A stretch of 64,000 nt of DNA from Halichondria panicea. Taxonomy: Eukaryota; Porifera; Demospongiae; Suberitida; Halichondriidae. The first letter of the stretch is position 1. Every line of letters starts with the position of its first letter. The stretch lies in NCBI RefSeq assembly GCF_963675165.1, contig NC_087377.1:14814198-14878197 (forward strand). Direction: 5' to 3'. This document shows positions 1 through 64,000 of the stretch, piece after piece. A program made the translations under genes and the position numbers. The notes below the pieces were generated by a model. It saw nothing but the letters and a program-made list of their open reading frames with translations. It was not told the origin of the DNA and did no database searches.

Positions 1-127
1 ACCATGCAAATTTGACAGGCAAACGGCTTTCACACTATGTGTTTAGTCACCATGCACCTTTCCTTTATTGATCCCGATAATTTTATATACTATTATAATC
101 TTGCCTCTCTTTAATTTACCGTGACAG

Positions 128-3100
128 ATATCCAGCTGGCGTTTGAAAAGGCCAGCTTCACTGTCCCTGAGCAAGATAGTGATAAAAATGATCTTGTATC
201 TATCGTGAAAGTAGATGGTCGAATTACTGAGCAAGAGTTGTCGGTCGTTGTACAGCTGACACCTGCATCGGGCGGAGATGGGTTGGCAGAAAATGGTAAG
301 TGAGAACAATTCTCTTAGAGAGCTTTAAATTGGCCGTAAGTTATTCAGAAGTCAGTGAAAAAAGATCAGTAAAATAGCCAATTACTATAGAATTGTGTTG
401 GGTTGCATGAGCTGAAGTACACTATACTATATAGTTATAATTATTATTACTGTTTGCACTGCAGGAAAGGACTTTCAAATAACTGAATTAAAGACTCTGA
501 CCTTATCTCCTGAGCAGCAGAGTGTGCTTGTGCCATTCTCTGTCATCGATGACGGCATAGCTGAACTCGCAGAGACATTCAATATATTTCTTGCCGTACC
601 AGAAGACACTACAGTTTACACGTTGAGTACGCCGGACAGTGCTACAATAACTATCAAAGATGATGAAGGTATATAATTCTCGTGATTTCATACAATTTTT
701 GCGATTTTATTTTTGAACACTTATTATGTTCGCAAGAAATAATATTATAGTAATAATTATGCAGTACACCCTGTCCTAAATCTGAATGTCAACATAAATT
801 CAAGGCAATCACGACATATACTTTTGTAGCTATTATATAGAACTAGAGCGGCTAATAATATTAGTATGATAATTATTACCAACAACTATTACAGATGTAC
901 GGGTGGGCTTCGTGACCACAGTGGTAACCGGGTCAGAATCAGAGCCAGAGCTGGATGTTTGTTTGAGTATCAGCAATGCTTTTGAACTGTTTCTTGTCGG
1001 GAGGATCGTAGTGGAAGGAAACACTGCCACAGGTATAATTTATGGACTACTAATTCTCATTATACTTTCCTATAATCATTGGTAAAATTGAACATACATG
1101 ATCAATCTATTTTTTGGACACAGAGTTCGTGGATTTCAACGGACTATTTGGAAATTCTGAGGTTTTCCTAGACAATAATTCCCCGGAGCAGTGCTTTACC
1201 TTTAGCATTATTGATGACTCTGTGTTTGAGGGAAACGAGAGTTTCACCATCACAGTGGTATTTCCTCCGGAGGATAATGAAGGGCTCGACATTGATGTGG
1301 ATCCTTCTGTCATCACTGTGGTCATTATCGACGACGAAACACGTAAGAAGTCACGGTTTATATAATTATTGTTTGATCAGTCATTGAGAATAGTTGTTGA
1401 GGTAATGACTAAATTCATTATAGCATATATACAGTTTTCTATATATACTTATGTGAAGCTCACTTATAGAATACTGATTGATCTCTTTTTCATTACTTCA
1501 TTAATTTGCAGCACCCAGAGATCCGTGTGATGATTGCTCACCAAATGCTGACTGCATTGTCTCGGATAACGAAGGGTTGTCGCAATGCATTTGCAGGTCC
1601 GGATACAGGGGAGATGGAAAGGAGTGCGAGAGTAAGTCACATCACCTCTTATAGATAATCTATGTGACAGCAGTATACTGCATGTGAGTATTGCTTCGTT
1701 GCTTTTTTAGTATCAACAATTGTGCGTTAACTTAGACCTATACAACTGTCTGCAAACTTCTAGAGGTTTATGTTATCGTTTTACATGTGCAGACATTAAC
1801 GAGTGCCTGGAAGGGACTGACAACTGCGATATCAATGCTGATTGTACTGATACTGAAGGCAGCTACACATGTGCTTGCAAAGCAGGCTACGAGGGGAATG
1901 GATTCATATGTCGAGGTGAGTTGGCATGATACAGCCATGTAAATGCTGCCTTTACTTGCATTTGCATGTATACTGAGTCAGCGGTGTTGCTTACATATAC
2001 ATACCACGCAATTTTGCAATTGGCGGCTCAAGGATATACTATATATAGGTGGATGTGTGATGTGTGTGATGTGTGCATGATGTGTGATGTGTAGTCAGTA
2101 TGTAGAGTCTGTACGCAGTGTGACCACTTCCAATTCAACACTTCATTCCTGGCAGACATTGATGAGTGCAGACTAGGAACACACAACTGTGACGTGAATG
2201 CTATATGCATCAACCTACCTGGCAGCTTCAGCTGCGCATGCAGACAAGGCTACACTGGAAATGGCTTCGTGTGTCAAGGTATACATACATATGCTACATT
2301 TGCATTATACTGAATATCAGCTGTGTTGCTTAGCTATAGACAACGTACGTCAACGCAATCTTGATGGCTCACAACCATCACTAACATCTGTACCTTAATT
2401 AGGCTAAAATTGATGTATTTGATCACATGCAACAATGGGTTTACTGTTGAATTTTGCACGTGACCAAGCCTATAAACTCGTGCATGTCGTACCTCCTCTG
2501 ATTGTATACATAATTGTAGGTGCATGTGTGATGTGCTGGGCAAGGAAAGAGAAGATGTATACTATTATAGTCTGTACAGTGTGACCACTTTCAACAATTT
2601 ATTCCTGACAGACATTGATGAGTGCAGACTAGGAACACACAACTGTGACGTGAACGCAATATGCATCAACCTACCTGGCAGCTTCAGCTGCGCATGCAGA
2701 CAAGGCTACACTGGAAATGGCGTCGTGTGTCAAGGTGTGTACACATGCATTCATTGCATGTACTGAAATCGACTGACAACTTACACACCACATAATATAC
2801 GTACTGTAAACGTATTTTTGTAAATGGTTTAGGAAAGAGAATTAAGGAACAGTAGTCCACATAATAGTGTGTACGAAATAATAACTTTCAGCACTTCATT
2901 CCTAACAGACATTGATGAGTGCAGACTAGGAACACACAACTGTGACGTGAATGCAATATGCATCAACCTACCTGGCAGCTTCAGCTGCGCATGTAGACAA
3001 GGCTACACTGGAAATGGCGTCGTGTGTCAAGGTGTGTACACATGCATTCATTGCATGTACTGAAATCGACTGACAACTTACAACACCACATAATACACGT

Positions 3101-4832
3101 ACTGTAAATGTATTTTTGTAAATGGTTTAGGAAAGAAAATTAAGGAACAGTAGTCCACATAAAATTAATTATAGTGTGTACGAAATAACACTTCATTCCT
3201 TACAGACATTGATGAGTGCAGACTAGGAACACACAGTTGTGTCGTGAATGCTATATGCATCAACCTACCTGGCAGCTACAGCTGTGTATGCAGACAAGGC
3301 TTCACTGGAAACGGCTTCGTCTTGTGTCAAGGTAAGCACAGGTATTATTATACGATGTACAACTTATAGCTATTTCTTGTGCATGCGTGTGTTTGGTAAT
3401 TGGTATCATATAGCATATTTCAGTTATGACAAATAACAACTCGAAAGTATAAAATAATACCTTCTTCTAGCAATACTAAAACATATAAGTGGGACACAAT
3501 ATACCGGGACATAATATATATACCCATGTGAGAACGAAGCCTATATAGAAAATATAGAGTAGGGATTTACGTATGTAACTGTCCACTATCATGCAGATAT
3601 AAATGAGTGTCTAAGTGGATCAACCAATTTTTGTGATTCGAATGCAATCTGTACCAACACCATTGGTAGCTACAGATGTAACTGCAGACCTGGCTACACA
3701 GGAAATGGATTCACTTGTATCGGTTAGTGTATAGGTCTATAACATATATACTAACCTTCCTTGTATTGATATGAACACTAGAAAAATATACGTCTACTCT
3801 ATAATCCGCCAAGGCCTATAGTTATTTGGCGAGTAGTCGAGAGTGTACGCTGTATACAGTTTGTACCTCACTGTATACCTATATAGTTCGCTATAATTTA
3901 CCTATTGCTTGAGACTGGGCTGGCACGTACAAATTATTATGTCCTTAATTCTTATTGACTCTTGTTGCCTCTTATTCTCCGCTACAGATATTAATGAATG
4001 TAGTAGAGGATTACACAACTGTGATGTGAACGCATTCTGTACAAATCTTCCCGGAAGCTTTGAGTGCAATTGTAGGCCTGGGTTTGAAGGGGATGGAGTC
4101 GAATGCACACCCCTACCCACAATCTCAATACCAGGTAAGTATTGTATATACCAGAATAAATGTTCTATTATACTGTTGCCATTGATATGAACTATAGCTA
4201 CTGCATGCATGCATCATGATTCATTTGTGAGTCAACATTCAGTGTGTTACAGTAATGTGTTACCTCTATTGAGTTTGAGCAACTTGTTAGATGAGTCTTT
4301 GCACAACCCAGTTATACCAAATGAGTGCCTCGATGGGACTCACGACTGTGACATCAACGCCATCTGCACGGACACCATGAGTGGGTTCACATGCACTTGC
4401 AGAACAGGCTACATTGGAGATGGAAGAGTTTGTGTATTACCTAGTAAGTTACGTACATGCATGTACGTCTGTCACCAAGCCACCATTATAGAGGCTTTAC
4501 AGTAGTCTTAGATTATCTGTTGATATAGTAGCTAGAACTAGCATCTAATTATAAGCATTGGAGATCCTGCATTGCTTAAACACACCTAAAGTTCATAATT
4601 ATCATGGGCATTACAGTATTGCTAATCGTGTGTCTATTATCAGCTAGTACTTGCAAAATCTCTACATGACGTCACGTATATAGATTAATGTGACTGCAAT
4701 AATTTCATTGCAGTAACTATTGGCAACCCAATCTGTATGGAGGACCTCCCTAGTGATGATGACGATGAAGACAGCAGTAGCAGCAGCAGCAGTAGCAGTA
4801 GCAGCAGTAGCAGCAGCAGTAGCAGCAGCAGT

Positions 4833-4863
<31 letters not shown>

Positions 4864-5725
4864 GTAGCAGTAGCAGTGGGACAACCGGGACAACCGGGAG
4901 TAGAACAAAGAGGAGTCATTCAAGCTCACGTAGAACCAAAACCAGATCTCGAACTGGAACAGGAACGAGTAACACTATGGCTGGAGCTGAAGATCAACCT
5001 CGACAATGTACACCCATTGGTAGGTATATAGCAGATGAAGATTGTAACATATTTGCGCGATCAAACTATCTTTCTGTCCTCTAATGAAAGTGCTGGCCTG
5101 TTGTCGCATACTTTATAGTTATTATTTTCGTTATATACTGTACCATGCAGCTTTTATAATTATAGACACTTTTAGTAGCTAGGTTTTATGGTGCACAAGG
5201 TAATGATATCATACCCCCCACAGTGACACCCCCACCTGTTGTATGTGACAATGGTAGCGAGGGAACATCTCGAAGTAGGTCTCACAGTAGTCGCAGAACA
5301 AGCAAGAGACGAGGCCGAAGAAGCAGCAGGTCTCGATCACAAGCAGCTCAGTGTGGTGGGTATACAATAACTGTCATGAATGTTTCATAAAATGTGTGTG
5401 ACCTGTTGGACTTATATATTAAATGCACACTATCATAAAAAAATGGGAACATTATTGACATCACACATGCATGCACTATATAGCTCTTGTACGAATGATG
5501 TAAAATTAATTGCCTTCAGAGTCTATAATTATCGTACAGTAGAATATACGACTTTGAACCTCAGTCTTAACAAGGTGTAAAAATAATGCAACTCTATAAA
5601 AATTATCTCATCATGTAATCCCCTTATGGTACACAGACAATGGTGGTGCTGATGATTCAAGCACTGGAACGTCAAGATCTAGAAGTACGAAAACGGGAAC
5701 TAAGACGACCAAGGGAAGGGGTTGA
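128..5725 (+). CDS. Calx-beta / EGF-repeat extracellular protein with polyserine and basic RS-like tail (5' end outside window)
   Basis: Sixteen exons join in frame, every intron in phase 1: 128-295, 465-668, 895-1032, 1124-1342, 1512-1631, 1793-1915, 2156-2278, 2612-2734, 2909-3031, 3206-3331, 3597-3722, 3988-4134, 4312-4443, 4714-5019, 5224-5355, 5637-5725 (TGA). This gives about 798 residues, beginning inside a domain, so the start lies upstream. Exons 1-2 and 3-4 each form a Calx-beta domain (acidic ends KDDE and IIDDET). Exons 5-13 are nine EGF modules, most with the calcium-binding DIDEC/DINEC start and C-x-C core. Exon 14 carries an acidic run, about 35 serines and RS/RT-rich sequence; exons 15-16 add more Arg/Ser/Thr-rich sequence with isolated cysteines. 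No membrane segment is visible. Phase-1 introns around modules are typical of shuffled extracellular domains, so I infer a secreted or matrix/adhesion protein. The function of the tail is unknown. Confidence 0.85.
2612..3331 (+). repeat. Tandem duplication of EGF exon plus intron units
   Basis: The EGF exons at 2612-2734 and 2909-3031 differ at only a few bases, and the roughly 170 bp of intron following each is also nearly identical, giving a repeat period of about 297 bp. The exon at 2156-2278 is a close relative, and 3206-3331 is a more diverged copy. This is recent unequal duplication of a whole exon-intron unit, not of the exon alone. Confidence 0.85.
4773..4877 (+). repeat. AGC/AGT microsatellite encoding polyserine
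   Basis: Thirty-five consecutive serine codons, alternating irregularly between AGC and AGT, lie inside exon 14 of the Calx-beta/EGF gene. The mixed codons are less slippage-prone than a pure repeat. An acidic run (SDDDDED) precedes it and a GTTG-type linker follows. Confidence 0.9.
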
Positions 5726-6712
5726 TTCTCTCACCAACTCAATTCATGAAACTTTTATACTAGTTTTCTACCCCACATAAATTATTGTGATACCATTATT
5801 TTTCAAAATCAAGATAATTATTCGAATTATTAAATTTGTGCTGCAGTAATAATTTTATAACAACATGACTTCATTTTTTGTACAAACAACTTAAAGTGTT
5901 AATTAATAAGTGTTTTGGAATGGCAGGCTGAGCTAATTGCAACACATGATATCAGAATCCCATTGGTAGCTAAGTACGTAGCCGTAGAATTAACATAATT
6001 ATTATTCTCACGCTCAACAATGTCTGCATGCTTAGCAATAGGCCATCACCTCTGACACATGCATGAGGTCAACTATAGTTGGATCGAGTTGTTACAATTA
6101 AGCCATACATCACCCACATGCATATTGGAAAGTGTTGACAATTAAAGGCAAATTAATTAATTTTATACTGAGTTCGATCACACATGACACATACACCCGA
6201 CACCTATACCTGTATGGCAGTCACCTGTTGATGGCAGCAGGAGTATATTTATTCATTTAGGAAAAAATTTGATGGGGGATCGATTTTCCTAAAATTAATG
6301 CTATAATTTTACGCAACCGTAACAATAAGCAAGCACAAGTGGGCACATGCACCGGCCAGCTTTGCCACCATTTGTGTATCGATCTATATCTTACTTATTA
6401 TACTGTAGCATGCATGTGTGACCCATGTATCATCTACGTACTATATATATAGGTCAATAATAATTATGGTATATATACCTTATAATCTATATACTTTTTA
6501 TATGACTTTCTTACACATCTGACCTTTTCAAAACAAGCATGCGCACAAAGTCATGTGTCTTCACAAATATACCAACTATATATACACATGCAGCCGTGTG
6601 CAGCATGCATTTTCATAATTATACTAAGTGTGAATAAACATTTTTTTCCAATAAGTTACATGTGAAGACACAAATGTACAACTGCTATAATCTGATAGAC
6701 ACTAAAATAACA
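5726..6712. other. Convergent intergenic region, AT-rich, no gene seen
   Basis: This lies between the stop of the Calx-beta/EGF gene and the stop of NOMO on the other strand. It is AT-rich with many short palindromic ATTATAATTA-like stretches. I see no coding exon, RNA gene or clear transposon end. Confidence 0.6.
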
Positions 6713-9700
6713 CTATCTTCTACGTCCGGTCTTTTTACGGTTCTCTGAACTAACACTGTCTCTTTGGGAGTTTCTTACGTTGCTAAGGAGAGTCTGTACC
6801 AGGCCGAATACCTGCAGGGAAGAACAGATCGATAAATTAACACGGAGCTCTTCAATAGTTTAGGAACAGTGGGAATAGGTCAAGCTGACTTAGCATAAAT
6901 ATTTTGCGACAATTGCATGGTAATAAAATTAAGTACGAACATCATTTTTAGTTTCAATTTTTATGAACAAGAGGAGCTAAAAGGATAACAGTACCTAATA
7001 GGTGTAGCATGATAAGGATTGTTATGAAATATATACAGGCACAAGACCCGAGGGTGAGCTGCCTGTACTAGTGTATAATTACTGTAGAGGATTATCAATG
7101 CTATAATTATGACGACGACCCCTTACCAAATTATGCCTCGAGGCTACACGACCGTGTAATAAAATAATATAACACACAAGGGACTGTATGACTTTAATAC
7201 ATGCTTTTGCTACTTTTCACAGCTTGATATAAACAAAAGATATACATTCTTTCTAAGTAATCAACATTGTCAACACCAGTTTGAGCGTACGTAAAAATAG
7301 GGCTTTTTGGGATGCGATAAACAATGCATGCCAAGATCTCTGCTTTGTAGCAACTGTATACATGCTGTGTAATACTGCACAACAGTATGCTTGCACAAAC
7401 CTTGTCCAAATTGAATATAGCGAATATGACAGCCACGGTGACAATCAGAGCAATCACTGATCCCCGTTGATAGTCGGGGATAGAGAGAAGCTCATCAGCA
7501 GAGAACGAAAGAGTGACATGGGAATCTCTGTTGCCAGGGACGACCATCTCCGGTCGAGTCAGGTTGTACGAGTAGGAAGAGAAGGTGGACTCCAGTGTGA
7601 CAACGTAGTCCTGAGAAGGGAGGGGTTTAAGGATAAGACACTGTGTGTAAAATTGGATCACATTGAGAAAATCGAATGTAATCACTGAATGTATACATAA
7701 AAGCATGCTTGTGCATTATCTCCGCTAAGAAGATATCTTATTAAAGTGTAAATCTTCAAAATTTAAAGTAGAACCTCTTTCTGAGTGGTGATGGGAGGGA
7801 AGTCAAAGAAGCCAGCTGTGTCGACAAGGACTGAGGTGAGCACTGAGCCAGCTCCCTGTGACAGCTGTGCCTGTGTGTGAGTGCATGCGTGTGTGTGTGT
7901 GTGTGTGTGTGTGCGTGCGCGCATCCGGGGAGGGGTCGATCCCAAACATACAATGTACATAGCACCATATATGGCACTATTGTTTTGTTTAACTGCCAAC
8001 CACTGCCAACAACCACTTCCAACCACTAGAGTGCAGATCATAATTCAATTGTGGTCACTTAAATGTAGTGTGGTACATAATGTACATGACATTGTACTCC
8101 ATTGCTAAGAGTTACTAGGCAACCAGGCTACTAGGCAATCGTCACAATGACCAAGTACTAAGATCATCAGCCACCAAAAACTATTAAGGTTAGGACTCAA
8201 ATACAGTTACATTGTACGTGTAACATGTACCTTGAGCATTGGGAAGTGCTTGTTGTCGGCCACAACATTCCCAGTGATGTACACGTGCATGGTTGTCGGC
8301 ATGGCAACAAACTCCACCCCCTCCACATCGCTATCGCTCACCTAAAGAAAGGAGGTACACACAATAAGATACAGTCATGGGAAAATATATATAATATTAT
8401 AGAGCTATAAGAAGTGCACACATACATAAATACTGAAGCTGTAATTAAACGTACTCAGCCACGATTATGTGTCATCAGAGGCAGTGTCTATACACGTACA
8501 TGTACATGACCTTGGCAATCACAGTTGAATTTATAGTGTCTGAGTATTTGTTAAACTGTGCTATTTTGGTAGATGGTGAGAATTGGCTGCACTTTACAAC
8601 AAGGGATGGGCGAGTGCTACAAGACACAATCGAATGGTGACACAGTTGAGACAATATCACAGCTAACCAGTGGCTAGGGTTCAAAGCTTTAGGACTTGGG
8701 TGATGAATACAAATTAGTACGTGTGACATTGGCTGCATAAAATTGTCACTTTACATGTGCTGGTGTTGTGCTTAGAGTTTACTAGATCAATAATTAAACC
8801 CCTGGATCCACTTCCTTGTCCCCCAAACCGTTAATCCTAGATCGAACCCTGACACGTACAGTACATGTATGAACATGTATGTGCGGTTTCACAACTTTAC
8901 AAACACTTAACTTATCAGCCACTTAGAGCGCCACGATATTTATGGCGCGGTCAACACAACTCTGTACGGTACCTGTAGACATGTTAGTTTCAACTCACCG
9001 TTATGCGTCTATTGACTGGCAGACTTCGATCGATATCTCCGCTCACCTCTATAGACACGGTGTAGCTGCAACCAGGCTGCAATGGAGAACAAACTAACTT
9101 AATTTCAATTAAATGGCATCCTACACGATACACTTGAGTATTTGTACTTAAATGTACTGTAGGAACATTTCTAGTGCTGATGCCATTTATGGTAATCTAC
9201 TCTCTAGACTGGATGCACTGTACATACATACTTGTATTATAGTGTACAGAGTTTCAGTTGGTCTGTGAACAATCGGTTTCTATGGTCACAGGGTCAGGTA
9301 ACTCCCGCTACTGCTGTATGCACACTCAGTAGTGCCTCAGGGTACAAAACCAACCCAGGCTCAATACATGTGCAATGATACGTACAGGTTGAACGTTATT
9401 CGTAACATACCGTATAGCTGGTAATTTTGTCTCTATACCGCATAGCGTGACATTTTCGAGGGCTTAATTTTGCGGGTTAGCAATCTTACACGAACATTAA
9501 ATGTAAATACTAAAGGCGCGGCTTCTGGTAAGCAGTCATTCCACGAATATTGTGCACTTTAGAGGCCATTCCACGAAATATTAGTACCTCGAAAATTTGG
9601 CGCTATATGGTACATACATGTATATACACTCACCATTAGTCCTCTCAGTCGATAGTCTCCGTTCTGATCTGTGGGTGTCTCCATTCCATACGACTCACAC

Positions 9701-12500
9701 TCCCCATCCCCGGTACCAAATGCCTACGTATAAGCATGGGGAGAATAAAAAACATAAATTTTGTCAACTTTTTCCTCTGCTCACCTTGACAACAACGCCC
9801 TCAAGGGGCTGCTTGTTTAGCGTCGTCACTCTACCAGAACAACTGTAATAATGACAAACATTCCATGTACATGTATGGTGATCAAATTAACCTCCTGATC
9901 ATCATCATGCTGTACACAAAGTGCAGCCAAAATTATGTGCACCTACATTGCTTGAATAGAAACTTTAATTTGGCCTCTGGCTAGACTGGAGGCACTGTAC
10001 ATACTTGTATTATAGTGTACAGAGTTTCAGTTGGTCTGTGAACAATCGGTTTCTATGGTCACAGGGTCAGGTAACTCCCGCTACTGCTGTATGCACACTC
10101 AGTAGTGCCTCAGGGTACAAACCAACCCAGGCTCAATACATGTGCAATGATACGTACAGGTTGAACGTTGTTCATAACATATCGTATAGCTAAAAGAATC
10201 CAGTGTTGCTAATTACCGGATGCGTGAAACACCCACCCTCACCTGAACGCCACTCTGGTAGCCGCAAACACTATCTCTTCACTACCTCCTTGTACCAGGT
10301 CAACGACCTACATGTGTACGACAGGGGTCAGAGATCAAAGGTCACTGGTCGTAATGGCAGCACAAACGAACGTTACCTTTGAAGACGGTTGAAACTCGTA
10401 TTCTCTCAGGAGAGTCTTAATAAAATATTGACCAGGATTCTAAAGAAACAAACCAGAAAATCACGTACAAAGTACATGTACGGAGAACGTACACTTGAAA
10501 CGCATCATTTTCAGACAAGTAATAAGTGTGTGGATTTGGGCCAAATGCAATCAGTACAAGTGTACTAATCATGTCCCCTAACGTGTTGTAACAAACTCAA
10601 ACTACTATAGGCAGTCTCAAAAATTCTGTCGATTGCATGGCAGCATTAGCGTACCAGTTTGGGAAAGTTCAGAGTTCCATCTTCTCCAGTGAAGTTATTG
10701 CTCCTGAAGTTAGCTCCGCTCAGTGACACGAGCACGTTGGACAATGGACCTCCGTCACTTGATACCACCTGCATAGTGGGTGTGGTCTAATATTTGAGCT
10801 AACAAAAAACTGCAAATTCAAATTTGCAAGATATTTTAATTAGTCCCTTCAATAACAATAGCTCTGGATATCAACAATGCTCATCTGAACTGGCTATTTC
10901 AAGATGAAACAGAAACTCTCAAAACACGAAAACGACACGTAATGGTTGGAAGTCGGTTAGCTTTCTCACCTTGATGACAATGTTTGACAGTTTAACGGCA
11001 GCGAAGGAATGAGGGTCATTGGGCAGCACCTCAAATGTGTAGCCATCTTTCTCAGCACTCTGGGAGGAAGGGAATCACTGTCACAAAACACACGAAGAAA
11101 ATCCAGGGAAAACTTAGTGAAATAGAACATTATTATACCGACTGCATGAAGAACTACAAATGTATTGTGTACTGAACTGCAAACTTGTGCATGCATGTAC
11201 ACTGTACTTACAACAGTCAGTCCTTTTCCTCCACGCAACGGCCCCACCCTGCGTACAAGGAGAAGCTATGTGTGAGCTTATACAAGAGCTAGATTGTACA
11301 TAAATGCATTAGTCACGACGGCCATACATGTTTTGTACGTGTCTTTTGTAACCTGCTACAATGACATCTATAGTTGGTTTCAGTTCAACTTCCGTATAAT
11401 TAGCTATAGTACATGCATTGGTACATTTTACTTATCTCTACCTGTATCGTCCTTGTTCGTCAGTGTTAGTGCTGACCAGTCCGTCCTCTTCGGTTGCTAT
11501 AGTGATGACCACACCCCCTAGAGCCGGCTCCACTCTACCTGTCACCATGAGCCCAGGACTACCCAGGAAAGAGGCAACCTCCTCAGGGCAATCTAGGAGG
11601 GGGAATGAGTGGGTACGTTTCAATTACTACTTTTGAGAACCCGTAACTTTTAATCAAAGTGTCCAATTCATAAAGTAAAAAAAAAAAAGCATTTTGTAAG
11701 TCCTACAATGTGCTTAGAATTTATATCACTAATATCTGATAGGCTGAATTTGACCAATTTATTGCTAATCAAAGCCTTGCTTTATTACTAACTTTGGTTT
11801 CCTCCCTCTATTTTTGAGAGATTCTTGTGTAGTGCGTGCATACAAAATACAAAAACAGAAATATTTTTTCTACCTTATTAAATCGCTAAGAAAACTGCCA
11901 AAATCAAATTTCAGCAATATTTCAGCATTTTATCACAATTACTACACTGTAGGTGTGAAAGAGGACCTGAGATTTCATACATGTATATTCAGCAAGCCAC
12001 TACTCACCATTGGACGTTGTGAACACTCGACTGTGTGGTGAGAACATGAGCTGAGTGGACGAGGGACTCACTTCCAGCTCATCTTGAGGTCTGTGAGAGT
12101 GGCGGAGGGAGGAAGGGGGTGTGGTCACATCATGTTACATTACAGGGTCGTCAGTGACGAGCACTTACTTTGCAAGAAATGAGAAAGAGTATTTCCAGTT
12201 GTGTGCTTGGTTTTCGGCAGTTGGTTGCCTAGCAACTCCAAGGGGTGTCAAAACTTGCTCTGAAGATCCAAATCTCAACGACCTACAGCACACGTAGGAA
12301 TAACAATAATAAATATACCAAATATTATATAAAGTCAAGAATCCAGTTTTCCAATAATAATGTTATCATGACTCGATCAGTAACTAACTCTTCAGTAGCG
12401 TACCGTACGGTGAGTAACAGGTCAGAGTCTTTCTGTTCAGCCATTACTGACGCGTTGACATAGTGATCCTTTGCTTCCAATACCAGTCGCTCAGGTAACG

Positions 12501-12536
<36 letters not shown>

Positions 12537-13457
12537 GTGTGGGGGAGGGGGAGTATAACAGAGAGTAGCTATATAAATATCCTCCTCCACCTTAACTCAG
12601 AATCGAGAGTTGAACAGCAGGGTACGCCAGGAATTAGCACGGATGCAGTGATAATCCCCAAGTACTGTACTTTAAGTGCTATTCATTGTAACTACAAAGG
12701 CTACAGCTTGTTTGTGCATGCATACAACAGCAGATCAAACTGTTGTATTGTTCTAAAGACAACATGCGTGAGTGGGTATATTTTCAGTTGCGTTTACTCT
12801 ACAATAAACAGCGATTGTGATCACTCTTGGAAGGCAGCCCAACAAGTGGTCGTAATAAAGGAGGCCTGCTAACACAGGTCCAAACACATGCTATAAAGAC
12901 TTTGGGGCCCATTAACTTGGCTGTGATACAGAATCACTCTTGAGGGCAGACCAACAAGTGGTCGTAATAAAGAGGAGGCCTGCTAAACACAGGTCCAAAC
13001 ACATGCTACGGAGACATTAACTTGGCTGTAATACAGAAGGTGACCTAACCACTTGGACAGGTGTCATTGTATTGCCAAATGGCTACTAGGTGACAGAGCA
13101 TGTATGGACAATGCACTTACGCCCACGCAACACCTCGTGGTTAGATTACACTTAGTTGCTATGCAATGAGTGTGTGTGCATCCAACCTGCACGACACTTA
13201 CGTATCAAAAGTGAACGAGTCTTTGTTGAATTTGTGGCACGTCCTCGGGCTAACAGTGTACACGCCTACACAGTGACCATAAGAGTGACAATGACCATTA
13301 GAGTGCTAGTTTAAAGGCTTTCTATTGGCAATTAGAGTTACGACTTGCTCACCTGACTTGTCCAAGCACAGGTGACCTTTCCCCGATAAAACAATTTCAA
13401 CAGCCGACTCATTTCCAGTACTGTACGTCTGAGTAGAAACAATTACAGTAACAACAC

Positions 13458-13506
<49 letters not shown>

Positions 13507-13595
13507 TACATGTACACATACACATACATGTACACATACACATACACATACACATACACATACATGTACACATACACATACACATACATGTACAC

Positions 13596-13626
<31 letters not shown>

Positions 13627-16600
13627 TACATGTACACATACATGTACATTAGAACAACAAACATTTAAATGGGACTCCAGTGTACAAAATAACTATTCAA
13701 AAGCCGTTTGTCAGACCAGGAGTGTATTAAGATAGAGTTACATACACTCCTGATCAGACCAAGCAACATAAATTATTATTGGTTGGACCAAGAGTTCATT
13801 AGAACTCTTGGTTGGACATATCACTAATTTGTTAGGACATGCACAGCACCATGTAACTACCGTATAGCTGGTAATTTTCGTGGGGCAAAATATTCGTGGT
13901 TTTCGTGGTTGGAGGTCTGACCACGAATATTTTACCCACGAATGAAGCGACCTTGCCTACCTTTACCTGCAGTGCAAGCAGCAACCACGAAAATATTATC
14001 CACGAAATGTCTCAATATTGCTGAACCACGAATATTTTGTCCCCCGAAAATTACCCGTTATACGGTATACTCTATGCTACCAGGAGTCATGCACTCCTGA
14101 TACTACTGCATGTATAAGATTCTTGGGTATTTATAATTTTATCATCAATATCATATCAATTTTTAACGTCCTTAGACTCAAGACTAGATTCTCAGCAATT
14201 TTTAGCCATGTGTTTGCTAACTCTTTTGCGCAATGCTTGGATAAATTGAGTCACACCTCAAATGATTGATCGGTCATAAGGGCTGACCAAGTGTACAAAA
14301 TACATGTAGCAAAACAGCACTGGGACCCATAGTGACAACCTTAATGTACACAATTTTAACGGTATCAATCAGTTCAGAGCCAGAGGAGGTCCGACATGAT
14401 TGCACGAATCACTACAAGTGCTAGTGCATTTGGCCTGGACGTTATCACGTGATCGCAATGACATCAATGCACTGAACTTGTAGTGATTCGTGCACGCATG
14501 TCGGACCTCCTCTGGTTCAGAGCCAACCTCACACACTCACACCCACCCACTACACACATACATACCACAGTGGTATCATGTGACACGGTGTACTGCATGG
14601 AGTAGCCCGTCTGTTTAAAGTTCATCTCTCTCTGTTTCTCCATAGTGACCTCAGCCTGAAGCCCTGCCTCCCTCCAGCACCACTGGGGGTAGGACACCGA
14701 GACTACACAGGGAGAGGGAGGGGGGACAAATGAGTTTGAAATACGCCAATCTTTTTTATGGTAAGCACAGTACAAATGTACTTGTGTGTGTTTGAAGAAG
14801 TCGAGACAATAGATATCGTATAGCTAGAAATTTATGCGGCCCAAAAATTCTGCGAATAGCTGTAAAAATCTTTTGCGGATAATTATTATTTCTGCGTTTA
14901 CTTATTCATTCGCAGAATTCGCAGAATTTTTGGGCCGCAGAAATTTCTAGCTATACGGTAAATTATACTTGTATTATAGTGTACAGAGTTTCAGTTGGTC
15001 TGTGAACAATCGGTTTCTATGGTCACAGGGTCAGGTAACTCCCGCTACTGCTGTATGCACACTCAGTAGTGCTTCAGGGTACAAACCAACCCAGGCTCAA
15101 TACATGTGCAATGATACGTACAGGTTCAGTGCATAATTACAATATACGTTGTTAGAACTCACTATTCACATTTCCAGGTAGTACTTCACTGAAGGAAAAT
15201 GTGCCTTTTCTTTCCTTTGCCGCCACCTAATTAAAGGAAAGTTTCGATATTACAACTGCTATAGCGACCAATTAAGCTGAGCTGCACACACGCGTACCTT
15301 TGCATTGAGCTCTTGACCTTGCAGACCCGTCACGACTGAAGACCTCCTCAAGTGTACACTGATATCACTCGTGCACTTGCCTACAGAATACAAAACTATT
15401 CTGTTAGAATGAAGAATGCAATACACATGCAGCAGGGTCAATCCTCAATCTCAGTCTAGAACACACATTTTCCTCTTTCATTCGTTTTTTATAGTATAAT
15501 TTATCTTGTCTGGATGTGGTTAGTACCAACCACCACTGACCAGTGTGGGATACTTACATGTACACTGTACGTATATAGAAGCCAGACATGCAGCAACCAG
15601 GAAAATAACCTTTGTGTTTAATATTATATTAAATAATCTGTTAAAAACTGTATTTTCAAAAGAATGTGATGTTGGCTTTCAATTTTCGATGTGTTTACAA
15701 AGTACACTTACAACAACAGACAATTTCAGATCAAAAACCACAGTGTGAAGATACGTTCACACCCTAAAAGTACCTAGTGATAATATTCATAATATATGTT
15801 ATTATACGCAATTGCGGTTTTGCCGTCTATAGTGTACACGTCACTCTGCTGCCGCTACCTCACCAAGACATGTGACTGAGCCAGTGAGAGAGGCGAGGAA
15901 CTGTTGGAACACAAGCGTACTGGCAGGTGAGGGGGGGTGCTCCCTCATGTCCAGACGTCTCTCAGGGGGCTCAATCACCAACCCCCCAGACCTCTCCTCT
16001 TCAGACACCACACTCTATATCATGGGGAGAGTAAAATCAACATTATTTTATATACACTCTTCTATTCGAGAAAAATTGTGCCAGTGAAAAACACGATACT
16101 TTGGTGCATACATTCAAATGGCTATATATATACACATGTAGTAGAACCACAAAAATGAAAGCACCGTGACCGCGGGTGCTGATACCTTGGTGGAGGTGTC
16201 AAAGCTACATACATAAAGTCGCTAATCTATTAGCAATAGCTTTTATACACACATTATTATTAATTTATAAATTTTGCTGCATCCAAATTCACAGAGAATC
16301 TCAAAGAGTGGGTAATGATCGACCATGATTGTTGCTAAAAAGGACCGATGCCAAAAGTCCAAGTCTAAAATGAATCAGTAGAGCCTTGCAGCTCTCTTCT
16401 CACTCTTGCAGCTACCAATAGCTAGCGTTCTAGTACAGAGCTAACTACTAAGTAGAGTAGCAACACTCGGTGAACAAGTTTTTTTCTATACACTCTTCTG
16501 AAAAGGCTGCAATGGAATTCCAAGTAAGCAAAACTAGGCATAACTCTGAACAAAGCATTATTTTGCAAATCCACGAATTAAAATCCATGACTAGAATCCT

Positions 16601-19600
16601 TTACTTACACTTCTTTGATCCTTGTGCAGCTGTAGCAGTCTACACACACACACACAAACCGCATACCTCGTTTGCGCATGCGCACCGAGGAGGCATAAAA
16701 ATGTTATACATGTACATGAAAAAATCATACCAGTGAACATTTTGCATAGAGTACTTCATTGATGTACATTTGCACTGAACATACCTCTACCCCAACACAC
16801 ACACACACCCCGTACCCTATACCCCAACACACACACACCCCATACCCTATACCCTAACACACGTACACCCCATACCCTAACACACACACACCCTATACCC
16901 TATACCCTAACACACGTACACCCCATACCCCATACCCTAACACACACACACCCCATACCCTATACCTTAACACACATACACCCCATACCTTAACACACAT
17001 ACAATACCCCATACCCCTCACACACACACACACACACACCTTGATTATGTACTCTCCAAGAGGCAGGAGGGTACAAAACTGAGACTTGGCATCAACGGTC
17101 ACTGTCTCCACGACAACGGGAGGGGAGGAGGTCGACAGGACTTGTACAGTACGAGGAGTCTGCAATACATAGAACACAAGACAATGCTGAGAGTAGGATT
17201 GAGTGGCCTAGTACAGCAACACACGTCTATTGTGGTCATACTAAAAGTACATGTACACGCATGTAAATATTTATAAATAATTATAGCTTGAACCTTGAAC
17301 CTTGAACCCCCCAATCCCTCGAATTTGTCAAATTAGTTAAAAAGGGATAACAGCATTTACTGGTATTACATACATGTACTGTACAATTGCTATACTACAA
17401 GCAACTTTTTTTCTACTGTTTTTGCTCCTAAAGGTTTCTCAGTAATGTATGTGTTAAACTAAGAAGTTTAGCACGTCAAATAGTCTAAAGCTGATTACAT
17501 GATTGTGATTATTGAACTGGTACGTGTTACCCAGAAAATAAAAAAACAAAAAACTCACTTTGGCTGTTGACACTGGACGGGTAATGATCACCTCCCCACA
17601 CACTCCAAACCTGTGTTGGTAAAGAATCAGGGGAGATAATTATGACACGTGTGCTTCAAGTAGGCTAAAATTGAAGGACTTGGTCACATGCAACAATGAC
17701 TTGACCGTTGAATATTGTACGTGACCAAGCCTACTCGAGGTATTCGTGTCATCTCCTTTGATAAAGAATCATACATGCAAACACACACCAGCTAGGACAT
17801 TACACGCACTACATCTTCAAAAAGTACTTAGGACAGTGAGTGAGTTATCCAAACAAATACACATGTACATAAAAGGATTACCCACTCACAACATAAACAG
17901 GAATGTACAGTAACAGTGTAGTGGCAAGCACACATAGAATGGTCAACACTAGTTTCGTGGTTTTAATAATCACTGTGCACATGTAGTGTACATTGTAAGC
18001 CCACTTCACACCTAAACAGTAATTGCAGTAACAAGCAAGTTATCAGTGTAGTGAAAAGTAGAATGGTCAACACTTAGTTCCGATGGTATTATATATTTTG
18101 CAACATCCAGCATATATACATAAAAAATTTCTAAATAGTGTTGCCTTCCATCTTCTACTGTATGTCTCATGACAATTAATTAGCTTACTTTGCCGGGATG
18201 ATGGTGGGAATGGTGGGGTCAGAGGGCGAGAGATACACTTGCAGCTCTTTAAACTCCAGCAGTGCCTCAGGCGCATCAATCTGGAGAGGGAGTTAGGTTA
18301 GACATGGCACTTGGAAATACTCACTATCAAACCATAAAATAAAAATAAAGAATTTGGAAATTACTGAGCACAAAACGGCTACCACACAACAATTGAAATA
18401 CATGCATCCTTTAAAAAATGTTCAGAAAATAATAAAATGGGGAGAACCTACAAGGACCAATGAGGTTAACTCATGCAGTCGTCTCTTACAGAGCCATGGC
18501 CACCAATGAGGTCAACCCTGCATCTGATTGGACCCACACAGACTAGTACAAATCACCACAAGCAGTCCCTGAGGCTGAGAGGGGGGCCACAGTGGGTACA
18601 ACAATCCTAGTATCTCAGTTGTACTATATATCTCAGTTCACAGAAAAAAATAAAATGGGGAAAGATCCTACAGGACCAATGAGGTTAACCAGGCCTGTCT
18701 CTTACAACTAGGCCTTGCCCAATTATGCTCAAAATTTTATTAGTCTAGTCTCCAAGTCTCATGCATTGTACCTATTAGTCTTTAATTCTTACCCATTAGT
18801 CTCAAAATCATCAACGAGAATTATACTGCAACATCACAGATGCTTCTATATAATCTTCTAAAAAAGTATTATTAGTGAAAGAAATCTTAAAAAAAAAAGT
18901 CAACTGATCTAGTAGTACTACTAGCACCTACCATAGGTATATACTCAGTCTAGCCACACAGTGGACCATGCATATGTGCTCAGAAGTACGTGTAAAGGTT
19001 AACTATTAGCATTATTCATGCTATTGAGCTTCTATAAATACTTTCTACCAAAAAGTTGGTAAAAATTGCCTAATAGGCTAATATTTTTTGCCTATTAGGC
19101 TGGCATAATACTCAATGCTCCACTGCACCTCAAAATTAGTTGGGCAAGGCCTACTTACAACAAGAATAATCTTATCTACTCTAGCTTACTATGATTGGAC
19201 ACCACACTGCTAGTACAGACAACCTCAAGCAGTCCCTGAAACTGAGAGGGGCTGTCTGGTTGTTGTGTGTACAACAATCCTAGTATCTCAGTTCAGATAA
19301 AAATAAAAATGGGGAGAGATCTACAGGACCAATGAGGCCTGTCTCTTACAACAGGAGTACTCTCGCTTACAATGATTGGACACCACACTGACAAGTACAA
19401 ACCACCTCAAGCAGTCCCTGAGGCTGAGAGGGGCTGCCGGGTGCATGGAAAGAAGGAAACGGAAACGGGAACGGAAATATTTTAGCTGTCTAAAGTTAAG
19501 GACCATTACCAATCTGTGTTTTTGACATGAATAAATAGTTGAGAGCAGAGTTGTAGGATGATGTATTTGTAAAGGTGTGCTTTCAGTGTGGGGAAGCTTT

Positions 19601-22600
19601 TCTAATCTATTTAGCTTCAAAGCAACTAGGTAAAGTAGCTTGAGACAAGGGAGTGTTTCATGTTTACTTCATTAACTCTCATCAGTGCTTTCATTGTTTA
19701 TTTACACTTTCATGTTCACTTTACTCTCATCAGTTTAATTACCATTCTGTGTTTTTTGCTGAATAGAAAAAATAAAAGCAAGTGAAAGAATGTGAAGTAA
19801 AACCGTCTATGGAGGACAATGTTTTAAAAAACACATGGTCGTTAACTTAGGAGAGATCCTACAGGACCAATGAGGCCTGTCTCTCATCTACTCTCCTTAC
19901 AATGATTGGACACCACACTGACTAGTACAAACCACAACCACAAGCAGTCCCTGAGGCTGTGTTGTATGGAGTGGCATTTGTGTTAAAAATAAAAATAAAT
20001 CTGCTTGGCAAAATCGATCGGAAAACAGCTGAAACGATCTGATCAAAACTGCAGTGTCAGCAAATCAATCTGCAAAATGCGAATCAATCAGAAAATTGAT
20101 GAAAAGAAATGAAAAGCGATCTGCTTTTGTACAAAAAGAGTTCCACTTGCAAACTGCATGTCTGACCTTTGAACCCAATGTAAGCAGCATTGTAGTGCAA
20201 TAATGCAAATGAAAAAAATCTGAAGAGTGTGAACTGTGATGGACACACCAATACTTTAAAGCTTTTTTTGGTGAAAAAGTGCTTTGAATGCTAAAATAGC
20301 GCTGTATTTATCTTCGTTGACAATGCACAATACAGTGCAGATTGATTTTTCTGGCATACACAATCACAATCGGTGCTGGCGCAGTTGACTTGCATTTGGA
20401 TCGATTTTAGCTGACAGTTTTTCCAATCGATTGCCAAGCAGATCTATTTTGATTTTTGACACAAATGCCACTGATAGTAGTGTTGGCATACATGCATGCA
20501 CCTAGTAGCTACATGCCGGTGCAGTGTTGTACAAGTAGCTAGGTGTACACACATGAAGGTGCAGTGTTGTACAAGTAGCTAGGTGTACACACATGAAGGT
20601 GCAGTGTTGTACAAGTAGCTAGGTGTACACACATGAAGGTGCAGTGTTGTACAAGTAGCTAGGTGTACACACATGAAGGTGCAGTGTTGCCACACAGTTA
20701 CAGGAACAAGGACACAACCTCTGCACCCACACAATAATACTGGGGAAGTTTTCCCATAGGACACAGGAAGACTGTCTGTGTTGGCTTATAGAGCACCCAC
20801 AAACTTACTCATTCATGAGATATCTCCATCCTGCATGAAACCTACACCTCTATACAGTTGTGTAACTAATCACTACTAGTAGCAATGGAAACACCTATTT
20901 AAACCCACTTCCTTTCACAGCACTATAAAGCTCACAGGAACAAACTCCACAGTCACTTACTAGACATCAATTTACTTGTACATGACTGTGTGTTAGTTTC
21001 AAATTGAAAATGAAAGTTCTAATAATTTTACTGCTAGTTGGATTATCCTCTACTTTTGATATGTTACGGCCATTGCCAGAGTCTCAAAAACTATCGGAGG
21101 TGAGGAAAAGAGCTGCAAACGATGAATCAAGTGGGGATGAATCAAGTGGGAATGATGATATCGGATCTGGGTCTGCTGAAATGACTACGGATATTACTAG
21201 CGCGGACGGGTCAGGTGACTTAGCTACTACTGACCCGATTTTGAGCACAACTGAATTACCAGAGAACACTACTGCATCTACGATGAGCACAACTGAGTTA
21301 CCAGAGAACACTACTGCATCTACGATGAACACAACTGAGTTACCAGAGAACACTACGGCATCTACGATGAGCACAACTGAAACTACAGTGGCAACACAAA
21401 CTGATTCTACAGCTGGATCAACTACTGTCTCAACTACAACTATGGAACCAACGACTGGCTCAACTACAACTATAGCGTCGACTACTGTCTCGATGCAATC
21501 AACTGAGATGAACGTGGGATCAACAACAGAGAATTCGAGTGGACTGTCCCTCACAGCAGTGCCTCTACTGACTCTAGTACTAGTAGCCATCTCTTTGTTA
21601 TAGCATCCATTGTGAAGTTATAGATATTTATTTGCAAACTCACTAGTCAATTTAGTAAATAATATCTACTATTAAGACAATTAACAATGTTTGATGTTAA
21701 TATTCAATGAAGCTTGTATGTACACTACAGTAAGTATTTATTTTAATGGTCAATTTTGCACTGCTTTTATTATGCCTCAGTGCGCATGCACAAGCGAGGT
21801 ATACGGTAGTGTGTGTGTCTGTGTCGACTGCTACAGCTGCTCAAGGATGAATCAAGTGCAAATAAGAGTTTCTATAGGCTTCTAGTCACGTTTACTTGGA
21901 TTTTAATTCGTGGATTTGCAAAATAATGCTTTGTTCTCGAGTTATGCCTAGTTTTGCTTACTTAGAATGCCATTGCACCCTTTTCAGAAGAGCACGTAGC
22001 CAAACTTGTTCACTGAGTGTTACTACTCTACTTAGTAGTTAGCTCTGCACTAGAATGCTAGCTATATTGGTAGCTGCAAGAGTGAGAAAAGAGCTGCAAG
22101 GCTCTAGCTCTGCAGCCTAGCCATTAAGTTTAGACTTGAACTTTGGCATCGATCGTTTTTAACAACAATCATGGTCGATCATTACCCACTCTTTGAGTTT
22201 GCATGCAGCAAAATTAATTATTGCAAAAAATAATGTTCTATCATGTGTATAAAAGCTGTTAGTAGCTTTATGTTATGTAGCTTTGGCATCTCCACCGAGG
22301 CATCAGCACCTGCGGTGCTTTCATTACATGTTGTACTGTGGTCACAGGTCCACCATCTAATAACTCCCCAAGTCATGTGTTTGAAATTTGAGCAGTCACT
22401 CTTGGCAAAAACGCTTATTAGCGGTGAAAACAGTCTCACTATTGTGGTCACTCATATTTAAGCCAGCCAACTTCTATAGGTTAAGGCCACACGAACTAAA
22501 TTACTTGTTTCTTGATCAGGCCCAGAGGAGGTCTGACAACTGTGCGCTTAGCATTAATATTTGCTGAATCAGCTCACCTTTACAGATGTTGTAGAGCTCT

Positions 22601-25155
22601 TATTACTAAAACTAGACCTAACAATACAAGACAGAGGGCTAAATCTAAGAAGAGTGCAACACCTACCTCTAAAGGCAAGTTTAATGAAAATATGCTGATT
22701 CAGCAAACATTAATGTTAGGCGCATGGTTGTCGGACCTCCTCTGGATGAGGCCAGCCCACTTCAGTTTATTTATTGACCCCTAGTATACAGTGAGACACG
22801 CCCACCTTTATGTTGTAGCGTCCAGTGGTGACGTTTAGTAGCTGATAGTTGCCACGGTGATCGGTAGTTGTCACCTCCTCCCCGTCCACGTACACTTTAG
22901 CACCACTCACACCTTTGCCCTACGAAGTATTAACAACCAACAAAAATAAAATAAAGTTACATAAAGTACAAGTGAGCGTGAGAGTGCAGCCATACAATGC
23001 TGGGAACAAACCAAGCTGAGGGGAACAGTTACACTGCACATGTGCACATGTAGCAAGTATAGTGGTTTGTGGTCACTGAAACTGACACTCAAATGTTGCT
23101 GTACACGTACATGTGCAAGTTACTTCAGGAAGTAATAAGTGTGTCTAGCACGTCACCGTAATACACATACAATATGTATAATACATGTACGACTGTACAC
23201 GTACATGCTTGGTTCATCAATCAGCCACAAAGTCTCCATAGCATAGTACATGTATGGTTTGGACATGTGTTAACAGGGAGCCACTATAATTATGCATGTG
23301 AGGTCACTCTGTTGGTCTACCCAGAGGTGGTCATAATAGACAATGTACAGTAGCTGTGTCAGGGTGTCATACAGGATTTTGAAGTAGAGGGGGGAAATAA
23401 GAAAAGTAACTTGCTAAAAAAAGGTCAACTGTTATTTCAATACCCTGTTAGTATGTAAAATTGCCAGCTATGGACCCCAACTAGTACCTGAATGCAAATG
23501 TTAGGGGGGGAAATTGGAGCTTGAGGGGGATATCCCCTCTTTCCCCCTCCCCTGTATGACACCCTGGCTGTAATTATACTTACGATGTAAAAAGCATATA
23601 AAAAGTCACTAAAAAGTACATGTTCCAATTAAAAGCAACACCTATATACAATATACAGTAGTACCTTAGTGGTTCTCAGCACTTGTCCCGACACAGAGAA
23701 GCCGTGAACCTCAAACGAGGGCTGTGGAGTGTATACAGAGATGTGTGAAGATGTACATCTAAGAGATGAAACTGTTACAGTAAACTGTTAAGAGTGACTC
23801 ACATCCACATTGACTGTATCATTAAACACTTCAACTTCAGTTTCTGTCGGGTGGACCTTGAAGTCTATTCCGTTTTGGCTGTAGTAGGGAACCTGTGAGG
23901 ACAAACATGTTTTAAGAGCTACATGAACATGTACATGTACGTCCCTATCAGTATAATTAGTTAGTTATTTTCGAGGTTTCGAGGATTGACCTTTAACCTC
24001 GAAAATTTATGTTTCAAACGATTATTTACTCTATTTCATTTCTCTACAGGGTCCTGGTTATATTCAAACAATGAACTCTCCTCTCGTTCAAGCGTCAAAA
24101 AGTAGAACAGACGTACACATCGTACAATGTAGGGAGGGGGGGGTATTGTGAATGGAGGTTTTAAGGCTATATCGTACATTAGGGGGTATTGTGAACAAAG
24201 GTCACAAGTTCAATAGAGGCCGGGTAAATTGCACATACATTGTATGGAAGGAATCACTAAAGACTGCATATACGTAGACATGCATTAATTGTAATACTAA
24301 ATAATTTTGTGCATTTAATTATTAACAAGTGCACAAGTAAAAGATCTAAAGGCACATACTTAGGAGTCATTGATTAATGTTTACATGCATCATCCATAGT
24401 GAATCCTATTTATTACTCATACGCAGAAAACCTGTAAGTACTTCCCTGAGGCATGCAGATGGTAGACACTTCCTTCAATGCTTTAACCAATACAATGTAC
24501 GTTTGATCTTTTGTTAGTGATAGATATATAATTATTAATAGTATCTTCAACAATATATCGGCCAGACTAAGTATCCCCCCCCCAGAACAAGGTACATGTA
24601 ATTCTGGTCATGAGCAAACGAGGCATACTGTTTGTGTCTGTCGAGCGAGGTATTCTGTTTGTTTCTGTGTCACTGTCCGTGTGTGTAGACGGCTATATTA
24701 TTTATAGCTGCTCAAAGTGCAAGTAAGAGCTTTATGTTTTCAATTTGCTTTGCAACTATAATACGCTTAAATATATGGATAGCCATCATCTCCTCATATT
24801 ACAAAAAAAACAGTAGGAATGAATCCACTGAGATCAATTCGAAAAATACACTACCCACTGAACGTAGTCACACACCCCCCCCACACACACACACACACTC
24901 GCGTACCAGCTGATAACGGCCAGGGGGCAGAGCCGGGAACACAAACAGTCCAGTCACATCAGAGACAGCCACACACGTTGGCCTCCGTACACTAACGGGA
25001 GGGTCACCAGCATCACACTCGATCTGGAGTGTGTGTGGACACAATCAATTAATTATTGTTCAATGAGAGTTTTCGCTGGACACCTTTTTTCCAGACTTTG
25101 CATAGAGCAAAAACTGCACTCCAGGTATGGGTTCTCCGTCACTAGCAACACCCCC

Positions 25156-25214
<59 letters not shown>

Positions 25215-28200
25215 TGTGGGATGTGTGTGTGAAGAATTGACTGTTGGGTAAAGAGTGTTACTGAAATAACCATATACTGATGAGTTAAAAAGAATATTGG
25301 GTAAAGATCACATCACTACAAACTGAAAGCTATGGACACCACATGATAAAGAGCATTAATGGTAAAAGCCACAAATTGATATGATTGATGAGGTAAAGAG
25401 CATTAATCAAACAACCACAAGTACAATATTATCCGTACAGCAGTAGAGCTGGACTGACTCACTCTGACATCAAAGCCTCCCACTAGTAGAGAATTGTCAG
25501 GCACTTCAGAAGATCCATCAGTCACCGTCACACTCACAGTAGCCTGTTGGGAATGAATGAGACAGTTAGATATTATAGTGACGTATCATCGGTATGGCAG
25601 ATATGATATTATATCAGTGTGGTGCTTCTTTGACCCTGTACAAGCAGGGAGTGAGATGACTACCACACACCAGCTTGCATTAGTCTAATGTAAATATGGC
25701 CGTATCAACAATAGAGAAACAAAAGCTACTGTACATGTTTGAAGGAGTCGAACTTTTTGCTTATTATTATTATTTTTATTAATTCTGTGGTGTAGCTCAA
25801 AAGAGCCAAAATAGTATTAATATCTTAACTACTGTACAGTTGTACCTTTGATAGTGTCCACTGCTGATGACTGGCCTCTAGCGTATATGTTCCAGGGGGA
25901 ACCCCCTCAAGCACGAACCTGGTAGGGTATAGGACAAACAAGCTGATAAACCTACAACTATATCACAAGGACTTTGCACAAGTGGGAGTTTCAACTATTT
26001 AAGCGGGTGATTGCATTTACTTTCTCCAAGCAGGTGGCAGAACATTTTAAAGCGAGTGAAAAAAAAACCCATTGATTCATCCTAACACACATCACACTAC
26101 AATAGTGAGGCTGACAGAGACAATGCGTGGCTACTCCAGTACTCATTGGACAATGCACCGCTAGCTAATCTACTATCGAGGCTACAGCACTGATTGTGTA
26201 AAAGTACAATAGAGCATTAGTTAACACGCATACGTACACACACACAGAACAATGCACATACTTACTTACTAGTACAGCCACAATGCGATTATCCTTTACA
26301 GCACATTATTATAGAACATAGCATTTAATTCAAAAGGGTTTTTGCTGAATTCAGCTACGCTGTACAGGCATGTATTTCAAAGGCTACATGACCAATATTA
26401 CAACACTAAGTAATACATGCATTAGTTTTGACTCAGCAAGTTATACTGTGAAAAGTGGAATTTCTTAAGGTTATGATGCAGTGTTTGCTCATGAATTATT
26501 CATGAGTTTTTATTTTTTTGTTTTTGTGAGAAAGAAAGACACTGTTTCTATTATTTTATGTGTCTATACTGTTGCACTGCTCATAAGTGACTATTACAGC
26601 GCTTGCTAGCTATCAGTACGCTAACTAGATGGCAAAAAATTTACCACAAAGATCATGTGGTCATTGCCGATTTTAGTCGTCAAATATTAGACAAAGAAAG
26701 GCTCTAACAAGAACTAAACAGTGACCTACCAGCAGTTTATGATATTCCTGAGGGCGGCTCGAAGAGTTCTTGCTCCTATCTATTTACAAACTGAAGAAAA
26801 ATACCATAGTTTACTAGCTAGCCGACTATTTTTCACTAATTTTCTACTTCTACACGAGCTAACTCGATGACTGTTTATTGTTTTCAAGAAATTGTTTCGA
26901 GCCGCCCTGCCCCTTTCCTTGTTTAAATAGATAATTGCCTTACTGGCAAAGAGCATGCAATATCTAGCATATAAAATGACGACTAGTGTACACAGTCAAA
27001 ACAGCTTGATTTACTACTGATAATCACTGCGTGGGCGAATACTGCATCGTAACCTGTAGCTCTGATCTGTGTTGAGAAATACTCACCTTCCCTCGTCTGC
27101 TGTGACGGTGGTGTGTGGGGTGGAGTCATCTTGCCTCAGGGAGAGGGTCACTCCACTCGGCCCAACCTTCAAACCATCACCAACTACCTGAGAGGGGGCC
27201 ACCCGGACACACCAATGTTGATTTCCAATATAAATAATACTAACTCCTTAATTTTTGTGCAACTTGGGTCTCATCAGAAGACACACTGTCAGGACGTATT
27301 AAAATTGTTAGTGAATAAATTGATTTTTCGGGTCTTAATTCTACGGGGGGGGGGGGGGGGGGGGGCTAACTCTCTCTCACCTGACCGAATACAGAGAATC
27401 CGAGCAGCTGGAAGTTGATGTCCTCTCCTCTACTACACAGGTCCGTCTCTCCATCCACAGTCACATGCACCTCTGACGGCTCTGTGGGGGGTATAAGTTC
27501 ATTGAGGGGGGTACAATAATTAGTTAGTACAAATACTATCACCAATGAGAGCCTGACTACAGTGGAACGTCTGCCAGGTAAACAAACATCTCAATAATGG
27601 ACAACATTTCCAGTCTTATTCTTAACCAACGGGCGATCCTATAGATGAGGGACAAAGAGGTCGCTTCCAAACTATATGCTTTAAGTTCACAAATTTTTGT
27701 AGTCAATGAATGCTTAATTAGTAGTGAATGATTCACTTCAGAGCTCTACTGTACTAAACTAAGTGTACACTGTATATATTACAATACCTGTTTTCCATCC
27801 TTGAGGTGCGTCCACTTTCAGCACAAATTCGCCCTGTAAGAAGATACATGTAGGTAGTTTAACAACTGTTGGTACCTAATTCCGAGCAAAGAGAGGTTAT
27901 GTTTGGGTACTATTGTCCGTGGCAAAAAGGAGGTCTACCTAGCTACCTAGACTCTGGTGGATATTTAGGCTTTGATGTTCGGCGGAGAGTGTTGGCATGT
28001 TCTGAATGACGTCAGCGCTTAGTTGTAGACCAGAGAAACGGTCAGGAGTGGCTAATCCAGAGCCTGGGCAGTCGCACTTAAACCAGTAGAGGAAAAGCTC
28101 TGATTTCAATTAAGATACTATTTCTAGTGTTAGGAGCATTAAAATGTGAAGGGAAATGCAAAAGCTTTGTGATAGCACTGCTCACTTTGTCGTAGGAGGG

Positions 28201-28636
28201 TATGAGATAGTAGCCGATGTTGGGGGCACAGTCGCTAGTATCTCTGAGGGAGCCACTCGCAGTGTACAGTTGGATCTGTGCCGTGTGGGGAGTGGGTGTG
28301 TGGTGTGGGGAGTGAGTGTGTGTGGTGTGAGGGAGTGGGTGTGTGGTGTGAGGGGGCATGTTATGCCTGGTTTATATACATGTACGTGTAGACAGGTAGT
28401 CATGCTGGTGTGTCCTGGTTCAAACAGAGTGGGCATGGGGTGGATACATGTACACAGTGTTTCCTAAATGTGTTAAGGCTTTGGCAATTCATCAACTATA
28501 CCTTTATCTTCGTAAAGTCCACAGGGAAGTCTGCCTTGATAAAGCCCCCACAGCCCACGGGTACACCCTCACCACCACTGGCTAGGCTCACTCCCAGCAC
28601 CAACAGCAGCACAGCAAACCAGAAGCTTCTGGACAT
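6713..28636 (-). CDS. NOMO: NOMO (nodal modulator), BOS-complex subunit of the ER translocon, complete
   Basis: Exons in coding order: 28636-28502, 28275-28186, 27833-27788, 27481-27381, 27187-27087, 25918-25846, 25543-25463, 25155-25084, 25023-24907, 23892-23803, 23721-23665, 22919-22806, 18280-18189, 17610-17559, 17159-17040, 16014-15864, 15380-15298, 15226-15163, 14702-14566, 13428-13353, 13265-13202, 12502-12404, 12282-12169, 12090-12008, 11592-11442, 11248-11212, 11059-10970, 10768-10655, 10439-10377, 10307-10243, 9842-9785, 9723-9634, 9076-8999, 8341-8231, 7870-7775, 7610-7401, 6811-6713. They total 3474 nt (1157 aa plus stop) with all phases matching; vertebrate NOMO is about 1220 aa. 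Visible features: signal peptide (residues 1-20), the conserved GCGGF motif, repeated GFSVxG-type beta-sandwich starts, one membrane segment near residues 1106-1121, and a short basic cytosolic tail ending GRRR. In vertebrates NOMO acts with nicalin and TMEM147 at Sec61. The exon 35 donor (GTTCTA) is weak. Confidence 0.95.
7889..7914. repeat. (GT)n microsatellite next to a NOMO splice acceptor
   Basis: Read on the NOMO strand this is a CA-rich tract ending about 18 bp upstream of the acceptor of exon 35 (AG at 7872-7871). It replaces the usual pyrimidine tract. Confidence 0.8.
9230..9400. repeat. Dispersed ~165-bp repeat, copy 1
   Basis: Starts near CTTGTATTATAGTGTACAG and runs to CAGGTTGAACGTTATT. 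It is almost identical to 10002-10171 and 14965-15126. All three lie in NOMO introns in the same orientation. No terminal inverted repeat is visible. Confidence 0.85.
9410..9610. mobile_element. TA-flanked MITE, CCGTATAGC family, copy 1 (degraded)
   Basis: Ends CCGTATAGCTGG and CGCTATATGG form imperfect inverted repeats, and TA flanks both sides (9408-9409, 9611-9612). The right end is diverged. It belongs with 13860-14065 and 14816-14958. TA duplication suggests Tc1/mariner-type mobilisation. Confidence 0.5.
10002..10171. repeat. Dispersed ~165-bp repeat, copy 2
   Basis: Nearly identical to 9230-9400. The similarity extends upstream into a piece ending in a TIR-like GGAGGCACTGTAC, suggesting insertion beside, or as part of, a larger transposon of the 28770-29489 type. 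Confidence 0.85.
12503..12540. repeat. (GT)n microsatellite abutting a NOMO splice acceptor
   Basis: On the NOMO strand, (CA)n runs directly into the acceptor AG of exon 22 (coding starts at 12502). The splice site therefore sits inside the end of the microsatellite. Confidence 0.85.
13454..13648. repeat. (ACATAC)n hexamer satellite, about 195 bp
   Basis: Long tandem ACATAC array interrupted by ACATGT variants, in the NOMO intron upstream of exon 20. Apparent open frames through it are periodicity artefacts. Confidence 0.9.
13860..14065. mobile_element. TA-flanked MITE, CCGTATAGC family, copy 2
   Basis: Inverted ends (CCGTATAGCTGGTAATTTTCG on the left, the matching CGAAAATTACCCGTTATACGG on the right) are flanked by TA at 13858-13859 and 14066-14067. 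Internal CCACGAATATTTT motifs repeat in both orientations. It is non-coding. Confidence 0.8.
14381..14514. mobile_element. Palindromic MITE (CAGAGGAGGTCCGAC ends) with exact 9-bp target duplication
   Basis: The left half is inverted at the right end over about 40 bp (CAGAGGAGGTCCGACATG...). The 9-bp direct repeat GTTCAGAGC flanks it at 14372-14380 and 14515-14523. A 9-bp duplication is typical of Mutator-like elements. Relative: 22523-22744. Confidence 0.85.
14816..14958. mobile_element. TA-flanked MITE, CCGTATAGC family, copy 3
   Basis: Nearly the whole element is a palindrome: CGTATAGCTAGAAATTT and GCGGCCCAAAAATTCTGCGAA on the left have inverted partners on the right. TA flanks at 14814-14815 and 14959-14960. 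Confidence 0.75.
14965..15126. repeat. Dispersed ~165-bp repeat, copy 3
   Basis: Same sequence as 9230-9400 and 10002-10171, starting a few bases beyond the right end of the 14816-14958 MITE. Confidence 0.85.
16155..16700. repeat. Dispersed ~550-bp repeat, inverted relative to 21765-22345
   Basis: Shares long stretches, in opposite orientation, with 21765-22345: the GAGGCATAAAA end, a GCGCATGC segment, a lysine-codon-like AAGTAAGCAAAACTAGGC tract and a TGGGTAATGATCGACCATGAT tract. A third partial copy is near 24600-24750. No coding content seen. Confidence 0.7.
16793..17036. repeat. CACACACCCCATACCCTA minisatellite in a NOMO intron
   Basis: Irregular 17-35 bp units of CACACAC plus CCCCATACCCTAT run directly into the donor of NOMO exon 15 (GT at 17039-17038). 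Length variation is likely. Confidence 0.85.
17630..17761. mobile_element. Palindromic MITE with 10-bp flanking repeat
   Basis: Imperfect inverted arms (GGAGAT...GACACG and TAGGCT...TTGGTCAC with partners on the right) are flanked by TAAAGAATCA at 17620-17629 and 17762-17771. A related core (TAGGCTAAAATTG to GACCAAGCCTA) lies at about 2400-2472. Confidence 0.65.
18437..19965. repeat. Array of diverged ~170-200 bp repeat units
   Basis: Recurring blocks ATGATTGGACACCACACTG, AGCAGTCCCTGAGGCTGAGA, CAATCCTAGTATCTCAGTT and GATCCTACAGGACCAATGAG occur near 18437-18720, 19150-19440 and 19850-19960 in the same orientation. The array is interrupted by the 18709-19153 element and lies in NOMO intron 12. 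Confidence 0.75.
18709..19153. mobile_element. MITE with exact 8-bp target duplication, hAT-like
   Basis: Inverted ends TAGGCCTTGCCCAA and TTGGGCAAGGCCTA flank AT-rich DNA, with the 8-bp direct repeat CTTACAAC at 18701-18708 and 19154-19161. An 8-bp duplication is usual for hAT elements. It inserted into the repeat array. Confidence 0.85.
19971..20471. mobile_element. MITE with ~55-bp inverted ends (GTGGCATTTGTGT family)
   Basis: The left end GTGGCATTTGTGTTAAAAAT and following AATCTGCTTGGCAA... have an inverted partner ending at ACAAATGCCAC. Target duplication is not clear. Internal sequence is non-coding. Confidence 0.75.
20521..20695. repeat. 40-bp tandem repeat, four copies plus a partial
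   Basis: Exact 40-bp units starting GCAGTGTTGTACAAGTAGCT at 20521, 20561, 20601 and 20641, with a partial unit at 20681. The array ends about 230 bp upstream of the TATA box of the nested mucin-like gene. Confidence 0.95.
20924..20930 (+). promoter_or_regulatory. TATA box of nested mucin-like gene
   Basis: TATAAAG lies 80 bp upstream of the ATG at 21010, giving a predicted start near 20955. It supports an independently transcribed gene inside the NOMO intron. Confidence 0.6.
21010..21603 (+). CDS. Mucin-like Ser/Thr-rich secreted or GPI-anchored protein, nested antisense in NOMO intron 12
   Basis: Single-exon frame of 197 aa. Residues 1-16 form a signal peptide (MKVLIILLLVGLSS...). A dibasic RKR site near residue 32 could be a proprotein cleavage site. 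It is followed by acidic SSGDESSGND sequence and a Thr/Ser-rich region with three near-identical 14-residue repeats (STTELPENTTASTM), each carrying an N-glycosylation sequon. The C-terminus is hydrophobic (PLLTLVLVAISLL) and ends directly at the stop, as in GPI-anchored proteins; a membrane anchor is the alternative. An upstream in-frame TTG at 21004 is not a likely start. A TATA box lies 80 bp upstream. Low-complexity composition makes homology assignment unsafe; the role is probably surface coat or adhesion (inference). Confidence 0.8.
   Translation: MKVLIILLLVGLSSTFDMLRPLPESQKLSEVRKRAANDESSGDESSGNDDIGSGSAEMTTDITSADGSGDLATTDPILSTTELPENTTASTMSTTELPENTTASTMNTTELPENTTASTMSTTETTVATQTDSTAGSTTVSTTTMEPTTGSTTTIASTTVSMQSTEMNVGSTTENSSGLSLTAVPLLTLVLVAISLL
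21765..22345. repeat. Dispersed ~550-bp repeat, inverted copy of 16155-16700
   Basis: Begins TTATGCCTCAGTGCGCATGC and ends near GGTGCTTTCATTA. It matches the reverse complement of 16155-16700 over most of its length, with scattered mismatches. Confidence 0.7.
22523..22744. mobile_element. Palindromic MITE of CAGAGGAGGTC family, 9-bp duplication with one mismatch
   Basis: Ends CAGAGGAGGTCTGACAAC and GTTGTCGGACCTCCTCTG. Flanking nonamers GATCAGGCC (22514-22522) and GATGAGGCC (22745-22753). An inner inverted pair (ATTTGCTGAATCAGC) adds to the hairpin. Same family as 14381-14514. Confidence 0.8.
23360..23566. mobile_element. MITE with CAGGGTGTCATACAGG ends (hAT-like)
   Basis: Perfect 16-bp inverted ends CAGGGTGTCATACAGG and CCTGTATGACACCCTG. 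CAGGG...CCCTG is the classic hAT terminus. The flanks (AGCTGTGT, GCTGTAAT) are similar but do not form a perfect 8-bp duplication. Confidence 0.7.
25159..25210. repeat. (GT)n microsatellite abutting a NOMO acceptor
   Basis: On the NOMO strand the (CA)n tract ends at the acceptor of exon 8 (AG at 25157-25156). It is one of three NOMO acceptors preceded by CA repeats instead of a pyrimidine tract. Confidence 0.85.
27345..27365. repeat. Run of 21 G
   Basis: Homopolymer in the NOMO intron, 15 bp from the donor of exon 4. The length may be unreliable in the assembly. Confidence 0.9.
28276..28357. repeat. GTGTGGTGTGGGGAGTG minisatellite
   Basis: Four or five imperfect units directly upstream (on the NOMO strand) of exon 2, so this intron 3' end is composed of CCACACTCCC-type repeats. 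Confidence 0.8.
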
Positions 28637-28769
28637 GGCTTTATAGAGAAGTATAGTACTCATTAGCTCTTACCAAAATACTGTACATAATGATGCCAAC
28701 ACGTGGTTGTCCTCGAAAATTAACGACGCCCTCTTTTTGATTCTAGATGGTTGTGATAAAGGAGTGCTA

Positions 28770-29489
28770 CAGTGCATCCAGTCTAGAGAGTAGAATACGG
28801 TAAGTAGTTGTAACTTAGATGTATCTCAAGATTGGAACATTTCTAAGAAATTGTGCTGATACCATTGTATAGGTAAAAGAATAAGCTACAACATGATTCA
28901 AAAATATTTCCCCAAAAGTTGTTATAGTGGGAAATAATTTTAGGAGATAATGGGGGTGATCATAAAAAAATGTACGTTAACATCAATTATCTCTGGAACT
29001 AAAGTATTTTTGGAAAAATTTTTCTTATCAAAAGTTAGACAATTTATTCAAGCTTACTCCGTGTAATTTTTAGACCTTAGCCGTGAGATTTTATTCAAAT
29101 CTCTCCCTAACCGAAACGGCACTAAAAACTAGCAATTTTGAGCATTGCGGAGGATGTGTAGATATTTAAGTAACATCGAATCTTTCATAAGATAGCCAAA
29201 CTATCTATAGATGTTGTGACAAAGTTCCAAACCTTAGCCGGAAACCGTTGGCCTTTTCTCTCCCTAACCGATTACCCACTATAACAATTGGGTACTGTTT
29301 TATTAATCACCACAAACCCACCACCTTATGTTATTATGGAAACAATTTTGGATATGTTGTAGCTTATTCATTCGCCTACACAATGGTATCAGCAGATTTT
29401 CTTAGAAATGTTCCAATCATAAGATATTTACATTTAAGAACAACTACTCACACATTTTTGGTATTCTACTCTTTAGACTGGATGCACTG
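28770..29489. mobile_element. TA-flanked MITE with CAGTGCATCCAGTCT ends, ~720 bp
   Basis: Long inverted arms (over 100 bp, imperfect) start CAGTGCATCCAGTCTAGAGAG, with the partner ending CTCTTTAGACTGGATGCACTG. TA flanks at 28768-28769 and 29490-29491. A related copy is 41082-41795, and fragments of the terminus occur near 9205-9220 and 9983-9998. Non-coding. Confidence 0.75.
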
Positions 29490-29514
29490 TAAGTTTTTTC
29501 CGCATGCTCAAGCA

Positions 29515-29570
29515 TAGTCTCATGAATCAGCCGGCCTTGGATAGTCCAGGCAGGCTGATTCATGAGACTA
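29515..29570. mobile_element. 56-bp palindromic micro-element with exact 9-bp target duplication
   Basis: TAGTCTCATGAATCAGCC is perfectly inverted at the other end (GGCTGATTCATGAGACTA), leaving a 20-bp imperfectly palindromic centre. The 9-bp direct repeat GCTCAAGCA flanks at 29506-29514 and 29571-29579. Confidence 0.85.
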
Positions 29571-29849
29571 GCTCAAGCAATGTTGGAACTCCAAATTAAA
29601 TTAGTGTTACACGTACGAGCAAACAGTGTGACTTGTCCAACGAATCAGTAGCTAATAATGTTATTTTGAGATTGTTTAACAATGCGGTTAATGTATACTC
29701 ATTTATGCAGTAATTCTATGGAACAAATTGGCATGGCAATAATATCGCGCCCTTGATAATAATTATGAACAATACACGTGCAGTTTTTTCGTTAGTACCT
29801 ATTATACTCCATAGCTACTAGCTAATTCTGTAAAGTAACGGCCAAAGTG

Positions 29850-32800
29850 TCACAGTCCAACTGGTCCGTATGCCTGGTTAGTGTTCAGTTCAATCTCGTC
29901 TTTGGGTGACACCTCCTCGTAAACAGGACCAGCTGGTGCAGCACCTGTGGGTCCTACGTTAGCTTTCCTTTCAGTTGCAGGGGAGTGCACTGCCTTCTTA
30001 CGAGAGCAAAGGTGCATCACTAGGAGTCCAGCGAGGAATCCAATAACAAGAGATAGGAATGAACTGATAACAACGCTGATCGCAACAGTTCCACCAGTAG
30101 ATAAGGGAGTGGCAGTAGGGCCTGTAAAAGGTATACGTATTTATATATGGGATGTAGTGAGGCCCACAAAATATCATGCACCTTCAGTCATTAGAACACA
30201 CATGATTGCAGTGCTCCAGACTCCAGCATTAGTGCAGGTGATGGTGTTGTGTCCAGTCAGTGAGAGTCCATTGTCACACTGGTAAGTCAGCACTGTTCCC
30301 TCCAACACTGTCTCCTTCAACCTATCATAGTCTACTATAGTTCCATTGGAGGGCTCAGCAGGAACAGTGCAGTTGACTGTGTACATGCATAATACACATA
30401 ATCGTAATAATTTTATGATGTGCTACATGTATTAGTGACTGGAGTTTGTACAGCAATTAATCCTGTATCACATCCGGTTCAGTAACTGCCCGTCGTCAAT
30501 GACAACGTATTGTTTTAATAACGGCCACGGCTGAGAAGTCAATAGCATAATTATGGTTATACTCGTGCAATAAGGATTAATAGCTCATAATAAGCACGGG
30601 CAAGGTTAACAGCACTCGGCTGCCACTCGGCTGCCCCTTGTGCAATCAGAAGCTTTGTCATTGCTTGTTTATTACTCGTGCTATTTTATATAATCTCACC
30701 ATTATTATTGCATTCTTAACCGTACTATTGAAAAAAGAGGATATAATCATGCTCACCAGGCATGTCTCTGCAAATGATATTCGTGCCCGGCTTCCAAGTT
30801 CCCACTCCACCCACACTCTCACATGTACTGGTCATATCACCAGCTGGGAACAGGCCCTCGTCACAACGAAAGTTTACCATCGAGCCCAATGAGAAGGGTG
30901 GTGTCCCACCATTGATGTTCACATTGCCATTGGATGGTGCAGCAGGGGAGTCACAAGAGATGTCTGAGAGGAGGAAATTGTAGTAACAGTCAATATAGTG
31001 ATTAACATACCTGAGGAACAGTTATAAGTGGTAGGTTCAGGTGACCATTGTCCATCATTCTCACAGGTTGCTGGCAAGTGAAGCTTAGTGCTGATCCTAC
31101 TAGTGCAGGCAGTGGTGGAGCACCATTGATGGTCACTCTGTTTGCAGGTGTTGGGTTGGAGGGGCAGGTAACTGCATTGAGATTGTTACAGTTGAGAATG
31201 AGGTTAAAAGTTCACTAACCAATAGGAAGAATCATCGTCATTACATCATCGCTATTGTCAGCACAGTTGACAGCTCTGATTGTCACATTGTAGGGAGTGT
31301 TGTAAGAGAGGGTGATCTGTGTGGAGGTGGTCTCCAAGGTGACTGGTGACCCAGAAAGAGGTGTTGGTGAGATGGTGAGGACATAGCTGGCAGACACACC
31401 ACCAGTAGAGGAGGGAGGGTCCCAGTCCAGAGTGATAATGGAGGAGTCAGTTTGATTTTGAATGGAGGATATTCTTAGATTAAGAAGAGAGGTTGGGCCA
31501 ACTATACAAGTTAAGATTAGCATCAGCACTCTTAGCTTCAAAAATCAACAACTCACCAGCAACTGTAATGGTCTTCTGTGACTCTATTGGCATAGCACCA
31601 CCACTAACAGTAACAGTACATGTGACATTGCTATCATCCAGTACAGACACTTCACTGAGGTTGATGAGAGTGGACGTCAGAGTTCCACCATCATTGCTCA
31701 CAAGAACAGCCTCAAACATGAGCACATCAGAACCAACTGTGGTCCTTCGACCAACTTGTGAGGGAAAGAATGCATCAGTTTGTACTACTGACGACAAGCT
31801 AGATGCTGTTGGAGGATTCACCGTCCATCTCAATGAGGTACCAGGCATAGAGCATGTGAAGAGAACTGCCTCTCCAGGACACGCCACACTTGTGTTGTAC
31901 ACTAGAGAGGCCTCTGTTGAAATGAAATGACAGTCAACCAGCTTCTGCTATATGTAAATTGAAAAAGCTAGCCATAATAATTATCAAACTAGGGATGAAA
32001 TGTAATACGTATGAACCTTACCTCCGTTGACCAACAGCAGAGCTGTACAGAGGCAAAGCAGGAGATAAAACACTCCATTGCTTTTTGGACAGTGCAATGT
32101 GTGAGCTTGAGTATACTAGTGTAGTACTAACTCACACATTGACAATAGACTAGACTGAGATAGAATGGGAAGTTGCTGCACTTTTACCATAGATTGAAGA
32201 GTTAGAGGGATAGGAAACGGAGTGGTGCACGTGATGATTTTATTGAATCTGCAGTGGAGCCTCGAAAATTATCCGCGTTACGAGCTATTAAGCACATTTT
32301 TGCCGGGTAACTCCCAAAGCTGTGTTTCCTCGAGACATCATCTCTTTCGTAACACCATGAGCCACGTACGTGTAGTACTTGCTAATGACTGACCACACCC
32401 AGTAAAAAGAGACTTTTTTCCATACGCTGTTTTAGAGCTATTAATTGGAACATATAACGTGTAAGCATGCTGCTACAATAGGTATAGACCTTGAAATATA
32501 AGTGAGTTGCACAGACTAAGCATAGTTACTTGTAGTTTATTATGCACTGAGTGTAGAAATAGATATACATGACTGCTACCATGATAAAAGAGAGAAGACT
32601 ACTTAATTACTTCAAGCCTAGTTTTTAGTGTCTATCAGTTTAAAACGTTATTTTTCAGGGGGGGTCAAATTTTTTTTTCGCCAATTTTGCTCAGAAGCAG
32701 AGATACAATCAAAGTCTTGCTCTTGTACTAGCCTTGATATCATGAGCGGCTTGTTCTCGAGGTCACTGCATTGCTGGCTTTGAGACTCTGCTTTTGAGAT

Positions 32801-33152
32801 TTGTAGCAAATTCATTGGCACAATAAATAATTATTATTTGTCAAAAGATTTGTGGAATGGAGAAGTTCGAGCCAGATATAGATGAAAAAGGTCCGGGCTA
32901 GCTTGCTTAGCACTCAAAGGTACAAAAAAACGTTGTTTTTTTAAAGTGGTAATTCTACATGGTAATTCAAGATCGTAGTGTTAGTTTGGGAAGGTTCCAC
33001 AGCAGTATATAGCATTCACTTTTGTACTAGATTGGGCTGGCTTGATTCTGATTAATAATAGGCTAATGGCATTAAAAATAATACATACCTGATTGATTCA
33101 CACACAAAAGTACCAGAAGTGTCTTGATCCACACATGAAAATCTATGTCCAT
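29850..33152 (-). CDS. Ig / FN3 / sushi single-pass receptor with tyrosine-containing tail; one exon frame-disrupted
   Basis: Exons in coding order: 33152-33089 (ATG, signal peptide ending near LLVLLCVNQ), 31913-31557 (Ig-like, C...W...C), 31501-31220 (FN3), 31171-31011 (sushi, broken), 30963-30757 (sushi), 30376-30182 (sushi), 30121-29850 (stop TGA). All junctions are phase 1. The last exon has a membrane helix (ISVVISSFLSLVIGFLAGLLV), a CSRKK stop-transfer and a roughly 50-residue tail with two tyrosines 17 residues apart in YEEV and AYGPV contexts, plausible SH2/phosphatase docking sites (inference). In exon 4 the first half reads in one frame up to SFTC and the second (PATCENDGQWSP) in another, so about 8 or more codons with a net frame change are missing near 31068-31082: an assembly error or a lesion. 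Another signal-peptide-like stretch without an in-frame ATG lies at about 32031-32085. Confidence 0.75.
32188..32285. mobile_element. Relic of a P-like element terminus
   Basis: CATAGATTGAAGAG...AGAGGGATAGGAAACGGA followed by CACGTGATG resembles the right end of the intact element (56875-56906 and its inner flank), and CCGCGTTACG about 95 bp in resembles its subterminal 11-mer. No partner end was found, so this is a fragment. Confidence 0.5.
32646..32815. repeat. Truncated copy of the MITE at 51350-51560
   Basis: CGTTATTTTTCAGGGGG...GCCAATTTTGCTCAGAAGCAGAGAT...CTCGAGGTCAC matches the left and middle parts of 51350-51560. The right arm is missing after CTCTGCTTTTGAG. Confidence 0.75.
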
Positions 33153-34200
33153 TGCAGCACTATACTCGAACTTATAGTGATACAGTATAACGTATGTAGT
33201 ACAGTAATATAGATAGATAATAGTTCATTATGATAAAAACTATGATAGAGTGTATAATTATAGAGTAAGACTATATTATTATAGTCTCTACAGTAATACT
33301 GATCTACTATAATCATAATAGTCTATGCTGCATGCTATAATTTACTGTACCGACTCTAGCTATGTCACTGTAAATTATAACCTGCTATATCGTGTTTAGA
33401 TATATATACTGTCTATGTCATCCAAACTGTTGGTGTAAACTTAGCCTTTGTGTATCTAGAAAGTGAAAGCATGCACTAAAGGATGCAGTGACATTATCTG
33501 CATTGTCCTGGTGCTTTTACTACTCATTTACATGAGCCCACACCACTTTGATTGTTCACTAAGGCTTATAAATTATAATTATAGGGTCAAGTTAGGTGTG
33601 CATGCAATGGCAGCATGTGGTGTCGATCTAGTCTTTGCTTCATTTGAGATTTTTCATGAGATTTCATGGAAGATTTTGGATTTCATGCTTGATTTCTGTT
33701 GATTTCTGCTGATTTAAAGTTGAACTGTACGAGATTTCACATTATTGCCAGCCCCTCGCAAGATTTGCAATGGCCAAAGAACGCTTTCGCTCATGTACCT
33801 TTTAATTACTGCATGATGTTCTATATGCAGGTATTTGGTGGAAATTGTCGTATTGAAGAGCATGAGCATCATACGAAAACTAACTTACGAAATTATTCTA
33901 CCGCAATAGATTCAACGTCCAGAAGTTATTAACTAAGTTAACATTGATGACAATAATAGTCTGGTAATGTTATTGTGGTTTTGTTGTTTGGAGCAGCGTG
34001 TCTTCTTTGCCACTGGCTACCCGGGCCAATGTGTAGATTAATTAAGCAGGTTGAATTAGTATACGCTATAATTATACTGACATGCAATTATCCAATGCAC
34101 CAACACTATATATAGCTGGTTTCAAAAACGGGTTCTCATAAGAGTCTCTGTTTGTTCTGACATCTTTTGATATAATTATGTACCAATCATTATTTTGCTC
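33153..34200. other. Intergenic, AT-rich, no supported gene
   Basis: This lies between the start of the receptor gene and the jacalin remnant. The short plus-strand frames at 33463-33932 lack splice partners or domain signatures, and I do not call them genes. Confidence 0.5.
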
Positions 34201-34212
34201 CCATTTCATGAA

Positions 34213-35185
34213 GGAGGGAAATATCATTGCTTTTCATGGAGGGGCTGGAGACCTTCTCGATCGCATTGGATTCTACGATTTGGAAGATTTGACACGTAGT
34301 ATATGTCCAAGTCGATAATTTTTGGTGGATCTGGTGGCAGCACGTTTGACGATTTCACGACTAAATCCAGTATTGTTGGAATCCAGAAGATTTACATTCG
34401 TGCAGGAAATCAAGTAGACGGGATTCAGGTTGTCTATCGACTTGCCAACGGGCAGACTTGGACTAGCGGCCAACACGGTGGAGGCGGTGGAACAGACTAC
34501 TCCTTTTCTGTCGGAGAAGGCAAATTCATTTCCAAAATTGAAGGCAAGACAAACGAAACTCTGGTCGATCAGCTCACTTTTACTGTGACAAACGACAATG
34601 GCTCGACAACAATTCATGGCCCGTATGGCACTACTGGAAACACTCCTTTTTCTGTGGAAGGAAATGTTATAGCTGTTTGTGGTCGTGCGGACAATCTCCT
34701 TGATGGTGTCGGTTTCTATCTGTATGCGCCACTGAATAAGAGTAAACAATTCGGAGGAAGTAACGGAACTGCTTTTAACAATGACCCTAACACACACACT
34801 AGTGCTATGGCTGCATGGTCCTGGTTTGAAGATCTCCAAGCTATATATCAGATCTGGCGACCAAGTAAACGGTATTCAAGCCGAGTATGTTGCTCTCGGA
34901 GGATCTATTGTCAAGGGTCCTTCGTTTGGCGGCACTGAGGGATCTTCACATGTCATGGTCGTTGGACTGGACGAGGTCATCGAGAAAATGGAAGGAATGA
35001 CAAAATTGGAGCTCATTGATCAGGTCACCTTCACTATGAGGAACACCAAGGGAGTGAGACGCACTGCTGGGCCATATGGTAAGACTGGAAATACACCTTT
35101 TTCTGTTACTGCTCTTAATGGCATCCAAGGACTCTACGGCCGGGCAGGAGACCTTATAGATGCTCTCGGAGTTTATTACAACTGA
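34213..35185 (+). pseudogene. Jacalin-like lectin repeat array, frame-disrupted
   Basis: Three jacalin-like beta-prism units in a row. Unit 1 is only the C-terminal strand set (34213-34294, GNIIAFHGGAGDLLDRIGFY) and runs into a stop at 34315. Unit 2 (34303-34735) is complete from FGGSGG through KIYIRAGNQVDGIQVVY, GPYGTTGNTPFS and GRADNLLDGVGFY. Unit 3 starts in the same frame (FGGSNGTAF) but its continuation (KLYIRSGDQVNGIQAEY to AGDLIDALGVYYN, TGA at 35183-35185) is in another frame, the shift lying at about 34785-34835. Such domains bind mannose- or galactose-type glycans; without cysteines or a signal peptide here, cellular location is open. An ATG at 34303 could start a two-domain protein if the frameshift is an assembly error. 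Confidence 0.75.
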
Positions 35186-35504
35186 AGCTAGAGAAAAGAG
35201 AAGAGTTGAAAAGAATGAGCTATATAACTATAATTATAACTATATTGACTACCATTATGAGTACACTATACCCTCTAAACTAGCTTAATAGACAATAATT
35301 ATTGTGTCAAACTGAATTAAGAATACTGTCTTGCATGTATCGACTATAATTATATTCATTTATGTCTCATTTTCTTGTAGTGGGACAATGTCTCTAATTG
35401 TCTGCATAATACTAAATTGTTGTGCAATGCTATAGATAGGCAACATTGTATTAATACAATCTAGCTATACTAATAATCCTGTGTGTGACTGCATGAGCTA
35501 TTCT

Positions 35505-37250
35505 TCATTTTGGAGTATCGAAATTGAGTCTGCGAGTAGCTCGTCCCAGAGGGCATTCCCCCCTCCTGACACGTATCCTCAAAACGTGGGGACCTTTTTC
35601 TAAATCAGAGATTGTGTACGGAGAGAAGCCTGCAGTGCATGCATGTGGAGAGAACATGTGTATGACATGTACTATAACACTCTCATTCATGCATGCATGC
35701 TTGAATGTTAAATTAAAGCAGTGGAAACAATAATTATATGGAGTTGACCGTTCAGTATACTGTGGTAATCACAATCTTGTTTTTGCGTGGAACACATGCA
35801 CACACAATTGTCAAAGACATGCACTGAGTCTGTTATAATAATAGTGTTGTTTTTTGCGACCATGCATGCAACATACATCTTTTGCTAGGCTGAGAGTCCA
35901 GAACACAAAATGTTCTTCCCTCAATTCCCGGACCTGTCCACACCCACTGAAAGGTAGTGTCCCTGCTATGAACATCATAGTTGATTCCCTCATTAATCAG
36001 ATGGATGGAGCAGCGATCATGGCTTGCTGTGTGTATTAATGTATACTCAGTATGTATTATAGAGCATAATACTATAATAATTATATTATAATGAACTGAG
36101 AACTCCTAATATTATACTGTATGGAAGCTTGAGATGATTAAGAGATCACCATGCTTTTTATAAACCAATACAGAGAAGTTTAACTCACAAGTCCTGAATA
36201 TTCTGTTTGGGTCTTCATAAACCTCTTGCTGTCCTTGTAGATTGACTATGGTTATCCTCGGTTGATATGAATCCGTAATATCAGGTGGGAGAGTGAACTG
36301 TGCTAGGCCATTGCTACCTAAAGTAGATCAGGTTACATGATTATTGTTCAATTAGAAAAACAAACTTGACCCATCTATATTTACGTGTCATATAATTAGT
36401 ATTTTGTTGTAACATTTCTGAATGGGGACTCTGTTGTTCAATAAATTAACATTCNNNNNNNNNNNNNNNNNNNNNNNNNNNNNNNNNNNNNNNNNNNNNN
36501 NNNNNNNNNNNNNNNNNNNNNNNNNNNNNNNNNNNNNNNNNNNNNNNNNNNNNNNNNNNNNNNNNNNNNNNNNNNNNNNNNNNNNNNNNNNNNNNNNNNN
36601 NNNNNNNNNNNNNNNNNNNNNNNNNNNNNNNNNNNNNNNNNNNNNNNNNNNNNNCAATGAAGGCATTCACAGAGTCCCTAGTGATGAGGGGACTCCCCGA
36701 TATCCTCACTTCAAACCTCTCTGTACCCTCAGCAACCTCGTCCTCCAACACCTCCACACATGTGCACCTAGTGTCATTTCCTGGACCAGTCAGACTGAGC
36801 TGCTCACTGATGCCTGTGTAGTCCTCACCATCTGAATGAACAGTTATAGGCATTATGCAATTAAAATTTTGACTATACAATCATGCAAATGTGTGCCACA
36901 CCACAGTTTGCCATTAATCAATAGTAACAATGTCAGCTATATACACACGAGAGTAAATGTTTACCAATGGCAAAGCATGTACTTGCTTGCTCCGTCTTTA
37001 TCTGGACATCGTAAACCTTGTCTTCTAAATCAGCTCCTTCCACACACACTTTAAGCACCAACCTGTCCAGTGAAATGTTTTCTGGTACACGATACATAGG
37101 TCGTTGTAGCTGGATCTCTGAATCAAAATCATACATTATAATATAATACACATCAGATATTAAATCTACACAATATTTTGTACCTTGGCAGGATGTCTTC
37201 CCAAAGAATAGCATGGTAGAAAACAACACAAATGTTAACAAGTCCATCAT
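35505..37250 (-). CDS. Small secreted Calx-beta protein, interrupted by the assembly gap
   Basis: Exons in coding order: 37250-37184 (ATG, signal peptide MMDLLTFVLFSTMLFFGKTSC), 37117-36965, 36831 into the gap at 36654, then 36317-36189, 36026-35877 and 35629-35505 (TGA at 35507-35505). All visible junctions are phase 1. Exons 2-3 have Calx-beta character (RLVLKVCVEGADLEDKVYDVQI; VLEDEVAEGTERFEVRISG). Exons 5-6 form the module TFCVLDSQPSKRCFSPYTIS, followed by GPHVLRIRVRRGEC, resembling small C-x(n)-SPYT-x(n)-GxH modules of extracellular proteins. At least the end of exon 3 is inside the gap, and further exons may be. No membrane segment is seen. The first exon faces the beta-lactamase-like gene across 390 bp. 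Confidence 0.7.
36455..36654. other. Assembly gap (200 N)
   Basis: Exactly 200 unknown bases, probably a placeholder length. It truncates exon 3 of the secreted Calx-beta gene. Confidence 1.
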
Positions 37251-37640
37251 TTTTGCAGCTACAATGACTTCTGGTATAAATGTAAATGTCCAAATGTATA
37301 ATTTAATAGCTGGACAACCACTAATATTGGTAGGAATTTATTGTGCCATGCTGAGATGTATCACACATTTTAATCTCACGGTCTATCCTTTTTTTCAGTC
37401 TACATATACATTCAGTATACAATACAGACTCTAGTTGTATAACTATATATAACTGCCAGTCCTAGGGCGCATGTCGTTGCGCAGGCAAAATGTTCGCTTG
37501 TTTGCTGCCAAAAAGAGCTCTGCGCATGTGCAATCCATAGAGGGCGGCTATAGAGAGAGGGCGTCGTTCCTGTATTTTACAATTTTGTGCTGACAAGTGC
37601 CTGCTACCATAGATGCTGCTACCCTAGTCTGAATAGAAGA
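37251..37640. promoter_or_regulatory. Divergent intergenic region, candidate shared promoter
   Basis: It separates two head-to-head start codons (37250 on minus, 37641 on plus). A GC-richer patch near 37465-37560 contains GCGCATGTCGTTGCGCAGG and TCTGCGCATGTGCAATCC. No canonical TATA box was found on either side. Confidence 0.45.
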
Positions 37641-40600
37641 ATGGCTACACTGTTTTATCTCCTCTCCCTCCTGGTAGCTATTCGTGGGCAGGCAAGTTAA
37701 TTGAATACAGAGTGACAATTTTATCAGATTGTGGGTCATGTTCACGTATACTAGAACGAGGTTAACGTGTCTATGTGCCTTAGAAGTTTTTATTATGCAG
37801 TGTTATCCTATATTTAGCAATGACAATTTCCTGCAGCTAGAACAACTGAGCCCTCTGGGGTTGCCTATTCTTTTTGACAACCTACCAACACCGACCGCAA
37901 CAAACTGTCCGTACCATCCGGCTACAGTGGACCTACCCAATCCACTCCCTGACTCGATTATAAACAATGTGACTTTAGGCCTGCAAATGTTAAAACAAAA
38001 TGTACTCAATTCGCAAACTTTGGTGAGCTGGATATTATATTATTTTATGATCATTAATTTTAGGTATTGTTATTCATTGTATAAGCGTGGACAATGCAAA
38101 CAGTAGTATGTAGTGTTTAACCGCAACCAAACATAGCACACACATTGTGTCATGCGTGCTGACTCATGATCATCTGACTTGTGATTGTGGAATAATTAAA
38201 TTACATAATATCGCTGCAATTGTTGGTTACCTGCAGCCTGGAATTGCATACAGTCTGACCTACAAGGACAAAGTGTTGTTCAGTGGTGGATTGGGAGTTA
38301 CGGTCAAAAACAAGAACGGAGAACCCAACGGGACCACAATCTTTAGGATTGGCAGTGTCTCTAAAGTATTTGCAGTGAGTTATTCAGTGATTGTCTATCA
38401 GTGTCATTTAAGTCGGTAACTTTCACCATTCATTTCTATAGATAGCCCTTACAACACATGCAGTCTGCATTAGTACTATAGCCTCGTCCCGGGGCCGATT
38501 TTTTTAGAAAGGAGAAAATAGGCTTGGAAAATAAGTATTTATAGCAGTAGTAAGCTGTATAAAACATGGAAATATACAGCTGTAACATTACTCCACGTAA
38601 TTAATGGTTGTCTGAGAGACCATGCATGCATGCATGGTGCATGTTCAAACCTCAAAAGGCCATCATTAAACATGTCACTCTGTCTAGATTGCCTCAACCA
38701 TGCACGTGGTACAAATGTGGCTGATCTATATACTAGCTGCATGACTATAGGCCAGTAGTCTTTTATCATGCAGAGAGAACTTTGTATACTGTGTTGTCAT
38801 GACAGTAAAGCTAGCTAGCTTGCTCGAATCAGTAAGCTAACTGAAAGGGTAGTTCGTACAAACCCAACGAACTGACCCTGAGCAGTGAACCACACAAGGA
38901 GTTTGCCATAACTAACCTGGACTTATCATTTAATTGAGTGACACCTTCTTGTTTGACACAGTGCAGTGCATGCTTAAGCTATAAAATTATAGTGCTTGAT
39001 AGCTATACCATGCACACTACCTAGCTAGCTAGCTTAGCTTTTGTCGTAAGACACGCCGTGTTTCACTGTCCCCCCTGTACATATAGGTGTGGCACATGTT
39101 ACAGAATGCTCGCTATGGTGAGAACAGCTATATAGTGCCCAACAAAGCTGCATGTTGTTGTGATTATAATTATACGGCAGCTTCCAGAGAAATATAGTAC
39201 GCCCCTACCAGATACAATCTTCCCGAGGCCTATTTTCCAACCTAATTTTGGAGAAAAATTGGCTTGGTGACGAGGCTACGCAGCATGGATTGAAATCAAT
39301 GATAATTGTATGTTCTTTCCTTCCATACTAAGGTAATGGTTCTTTACCAGTTGTTCGATCGTGGTGTGGTCAAGTCACTAGATGATGACATAAAAGAATA
39401 CTGTCCTGACTTTAAGATGCAAACACAGTACAATATCACTCTGAGGCAACTAGCCTCACAGGTATAATTATATTTTCACTGCATGCATGATGCTGTTAAT
39501 TATCCATAGTTATATAGTACCATGCAGTATTTTTAATTTATGGGAGTATAATTGTCCTTTAAATAATCGCTTTCAGCTGTCTGGTCTGCCGCGTGAAGCT
39601 CCTTGTGGGACACATAATAATTTGACCAGTTTCTGTGCCACTACCACCAAGAACGTTCTGAACAACTTGCAAACTGAGAGGACTCTTTTCCCTCCATGGA
39701 CTAGACCGTCATACAGGTATATACGTACCAGGCTTAATTGTTAAGAAACTATATTTATTGTGGGCCATGTATACTCTGAAGGGGATAATTATACTATATA
39801 ATTTATACATAGACCATTAAGACAATTATAATTACATTCCCCGGCCCGCGAGACTATATAGTTAGGGACACACAACATGCATAGTGAATTCAGTCAAATT
39901 TACTCACTTCATGGAGAACTTGATTGTAATACTTTCAAGGTAGTTTTACTTATCATGAGATCTTAGTATGAAGTTAATAATTACGTTGAGCGTGCTGAAA
40001 TTGTGTCAAACACATGCAGTCATTAACTTATAGTAATGTTTGTGAATTTTTACTGTGTTATATATATACAGCAACCTTGCGTACTCTCTCCTGGGCCACT
40101 GTCTGGTTGAGCATTATTCATCATCGATGACGTACGAAGACTACGTACAACAGAATATTCTAGCTCCTTTGAAAATGAGTGACACTGGATTCAAAATTAC
40201 AGATACGTGAGTATTGATCCTGACATAATTATAGGATACGTTATTTTGATCAATAAAATAATGCTTTAATGCCTAAAACTCACATAATTCATTGTATATC
40301 GTGTTTTTATGTGCATATTATATGCATGCCTTTCATCTAGGGTGAAAGCACGCATGGTGACAGGGTATGCACTAGCCTCGATTCCAGGCCGTATTTTAAT
40401 CGGCCTTGATTCGAGGCTAGGTATGCACCTGATGGTTCTGTGGCTTCACTGACTCACATAATTCATTGTATATCGTGTTTTTATGTGCATAATTATGCAT
40501 GCCTTTCATCTAGGGTGAAAGCACGCATGGCGACAGGGTATGCACCTGATGGTTCTGTGGCTCCACTGACTGACTTAGGGTGGTTAGCTCCTGCTGGGCA

Positions 40601-43102
40601 AATGTACTCCACAACAAATGATCTCAACAAGGTGTCCTCATAAATTCATGTGCACTGCATGCATGTATATAATAATTATTATAATACCTATATATCACAA
40701 CACATTTCGTTTCGCTATATACAGCTTGCCCAGTTTTTCATGGATGAATACGAGCCTTTGAAAGCGGTTCTTTCAACATCTGTTCGACAACAAATGCTTC
40801 TTCCAAGTAAGTGTATAATTATATTATACATGCACCAGTGACATGCAAGTAAATTTTGCAGTGTTTGTGAATCGCGATAGACTGTCAGGATTTGGCACTC
40901 CCTGGGAGGTATTATTCCAAAGCAACTACACAGTTTTAATCAAGGGTGGGAATGTGGGCGGCTATACTGCTCTGTTCAGCTTTATACCTGAGCTAAAACT
41001 AGGTAAGTGAATTGTTACCGAAATCAATAATAGTGAATTCCAAGTTTATGTTTTTCCCCTACCATGCATGGCTTGCATGTACAGGGCCTTTAGTCTATAG
41101 AGTAAATAAACGCAATTTGGTACGTGTTAGTACATAAATATTTGAGATTGGAACATTTCTAAGAAAATATGATGATACCATTGTGTTGGTGAACAAATTA
41201 TCTCCAAAAATATTTCCATGGCAACCAAAGGTGGTGGTGGGTATGTGGTGGTTTATAAAACACCAACATTTTTCTATAGTGGACAATCGCTTAGCGATGG
41301 AAAAGACCAATTGTTTTCGGCTAAGGTATGGAACTTTGGCGCAACATTCCTGAATAGTTTAGCTAACATATGCATGGTTACGTATAGCTTACATAAGTAC
41401 ACGTACTGATTAATGCTCAATTATGGGATATTTTAGGTGCCTTTTCGCTTGGCGATAGAACTCAAGCAAATTTGTCGGCTAAGGTCTAATTATTTTTGCA
41501 CATTAATTGTTAATAAATTTTCTATCTTTTGATACAAAAAAGTTGTCCAGAAATACTTTAGTTCCAGAGATATTTCATGTTACACATATATTTTACGATC
41601 ACCCCCATTTTTACCTAAAATGATTTCCCACTACGTACAACAACTTTTGGGGAACTGAATATTTTCAAATAAGGTTGTAGCTTATTTATTTACCTATACA
41701 CAATGGTATCAGCACAATTCTCCAATCTTGAGATACATTTATAAGTACAACTACTCACTCTGTGGTTAAATTTACTCTCAAAGCTGAAGGCACTGTATAA
41801 CTATATGAGTATATCAATTATTATTCTGATGGGTGATTGCATTATTACTATATATTATTTGTACAAAGTATACTTGTTCTGTTATAATGCTTATAATTAT
41901 GGATTACTTACATGCACTATAATTACGCCATGCATATATACATGCATAGGATTGAATGTGCTCCTGTCGGGACAAGCAGACGAATTTGGGCTGGCACAAG
42001 TTGCCCATGCTATGCTCATACCAGTTTTTGTGGAAGCACTTCGACCCCTGAAAACAACTTTCCCCTACCCACCCAACCCCAGTGTGTACGAGGGCACTTA
42101 CAAAGTGGAGGGTGACGGGATTGGACAGCTGCCTAATATCACCATAGGAACATTCAATAAGCATCTGGTGCTAAGCATGTTTGGAGTGGGTTACTATTTG
42201 TCGTACCAAGATAAATATCTTTTTCAGGTAAGAGTTAATCTACTGATAATTATATAATTATATAATAGGTATATCCATGAATTAAGGTATACCAGATGTA
42301 TAGCTGTCAATGTATAATCAAATGTAAAAGATCCACTTCTATACACTATTAAGTTCTCACAATTCAATTCAACAATCTTCAACAGCATCAATTCCACAAC
42401 ATCGCATAAACTTTAACATCACAAAAACAACTTAATTACTTGCTTCTATAAAAATGCAGGGTATAATTATGGCATCATGCATATTGCTATAGCTACTGTA
42501 TAGTGCTAGAAATTTAGGCGTGATACAGTTATTTATGCGAGTGCATACATAATTATAATCATGCATATAATTATCACAATTTTATTGTACAATGTCCATT
42601 GAAATCGCGGTGTTGTTATATTAGCGTCAATAAAAATTGCATAATAATTATTATTGTTTCCTTATAATTATAATTGGCCAAAACGCTGCTCACATACAAT
42701 TCTAGCACTATACATATACAAAGCCGTAGCAAGCGGTCATGATGACTGGTCAGGTTTTGGCCTGACAATTTTTGGAGCTAAGTTGGTAATGGGCGTCCGT
42801 CCATATTAAAATTATTGTTAAGCAAAATTTACCTTGGCCTGACCACTCTATAAACCTGCTTGCTACGGCCTTGGAATAGTATCAGTCAGAAATGAAAACT
42901 TTTCAGTTTATTAAAAATGTCCCCCCTATATATTAAACTGCAGATCCAATATGATGACAACCTCCAGCCATGCCTGATTAGTGAACTGACCGCTGCCAAG
43001 GGGGAGTGGCTGTACTTTTCTCCTGGAAAAAATAACGCACCATCCCCTCTTTTCACTATTCCTGGTCTATATGTTGGAATTAATTTTGTTAGGATTTCTT
43101 AA
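37641..43102 (+). CDS. Secreted serine beta-lactamase-like protein (LACTBL1 type)
   Basis: Exons: 37641-37691, 37837-38022, 38237-38374, 39333-39461, 39577-39716, 40072-40206, 40514-40631, 40725-40806, 40862-41002, 41950-42227, 42944-43102 (TAA); 518 aa with all phases matching. The first intron has a GC donor (CAG/GCAAGT). A short signal peptide (MATLFYLLSLLVAIRG) leads into a class C beta-lactamase/PBP fold: SxxK as SVSK (exon 3), YxN as YSN spanning exons 5-6 (followed by LAYSLLGH), and a KGG box (IKGGNVGGY) in exon 9. All three catalytic boxes are present, so a hydrolase or peptidase activity is plausible. The substrate is unknown; animal LACTB relatives are not antibiotic resistance enzymes. 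A duplicate of exon 7 with an insertion lies at 40341-40440. The last exons form a C-terminal lipocalin-like beta region. Confidence 0.9.
38479..39278. mobile_element. MITE-like element with TAGCCTCGTC inverted ends in intron 3
   Basis: Left TAGCCTCGTCCCGGGGCCGA and right TTGGCTTGGTGACGAGGCTA are imperfect inverted partners, with further matching tracts (AAAATAGGC, GGAAAATA) inside. Flanks show no target duplication. The end sequence resembles the 47-bp micro-element at 40373. Confidence 0.5.
40280..40453 (+). repeat. Tandem duplicate of intron end plus exon 7, first copy disrupted
   Basis: CTCACATAATTCATTGTATATC...CATCTAG plus the first 60 or so bases of exon 7 are repeated at 40454 onward. 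Only copy 1 carries the 47-bp insertion plus 9-bp duplication. Copy 2 keeps an intact reading frame and is the exon used in the model. Confidence 0.85.
40373..40419. mobile_element. 47-bp palindromic micro-element with exact 9-bp target duplication, inside an exon copy
   Basis: TAGCCTCGATTCCAGGCCG and CGGCCTTGATTCGAGGCTA form 19-bp inverted arms around a 9-bp loop. GGTATGCAC flanks at 40364-40372 and 40420-40428. The uninterrupted site GGGTATGCACCTG is present in the tandem copy near 40540. Confidence 0.9.
41082..41795. mobile_element. TA-flanked MITE related to 28770-29489
   Basis: Ends CAGGGCCTTTAGTCTATAGAG and CTCTCAAAGCTGAAGGCACTG, with TA at 41080-41081 and 41796-41797. The internal arms (GATTGGAACATTTCTAAGAAA...) match those of 28770-29489. 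It lies in the beta-lactamase-like gene's intron 9. Confidence 0.7.
42501..42710. mobile_element. Probable MITE with TAGTGCTAGAA ends
   Basis: TAGTGCTAGAAATT and ATTCTAGCACTA are inverted ends of an AT-rich 210-bp segment in intron 10. No target duplication is clear. Confidence 0.5.
42721..42872. mobile_element. Probable MITE with AAGGCCGTAGCAAGC ends
   Basis: AAGCCGTAGCAAGC...TGGTCAGG and CCTGACCA...GCTTGCTACGGCCTT are imperfect inverted arms. Intronic, non-coding. Confidence 0.55.
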
Positions 43103-43218
43103 ATTTTTATTAGTTGCATACGACGAATGAAATTAATGCTGTGTGAGATAGTTTTATGGGTGAGCAAAGCGAGTCCTTTCCTATAGTGATGAACATTGCA
43201 GTCTGTCTGTCTGTACTG

Positions 43219-43219
<1 letters not shown>

Positions 43220-43305
<86 letters not shown>
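43220..43305. repeat. (GT)43 microsatellite
   Basis: Uninterrupted GT repeat about 86 bp long, the longest pure dinucleotide tract in the window. Confidence 0.95.
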
Positions 43306-43307
<2 letters not shown>

Positions 43308-44097
43308 ATACTTAGATCGTTTATCTATGCATACATGGTCAGCCATAGTCTCGCGAGTCCCGCCCCTTCACTCACTCAGGGTCTGGCAACAGTGTGCATG
43401 TACACGGAGTAGGCCCTGCTGCATGATAAATTATGCTTTTTTCCACCTATTATTCTATTCTTTAATTCTTAAAAAATGTGCTTATTATTCTTAGATTTTC
43501 TCCCAAAATGCTACATAATAATTATAAGATGTAGTCTACTTAAAACGTCGTTATGCAAAACTTAATGTAATGATCTTTACCAAACATGGACAAATTCCCC
43601 AAAATTATTACTCTTTAGGCACCTAACATGCTAAATAGTAGGTGCTTTCTCCCTATACTATGTTCCTTTTTGTTTTGTGCATAATAACTTTAGCCGCCGC
43701 TATTAGGGGTGCAAGGCCACCCCCATTAAATTGGACGTGCTGCCAATGGACCTATAGTAGCCCAAGAATCGAACCTGCTCATTCTCACCTAACGATATCA
43801 AAACTCTGAACTATGTATTTTTGCAATAACATATTTAAACTTCTACCTTTTGCTTATACAAAAAGAAAGCTATGGGTGGGGCTCATTTGTAAGGTAATTT
43901 ATGTAACTGGCTTTTGGGTGCACATTATTCTCTAATTATAGACCTCGAGTTAGTTACAGCTAAGTTTTGCAGTTTGTATACCATGCAGAGGGGCAATACG
44001 ATTATTTATACAGCGTTTTCAATGAAATTCGGTAATAATTATGGTAGAATAGTCTAGTCACTCTACTATCGCTCATTATAATTATGACAGCAGTTAG

Positions 44098-44295
44098 TAG
44101 TTGGGCGTGGCTCGACCGTCTCCTGACGGGAGGTCGGGTTGCAAGCCTATCTGGGATTTGTTCTAGCGCCACTATAGTGGCGCCCTATCAGATTGCAGCA
44201 TTTTTCACATGCTTGGTTACAGTTCAACAGAACAAATCCCAGATAAGCTTGCAACCCGACCTCCCGTCAGGAGGCGGTCGAGCCACGCCCAACTA
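44098..44295. mobile_element. 198-bp palindromic MITE with 67-bp arms and exact 9-bp target duplication
   Basis: TAGTTGGGCGTGGCTCGACC starts a 67-bp arm whose inverted partner differs at about two positions. AGCAGTTAG flanks at 44089-44097 and 44296-44304. The centre contains a second palindrome, GCGCCACTATAGTGGCGC. Terminal TAG and the 9-bp duplication fit Mutator-like elements. Confidence 0.9.
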
Positions 44296-44512
44296 AGCAG
44301 TTAGTTAATTTTACTGATATAACTTACAGTATAGATAGAGCTATAACGAAAAGCAATTTGGCCTGGACAAATGCCATTAAAAGGTCATAATTATGATGTC
44401 CGGCCCCTCCTCTGCTCTGCCTGTCATGCCAGAGCTGAATTAACTTTATTTCCTGTTTCATGCCAGGCTGTCACGATATTGGTTTGTTCCAAAAACAAAT
44501 CGCCCTCTAGTA

Positions 44513-44530
44513 CTCTGCTCTGTATAAATA
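44513..44530 (+). promoter_or_regulatory. Core promoter of first monooxygenase gene
   Basis: CTCTGCTCTG is followed directly by TATAAATA (44523-44530), 44 bp upstream of the ATG at 44574. The same CTCTGCTCTG motif occurs at 52231-52240, just left of the P-like transposon insertion that precedes the second paralogue. Confidence 0.6.
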
Positions 44531-44573
44531 TAGGAAGCATGCAGTGGGGCTGCACAAAAGGTCAAGCCCAAAA

Positions 44574-47500
44574 ATGAATACTCTGATACTGTGTGTGTGC
44601 TTCCTCCCTGCTGCCCTAGCAGCTGTGGATCTCTCTTCCTACCCTCTCTCTCAAGAGCTAAGAGATGGGTACACTTTGCACTGGAGTTTTAATGTTGAGG
44701 AGCAGAGCATAAGGTTTGCAGTGAATGTGAGCACCACTGGATGGGTTGGACTGGGACTGTCTCCCACTGGAGGAATGCCTAACTCTGACATTGTCATTGG
44801 ATGGGTCAACGATCAAGGAAACATTTTTTTTCATGTAAGTAAAAAAATATTATCTGCAATTGCATTGCCCGGCATTACATGCGACGTTTAATGATTCAGG
44901 ATCGCTTTGCTACTGCACCAAGCCTTCCGACAGTAGATGTCAGTCAAGACTGGATCTTAGAGGATGGAACAGAACAAGATGGATTCACTGTCATTGCCTT
45001 TAGAAGAAACTGGGTCACTTGTGATCAACAAGACAGGGATGTAAAGGTCAGTGCTTATAACATAATTGTTATTGTTACTGCATGCATGTGTATGCAATTT
45101 GTATTGTACTACTGTATAGTGACTGTACTGTTCTAGCTAGTTAATTAGTTTTGTGGTTTTGTGGTGTCTATGACTTATTGTTACATTGATATACCCGTTA
45201 TTACAACTACACAACACAATACTACAATACAATACACTGCAATAACATTACAATACTGCAACAGGTGGAGACAGTTCGTGTGATCTTCAGCTGGAATGAT
45301 GCAGACCCTGTTGGTGATGATCCCGATCAAGTGATGTACCATGGCAACCAAAACCGAGGATCCTTCAGCCTTAACCTTCTCGGAATAGAGCAAGAAATTC
45401 CACCGGAGCCAGCTGATGTGCAAGTACTCACTACCACCGTCACTAATGTAAGGCTGTCACTAATGCATGCTAATTATAGGTCAATTGTCTAGAAGTATGC
45501 GCTCTGACTCATCTATATCAGCTAGAAGCCCATAATTATATTAAGCCGGATGGGCTCCTGCATGTCTATTTATTTAGATCTGCTGCATGTACGTGTACAG
45601 TATATGTGTATACTCTCGTTAATCCGGTCACCCCTGGGATGTGCAGCTTGGCCGGAATAGCGAAGTGGTTGTATATTGCAGGAAATAACCGCGGCTAAAG
45701 CAGTCCATACATCAAAATCTAATAACTAATTTGCAACTCTGTCTCGAATCATTAATGCTTCTCTATACTTAAGTGTAATCTACCAAACCCCCACACCTAA
45801 AACGTCCGTAATACTGAAAAATATCTAGTTATAGGGACAGCCAGAACTGGGGCCGGTATACGGAATAGCAAGTGGCTGCATTTCAGAGCGAGTTTTATGC
45901 AGTAAAGACCAAGCTAGCCAAACGAAACGATTGGTATATCGAGGTGACTGAACTTCGGAGAGCCGTCTGTGTACATGTGAATGAATGCGTGCATCACAGG
46001 AAATGCTATATTATGGTTTAGGGTTTATGCCACCATTATACAACTCAGCATATCGGGTTTCAAATGCAAGGTTAAGTGTAGTGTTTCCACCCACACATCA
46101 AATGAATATTATCAGTTAAAAATCATGAAACTAGAAATTTTCTCTCGGCAAAATTTTAATGTCGGTATAATTATAGGAAATATTGAGCTTTTTTCTTAAA
46201 AAGACGATTATATAGCATTCATACACAGTACACTTCTTTTGTAGAGAAAAGCTAGCTCATGACTGATATTCATAAGGCCACACCAAATTGAACCACAACA
46301 ACACACCACTTTAGTAAAACATTACAACATTTTGCTAGATCACATGGCTATTCGACCTCTGACCTGGACCACTAATTTGTTTATTTTTTTGGGCATTCTG
46401 CAAAAAATATGATCCGGAAATTCCGTGAAACATAAGATTAATTTGGTGTGGCCTAATCAATCACTATACCGTAACCTAGACACTGCATGTGTAACTATTG
46501 TGAATTGCATGCAAAGCAATAATTATAAGATACATGATATGCACTTGCATACAATTCGCCAATAATTAATCCCATTTTGCTGAGTTGTAGATGGTGACGT
46601 AAACGTGAGGCAATTATAGAAATCAACAGTTGATACAAACAAGTTATGAAACAACAGGTGTATCCGTTGTGAAGGTTTACGTAGCTTCTGACAAACAAAC
46701 TAGATCCCAACTGACAGTTTGTAAAATATCACAACACAAACAATAAGTGCATATTTTACTTTGTCCTGGTATGCAACCCACCACACACCACACACTCGTG
46801 TAGTGTTAATGAGATTCATAATGTTTATTAATGTTATTCATTGCACATGACGTTTTTTGCTTAGCTAGCTGCTAGAACTATTATAGATTATCTTTGGCTA
46901 CAAATACGGCAGACTTAAACAAGGTAAGAGTAGCTGTTTAGGCCCTCAAAAGATAGAGTATGTTGTTATAATTATGTTTCCTTGATGGGAAGTAAAAAAT
47001 GTCCAAAACTTTCTTAGCTATGCTAGCTTCTTTAGCTCTGACAGCCACTCTAGAGGTAAGCTATTTTTTGTGTATCTCAAGAATACAATAACTCTTACTC
47101 TTCCCATCAAGGATACTAGTACCTAGCTATGAGATGTTCATCTAGCCTTGTTTTTGAAGCTTGATCTTGGCATCTTCAACGCCGTATTTGCAGTTCTCTT
47201 TCTGAAAGTGGCATGACGTCATCATGGGACTAATTAGCATAATTGAATTAAGCTAATTAGTTTTTTGGAAAAAGAAAACATTGAGCTTAATTTGGATCAT
47301 TTTGATGCAGCATACACTGTATATTGCAAATAATACAGCAGTATAAACATAGTGTAAATTTTGGTGTTGAAATCTGGACCCGGGCCTTAAGTGCGCAGAG
47401 ATGTCTATTCATTTAGATCTGCTGCATGTACGTGTACAGTATATGTGTATACTCTCGTTAATCCGGTCACCCTTGGGATGTGCAGCTTGGCCGGAATAGC

Positions 47501-50500
47501 GAGGTGGCTGTATTGCAAGAAATAACCGCGGCTAAAGCAAGTCCATACATCAAAATCTAATGACTAATTTGCGGCTCTGTCTCAAGAATAATGAATCATT
47601 AATGCTTCTCTATACTTAAGTGTAATACCAAACCCCACACCTAAAACGTCCGTAATACTGGAAAATATAGAGTTATAGGGACAGCCAGAACTGGGGCCGG
47701 TATACAGAATAGCAAGTGGCTGCATTACAGAGCGAGTTTTATGCAGTAAAGATCAAGCTATAGCCAAACGAAACGACTGGTATATCGAGGTGACTGAACT
47801 TCGGAGAGCCGGATTAGCGAGAGTCTACTGTATTGGGCGCCTTGACTTTATCATAGTCTGTGTACATGTGAATGAATGCGTGCACCACAGGAAATGCTAT
47901 ATTATGGTTTAGGGTTTATGTCACCATTATACAACTCAGCAAGTATACCATATCGGGTTTCGAATGCGAGGTTAAGTGTAGTGTTTCCACCCACACATCA
48001 AATGAGTTAAAAATCATGAAACTAGAAATTTTCTCTCGGCAAAATTTTAACCTCGGTATAATTATAGGAGATATTGAGCTTTTTTCTTAAAAAGACGATT
48101 ATATAGCATTTATACACAGTAGACTTCTTTTGTACTGCAAGGAGAGAAAAGCTCTAGCCAAAAAATCTCATTACTGATATTCATAATCAATCACTATACC
48201 GTAACCTAGACACTGCATGTGTAACTAGTGTTGTGAATTGCATGCAAAGCAATATAAGATACATGATATGCACTTGTATACAATTTGCCAATAATTCATC
48301 CCATTTTGCTGAGTTGTAAATGATGACATAGCATTCCGTGTGGTGAATACATTCACACGCAGACTATGAATAATTATAATCAATGGTTCCTACGTGCACA
48401 AACTGCTGTCTGTTTGTCAACTATGCCATCATGATGGTTTTAGTCTTGTGCTAAAGTTACATCAACTTGTTATCAATCTTATCAACTGCTGTCTAGATTA
48501 ACATTTGTTAACTTAGTCTATGTCATCATGATGGTTTTTGTCTTGTGCTAAAGTTGCATCAACTTATTATCAACTGTTGTCTATTGTTATTAGATTAACG
48601 TGCCGACTGAAGTCACAACATACTGGTGTGCTGTATTTGAGCTTCCTAGTGAGATCCAGGCAGAAACACGTTACATTACTAAGGTGATTATACATGTGGT
48701 ATATGAATTGCTGCATGTCTATAATTATATAAAGAGTTATAGCATGCTCTCCACTATATATACAGATTTCTCCAACAATTTCTAAAGGCAATGAGGCTAA
48801 TGTGCATCACATTGTAGTGTACGAATGTGACACTCTCAACAATACTCATGTGGGAGAGAGTGGTGCTTGTAGAGGGGAAGTAAGTGATGCTGTGTCAGAA
48901 TGCACAGGAGGATTAGTGCTTGCAGCGTGGGCTATAGGAGGAGCTGTAAGTTGAATTTGTATATAGCTGTTTTAACACCTCTATACACGCATGCAAGAAT
49001 AATTATTGGCTGCAGTTGACTAATCTAATTATAGGACTTCTATTATCCTGCTAATGTTGGCTATCCTATTGGTGGAGGAGGACCTCGATTCATTGTTATG
49101 GAAACACACTATGATAACCCTGAAATGAGATCAGACATAAATGACAGCTCTGGAATAGCATTTTCATACACTGCTACAATTCCTGTTTACGAGGCTGGTA
49201 TTCTTACCGTTGGTCACCTAACAAGCTCAGGACATATTATTCCTCCGGGAGCTGCAGAGTTTAATTCCTTTGGAGACTGTGCTGCTGAATGCACTAATAA
49301 TGTGAGCTCTATAATTATTATAGCCAACCATGCAATCATGTAGTATTTTTATTCATATAATGTTTATACGTTCAGTATTTTCCGTCTAATGGCATTACAG
49401 TCTTCAGTAACTTTCTTCACACTCATCTTGCTGGTGAGAACCTAGCTGTTGGCTATAGAAATTGAAGTTGAGCTTTATATATAGGTTATGGAGTAACATT
49501 ACGTCACTATCGACCAACTTCAGAAGATAGCACTTGCAGTGCATTTGAAGAATTAGCACCAATTGAAGAGAACCCTTCGTACGACTTCAACTATCAACAG
49601 TATACTGTCCTTTCAAATCCTATCACAGTCCTACCTGTAAGTTCACCGCATGTGTTTGGTAAATCACTATGCGGAATGATGTGTATAGTTTTCATCCAAA
49701 GTGTGTGACCATTGTGGAACCTCCATTAACAATCACCTCTGAAGAGCAACCACACACTATAAAATAGCCAAGAGCTCAGTTCCGGATTGAAACTACAATG
49801 ACTTATATGTAAAGCAACCTCTCAGGAATTAACGGCCACCTCTCTACTCCGTATAACGAGCAGCTTTCTATATAGTCTCCAATTAGCTTTAGCACTGGAA
49901 AATAATCTCCCAGAATGGACAGCCACACTCAGAATTAGAAAAAAATTATGAGCATTATTTTGCACAATCGTGAAAACATAGCTGTAGCTTTTCCCTATTT
50001 ATACAGCCTTTTCAAAGCTTCTATGAGATAGAGAAGCAGTTATCAAAGCTCCCGAGATCCATTTGCAGCAGGAATACTCATGTGCATGGCTGGCAATCTA
50101 AACCTCCCAACAAAGACACCTCTCTATGTAACGGCCAAAAGGCTGTTCCCCAATGGTATCTGTTTTATGGAGGTTCCACTGTGGCAAATGTCAGTTTTTC
50201 CTGATAGTTGCCACAATTGTTATTATAATTATAATTAGTCATGCACTTGCGTGAAAACCACACGTACATCATTTTGTACAGTATATAGATCAATTTTCAA
50301 TCTAATTTTCACAGGGAGATACTCTTCGAGTGGAGTGTAACTACAGAACAGAAAACAGAAATGAGACGACGTTTGTAAGTTATTTATGAGTTAGGATGTC
50401 TCACACTATAATCCATATACCGTATATATATAGGGTGGACCCTCTACCCAAGATGAGATGTGTCTTTCATTTATCGCCTATTATCCTCGTGTAAACCTGA

Positions 50501-51097
50501 CTGGATGTTTTAGTACTCCCAATTTTTTCTCCCCCCTGTATCTAAGAAATTTCTTCAGTGGTAACCATGTTTCACAGTGAGCTGCAATAATTATACTAGT
50601 CAGTGGACTGAATTTATTTTTCTTCTGTCCCATGCAGAGAATTTCTAACCGAATTAGCACAAGCTCAAACCTTTAGTGCAAGGAGAGCAGCTTGGAATAA
50701 AGTGAATTGGACACCTGAGGCTATCGATACATTTGAAAACAACTTAATAAGCGGCCCCATTTTAGATATTTGCCTGCCACCTGACGTGAACCTCGCAGTA
50801 AGTGCATGTACTATAAACACTAAACGCATACATCCTTTGCTCACTGTGCATGTGTACGCCATATATCAGCTTTTTGATGCTCATTTCTCTCTGTAGAACT
50901 TTTTCAGAACAGCTCCTACTTTCTTCAAAAATGAGCTCCAGCAACCCAACTGTACCTACCAAGCAGCTGACCAGTGCACTGGTTCAGTTGAGCCAATGGA
51001 CTGTTGCTCTCGTCTAGGACAGGGTGCTGGTGAAATAATCTCCGGCAGTTTGGTGCTTGTCACCCTCTGTTTGGCTGCTGTTTTCTCCATGCTGTGA
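44574..51097 (+). CDS. DOMON and copper type II monooxygenase (MOXD1/DBH-like), paralogue A, complete
   Basis: Exons: 44574-44834, 44900-45046, 45265-45447, 48594-48683, 48766-48945, 49035-49301, 49376-49433, 49485-49636, 50315-50374, 50434-50576, 50638-50797, 50897-51097 (TGA); 633 aa, phases consistent. Signal peptide (MNTLILCVCFLPAALAA), then a DOMON domain (residues about 25-160), then the two Cu2-monooxygenase domains. Copper ligands are all present: HH in NVHHIVVYEC (exon 5), H in METHYDNP (exon 6), HxH in LHTHLAG (exon 7) and M in DEMCLSF (exon 10). By family knowledge such enzymes hydroxylate an aliphatic or benzylic carbon using ascorbate in the secretory pathway; the substrate here is unknown. 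The C-terminus (SGSLVLVTLCLAAVFSML) is hydrophobic to the stop, suggesting a GPI or membrane anchor. The in-frame GTG at 44544 is not the start. Confidence 0.93.
45562..46600. repeat. ~930-bp intronic repeat, copy 1 (contains a MITE)
   Basis: Starts ATGTCTATTTATTTAGATC and ends near GAGTTGTAGATGGTGACG. It matches 47401-48330 in the same orientation at high identity, apart from a 178-bp insertion. Confidence 0.85.
46276..46453. mobile_element. 178-bp PIF/Harbinger-type MITE with TAA target duplication and paralogous empty site
   Basis: GGCCACACCAAATT and AATTTGGTGTGGCC inverted ends, flanked by TAA (46273-46275 and 46454-46456). The second repeat copy reads TTCATAATCAATCACTATACC with no element at about 48181-48200, showing a single TAA before insertion. 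Confidence 0.9.
47401..48330. repeat. ~930-bp intronic repeat, copy 2 (empty site)
   Basis: Direct repeat of 45562-46600 in the same intron of paralogue A, lacking the MITE. Confidence 0.85.
48403..48600 (+). repeat. Tandem duplication overlapping the acceptor of exon 4
   Basis: TGCCATCATGATGGTTTTAG...CAACTGCTGTCTAGATTAAC is repeated as GTCATCATGATGGTTTTTG...CAACTGTTGTCTATTG...TTAGATTAAC, the second copy running into exon 4. An obsolete TAG/ATTAAC acceptor-like site therefore remains in copy 1. Confidence 0.7.
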
Positions 51098-52250
51098 AGT
51101 AAATGACATTCTGAACTTGAAACAATTTATTGTTTAGCATCGAGTGTAGTTTAGTTCTCGGTTTACTGTATTTGAGCTGTATTGTATTAATCAAAGTGAA
51201 TAGAGTATCAAGTCGCCCTAAAAAAACTCTGAAACAGATCCTCAGCTCTGCTCATACCCAGTAGAGCATTCAACATGACACACACTACATACATACAATA
51301 ATTTGCAATGAGCAAAAAAGGTATATGACCCTGGCATCGGTCTGGAATACGTTATTTTTCAGGGGGAGGGGGGTCAAATTTTATTTTCGCCAATTTTGCT
51401 TAGAAGCAGAGATATACAATCAAAAGTCTTGCTCTTGTACTAGCCTCGATATCATGAGCGGTTTGTTCTCGAGGTCACCGCACAGCTGGCTTTGATAACT
51501 TGTATCTCTGCTTCTGAGCAAAATTGGTAAAAATTAAATTTGACCCCCTGAAAAATAACGTTTTAAACTTACAGACACTAAAAACTAACAATATTCATAC
51601 TCTGTCTCAAGTACCAGTGGAACAAAACTGCTACATGTACTGATACCCAAACCAGAGCGCAGTGTTGGTTGGACTCCGCCCAACTAACAAATGTCACAAA
51701 TGATAATATGGGCAACAGATATATAAACTCAAAATAAATCAATTGTCTTGGGTGAGATCAGGAGCACATTACAGAAGGAGCGTCAAACTGTGCATGGGTT
51801 CGGAAATCGCATCTCGTGTCCTTTCCTAAACGCCGCATTGCGTAAGTACTATGTACATAAATTACAGACCAGCGGTCAGCCTGTGAATATCATTATGAAC
51901 GGATTTTGTATGTAGTTGCAGCAGCAGGAGAGCTAGGTTGAGCCAGAACGAGCTAAAATGAATAGCTAGGTCATCTTTGATGGATGTTGGTATACATCAT
52001 GGAAGAGACTGCATGCATGCATGTCATTTGTGAGGTACAGAAAGTTCTGAAATAGGAGCATATCCAGTCACTTTGTACATAGAAAGTTTGCTAGACTAGA
52101 CATAGACTAACACATACTGTAATGTGCTCCTGGTGAGAACCATATCCAGAGAGGGGCTTTTTGCTGCTTTCGACCCAACCCCCTATTAGCACTACTGTGC
52201 TAATGATTGAATACCATGATGCAATCATCACTCTGCTCTGTGCTCCGCAC
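51098..52250. other. Intergenic region left of the P-like transposon
   Basis: 3' flank of paralogue A, the MITE at 51350-51560, and what was originally the upstream region of paralogue B, ending with CTCTGCTCTG (52231-52240) and the TSD TCCGCAC (52244-52250). No coding exon seen. Confidence 0.6.
51350..51560. mobile_element. MITE with CGTTATTTTTCAGGGGG ends
   Basis: CGTTATTTTTCAGGGGG...GCCAATTTTGCTTAGAAGCAGAGATA has its inverted partner ending CCCCCTGAAAAATAACG. The middle matches the truncated copy at 32646-32815. Confidence 0.8.
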
Positions 52251-52343
52251 CATAGATAAACGAGATAGAGGGATTGGAAACGACAAAACTCCTCGAATAC
52301 TATCCGCGTTTCGCTGCGGTTTAATCGAGGCTTACGTTTGATT

Positions 52344-53399
52344 ATGGCTGAGGCTCAGGCTAGGACAAAGACACCTTCAAACAAACCATCTATGAAGAAG
52401 CCATCGAACAAGAAAATAGAAGACGAGTTGGAAATTGTGTTGAATGCTATTGGATGTGTGTTAAAGACGGAAGAAGAAATTGATGTTAAAGTAGAAAGTA
52501 AAAGATCTATACAACAAGTTGTGGAATTGTCACAGTCAGCTGAAAAGAAGGCCATACTTCAAACATTTTGTCTGGAACTAGTAGCTGTGATAAACAAAAC
52601 ACTGAAGCACTTTGGGAGAGTCAGAGAACACACAGCAAAAGAGCGAGCTCAAACATTATTCTTCACGTCATCACAGCAGGAACTACCTGGTGTATGGAAA
52701 CATGGTTGTGCCCAGCTAGGAATATCAGTTGTCAGTGTACATCAACAGCAGTCAGTAAATCGAGTTTTGTTCGAAAAAGTTTTGGCTAGGAGTCTAAGTC
52801 ACTGTGAAGATAATTCAAGTAAGCTTACCCGTAAACGAGAAGATCTTTCATGTGACGAATGTAATGCTGTTAGATATGCAGCCGGCTATACAACAAAAAA
52901 GCTATTAGAAGTGTATAAAAAAGTTAATTCATGTACTGCTGCTAACTTTGTTGAATGTCTCTCTCAAATGAAAATGGTGGGTCATCGACATGGAAGTATT
53001 GAAGACTGCTCTTTTTACGACTTTTCAATGGAATGGATGGCAAACATTGACAGAGGTGGACTGTTCTACGTAGATGACAAAAGTTTTATGCTGTTTAAAG
53101 CTATTGAAATAAAAACACAAGAATTGCTCCCACAGCACTTACGAACACAACAAACGAGCAGTAAGGAGTTGATTGCTGAAGTAGTAGCCGATGATGATGT
53201 ACAATTTTGGTGGTCTATGATATCCATTGACATTGATTTAGAGATTGAACAATCACAATTGCTGGAGGAGATAATTGAAAAGTGGATAACTATGAGAGGT
53301 TTTTCAATGGTGTCTTCTTGGCTTGAGCAGTACAAGCTAGCCAAGCAAAAGAATGTCAAAAGATCAAAAAGTCTCAGAAAAGATCTCAGTACTGACTAG
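52344..53399 (+). CDS. Accessory protein of the P-like element (351 aa, unknown function)
   Basis: Intronless frame from ATG 52344 to TAG 53397-53399. The earlier TTG at 52338 is unlikely as a start. A basic Lys/Pro-rich N-terminus (TKTPSNKPSMKKPSNKK) precedes a helical region and a motif block CDECNAVRYAAGYTTKKLLE with a nearby DRGGLFYVDDKSF segment. The AGY(T/V)xxKL and RGGL pairing resembles the C-terminal region of many animal transposase-derived proteins, though I cannot name a Pfam family. The C-terminus is basic (KQKNVKRSKSLRKD) and may be nuclear-targeting. It starts about 30 bp inside the left subterminal repeat, which probably carries its promoter. It could be a transposition cofactor, a regulator, or a split-off domain of the transposase. 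Confidence 0.85.
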   Translation: MAEAQARTKTPSNKPSMKKPSNKKIEDELEIVLNAIGCVLKTEEEIDVKVESKRSIQQVVELSQSAEKKAILQTFCLELVAVINKTLKHFGRVREHTAKERAQTLFFTSSQQELPGVWKHGCAQLGISVVSVHQQQSVNRVLFEKVLARSLSHCEDNSSKLTRKREDLSCDECNAVRYAAGYTTKKLLEVYKKVNSCTAANFVECLSQMKMVGHRHGSIEDCSFYDFSMEWMANIDRGGLFYVDDKSFMLFKAIEIKTQELLPQHLRTQQTSSKELIAEVVADDDVQFWWSMISIDIDLEIEQSQLLEEIIEKWITMRGFSMVSSWLEQYKLAKQKNVKRSKSLRKDLSTD

Positions 53400-53570
53400 C
53401 TGTAGCTGTGTACATGTATTAATACTTTGGTGCAATATTATGTTTCTCTCGTTTTAGGGATATTACTTATCTAATTACAAGTATGTATTGAAGTTACGAT
53501 AGTAATTAATACAGTCATGGAATTATAGAGTTAAAAACAACATGAAACACAATAATACATACAACACACC

Positions 53571-56333
53571 CTACTTATGTCTAGGTCTCTTCTTAAGGGG
53601 AGTGTCATCAACTACTTCCTCTTCATTAAATAGCCTTCTCTTTTTAGACGAATTTCCCCTTACTGGTAGCATGGAAAGACTGCCTTGAACTCGAATTGAT
53701 TGGGAAGATTGCAAGCAAGATTGTAGAGTAGGGTTAGTACAAAATCCTCCTCTACTACGCAACTGTCCAAAATAGTTTTCTAATGGATCTTGAGAGAAAC
53801 ATTCGCTGAGTAAGTATCGACCAGACACACATGGTAGACTAAACAAGTATCGAATGACAGCCACAAATGATTTCACTGCAAAAATAGATATGCACATACC
53901 TATACATGTATGTATATGCTATATGTAATTACCAGTAATCCTTAATCCTTCCCTAGTTGCCCTGCTCAGAAGCATTGTTGGTTTTTCTGCCTTCGGTACA
54001 TCAGTTCTTGTTTCCACACTATCCTCCCATTCTTTGAGGTATCCTAGGAAATCTTTTTCCAACCACTGCAATAGAAGTGTGTGTACAGTGTGTTATAAAT
54101 GGTATGTTGCCATTTTAATCTTACATTTAGGCGTGCATCGTCAGCATCTTCATATGGCTTCAAGTTGTGTTTTCTCCGTTTTAAGTATACTTTTGGGTGA
54201 CGTACATTAAGACAGTCGAACAACTTATCCATCATGCGCACGAATCTTTGCGTTTCAAATGTGTCCACAGACCCTTGCATACACAATCCTTCAGCGACTG
54301 ATTCACTTAATACCTGTGCATAACGATGTATTAATTTAATAACAAGGCATTTCCTTACCTCGGCTGCAAGGCTCACTTTCATTCTTGAATACGAATTTAG
54401 ATCAACATGTTCTTTCGAAAGTTTTTTAAGAAGAAATAGTCCCTCTGACCTCTTTCCCATTGATACTTTGCCATTGTAGAGGGAGCGCAAATGATCCCAG
54501 CTAATATGTTTGCCATTGATCTGTGAACAGATTCATAATTTGAAAGAGCAAACAACCACATGATTTATACTCACCCACAGTTTTCTTGTCCATCCATGCC
54601 CAAAGGAATGTGACCAACAATTACGCGTTGTTTTAATAAGGTGAGGGATGTCTGAAAAGAAGTGAATGTATCGTTCTTCAGTAGTATATGGATTTTTAAC
54701 TCGGTGACAAACATCATCCTTACTAACAGAGTGTATATTAAATAGCTTTCGATTTGTTGAAGCGCCATCTCCGGTTACTGCTATTACTTTAAAACCAAGT
54801 CTCTCTAATCGTTCTATTGCCTCCCAGACCATGAAAAATAGCGATGATCCTGTTACTTCAGCTGTAGCAAAATGAGCATACGGAAAATGCAATCCAGTAA
54901 AAACACCTCTTACCATAAGGCAAAGCAAATGTGTTGCAACGCTATTATCGGAAATGTTGCTCTCGCTTAGTTGATTTTCTACATCACTCAAATGAACGAA
55001 ACCAATCACATTATGATGATGCTTATCATAGACCAAACTCTCTCGCAACTTCATTTCATCTATTAAAATTACAATGAACTTTTTCCACTCCAATAGTCCA
55101 TGTTTACTAGCTTCTTCCAGCAACATTTTATCAACTTCGGATTGGAAACCACACTTAACTTTGAATACATGAGAATAATCTCTAAGTGTTCTTTCTGATG
55201 GTAGTCTTATAAAGCCAGAAGAACGCAAGGAATGATAAGCAGCTGAGGAGAGATACTTTAGATTTAAACACCACCTTATCATTGTGGGATGCCACCTCAT
55301 TTGTGCAGCGTTCATCACTGTTGCTGCTTTCAGTTGTTGATCCCAGAAGAGCCTTTTAAAAGAACCTTCAGGATAAGCTTTCAAAATTGAATCACTTCTT
55401 TGTACCATTATACCACGTAGCTCTTGATGTAGAGGCTCATCTACACTAACTCCTTTTGAATCAGATGATTCCTGTATTTTAGTTTTTAACCGTTTCACTT
55501 CAATCTCCATAAATTTACAACGACTTCGTAGACTTTTTAGCTTCTCTGTTCTTTGAGGAGTCTTTAAATACCGATCGTTAGTATGCATGCTTGCATCCTG
55601 ATTTGCACTTGAATATCGGCTATGCAACGAACGTAAAGTACATCTGTACTTAGAGCAATTAATACATTTTTCACCATTCACTAACAGTTCGCAATTAATT
55701 GTTCGTACAGTTTTTGAGTACGTTTGCTTGCCATTTGCAACAGGGAATCCACTGTCTAACTGAGCTTTTATTTCTCCATTAGGACTCAATAATTTTCCTT
55801 TGCGTGACACAATCATACCCACAAAATGCGGATCAGGGTTACCAGTACACACAGTACTTGATTGAATTACATCCAAAAGCTGTCTGAAACTCGAAAAACT
55901 TATTAGCGTAAATGGAATTGATGACAGTACTTTGGTATTTCCTGCGTCAACTTTGTGACCGTGAACAAACAATTCCCAAGATAAATCAACATTTACTAAC
56001 AATGTATGTGTTATAACCAGAGGTTGACTTGAAGTAGAAGCTTCAGATGATATCTTACAGAGTTTGATTGCTGTTATTGGCCTTTCAGGTGATGTTTGAT
56101 TACTCCATGTCATATCAAGGGTAGGCACTACGCGATCATGAAAATCTTCCAGAGTATTAACCTCAACATTTTGTTCTTTATTAGATGTCGATGGAACAGC
56201 GGATATGCTTTCCTGTAGCAAGTTATTGACATTATCATTGTGTTTTTATACTTATATACTTGCAACATACTTTCTTTTTCTGTTTTTCACTTTCCCAATT
56301 TTTGGCTTGGTAGAATCTCAACTTTCGCGGCAT
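53571..56333 (-). CDS. P-element-like transposase, THAP-less, 829 aa, apparently intact
   Basis: Exons in coding order: 56333-56271, 56212-54575, 54520-54359, 54313-54125, 54065-53933, 53875-53571 (TAG); 2490 nt with matching phases. The N-terminus (MPRKLRFYQAKNW...) lacks the C2CH zinc pattern of a THAP domain. A Cys cluster CELLVNGEKCINCSKYRC and a coiled region follow. The RNase H-like core shows MRWHPTMIRWCLNL, IVILIDEMKL (first acidic residue), AVTGDGAS (second) and FFSDIPHLIKTTRNCW. The C-terminal exon has SQDPLENYFGQLRSRGG, which carries the family's conserved Glu. Basic clusters at the end (KKRR, LKKRPRHK) suggest nuclear import. The intron at 54358-54314 is only 45 bp and is open in frame. 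It would cut and paste the element. Confidence 0.92.
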
Positions 56334-56921
56334 TTTACTTCTCTGATTTTCTAAGAAACGGATTATAACAAAACACAGTCATTCTCATTCAACAAATCCA
56401 CAGCTTTTAAATTGCCCAATATCATAGTAATAACTATTGGAGCACTTTAATAATAGGTACGGAAACATTACACACTTTTTATACAAAAAGTAACTGACAC
56501 AGGCAAGTACATTTCTTACTATAATTGGCTAACACAATATTCTTGTTCATTCAAGTGTAAATTAGTGCCAGATATATTTTCAGCCCATTTTACAAACTAC
56601 TTTATAAGTTATAGGAACAGAAACATGAAATTTACTGAAAAAACTGCTGTTACTCACCTATACTTGCAAAAATTTTACAGCTGCACTATACCAACTTTAT
56701 GACAGTGTATGCCACGTGGGTGAACACATTTTACCACTGTAAACGTCACTGATGAGACTTCCTAGCTTTGGTTAAACGATTTTTCACATAGCACAAAGCT
56801 ATTTCGAGGGCGAAACGCGGTTGTTATTTGGGGGTGTTACGTCACATAAGCAAATTGTGTAGCATCACGTGATCCGTTTCCAATCCCTCTATCTCGTTTA
56901 TCTATGTCCGCACGCACAGGG

Positions 56922-56928
56922 TATAAAA
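56922..56928 (+). promoter_or_regulatory. TATA box of second monooxygenase gene, 8 bp from the transposon target duplication
   Basis: TATAAAA lies 42 bp upstream of the ATG at 56970. The P-like element's target duplication ends at 56913, so the insertion removed everything upstream of the TATA box by 4.66 kb. Confidence 0.65.
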
Positions 56929-56969
56929 GAAGTTCACACACAATGTAATCATCACTCACAGCAGAAGAC

Positions 56970-59900
56970 ATGAATACTCTGATACTGTGTGTGTGCCTCC
57001 TCCCTGCTGCCCTAGCAGCTGTAGATCTCTCTTCCTACCCTCTCTCTCAAGAGCTAAGAGATGGGTACACATTGCACTGGAGCTTTAATGTTGAGGAGCA
57101 GAGCATAAGGTTTGCAGTGAATGTGAGCACCACTGGATGGGTTGGACTGGGACTGTCTCCCACTGGAGGAATGCCTAACTCTGACATTGTCATTGGATGG
57201 GTCAACAATGAAGGACAAGCCTTTTTGAATGTGAGCAATAATGAATCTGCAATTGCATTGTCATTCGGCATTTAATTAACGATTCAGGATCGCTTTGCTA
57301 CTGCACAAAGCCTTCCAACAGTAGATGTCAGTCAAGACTGGATCCTAGAGGCAGGAGAGCAAGTGGATGGATTCACTGTTCTTGCCTTTAGAAGAGATTG
57401 GGTCACTTGCGATACGGCACAGGACAGAGATATTAGGGTCAGCCTCCTATTGCCCATTAATTATTGTCATTGATCTTGAAATCAACAGGTGGATACAGTT
57501 CGTGTGATTTTCAGTTGGAACGATGCTGACCCTGTTGGAGATGATCCAAATCAAGTAATGTACCATGGTAACCAAAACCGAGGGACGTTCAGTCTTAACC
57601 TCCTGGGTGGTCAACAAGACCCACCCCCTGACCCTGCCGACCTGCAAACATTAAGTATCACTGTGTCTAATGTAAGTGCTCCTCGTTTACTCATTATAGT
57701 CTATAAAGATATGTGACCTGAAAATATTATGTCTGCATGTATGCATGAATGTCTGAGTGAGGTGTTTGATGCATGGCCATTAATTACACTAACGTTTATT
57801 CATCCATTCATAGCATAAACAAAGTAAGGTTGTTCTATGTGTGTGTATGCTTAACCACCACCTATATATATACGCACCAACTTGTGGTTTGAGAGTGACG
57901 TATATAGTATGACATTATTATATACATGTTGTCAGCTTTAACGCAGATTCAACAACAATATAGCTTAGATTAGGCAACAAAGAGACACTGACAAAAAAAA
58001 CAATTAAGAGTAGCACATGGACAATACAGGAAACAGTCTCTAGAACATTCTATACACAAAAAATAGAACTACTATAAATAGCTATTACATAAACGTCCTG
58101 TTCAGTCAACCACCTGATTAACTATCTACTTCAACAGCACCAACTTGTGGTTTGAGAGTGACGTATATAGTATGACATTATTATATACATGTACCGTAAC
58201 ATGGTTTATACTACAACTGCCATAGTTGCAAACATTCGTTACTAGTTAATCTACTTGATATTAGTTCTCACCATGTATAGACTTTACAACACTCGATTAG
58301 GTTAGATTCACTTTCTCATTTATAATTTCATTGGGATTCTACCTCACGTGATAAGTGATAGGGTTACATAAGAGATAAACATAAAATGACGTAATCATAA
58401 GGTGATAAAGTTCCAACAATAGGTGCATGGATATATATACTCCTCTTTTATGAACTCCTGATGCCGCCACGGATGACACCATAATAAATTTATCTGGTAT
58501 AATAGCCATTTGAGTAATTATACACACAAGAGAAATGTCAGTATAAAGCAACTAAACTATACATGTATTATTTCGGCATGCTAAGTCAGCTGGCATTATT
58601 GACCTCTGCAATCTTACACTCAGCACATTTTTCAGTGCAATCAGTGCTTGGCTGGCTTTATCAGCCACATGTTTTGAAATTAGATCACATTCATGAACAT
58701 CTGCTATAAAAACAAACCAAACCCTTCCGATAATTATTCTTAGTGCTGATCACATGATCTCCAGCCAATCAGCTTTCTGAAAGTAGTCAGGTGACCATGG
58801 ATTAAATAACTTAATCCACACTTAAGTGTGCTTTAAGTTGGTTTGTTAAATGCACACTATTCAAACAATCATAATACAAGCAGATTGAATCTGAATGTCA
58901 TCATAATTATAATAATAATACAAGCAGATTGAATATGTACACAAGCAAAGCTGAAAAGTATTAGAAAGTTGAATGTTATTGTTTCGACTTGTTTCATGTG
59001 TAGTAAGTGTACCAAATTGCTAACTTGACCATATATAGCATCGCTTTTTCGTCTGGAGAAATAGGCTCAGCTTGCTTCGAAGATGTACGTACCTGTACCT
59101 AAGCCAGATCCATATAATTGTTTCATCAAAGGTGCTTCGAATATCATAGCTTTCCAAAAGAGCAAACCAGATACTCATTGCCATATAGTTTGCGCACAAA
59201 GTTTCCCATCCAGTAAGCCAGATCAGCTGGAGGCATATCCAGTAGTGGGATCGGGACTATTGGTCAGCAGGAGAAATAAGTCGAGAACATGCCCAGTCAG
59301 TCCAGATAGCTTTAGCTCCTTCTCCTTTGCATCAGTTACTGGATCTACAAACCTACTAAAACTTGCTATTATACGTCTAGCTAGCCATGGCACCAGCAAC
59401 TGATTTAGAATGTAGCTAGATCTAGCTGCCACGAGGCTAGAGCTCACGTGACAGCACTAAATTGTTTAGAATACACCTAGCCAAGTCATGTGTTTTAATG
59501 CTGGTGCACTCGGATGGCCTCTCGGTTACGTAATGCACTCGGCTGCGCCTCGAGCACCACGTTAACCTCGAGGCCATCCTCGGCATGCAGATTAAAACAC
59601 TTAATCTTGGCTAGGTGTGTTCTAAATAATACATAGATGCATGCTAATGAATAGTAGAATCTCAATATAGAGCCGGACCAGACATTTCCGGATTATAACG
59701 GATGTCATTAATTGCTTATTAACGAAGAAACTTGTGTTAACTTTCTCCAATCAGTCTCCCTTAAGACTCCCAAGTTTTCAGTACTTGCAAGACAAGACAG
59801 GAAATACATACCACAAGTATTTTTGCATAGTTTCACAAGGATGACATCACAAAAACATTGTTTCATTATAAGGAGTGCATAATGATGACACCCAACAACT

Positions 59901-62900
59901 CACCAGATTGTAGTGAAGGGCGATTTTTTTCTGGATTTCCAAAGCTCATAACACGGACCATTTACTGAACTAGAACTTGTTACTAGGAGACAAATTAGTT
60001 CAATATGGAATGTATTGACTCAGCAAGTTTGGACTAGATTGAGATAGTGTGAACAGCTTGCGCAAAAACTCAAAGTTAGCATTCTGAATAGTCTCTGTGG
60101 TTGGTGGAACTCATGGCTGCATATCTCAGATGTGAAAGGAACCAGTGACTGCCTAAAGTATCAACTATAGTGCATCTGATGCATGTGCATGCTTTGCAGC
60201 AAACTAGAAAGCTTGAAATCATTCATGATGTGTTCTATGCTATTGCCAAGTTGTGTATTTATGTCGAAGTTTGTGTAACTGCTTTGCAAACACTATCATT
60301 TGTATGGCATTTACCTTGAATATGTTGTTATTTAGAATTGTATGATATATAGAGACAATTCTCAATGTTCTGTTCGTCTACGCTACCTACCGTAAACATA
60401 ATAAATTATTTTTGTCTAAGTTTAGAGAATTACGTGCTATAATGTGCAGCAAAACTTTTATTTACACAGATCACCATTCCGGCTGTTGGTACGACATACT
60501 GGTGTACTGCATTTGAGCTACCTGCTGAGGTTCAGGCCCAAAAACACTACATTACTAAGGTAGTCCTTATATACACAATAAGTGCCTGATCTGCTCTCAT
60601 TAAATTACTCATTGACACATGCTTTGAAACTATAATCATACTTAATGAAAGCATAATGACAATGATTATTAATTGTGCGTGATTGTTGGCGTTCTGTATA
60701 TAATTATATAGGGTACTCCATTCATCACTGAAGGCAATGTGGCCAATGTTCACCACATCCTGATCTATGAGTGTGACACTCTTAACAGTACACATGTGGG
60801 AGAGAGTGGTGTGTGTAGGGGGGAAGTGAGTGACACTGTGGCAGATTGTAGAGGGACATCATTGCTTTCCGGATGGGCTGTTGGAGGAACGGTACGGATA
60901 AATACTTTCCTGTGCTAACTATAATTATAAGCTCTTGCAGGAGTTTTATTACCCATCTGGTGTGGCCTATCCAATTGGAGGAGGCGGTCCCCGTTTTCTT
61001 GTTATGGAAACTCACTATGACAACCCTCAAATGAGATCAGGTACATAATCATATGTACTTTGAAATTGAGATTATTAGTTGGGTATAAATTCATGCAGAT
61101 ATTGTTGATAGCTCTGGACTAGTGTTTTCGTACACCTCAACTGCCCCAACGTTTGAAGCTGGTATTCTTCAGATTGGTTATACAGTGAGCCCGAACCACG
61201 TCATTCCTCCGGGTGCGTCAATATTCAACACCTTCGGTGAATGCAACGAGAAGTGCACATCAATGGTATATGCCAATATATACAGCTATCTATTAGCTGC
61301 ATGCATGCATGGGGTTATAATAGCATGACAATTTAATAGGTATTCCTATACGGTGGCCCTGAGCGCTACTAGTATAGTTCACCTTAGCTATACTTGATAG
61401 TTCACCTACCTTATAGCTACTTGGTATAGTTCAACTGCCTAAATTGGTAGTTCAACTACCTTAGCTACTTGATAGTTGACCTACCTTAGCTAGATCTACT
61501 TAGCCTTTCGAAGTTGGTGTAGTTGGTGACCTTTAAACTATGCTTGGTGATCATAACTATAGCTACATGGTTTTGAGTATGACTTTGAGTGGTGTGCTGA
61601 AGGTGTGGAGCGTGCGTGTTCTGGGCTGGCCTATATATCTCCATCATGAGCCAGGACTGATTTGTCTCCATTGCCTGATCACTTTACACTTCACTCATTT
61701 GGAAATTACAGTTTCTGATTTGTGTTATTGTCTCCCATGCACTTTCATCACTTGATTCATTTATTAACAAATATCAATACATGCAGTTAAGTTGTCCACG
61801 TTTATATCTCTGTGTAGGTCTATGCCTAATCCTATTCTTACCAACGCAGCACAATTGTCAAAATTCTGTACTAAACAATGGTTCTGGTGTGGTACTCTTG
61901 TCTTAATTGCATTGCTGTTACCCATAGGGTAGAACTGACCGGCTGCAGATAGTCCTCAGTACCTGTATATCAGTAGTGTAGCTCTCATTACAATAATAGT
62001 CGCTATGTAGTCGAGCATGGCTACAGAATTAACATACAGTTCAAAGGTCAACTTTGAAGTAGCTAAGGTAGTATAGAACTATTAGGTATAGCTAAGGTGA
62101 ACTACTAGTAGTGCTCAGGGCCACCGTATATTATTTTATGATTGATTTCACAGTTTATCGTGAGTTGGTTGCACATGCAATGCCAATGTCATGCTTTGCA
62201 TCAATAATATGCTTTATCAGTAATAGATGCATGTACGCAATGGGAGGATGCATTGTCCCATAGAGCTCTTATAGTTGTAGTTTGTAAGCTTATTATAGCT
62301 TTAAATGAAAGTTTCTATTTCAATTTATTCATGTAGTATTTTCCAAGTACGGGCATCACAGTATTCAGCAACGTCCTCCACACGCATCTAGCTGGTGAGT
62401 TTTGTTGCTACATGCACGGAGATTACAGCTTCTCACGCAAGTCATGTGTCTATGCATTTGTTAAATTACCCCATGCACCTGGGGTCTGTATCATAGCAAC
62501 TGCATGATGGGGCTTAACTATCACATTCCTCATGCATAAACTCCCTTAAGAGCGCATAATTATACTAGCCTCACAGCCAATCGGTAGGGGCAGGGCAGAT
62601 GGGTGGGGCTCGCTAAACACCATGCATGCAGGAAGGCATGAGATAAGGGTGGGACAAATGGACAAATTAGTGCGTAGCTTTTATATAGAAGCTTATAGCA
62701 CTGGCTGGGTCATACGCACAAGCTTGTCATTTGTTTTAATATTATAGCTATAATTATGTGTACAAGGTGAGGTATTAAGCATTTCATTCCAGTGGGTATA
62801 TAACAGCTATTATCCACTTCAAATTTATGGTAGTGTAAACATCCTTGGCCAAAAGCGAAGAGCTTTATGCCATAAATTCTGATGTATATATATATATATA

Positions 62901-63765
62901 GTGGACACATGGACACAAAGAGTATAACATGCAGTCATAACTTTACACAAGGTGTTGGAGTTACTTTGCACCATTATCGGAGACTTGATCAAGACTCCAG
63001 CACTTGCAGTGCATTAGAGGAATTGGCACCAATTGAAGACAACCCTTCGTACGACTTCAACTACCAACAATCCACTCTTCTTCCAAATCCTATCACAGTT
63101 TTGCCCGTGAGTTTCAAACAATGAGTTCCTGACCAGTGAAGTACAATGCTATATAATTATGTCTTATATATACGAATACAGGATAATTATGACAACAATG
63201 ACGATCATATAATTTTTTATCTTGCTTATTTTCAGGGAGATAGTCTTCGTTTGGAATGCAGCTACAACACTGAGAATAGAAACTCTACTACCCTGGTATG
63301 CCAAATATGCATAAATCTTACTTGACATGCATACTGCATATTTTCGAACACTTTTTTAGGGTGGACCAGCAACGATGGACGAAATGTGCCTGTCTTTCAT
63401 TTCCTACTATCCTCGTATGGGCCTTGCTAGCTGCATTAGTGTTCCAAATAGTAACGACCCCACATTTTTGCAAAATTTCTTAAGAGACCATGTTCCCCCG
63501 TAAGTATAATAATACTTTTCTATACAACTCTGTTGCAACTTACCAGGCTATAACAATGCACATGAACTCAACCCATAATTATATATACATTTTACTGAAT
63601 TACAGAAATGTGCTACTGGCACTGTTACAAGCTTCAATACAAGGAAGAAGTGCCCTAACTAATGCTTGGAACATGATAAACTGGAGTTCGGATGCAATTG
63701 ATTCTTTTGAGAGTGACTATCTTAATGGTCCCTTGATTGATGTCTGTATTCCTGTTCTTGTACAG
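56970..63765 (+). CDS. DOMON and copper type II monooxygenase (MOXD1/DBH-like), paralogue B, 3' end outside window
   Basis: Exons: 56970-57230, 57288-57437, 57489-57671, 60470-60559, 60712-60891, 60941-61040, 61099-61265, 62337-62394, 62952-63106, 63236-63295, 63360-63499, 63606-63765; 568 codons so far, ending in phase 0 at a donor. The final exon, carrying the membrane anchor in A, is not in the window. The signal peptide and DOMON exon are almost identical to A. Copper ligands are retained: NVHHILIYEC, METHYDNP, LHTHLAG, DEMCLSF. All intron positions match A except one extra 58-bp intron at 61041-61098, splitting the exon after EMRS-equivalent QMRS. Same inferred enzymatic role as A. Its promoter has been interrupted by the P-like transposon. 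Confidence 0.92.
57877..58200. repeat. Short direct repeat pair in intron 3 of paralogue B
   Basis: CACCAACTTGTGGTTTGAGAGTGACGTATATAGTATGACATT occurs at about 57877 and 58138, about 260 bp apart. The rest of this 2.8-kb intron is AT-rich, with no exon that I can support. Confidence 0.75.
59465..59626. mobile_element. MITE with TTTAGAATACACCTAGCCAAG ends and CpG-rich core
   Basis: TTTAGAATACACCTAGCCAAG and the inverted CTTGGCTAGGTGTGTTCTAAA, with TGTTTTAAT/ATTAAAACA next inward. The core (GCACTCGGATGGCCTC...GAGGCCATCC) is a second palindrome and unusually CpG-rich for the region. Confidence 0.7.
61347..62130. mobile_element. Inverted-repeat element with TATACGGTGGCCCTGAGC ends in intron 7 of paralogue B
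   Basis: TATACGGTGGCCCTGAGC and GCTCAGGGCCACCGTATA are perfect 18-bp inverted ends. The inner arms contain repeated TAGTTCACCTTAGCTA units. About 784 bp. No target duplication clear. Confidence 0.75.
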
Positions 63766-64000
63766 GTATATAAATTAAAGTTCAAGATAATAGCAAGCGG
63801 TATAAAAGGCATGCAACAGCAAAAGAGCAGAGTTCAATCGTGGGCAGATGAATGTGCATGAAAAATAGACATTTCTATTTTTAGCATTTCATGCAAATTC
63901 ACACATTTCTCCGCCCACGTTTGAATTCTGCTAGCTAGTGTACTAGATAGTGAGTTGCATGCCTTCTCTTCTTTTATATGCCCTTGATAATAGCATATAA

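Follow-up and report, generated by a model that had tools for sequence, protein, structure and literature searches.

A P-superfamily transposon of the sponge Halichondria panicea with a convergent second gene conserved across diverged families

P elements are among the main models for cut-and-paste transposition, and the usual view is that their transposase is a single protein sufficient in itself. In a 64,000-nucleotide stretch of the Halichondria panicea genome (NC_087377.1, positions 14,814,198 to 14,878,197; hereafter the window), a 4,656-bp element of this type (52251..56906) carries two genes between its terminal repeats. This raises the question of what the second gene, here called ORF2, contributes. 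The best explanation, with a probability of roughly 0.6, is that this is a P-superfamily cut-and-paste transposon that looks autonomous, has moved recently and belongs to a lineage that relies on two proteins.

The ends of the element are those of a P-superfamily transposon, with terminal and subterminal inverted repeats and a target-site duplication of 7 bp, within the 7 or 8 bp of the superfamily. The duplication, TCCGCAC, is perfect and lies at 52244-52250 and 56907-56913. The 32-bp terminal inverted repeats are located at 52251-52282 (plus strand, ORF2 side) and 56875-56906 (minus strand, transposase side). The 11-bp subterminal inverted repeat, CCGCGTTTCGC, is found at 52304-52314 (plus strand), 54 bp from the left end, and again at 56810-56820 (minus strand), 87 bp from the right end, so that the spacing is unequal. 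The identical termini, the subterminal repeat and the perfect duplication had all been described by the sequence-only reading, and all are found in the window copy. Its terminal repeats are complementary at 32 of 32 positions; each of the five further full copies has different letters at right-end positions 56891 and 56896, so this figure applies to the window copy only, and the rule is 30 of 32. The subterminal words are the same at both ends of one element but differ between the window element and another element, C16. Drosophila P is described similarly in the part of the text covered, with 31-bp terminal and 11-bp internal repeats at unequal spacing (PMC7776569). Galileo, a P-superfamily transposon of Drosophila, shares the 7-bp duplication, with the consensus GTANTAC; among 12 insertions here there is a GTnnnAC tendency, a pattern picked after looking at them. 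The terminal repeats of Galileo are hundreds of bp or longer, compared with 32 bp here, and a second gene is unmentioned in the text covered (PMC4168063, PMC2775673).

The minus-strand gene is modelled, with predicted splicing, as six exons separated by GT..AG introns and encoding 829 aa. Exon 1 (56271-56333) supplies the start codon and 21 codons. Exon 2 (54575-56212) contains a sub-threshold HTH match, the RNase H N-terminal domain, Asp406 and Asp503, and the start of the GTP-binding insertion domain, which continues through exon 3 (54359-54520) and ends in exon 4 (54125-54313). Exon 5 (53933-54065) precedes exon 6 (53571-53875), which holds the C-terminal part of the RNase H domain, the catalytic Glu761, 68 further residues and the stop codon. 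The Pfam families TNP-like_RNaseH_N, GBD and RNaseH_C match the spliced protein above cut-off and in this order. It also aligns with the Drosophila P structure 6p5a (E 2.1e-16), the alignment reaching E531, and D406, D503 and E761 fall on the catalytic D230, D303 and E531. Judged from these matches, the gene is a P-superfamily DDE transposase, with the split RNase H and the GTP-binding insertion of Drosophila P.

In Drosophila P, a single gene encodes a transposase that has both a THAP and a C-terminal domain, and the duplication is 8 bp long, according to the part of the text covered (PMC7776569). The window element differs in its second, convergent gene, its 7-bp duplication and both ends of its transposase. 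At E up to 1, no THAP domain is found in the spliced transposase; 14 THAP matches occur elsewhere in the same genome. Past the catalytic Glu, 15 of 23 loci, read in the genomic frame, have 65-77 residues and the other eight have 7-50; none is longer than 77. A basic tail ends the transposase at all 15 of the former. Since only 68 residues follow the last catalytic residue in the window copy and no longer end occurs among the 23 loci, the transposase appears to be without a P-type C-terminal domain. Its last exon may, however, splice onward to a domain coded opposite ORF2, which would count against a transposase split between two genes.

ORF2 (52344-53399, plus strand) is a single exon of 351 aa with the motifs AGY...RGGLF...RGFS...SLRK. 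Its start codon is 93 bp away from the terminus, which would place its transcription start within the terminal region or the flank. The longest stop-free frame expected by chance is much shorter, at 189 aa when the interior was simulated 500 times with a first-order Markov model and each version was read in six frames. The two genes are in convergent orientation, with their 3' ends facing and their starts towards opposite termini; they share no divergent promoter, which corrects the wording "divergently promoted" of the sequence-only reading. ORF2 matches no Pfam family above cut-off, a recognised DNA-binding domain included, and has no match in the PDB. The earlier reading took the AGY/RGGL motifs of ORF2 as a hint that it may descend from a transposase C-terminal domain. 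THAP9-like proteins carry C-terminal motifs of the AG(Y/F)V...GGL type. A sequence link between ORF2 and a transposase C-terminal domain was not detected in Pfam or PDB profile searches, both weak tests. Among 10 members of the ORF2 family, there is no match to Tnp_P_element_C at E up to 1, nor to any other P-element family in Pfam. The PDB gives no match to the ORF2 family profile, but its P chain, 6p5a_A with 569 residues, possibly does not include the C-terminal domain. Tnp_P_element_C finds no match in the sponge's own genome or in any other genome, the controls included, so this result says nothing either way. Of the earlier interpretation, it holds that this P-superfamily element looks intact and has a second gene of its own; the descent of that gene from the C-terminal domain is at this stage a possibility. 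Relatives of neither ORF2 nor the transposase were confirmed in viral contigs and GTDB genomes, viral and prokaryotic collections that say little about animals.

The element has moved recently. Six full-length copies are present, the window copy included, each within its own perfect 7-bp target-site duplication, and the other five differ from the window copy by 2, 4, 4, 6 and 5 letters. Far from being absent from most full-length copies, the second convergent gene is present in all six and intact in five. The exception, L005, has a 4-bp insertion after ORF2 codon 5, which shifts the frame, although the frame is open from Met17. The transposase is intact in four of the six copies, and the element is autonomous-looking.

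The pairing of the two genes extends well beyond this family. A count across the genome drew on all 67 ORF2 matches and all 130 transposase matches, with neighbours accepted up to 3.5 kb. Of 54 ORF2-like places, 36 have a transposase match within this distance: 35 are convergent (seven belonging to the window family), none is divergent and one is co-linear. The remaining 18 have no such neighbour, and 22 of 58 transposase places are without an ORF2 match, which counts against the two-protein reading. Five diverged elements hold both genes inside CATAGAT-type ends flanked by perfect 7-bp duplications. The two-gene layout is a property of a diverse lineage and not of a single element. The ORF2 tree, with 16 loci, and the transposase tree, with 19, recover the same main groups, and no well-supported conflict was seen. 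Between L026 and L027, ORF2 has a dN of 0.34, with a synonymous distance so large that it could not be estimated. On the opposing side, distances in the two genes correlate at 0.74 (p 1e-4) over 13 loci with near-duplicates kept, but once these are removed the value falls to 0.13 (p 0.18, 11 loci), 0.50 (p 0.0035, 10 loci) with the decayed C12 left out, or 0.05 (p 0.46) over 9 loci. Likewise, all changes found between L035 and L036 and between L036 and L037, two near-identical pairs, are nonsynonymous.

These data bear on the origin of ORF2. If ORF2 were a host gene that one element had captured or received by insertion, it might be lineage-specific, which would fit the lack of any match above cut-off in Pfam and of any match in the PDB. 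Diverged families, however, hold ORF2 in the same place and orientation within their own terminal repeats, so it did not enter as a separate host-gene insertion with boundaries of its own. Recent capture is refuted by these diverged two-gene elements and by the convergent pairs across the genome, and such an origin is highly improbable. It is also rather improbable that the convergent split is a derived state confined to this host, with a co-linear or fused arrangement as its ancestor. At one locus, L069, the two parts do share a strand, with the transposase part ahead. This locus is decayed, with in-frame stops between its parts, and its transposase groups with those of the convergent loci C3, C15, C1:4973954 and C11 at a support of 100 in an unrooted tree; L069 is thus unlikely to represent the ancestral state.

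Two further explanations concern what ORF2 does. It could be an accessory adaptor that arose independently and serves in DNA binding or nuclear targeting, a role like that of the second protein in PIF/Harbinger elements. With no THAP domain found in the transposase, another protein may recognise the element ends, and the ORF2 profile has no match to the profile of transposase exon 2. The basic tail and the sub-threshold HTH match of the transposase, together with the lack of a recognised DNA-binding domain in ORF2, speak against such an adaptor, which is somewhat unlikely but the strongest of the competitors. A regulator or repressor of transposition that resembles Drosophila's short P proteins and is dispensable for catalysis is less likely still. 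Drosophila P does yield repressor proteins from the same element, according to the part of the text covered (PMC7776569), and in two relatives, reduced to 2.5-2.7 kb by internal deletion, ORF2 sequence persists and most of the transposase is gone. In these relatives, L031 and L034, ORF2 itself is nevertheless broken, and a self-limiting gene would be unlikely to hold its position through so much divergence between families.

Among known systems, zebrafish Pdre2 and THAP9 share the P-superfamily transposase, termini starting with CATA and subterminal repeats; they differ in an 8-bp duplication and in THAP and C-terminal domains joined in one protein, and no second gene is mentioned in the text covered (PMC10983969). 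PIF/Harbinger transposons resemble the window element in carrying a second ORF beside that of the transposase, in the part of the text covered (PMC5543537). By Pfam, their transposase belongs to another superfamily, whereas the domains found here are of the P type, and ORF2 has no Pfam match above cut-off. Among titles and the beginnings of abstracts in the open literature, with Repbase and subscription papers outside this scope, no description of a two-gene P element was found.

ORF2 is most likely a subunit of transposition that acts in trans, possibly a detached C-terminal domain. Under the two-protein reading, the minus-strand gene would yield a P-type DDE transposase with its GTP-binding insertion, ending soon after the last catalytic residue. 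ORF2 would join the transposase-DNA complex as a helper and take on the DNA contacts that in Drosophila P are made by the C-terminal domain. Both genes would then be expressed, and ORF2 would be needed for transposition. In the part of the text covered, the Drosophila domain is all-helical, sits on a flexible disordered linker and contacts both transposon and target DNA (PMC7776569), which makes a split at that point mechanically plausible. The apparent absence of this domain from the transposase lends indirect support to the descent of ORF2 from it. That ORF2 replaces the domain is nonetheless a tentative proposal. Equally tentative is a truly split transposase, its DNA-contacting C-terminal domain being a separate protein from an opposite-strand gene, retained as a two-protein system through deep divergence.

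A long-lived lineage of this kind would suggest that the DNA-contacting part of the P transposase can be supplied in trans. It would let the subunits be studied apart from each other in work on the mechanism, and P would join the superfamilies that have a second protein of their own.

The anatomy of the element at window positions 52251-56906 bears out its sequence-only reading as an intact-looking two-gene P-superfamily transposon: its termini are complementary at 32 of 32 positions, the 7-bp target-site duplication (TSD) is perfect, and both genes are present. The 11-bp subterminal repeat is CCGCGTTTCGC. The minus-strand gene is predicted to encode, from six exons, a transposase of 829 aa, and ORF2 (52344-53399) runs convergently on the plus strand as a single exon of 351 aa; the longest stop-free frame in 500 first-order-Markov copies of the element interior was 189 aa. 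In the adjoining stretch (56907-57275), a TATAAAA motif (56922) lies 15 bp downstream of the element, and the start codon of a host reading frame that encodes a DOMON domain (E 9.6e-16 in Pfam) lies 63 bp downstream; the element is thus perhaps inserted in the promoter of that frame.

At the nucleotide level, the host genome (131 Mb in 39 contigs) contains at least 57 matches to the element, the best 40 of 394 candidates having been scored, and six full-length copies, counting the one in the window, are among the matches listed. Against the window copy, the five others show 2, 4, 4, 6 and 5 letter changes, two of them in the right terminus and common to all five, and a perfect 7-bp TSD of its own flanks each of the six. 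Four of the six have an intact transposase; copies L003 and L006 each carry one stop in exon 2, and the remaining exons are unchanged throughout. ORF2 is intact in five, and in the sixth, L005, a 4-bp insertion follows codon 5 and the reading frame is open from Met17 onwards. Partial copies lie on contigs C9 (interrupted by some 4 kb, with neither reading frame broken), C4 (deleted) and C17 (157 bp). Because 28 of the 57 matches cover only the first 82-89 bases (80-84% identity), they suggest short non-autonomous relatives.

Searched against the host genome, ORF2 gave 67 matches (24-100% identity); the corresponding counts are 90 for the main exon of the transposase and 40 for Pfam's RNase H C-terminal model. 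The ORF2 matches were grouped into 54 places, and a transposase match was sought within 3.5 kb among all 130 transposase matches: 35 places have a convergent one, none a divergent one and one a co-linear one, and 18 have none, an outcome identical with 93 transposase matches. The 35 pairs are not 35 independent events, as seven belong to the window family and some others are near-duplicates. Convergent transposase remnants occur in the DNA surrounding four of the 18 unpaired places (contig:position C1:6027230, C1:8799653, C10:3114290 and C15:4453390), and a convergent one lies beyond 3.5 kb at C9:697651 (4.1 kb) and C1:12635127 (6.4 kb). Conversely, an ORF2 match is missing from the vicinity of 22 of the 58 transposase places. 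Judged by these matches, the convergent pair is lineage-wide in this genome. At the co-linear locus, L069, an ORF2-like part lies downstream of a decayed transposase on the same strand, with stops between the parts; this layout is read as derived, because an unrooted tree places its transposase among those of convergent loci with a support of 100. At C14:2153407 and C14:2179508, some 26 kb from each other, lie two ORF2 relatives that score equally and have no transposase match inside 3.5 kb; they may reflect a segmental duplication or a gene that has escaped from the transposon.

Facing CATAGAT-type ends with a 7-bp TSD (at most 2 mismatches) delimit nine of 34 merged loci; the other 25 have no recognised end pair or extend past the retrieved sequence. 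The nine comprise two window-family copies, two deleted relatives (2.5-2.7 kb) and five diverged two-gene elements, all five with perfect TSDs, on C16 (4,622 bp), C7 (4,595 bp) and C15 (4,998 bp) and at C1:5242071 (4,643 bp) and C9:2096000 (5,124 bp). The C1:5242071 and C7 elements are one family, and several of the five contain transposase stops. The internally deleted relatives, L034 (73-2772; perfect 7-bp TSD) and L031 (73-2582; 2 mismatches), keep ORF2 sequence and have lost most of the transposase. GTnnnAC, a pattern chosen after the sites were seen, is matched at 36 of 48 TSD letters in 12 insertions (six window-family, five diverged, and the deleted relative with a perfect TSD), a score reached by none of 20,000 draws from flanking DNA. 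The insertions show a tendency towards this pattern; excerpts on Galileo give the consensus GTANTAC (PMC4168063, PMC2775673).

In the window and C16 elements, a subterminal word is common to both ends; it lies 54-55 bp in from the terminus on the ORF2 side and 87-101 bp in on the transposase side, an unequal spacing like that described for Drosophila P in excerpts of PMC7776569. Because the word is matched within each element but differs between them (GCGTTTCGC in the window element, GCGTTACG in C16), the two ends behave as if co-varying. The pair is similar in C1:5242071, weaker in C9:2096000 and present on the ORF2 side only in C7; comparing the ends of the diverged elements revealed no shared subterminal word in C15. 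In the window element (56866-56871), C9:2096000, and C1:5242071 and C7, the last two being one family, the word CACGTG begins 36-42 bp inside the terminus on the transposase side; in C15 it begins 34 bp inside the terminus on the ORF2 side, and C16 has none.

The spliced transposase exceeds the cut-off for the Pfam models TNP-like_RNaseH_N, GBD and RNaseH_C, which follow one another in that order, and matches the P-element HTH model below cut-off; no THAP domain was found in it at E up to 1. Its match to Drosophila P transposase (PDB 6p5a, E 2.1e-16) extends to just past the catalytic E531, and the alignment places the putative catalytic residues at D406, D503 and E761, the last of them only 68 residues before the stop. 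Among 23 loci with the motif, this interval is 65-77 residues in 15 (including four window-family and three C15-family loci), all with a basic tail, 7-50 in eight and longer in none. Drosophila P transposase, 751 residues in full, has about 220 after its catalytic Glu, and the transposase of the two-gene lineage therefore appears to lack a C-terminal domain. In Drosophila P, by contrast, this domain is part of the transposase, attached through a flexible linker, and makes contact with the DNA of both transposon and target (PMC7776569, in excerpt). At C12:3016928-3017835, a THAP match precedes, by about 650 bp and on the same strand, a match to the RNase H C-terminal model, and this genome perhaps also contains a THAP-type P element.

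It had been proposed from the sequence that ORF2 perhaps descends from such a domain. Ten aligned ORF2 members share Y178, G181, L206, W231, R237, G238, F251, E255, W290, L307, R318, G319, F320 and E328; none matches the P-element families of Pfam, and the ORF2 profile has no match in PDB, where chain 6p5a_A comprises 569 residues (Drosophila numbering) and may exclude the C-terminal domain. By the Nei-Gojobori method, applied to six ORF2 pairs, synonymous distance is not estimable in three diverged pairs (dN 0.28-0.60), dN/dS is 0.26 for L027/L028, and L035/L036 and L036/L037 have dS 0 with small dN. ORF2 and transposase trees, built from query-anchored stitched matches, both group the window element with C4 and C9:1542964/C5, C1:9773733 with C12, C15 with C1:4973954 and C11, and C16 with C9 and C1:5242071/C7; deep support in the ORF2 tree is low, and distance correlations between the two proteins gave no clear outcome after removal of near-duplicates. 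The start of the L036 ORF2 subfamily may overlap a dispersed repeat: residues 12-79 (1420-1623) are matched at nine other places with 58-67% identity, and 21-residue matches with 90% identity (E 0.06) number nine as well.

No two-gene P element was found in searches of the open-licence literature, so an earlier record, for instance in Repbase, may exist. Considering the anatomy, we infer that the transposase most likely binds and cuts in the manner of P and that ORF2 most likely acts with it in trans, tentatively as the detached C-terminal domain, with a probability of roughly 0.4, or, somewhat less probably, as another kind of helper. A role as a repressor is less likely still.
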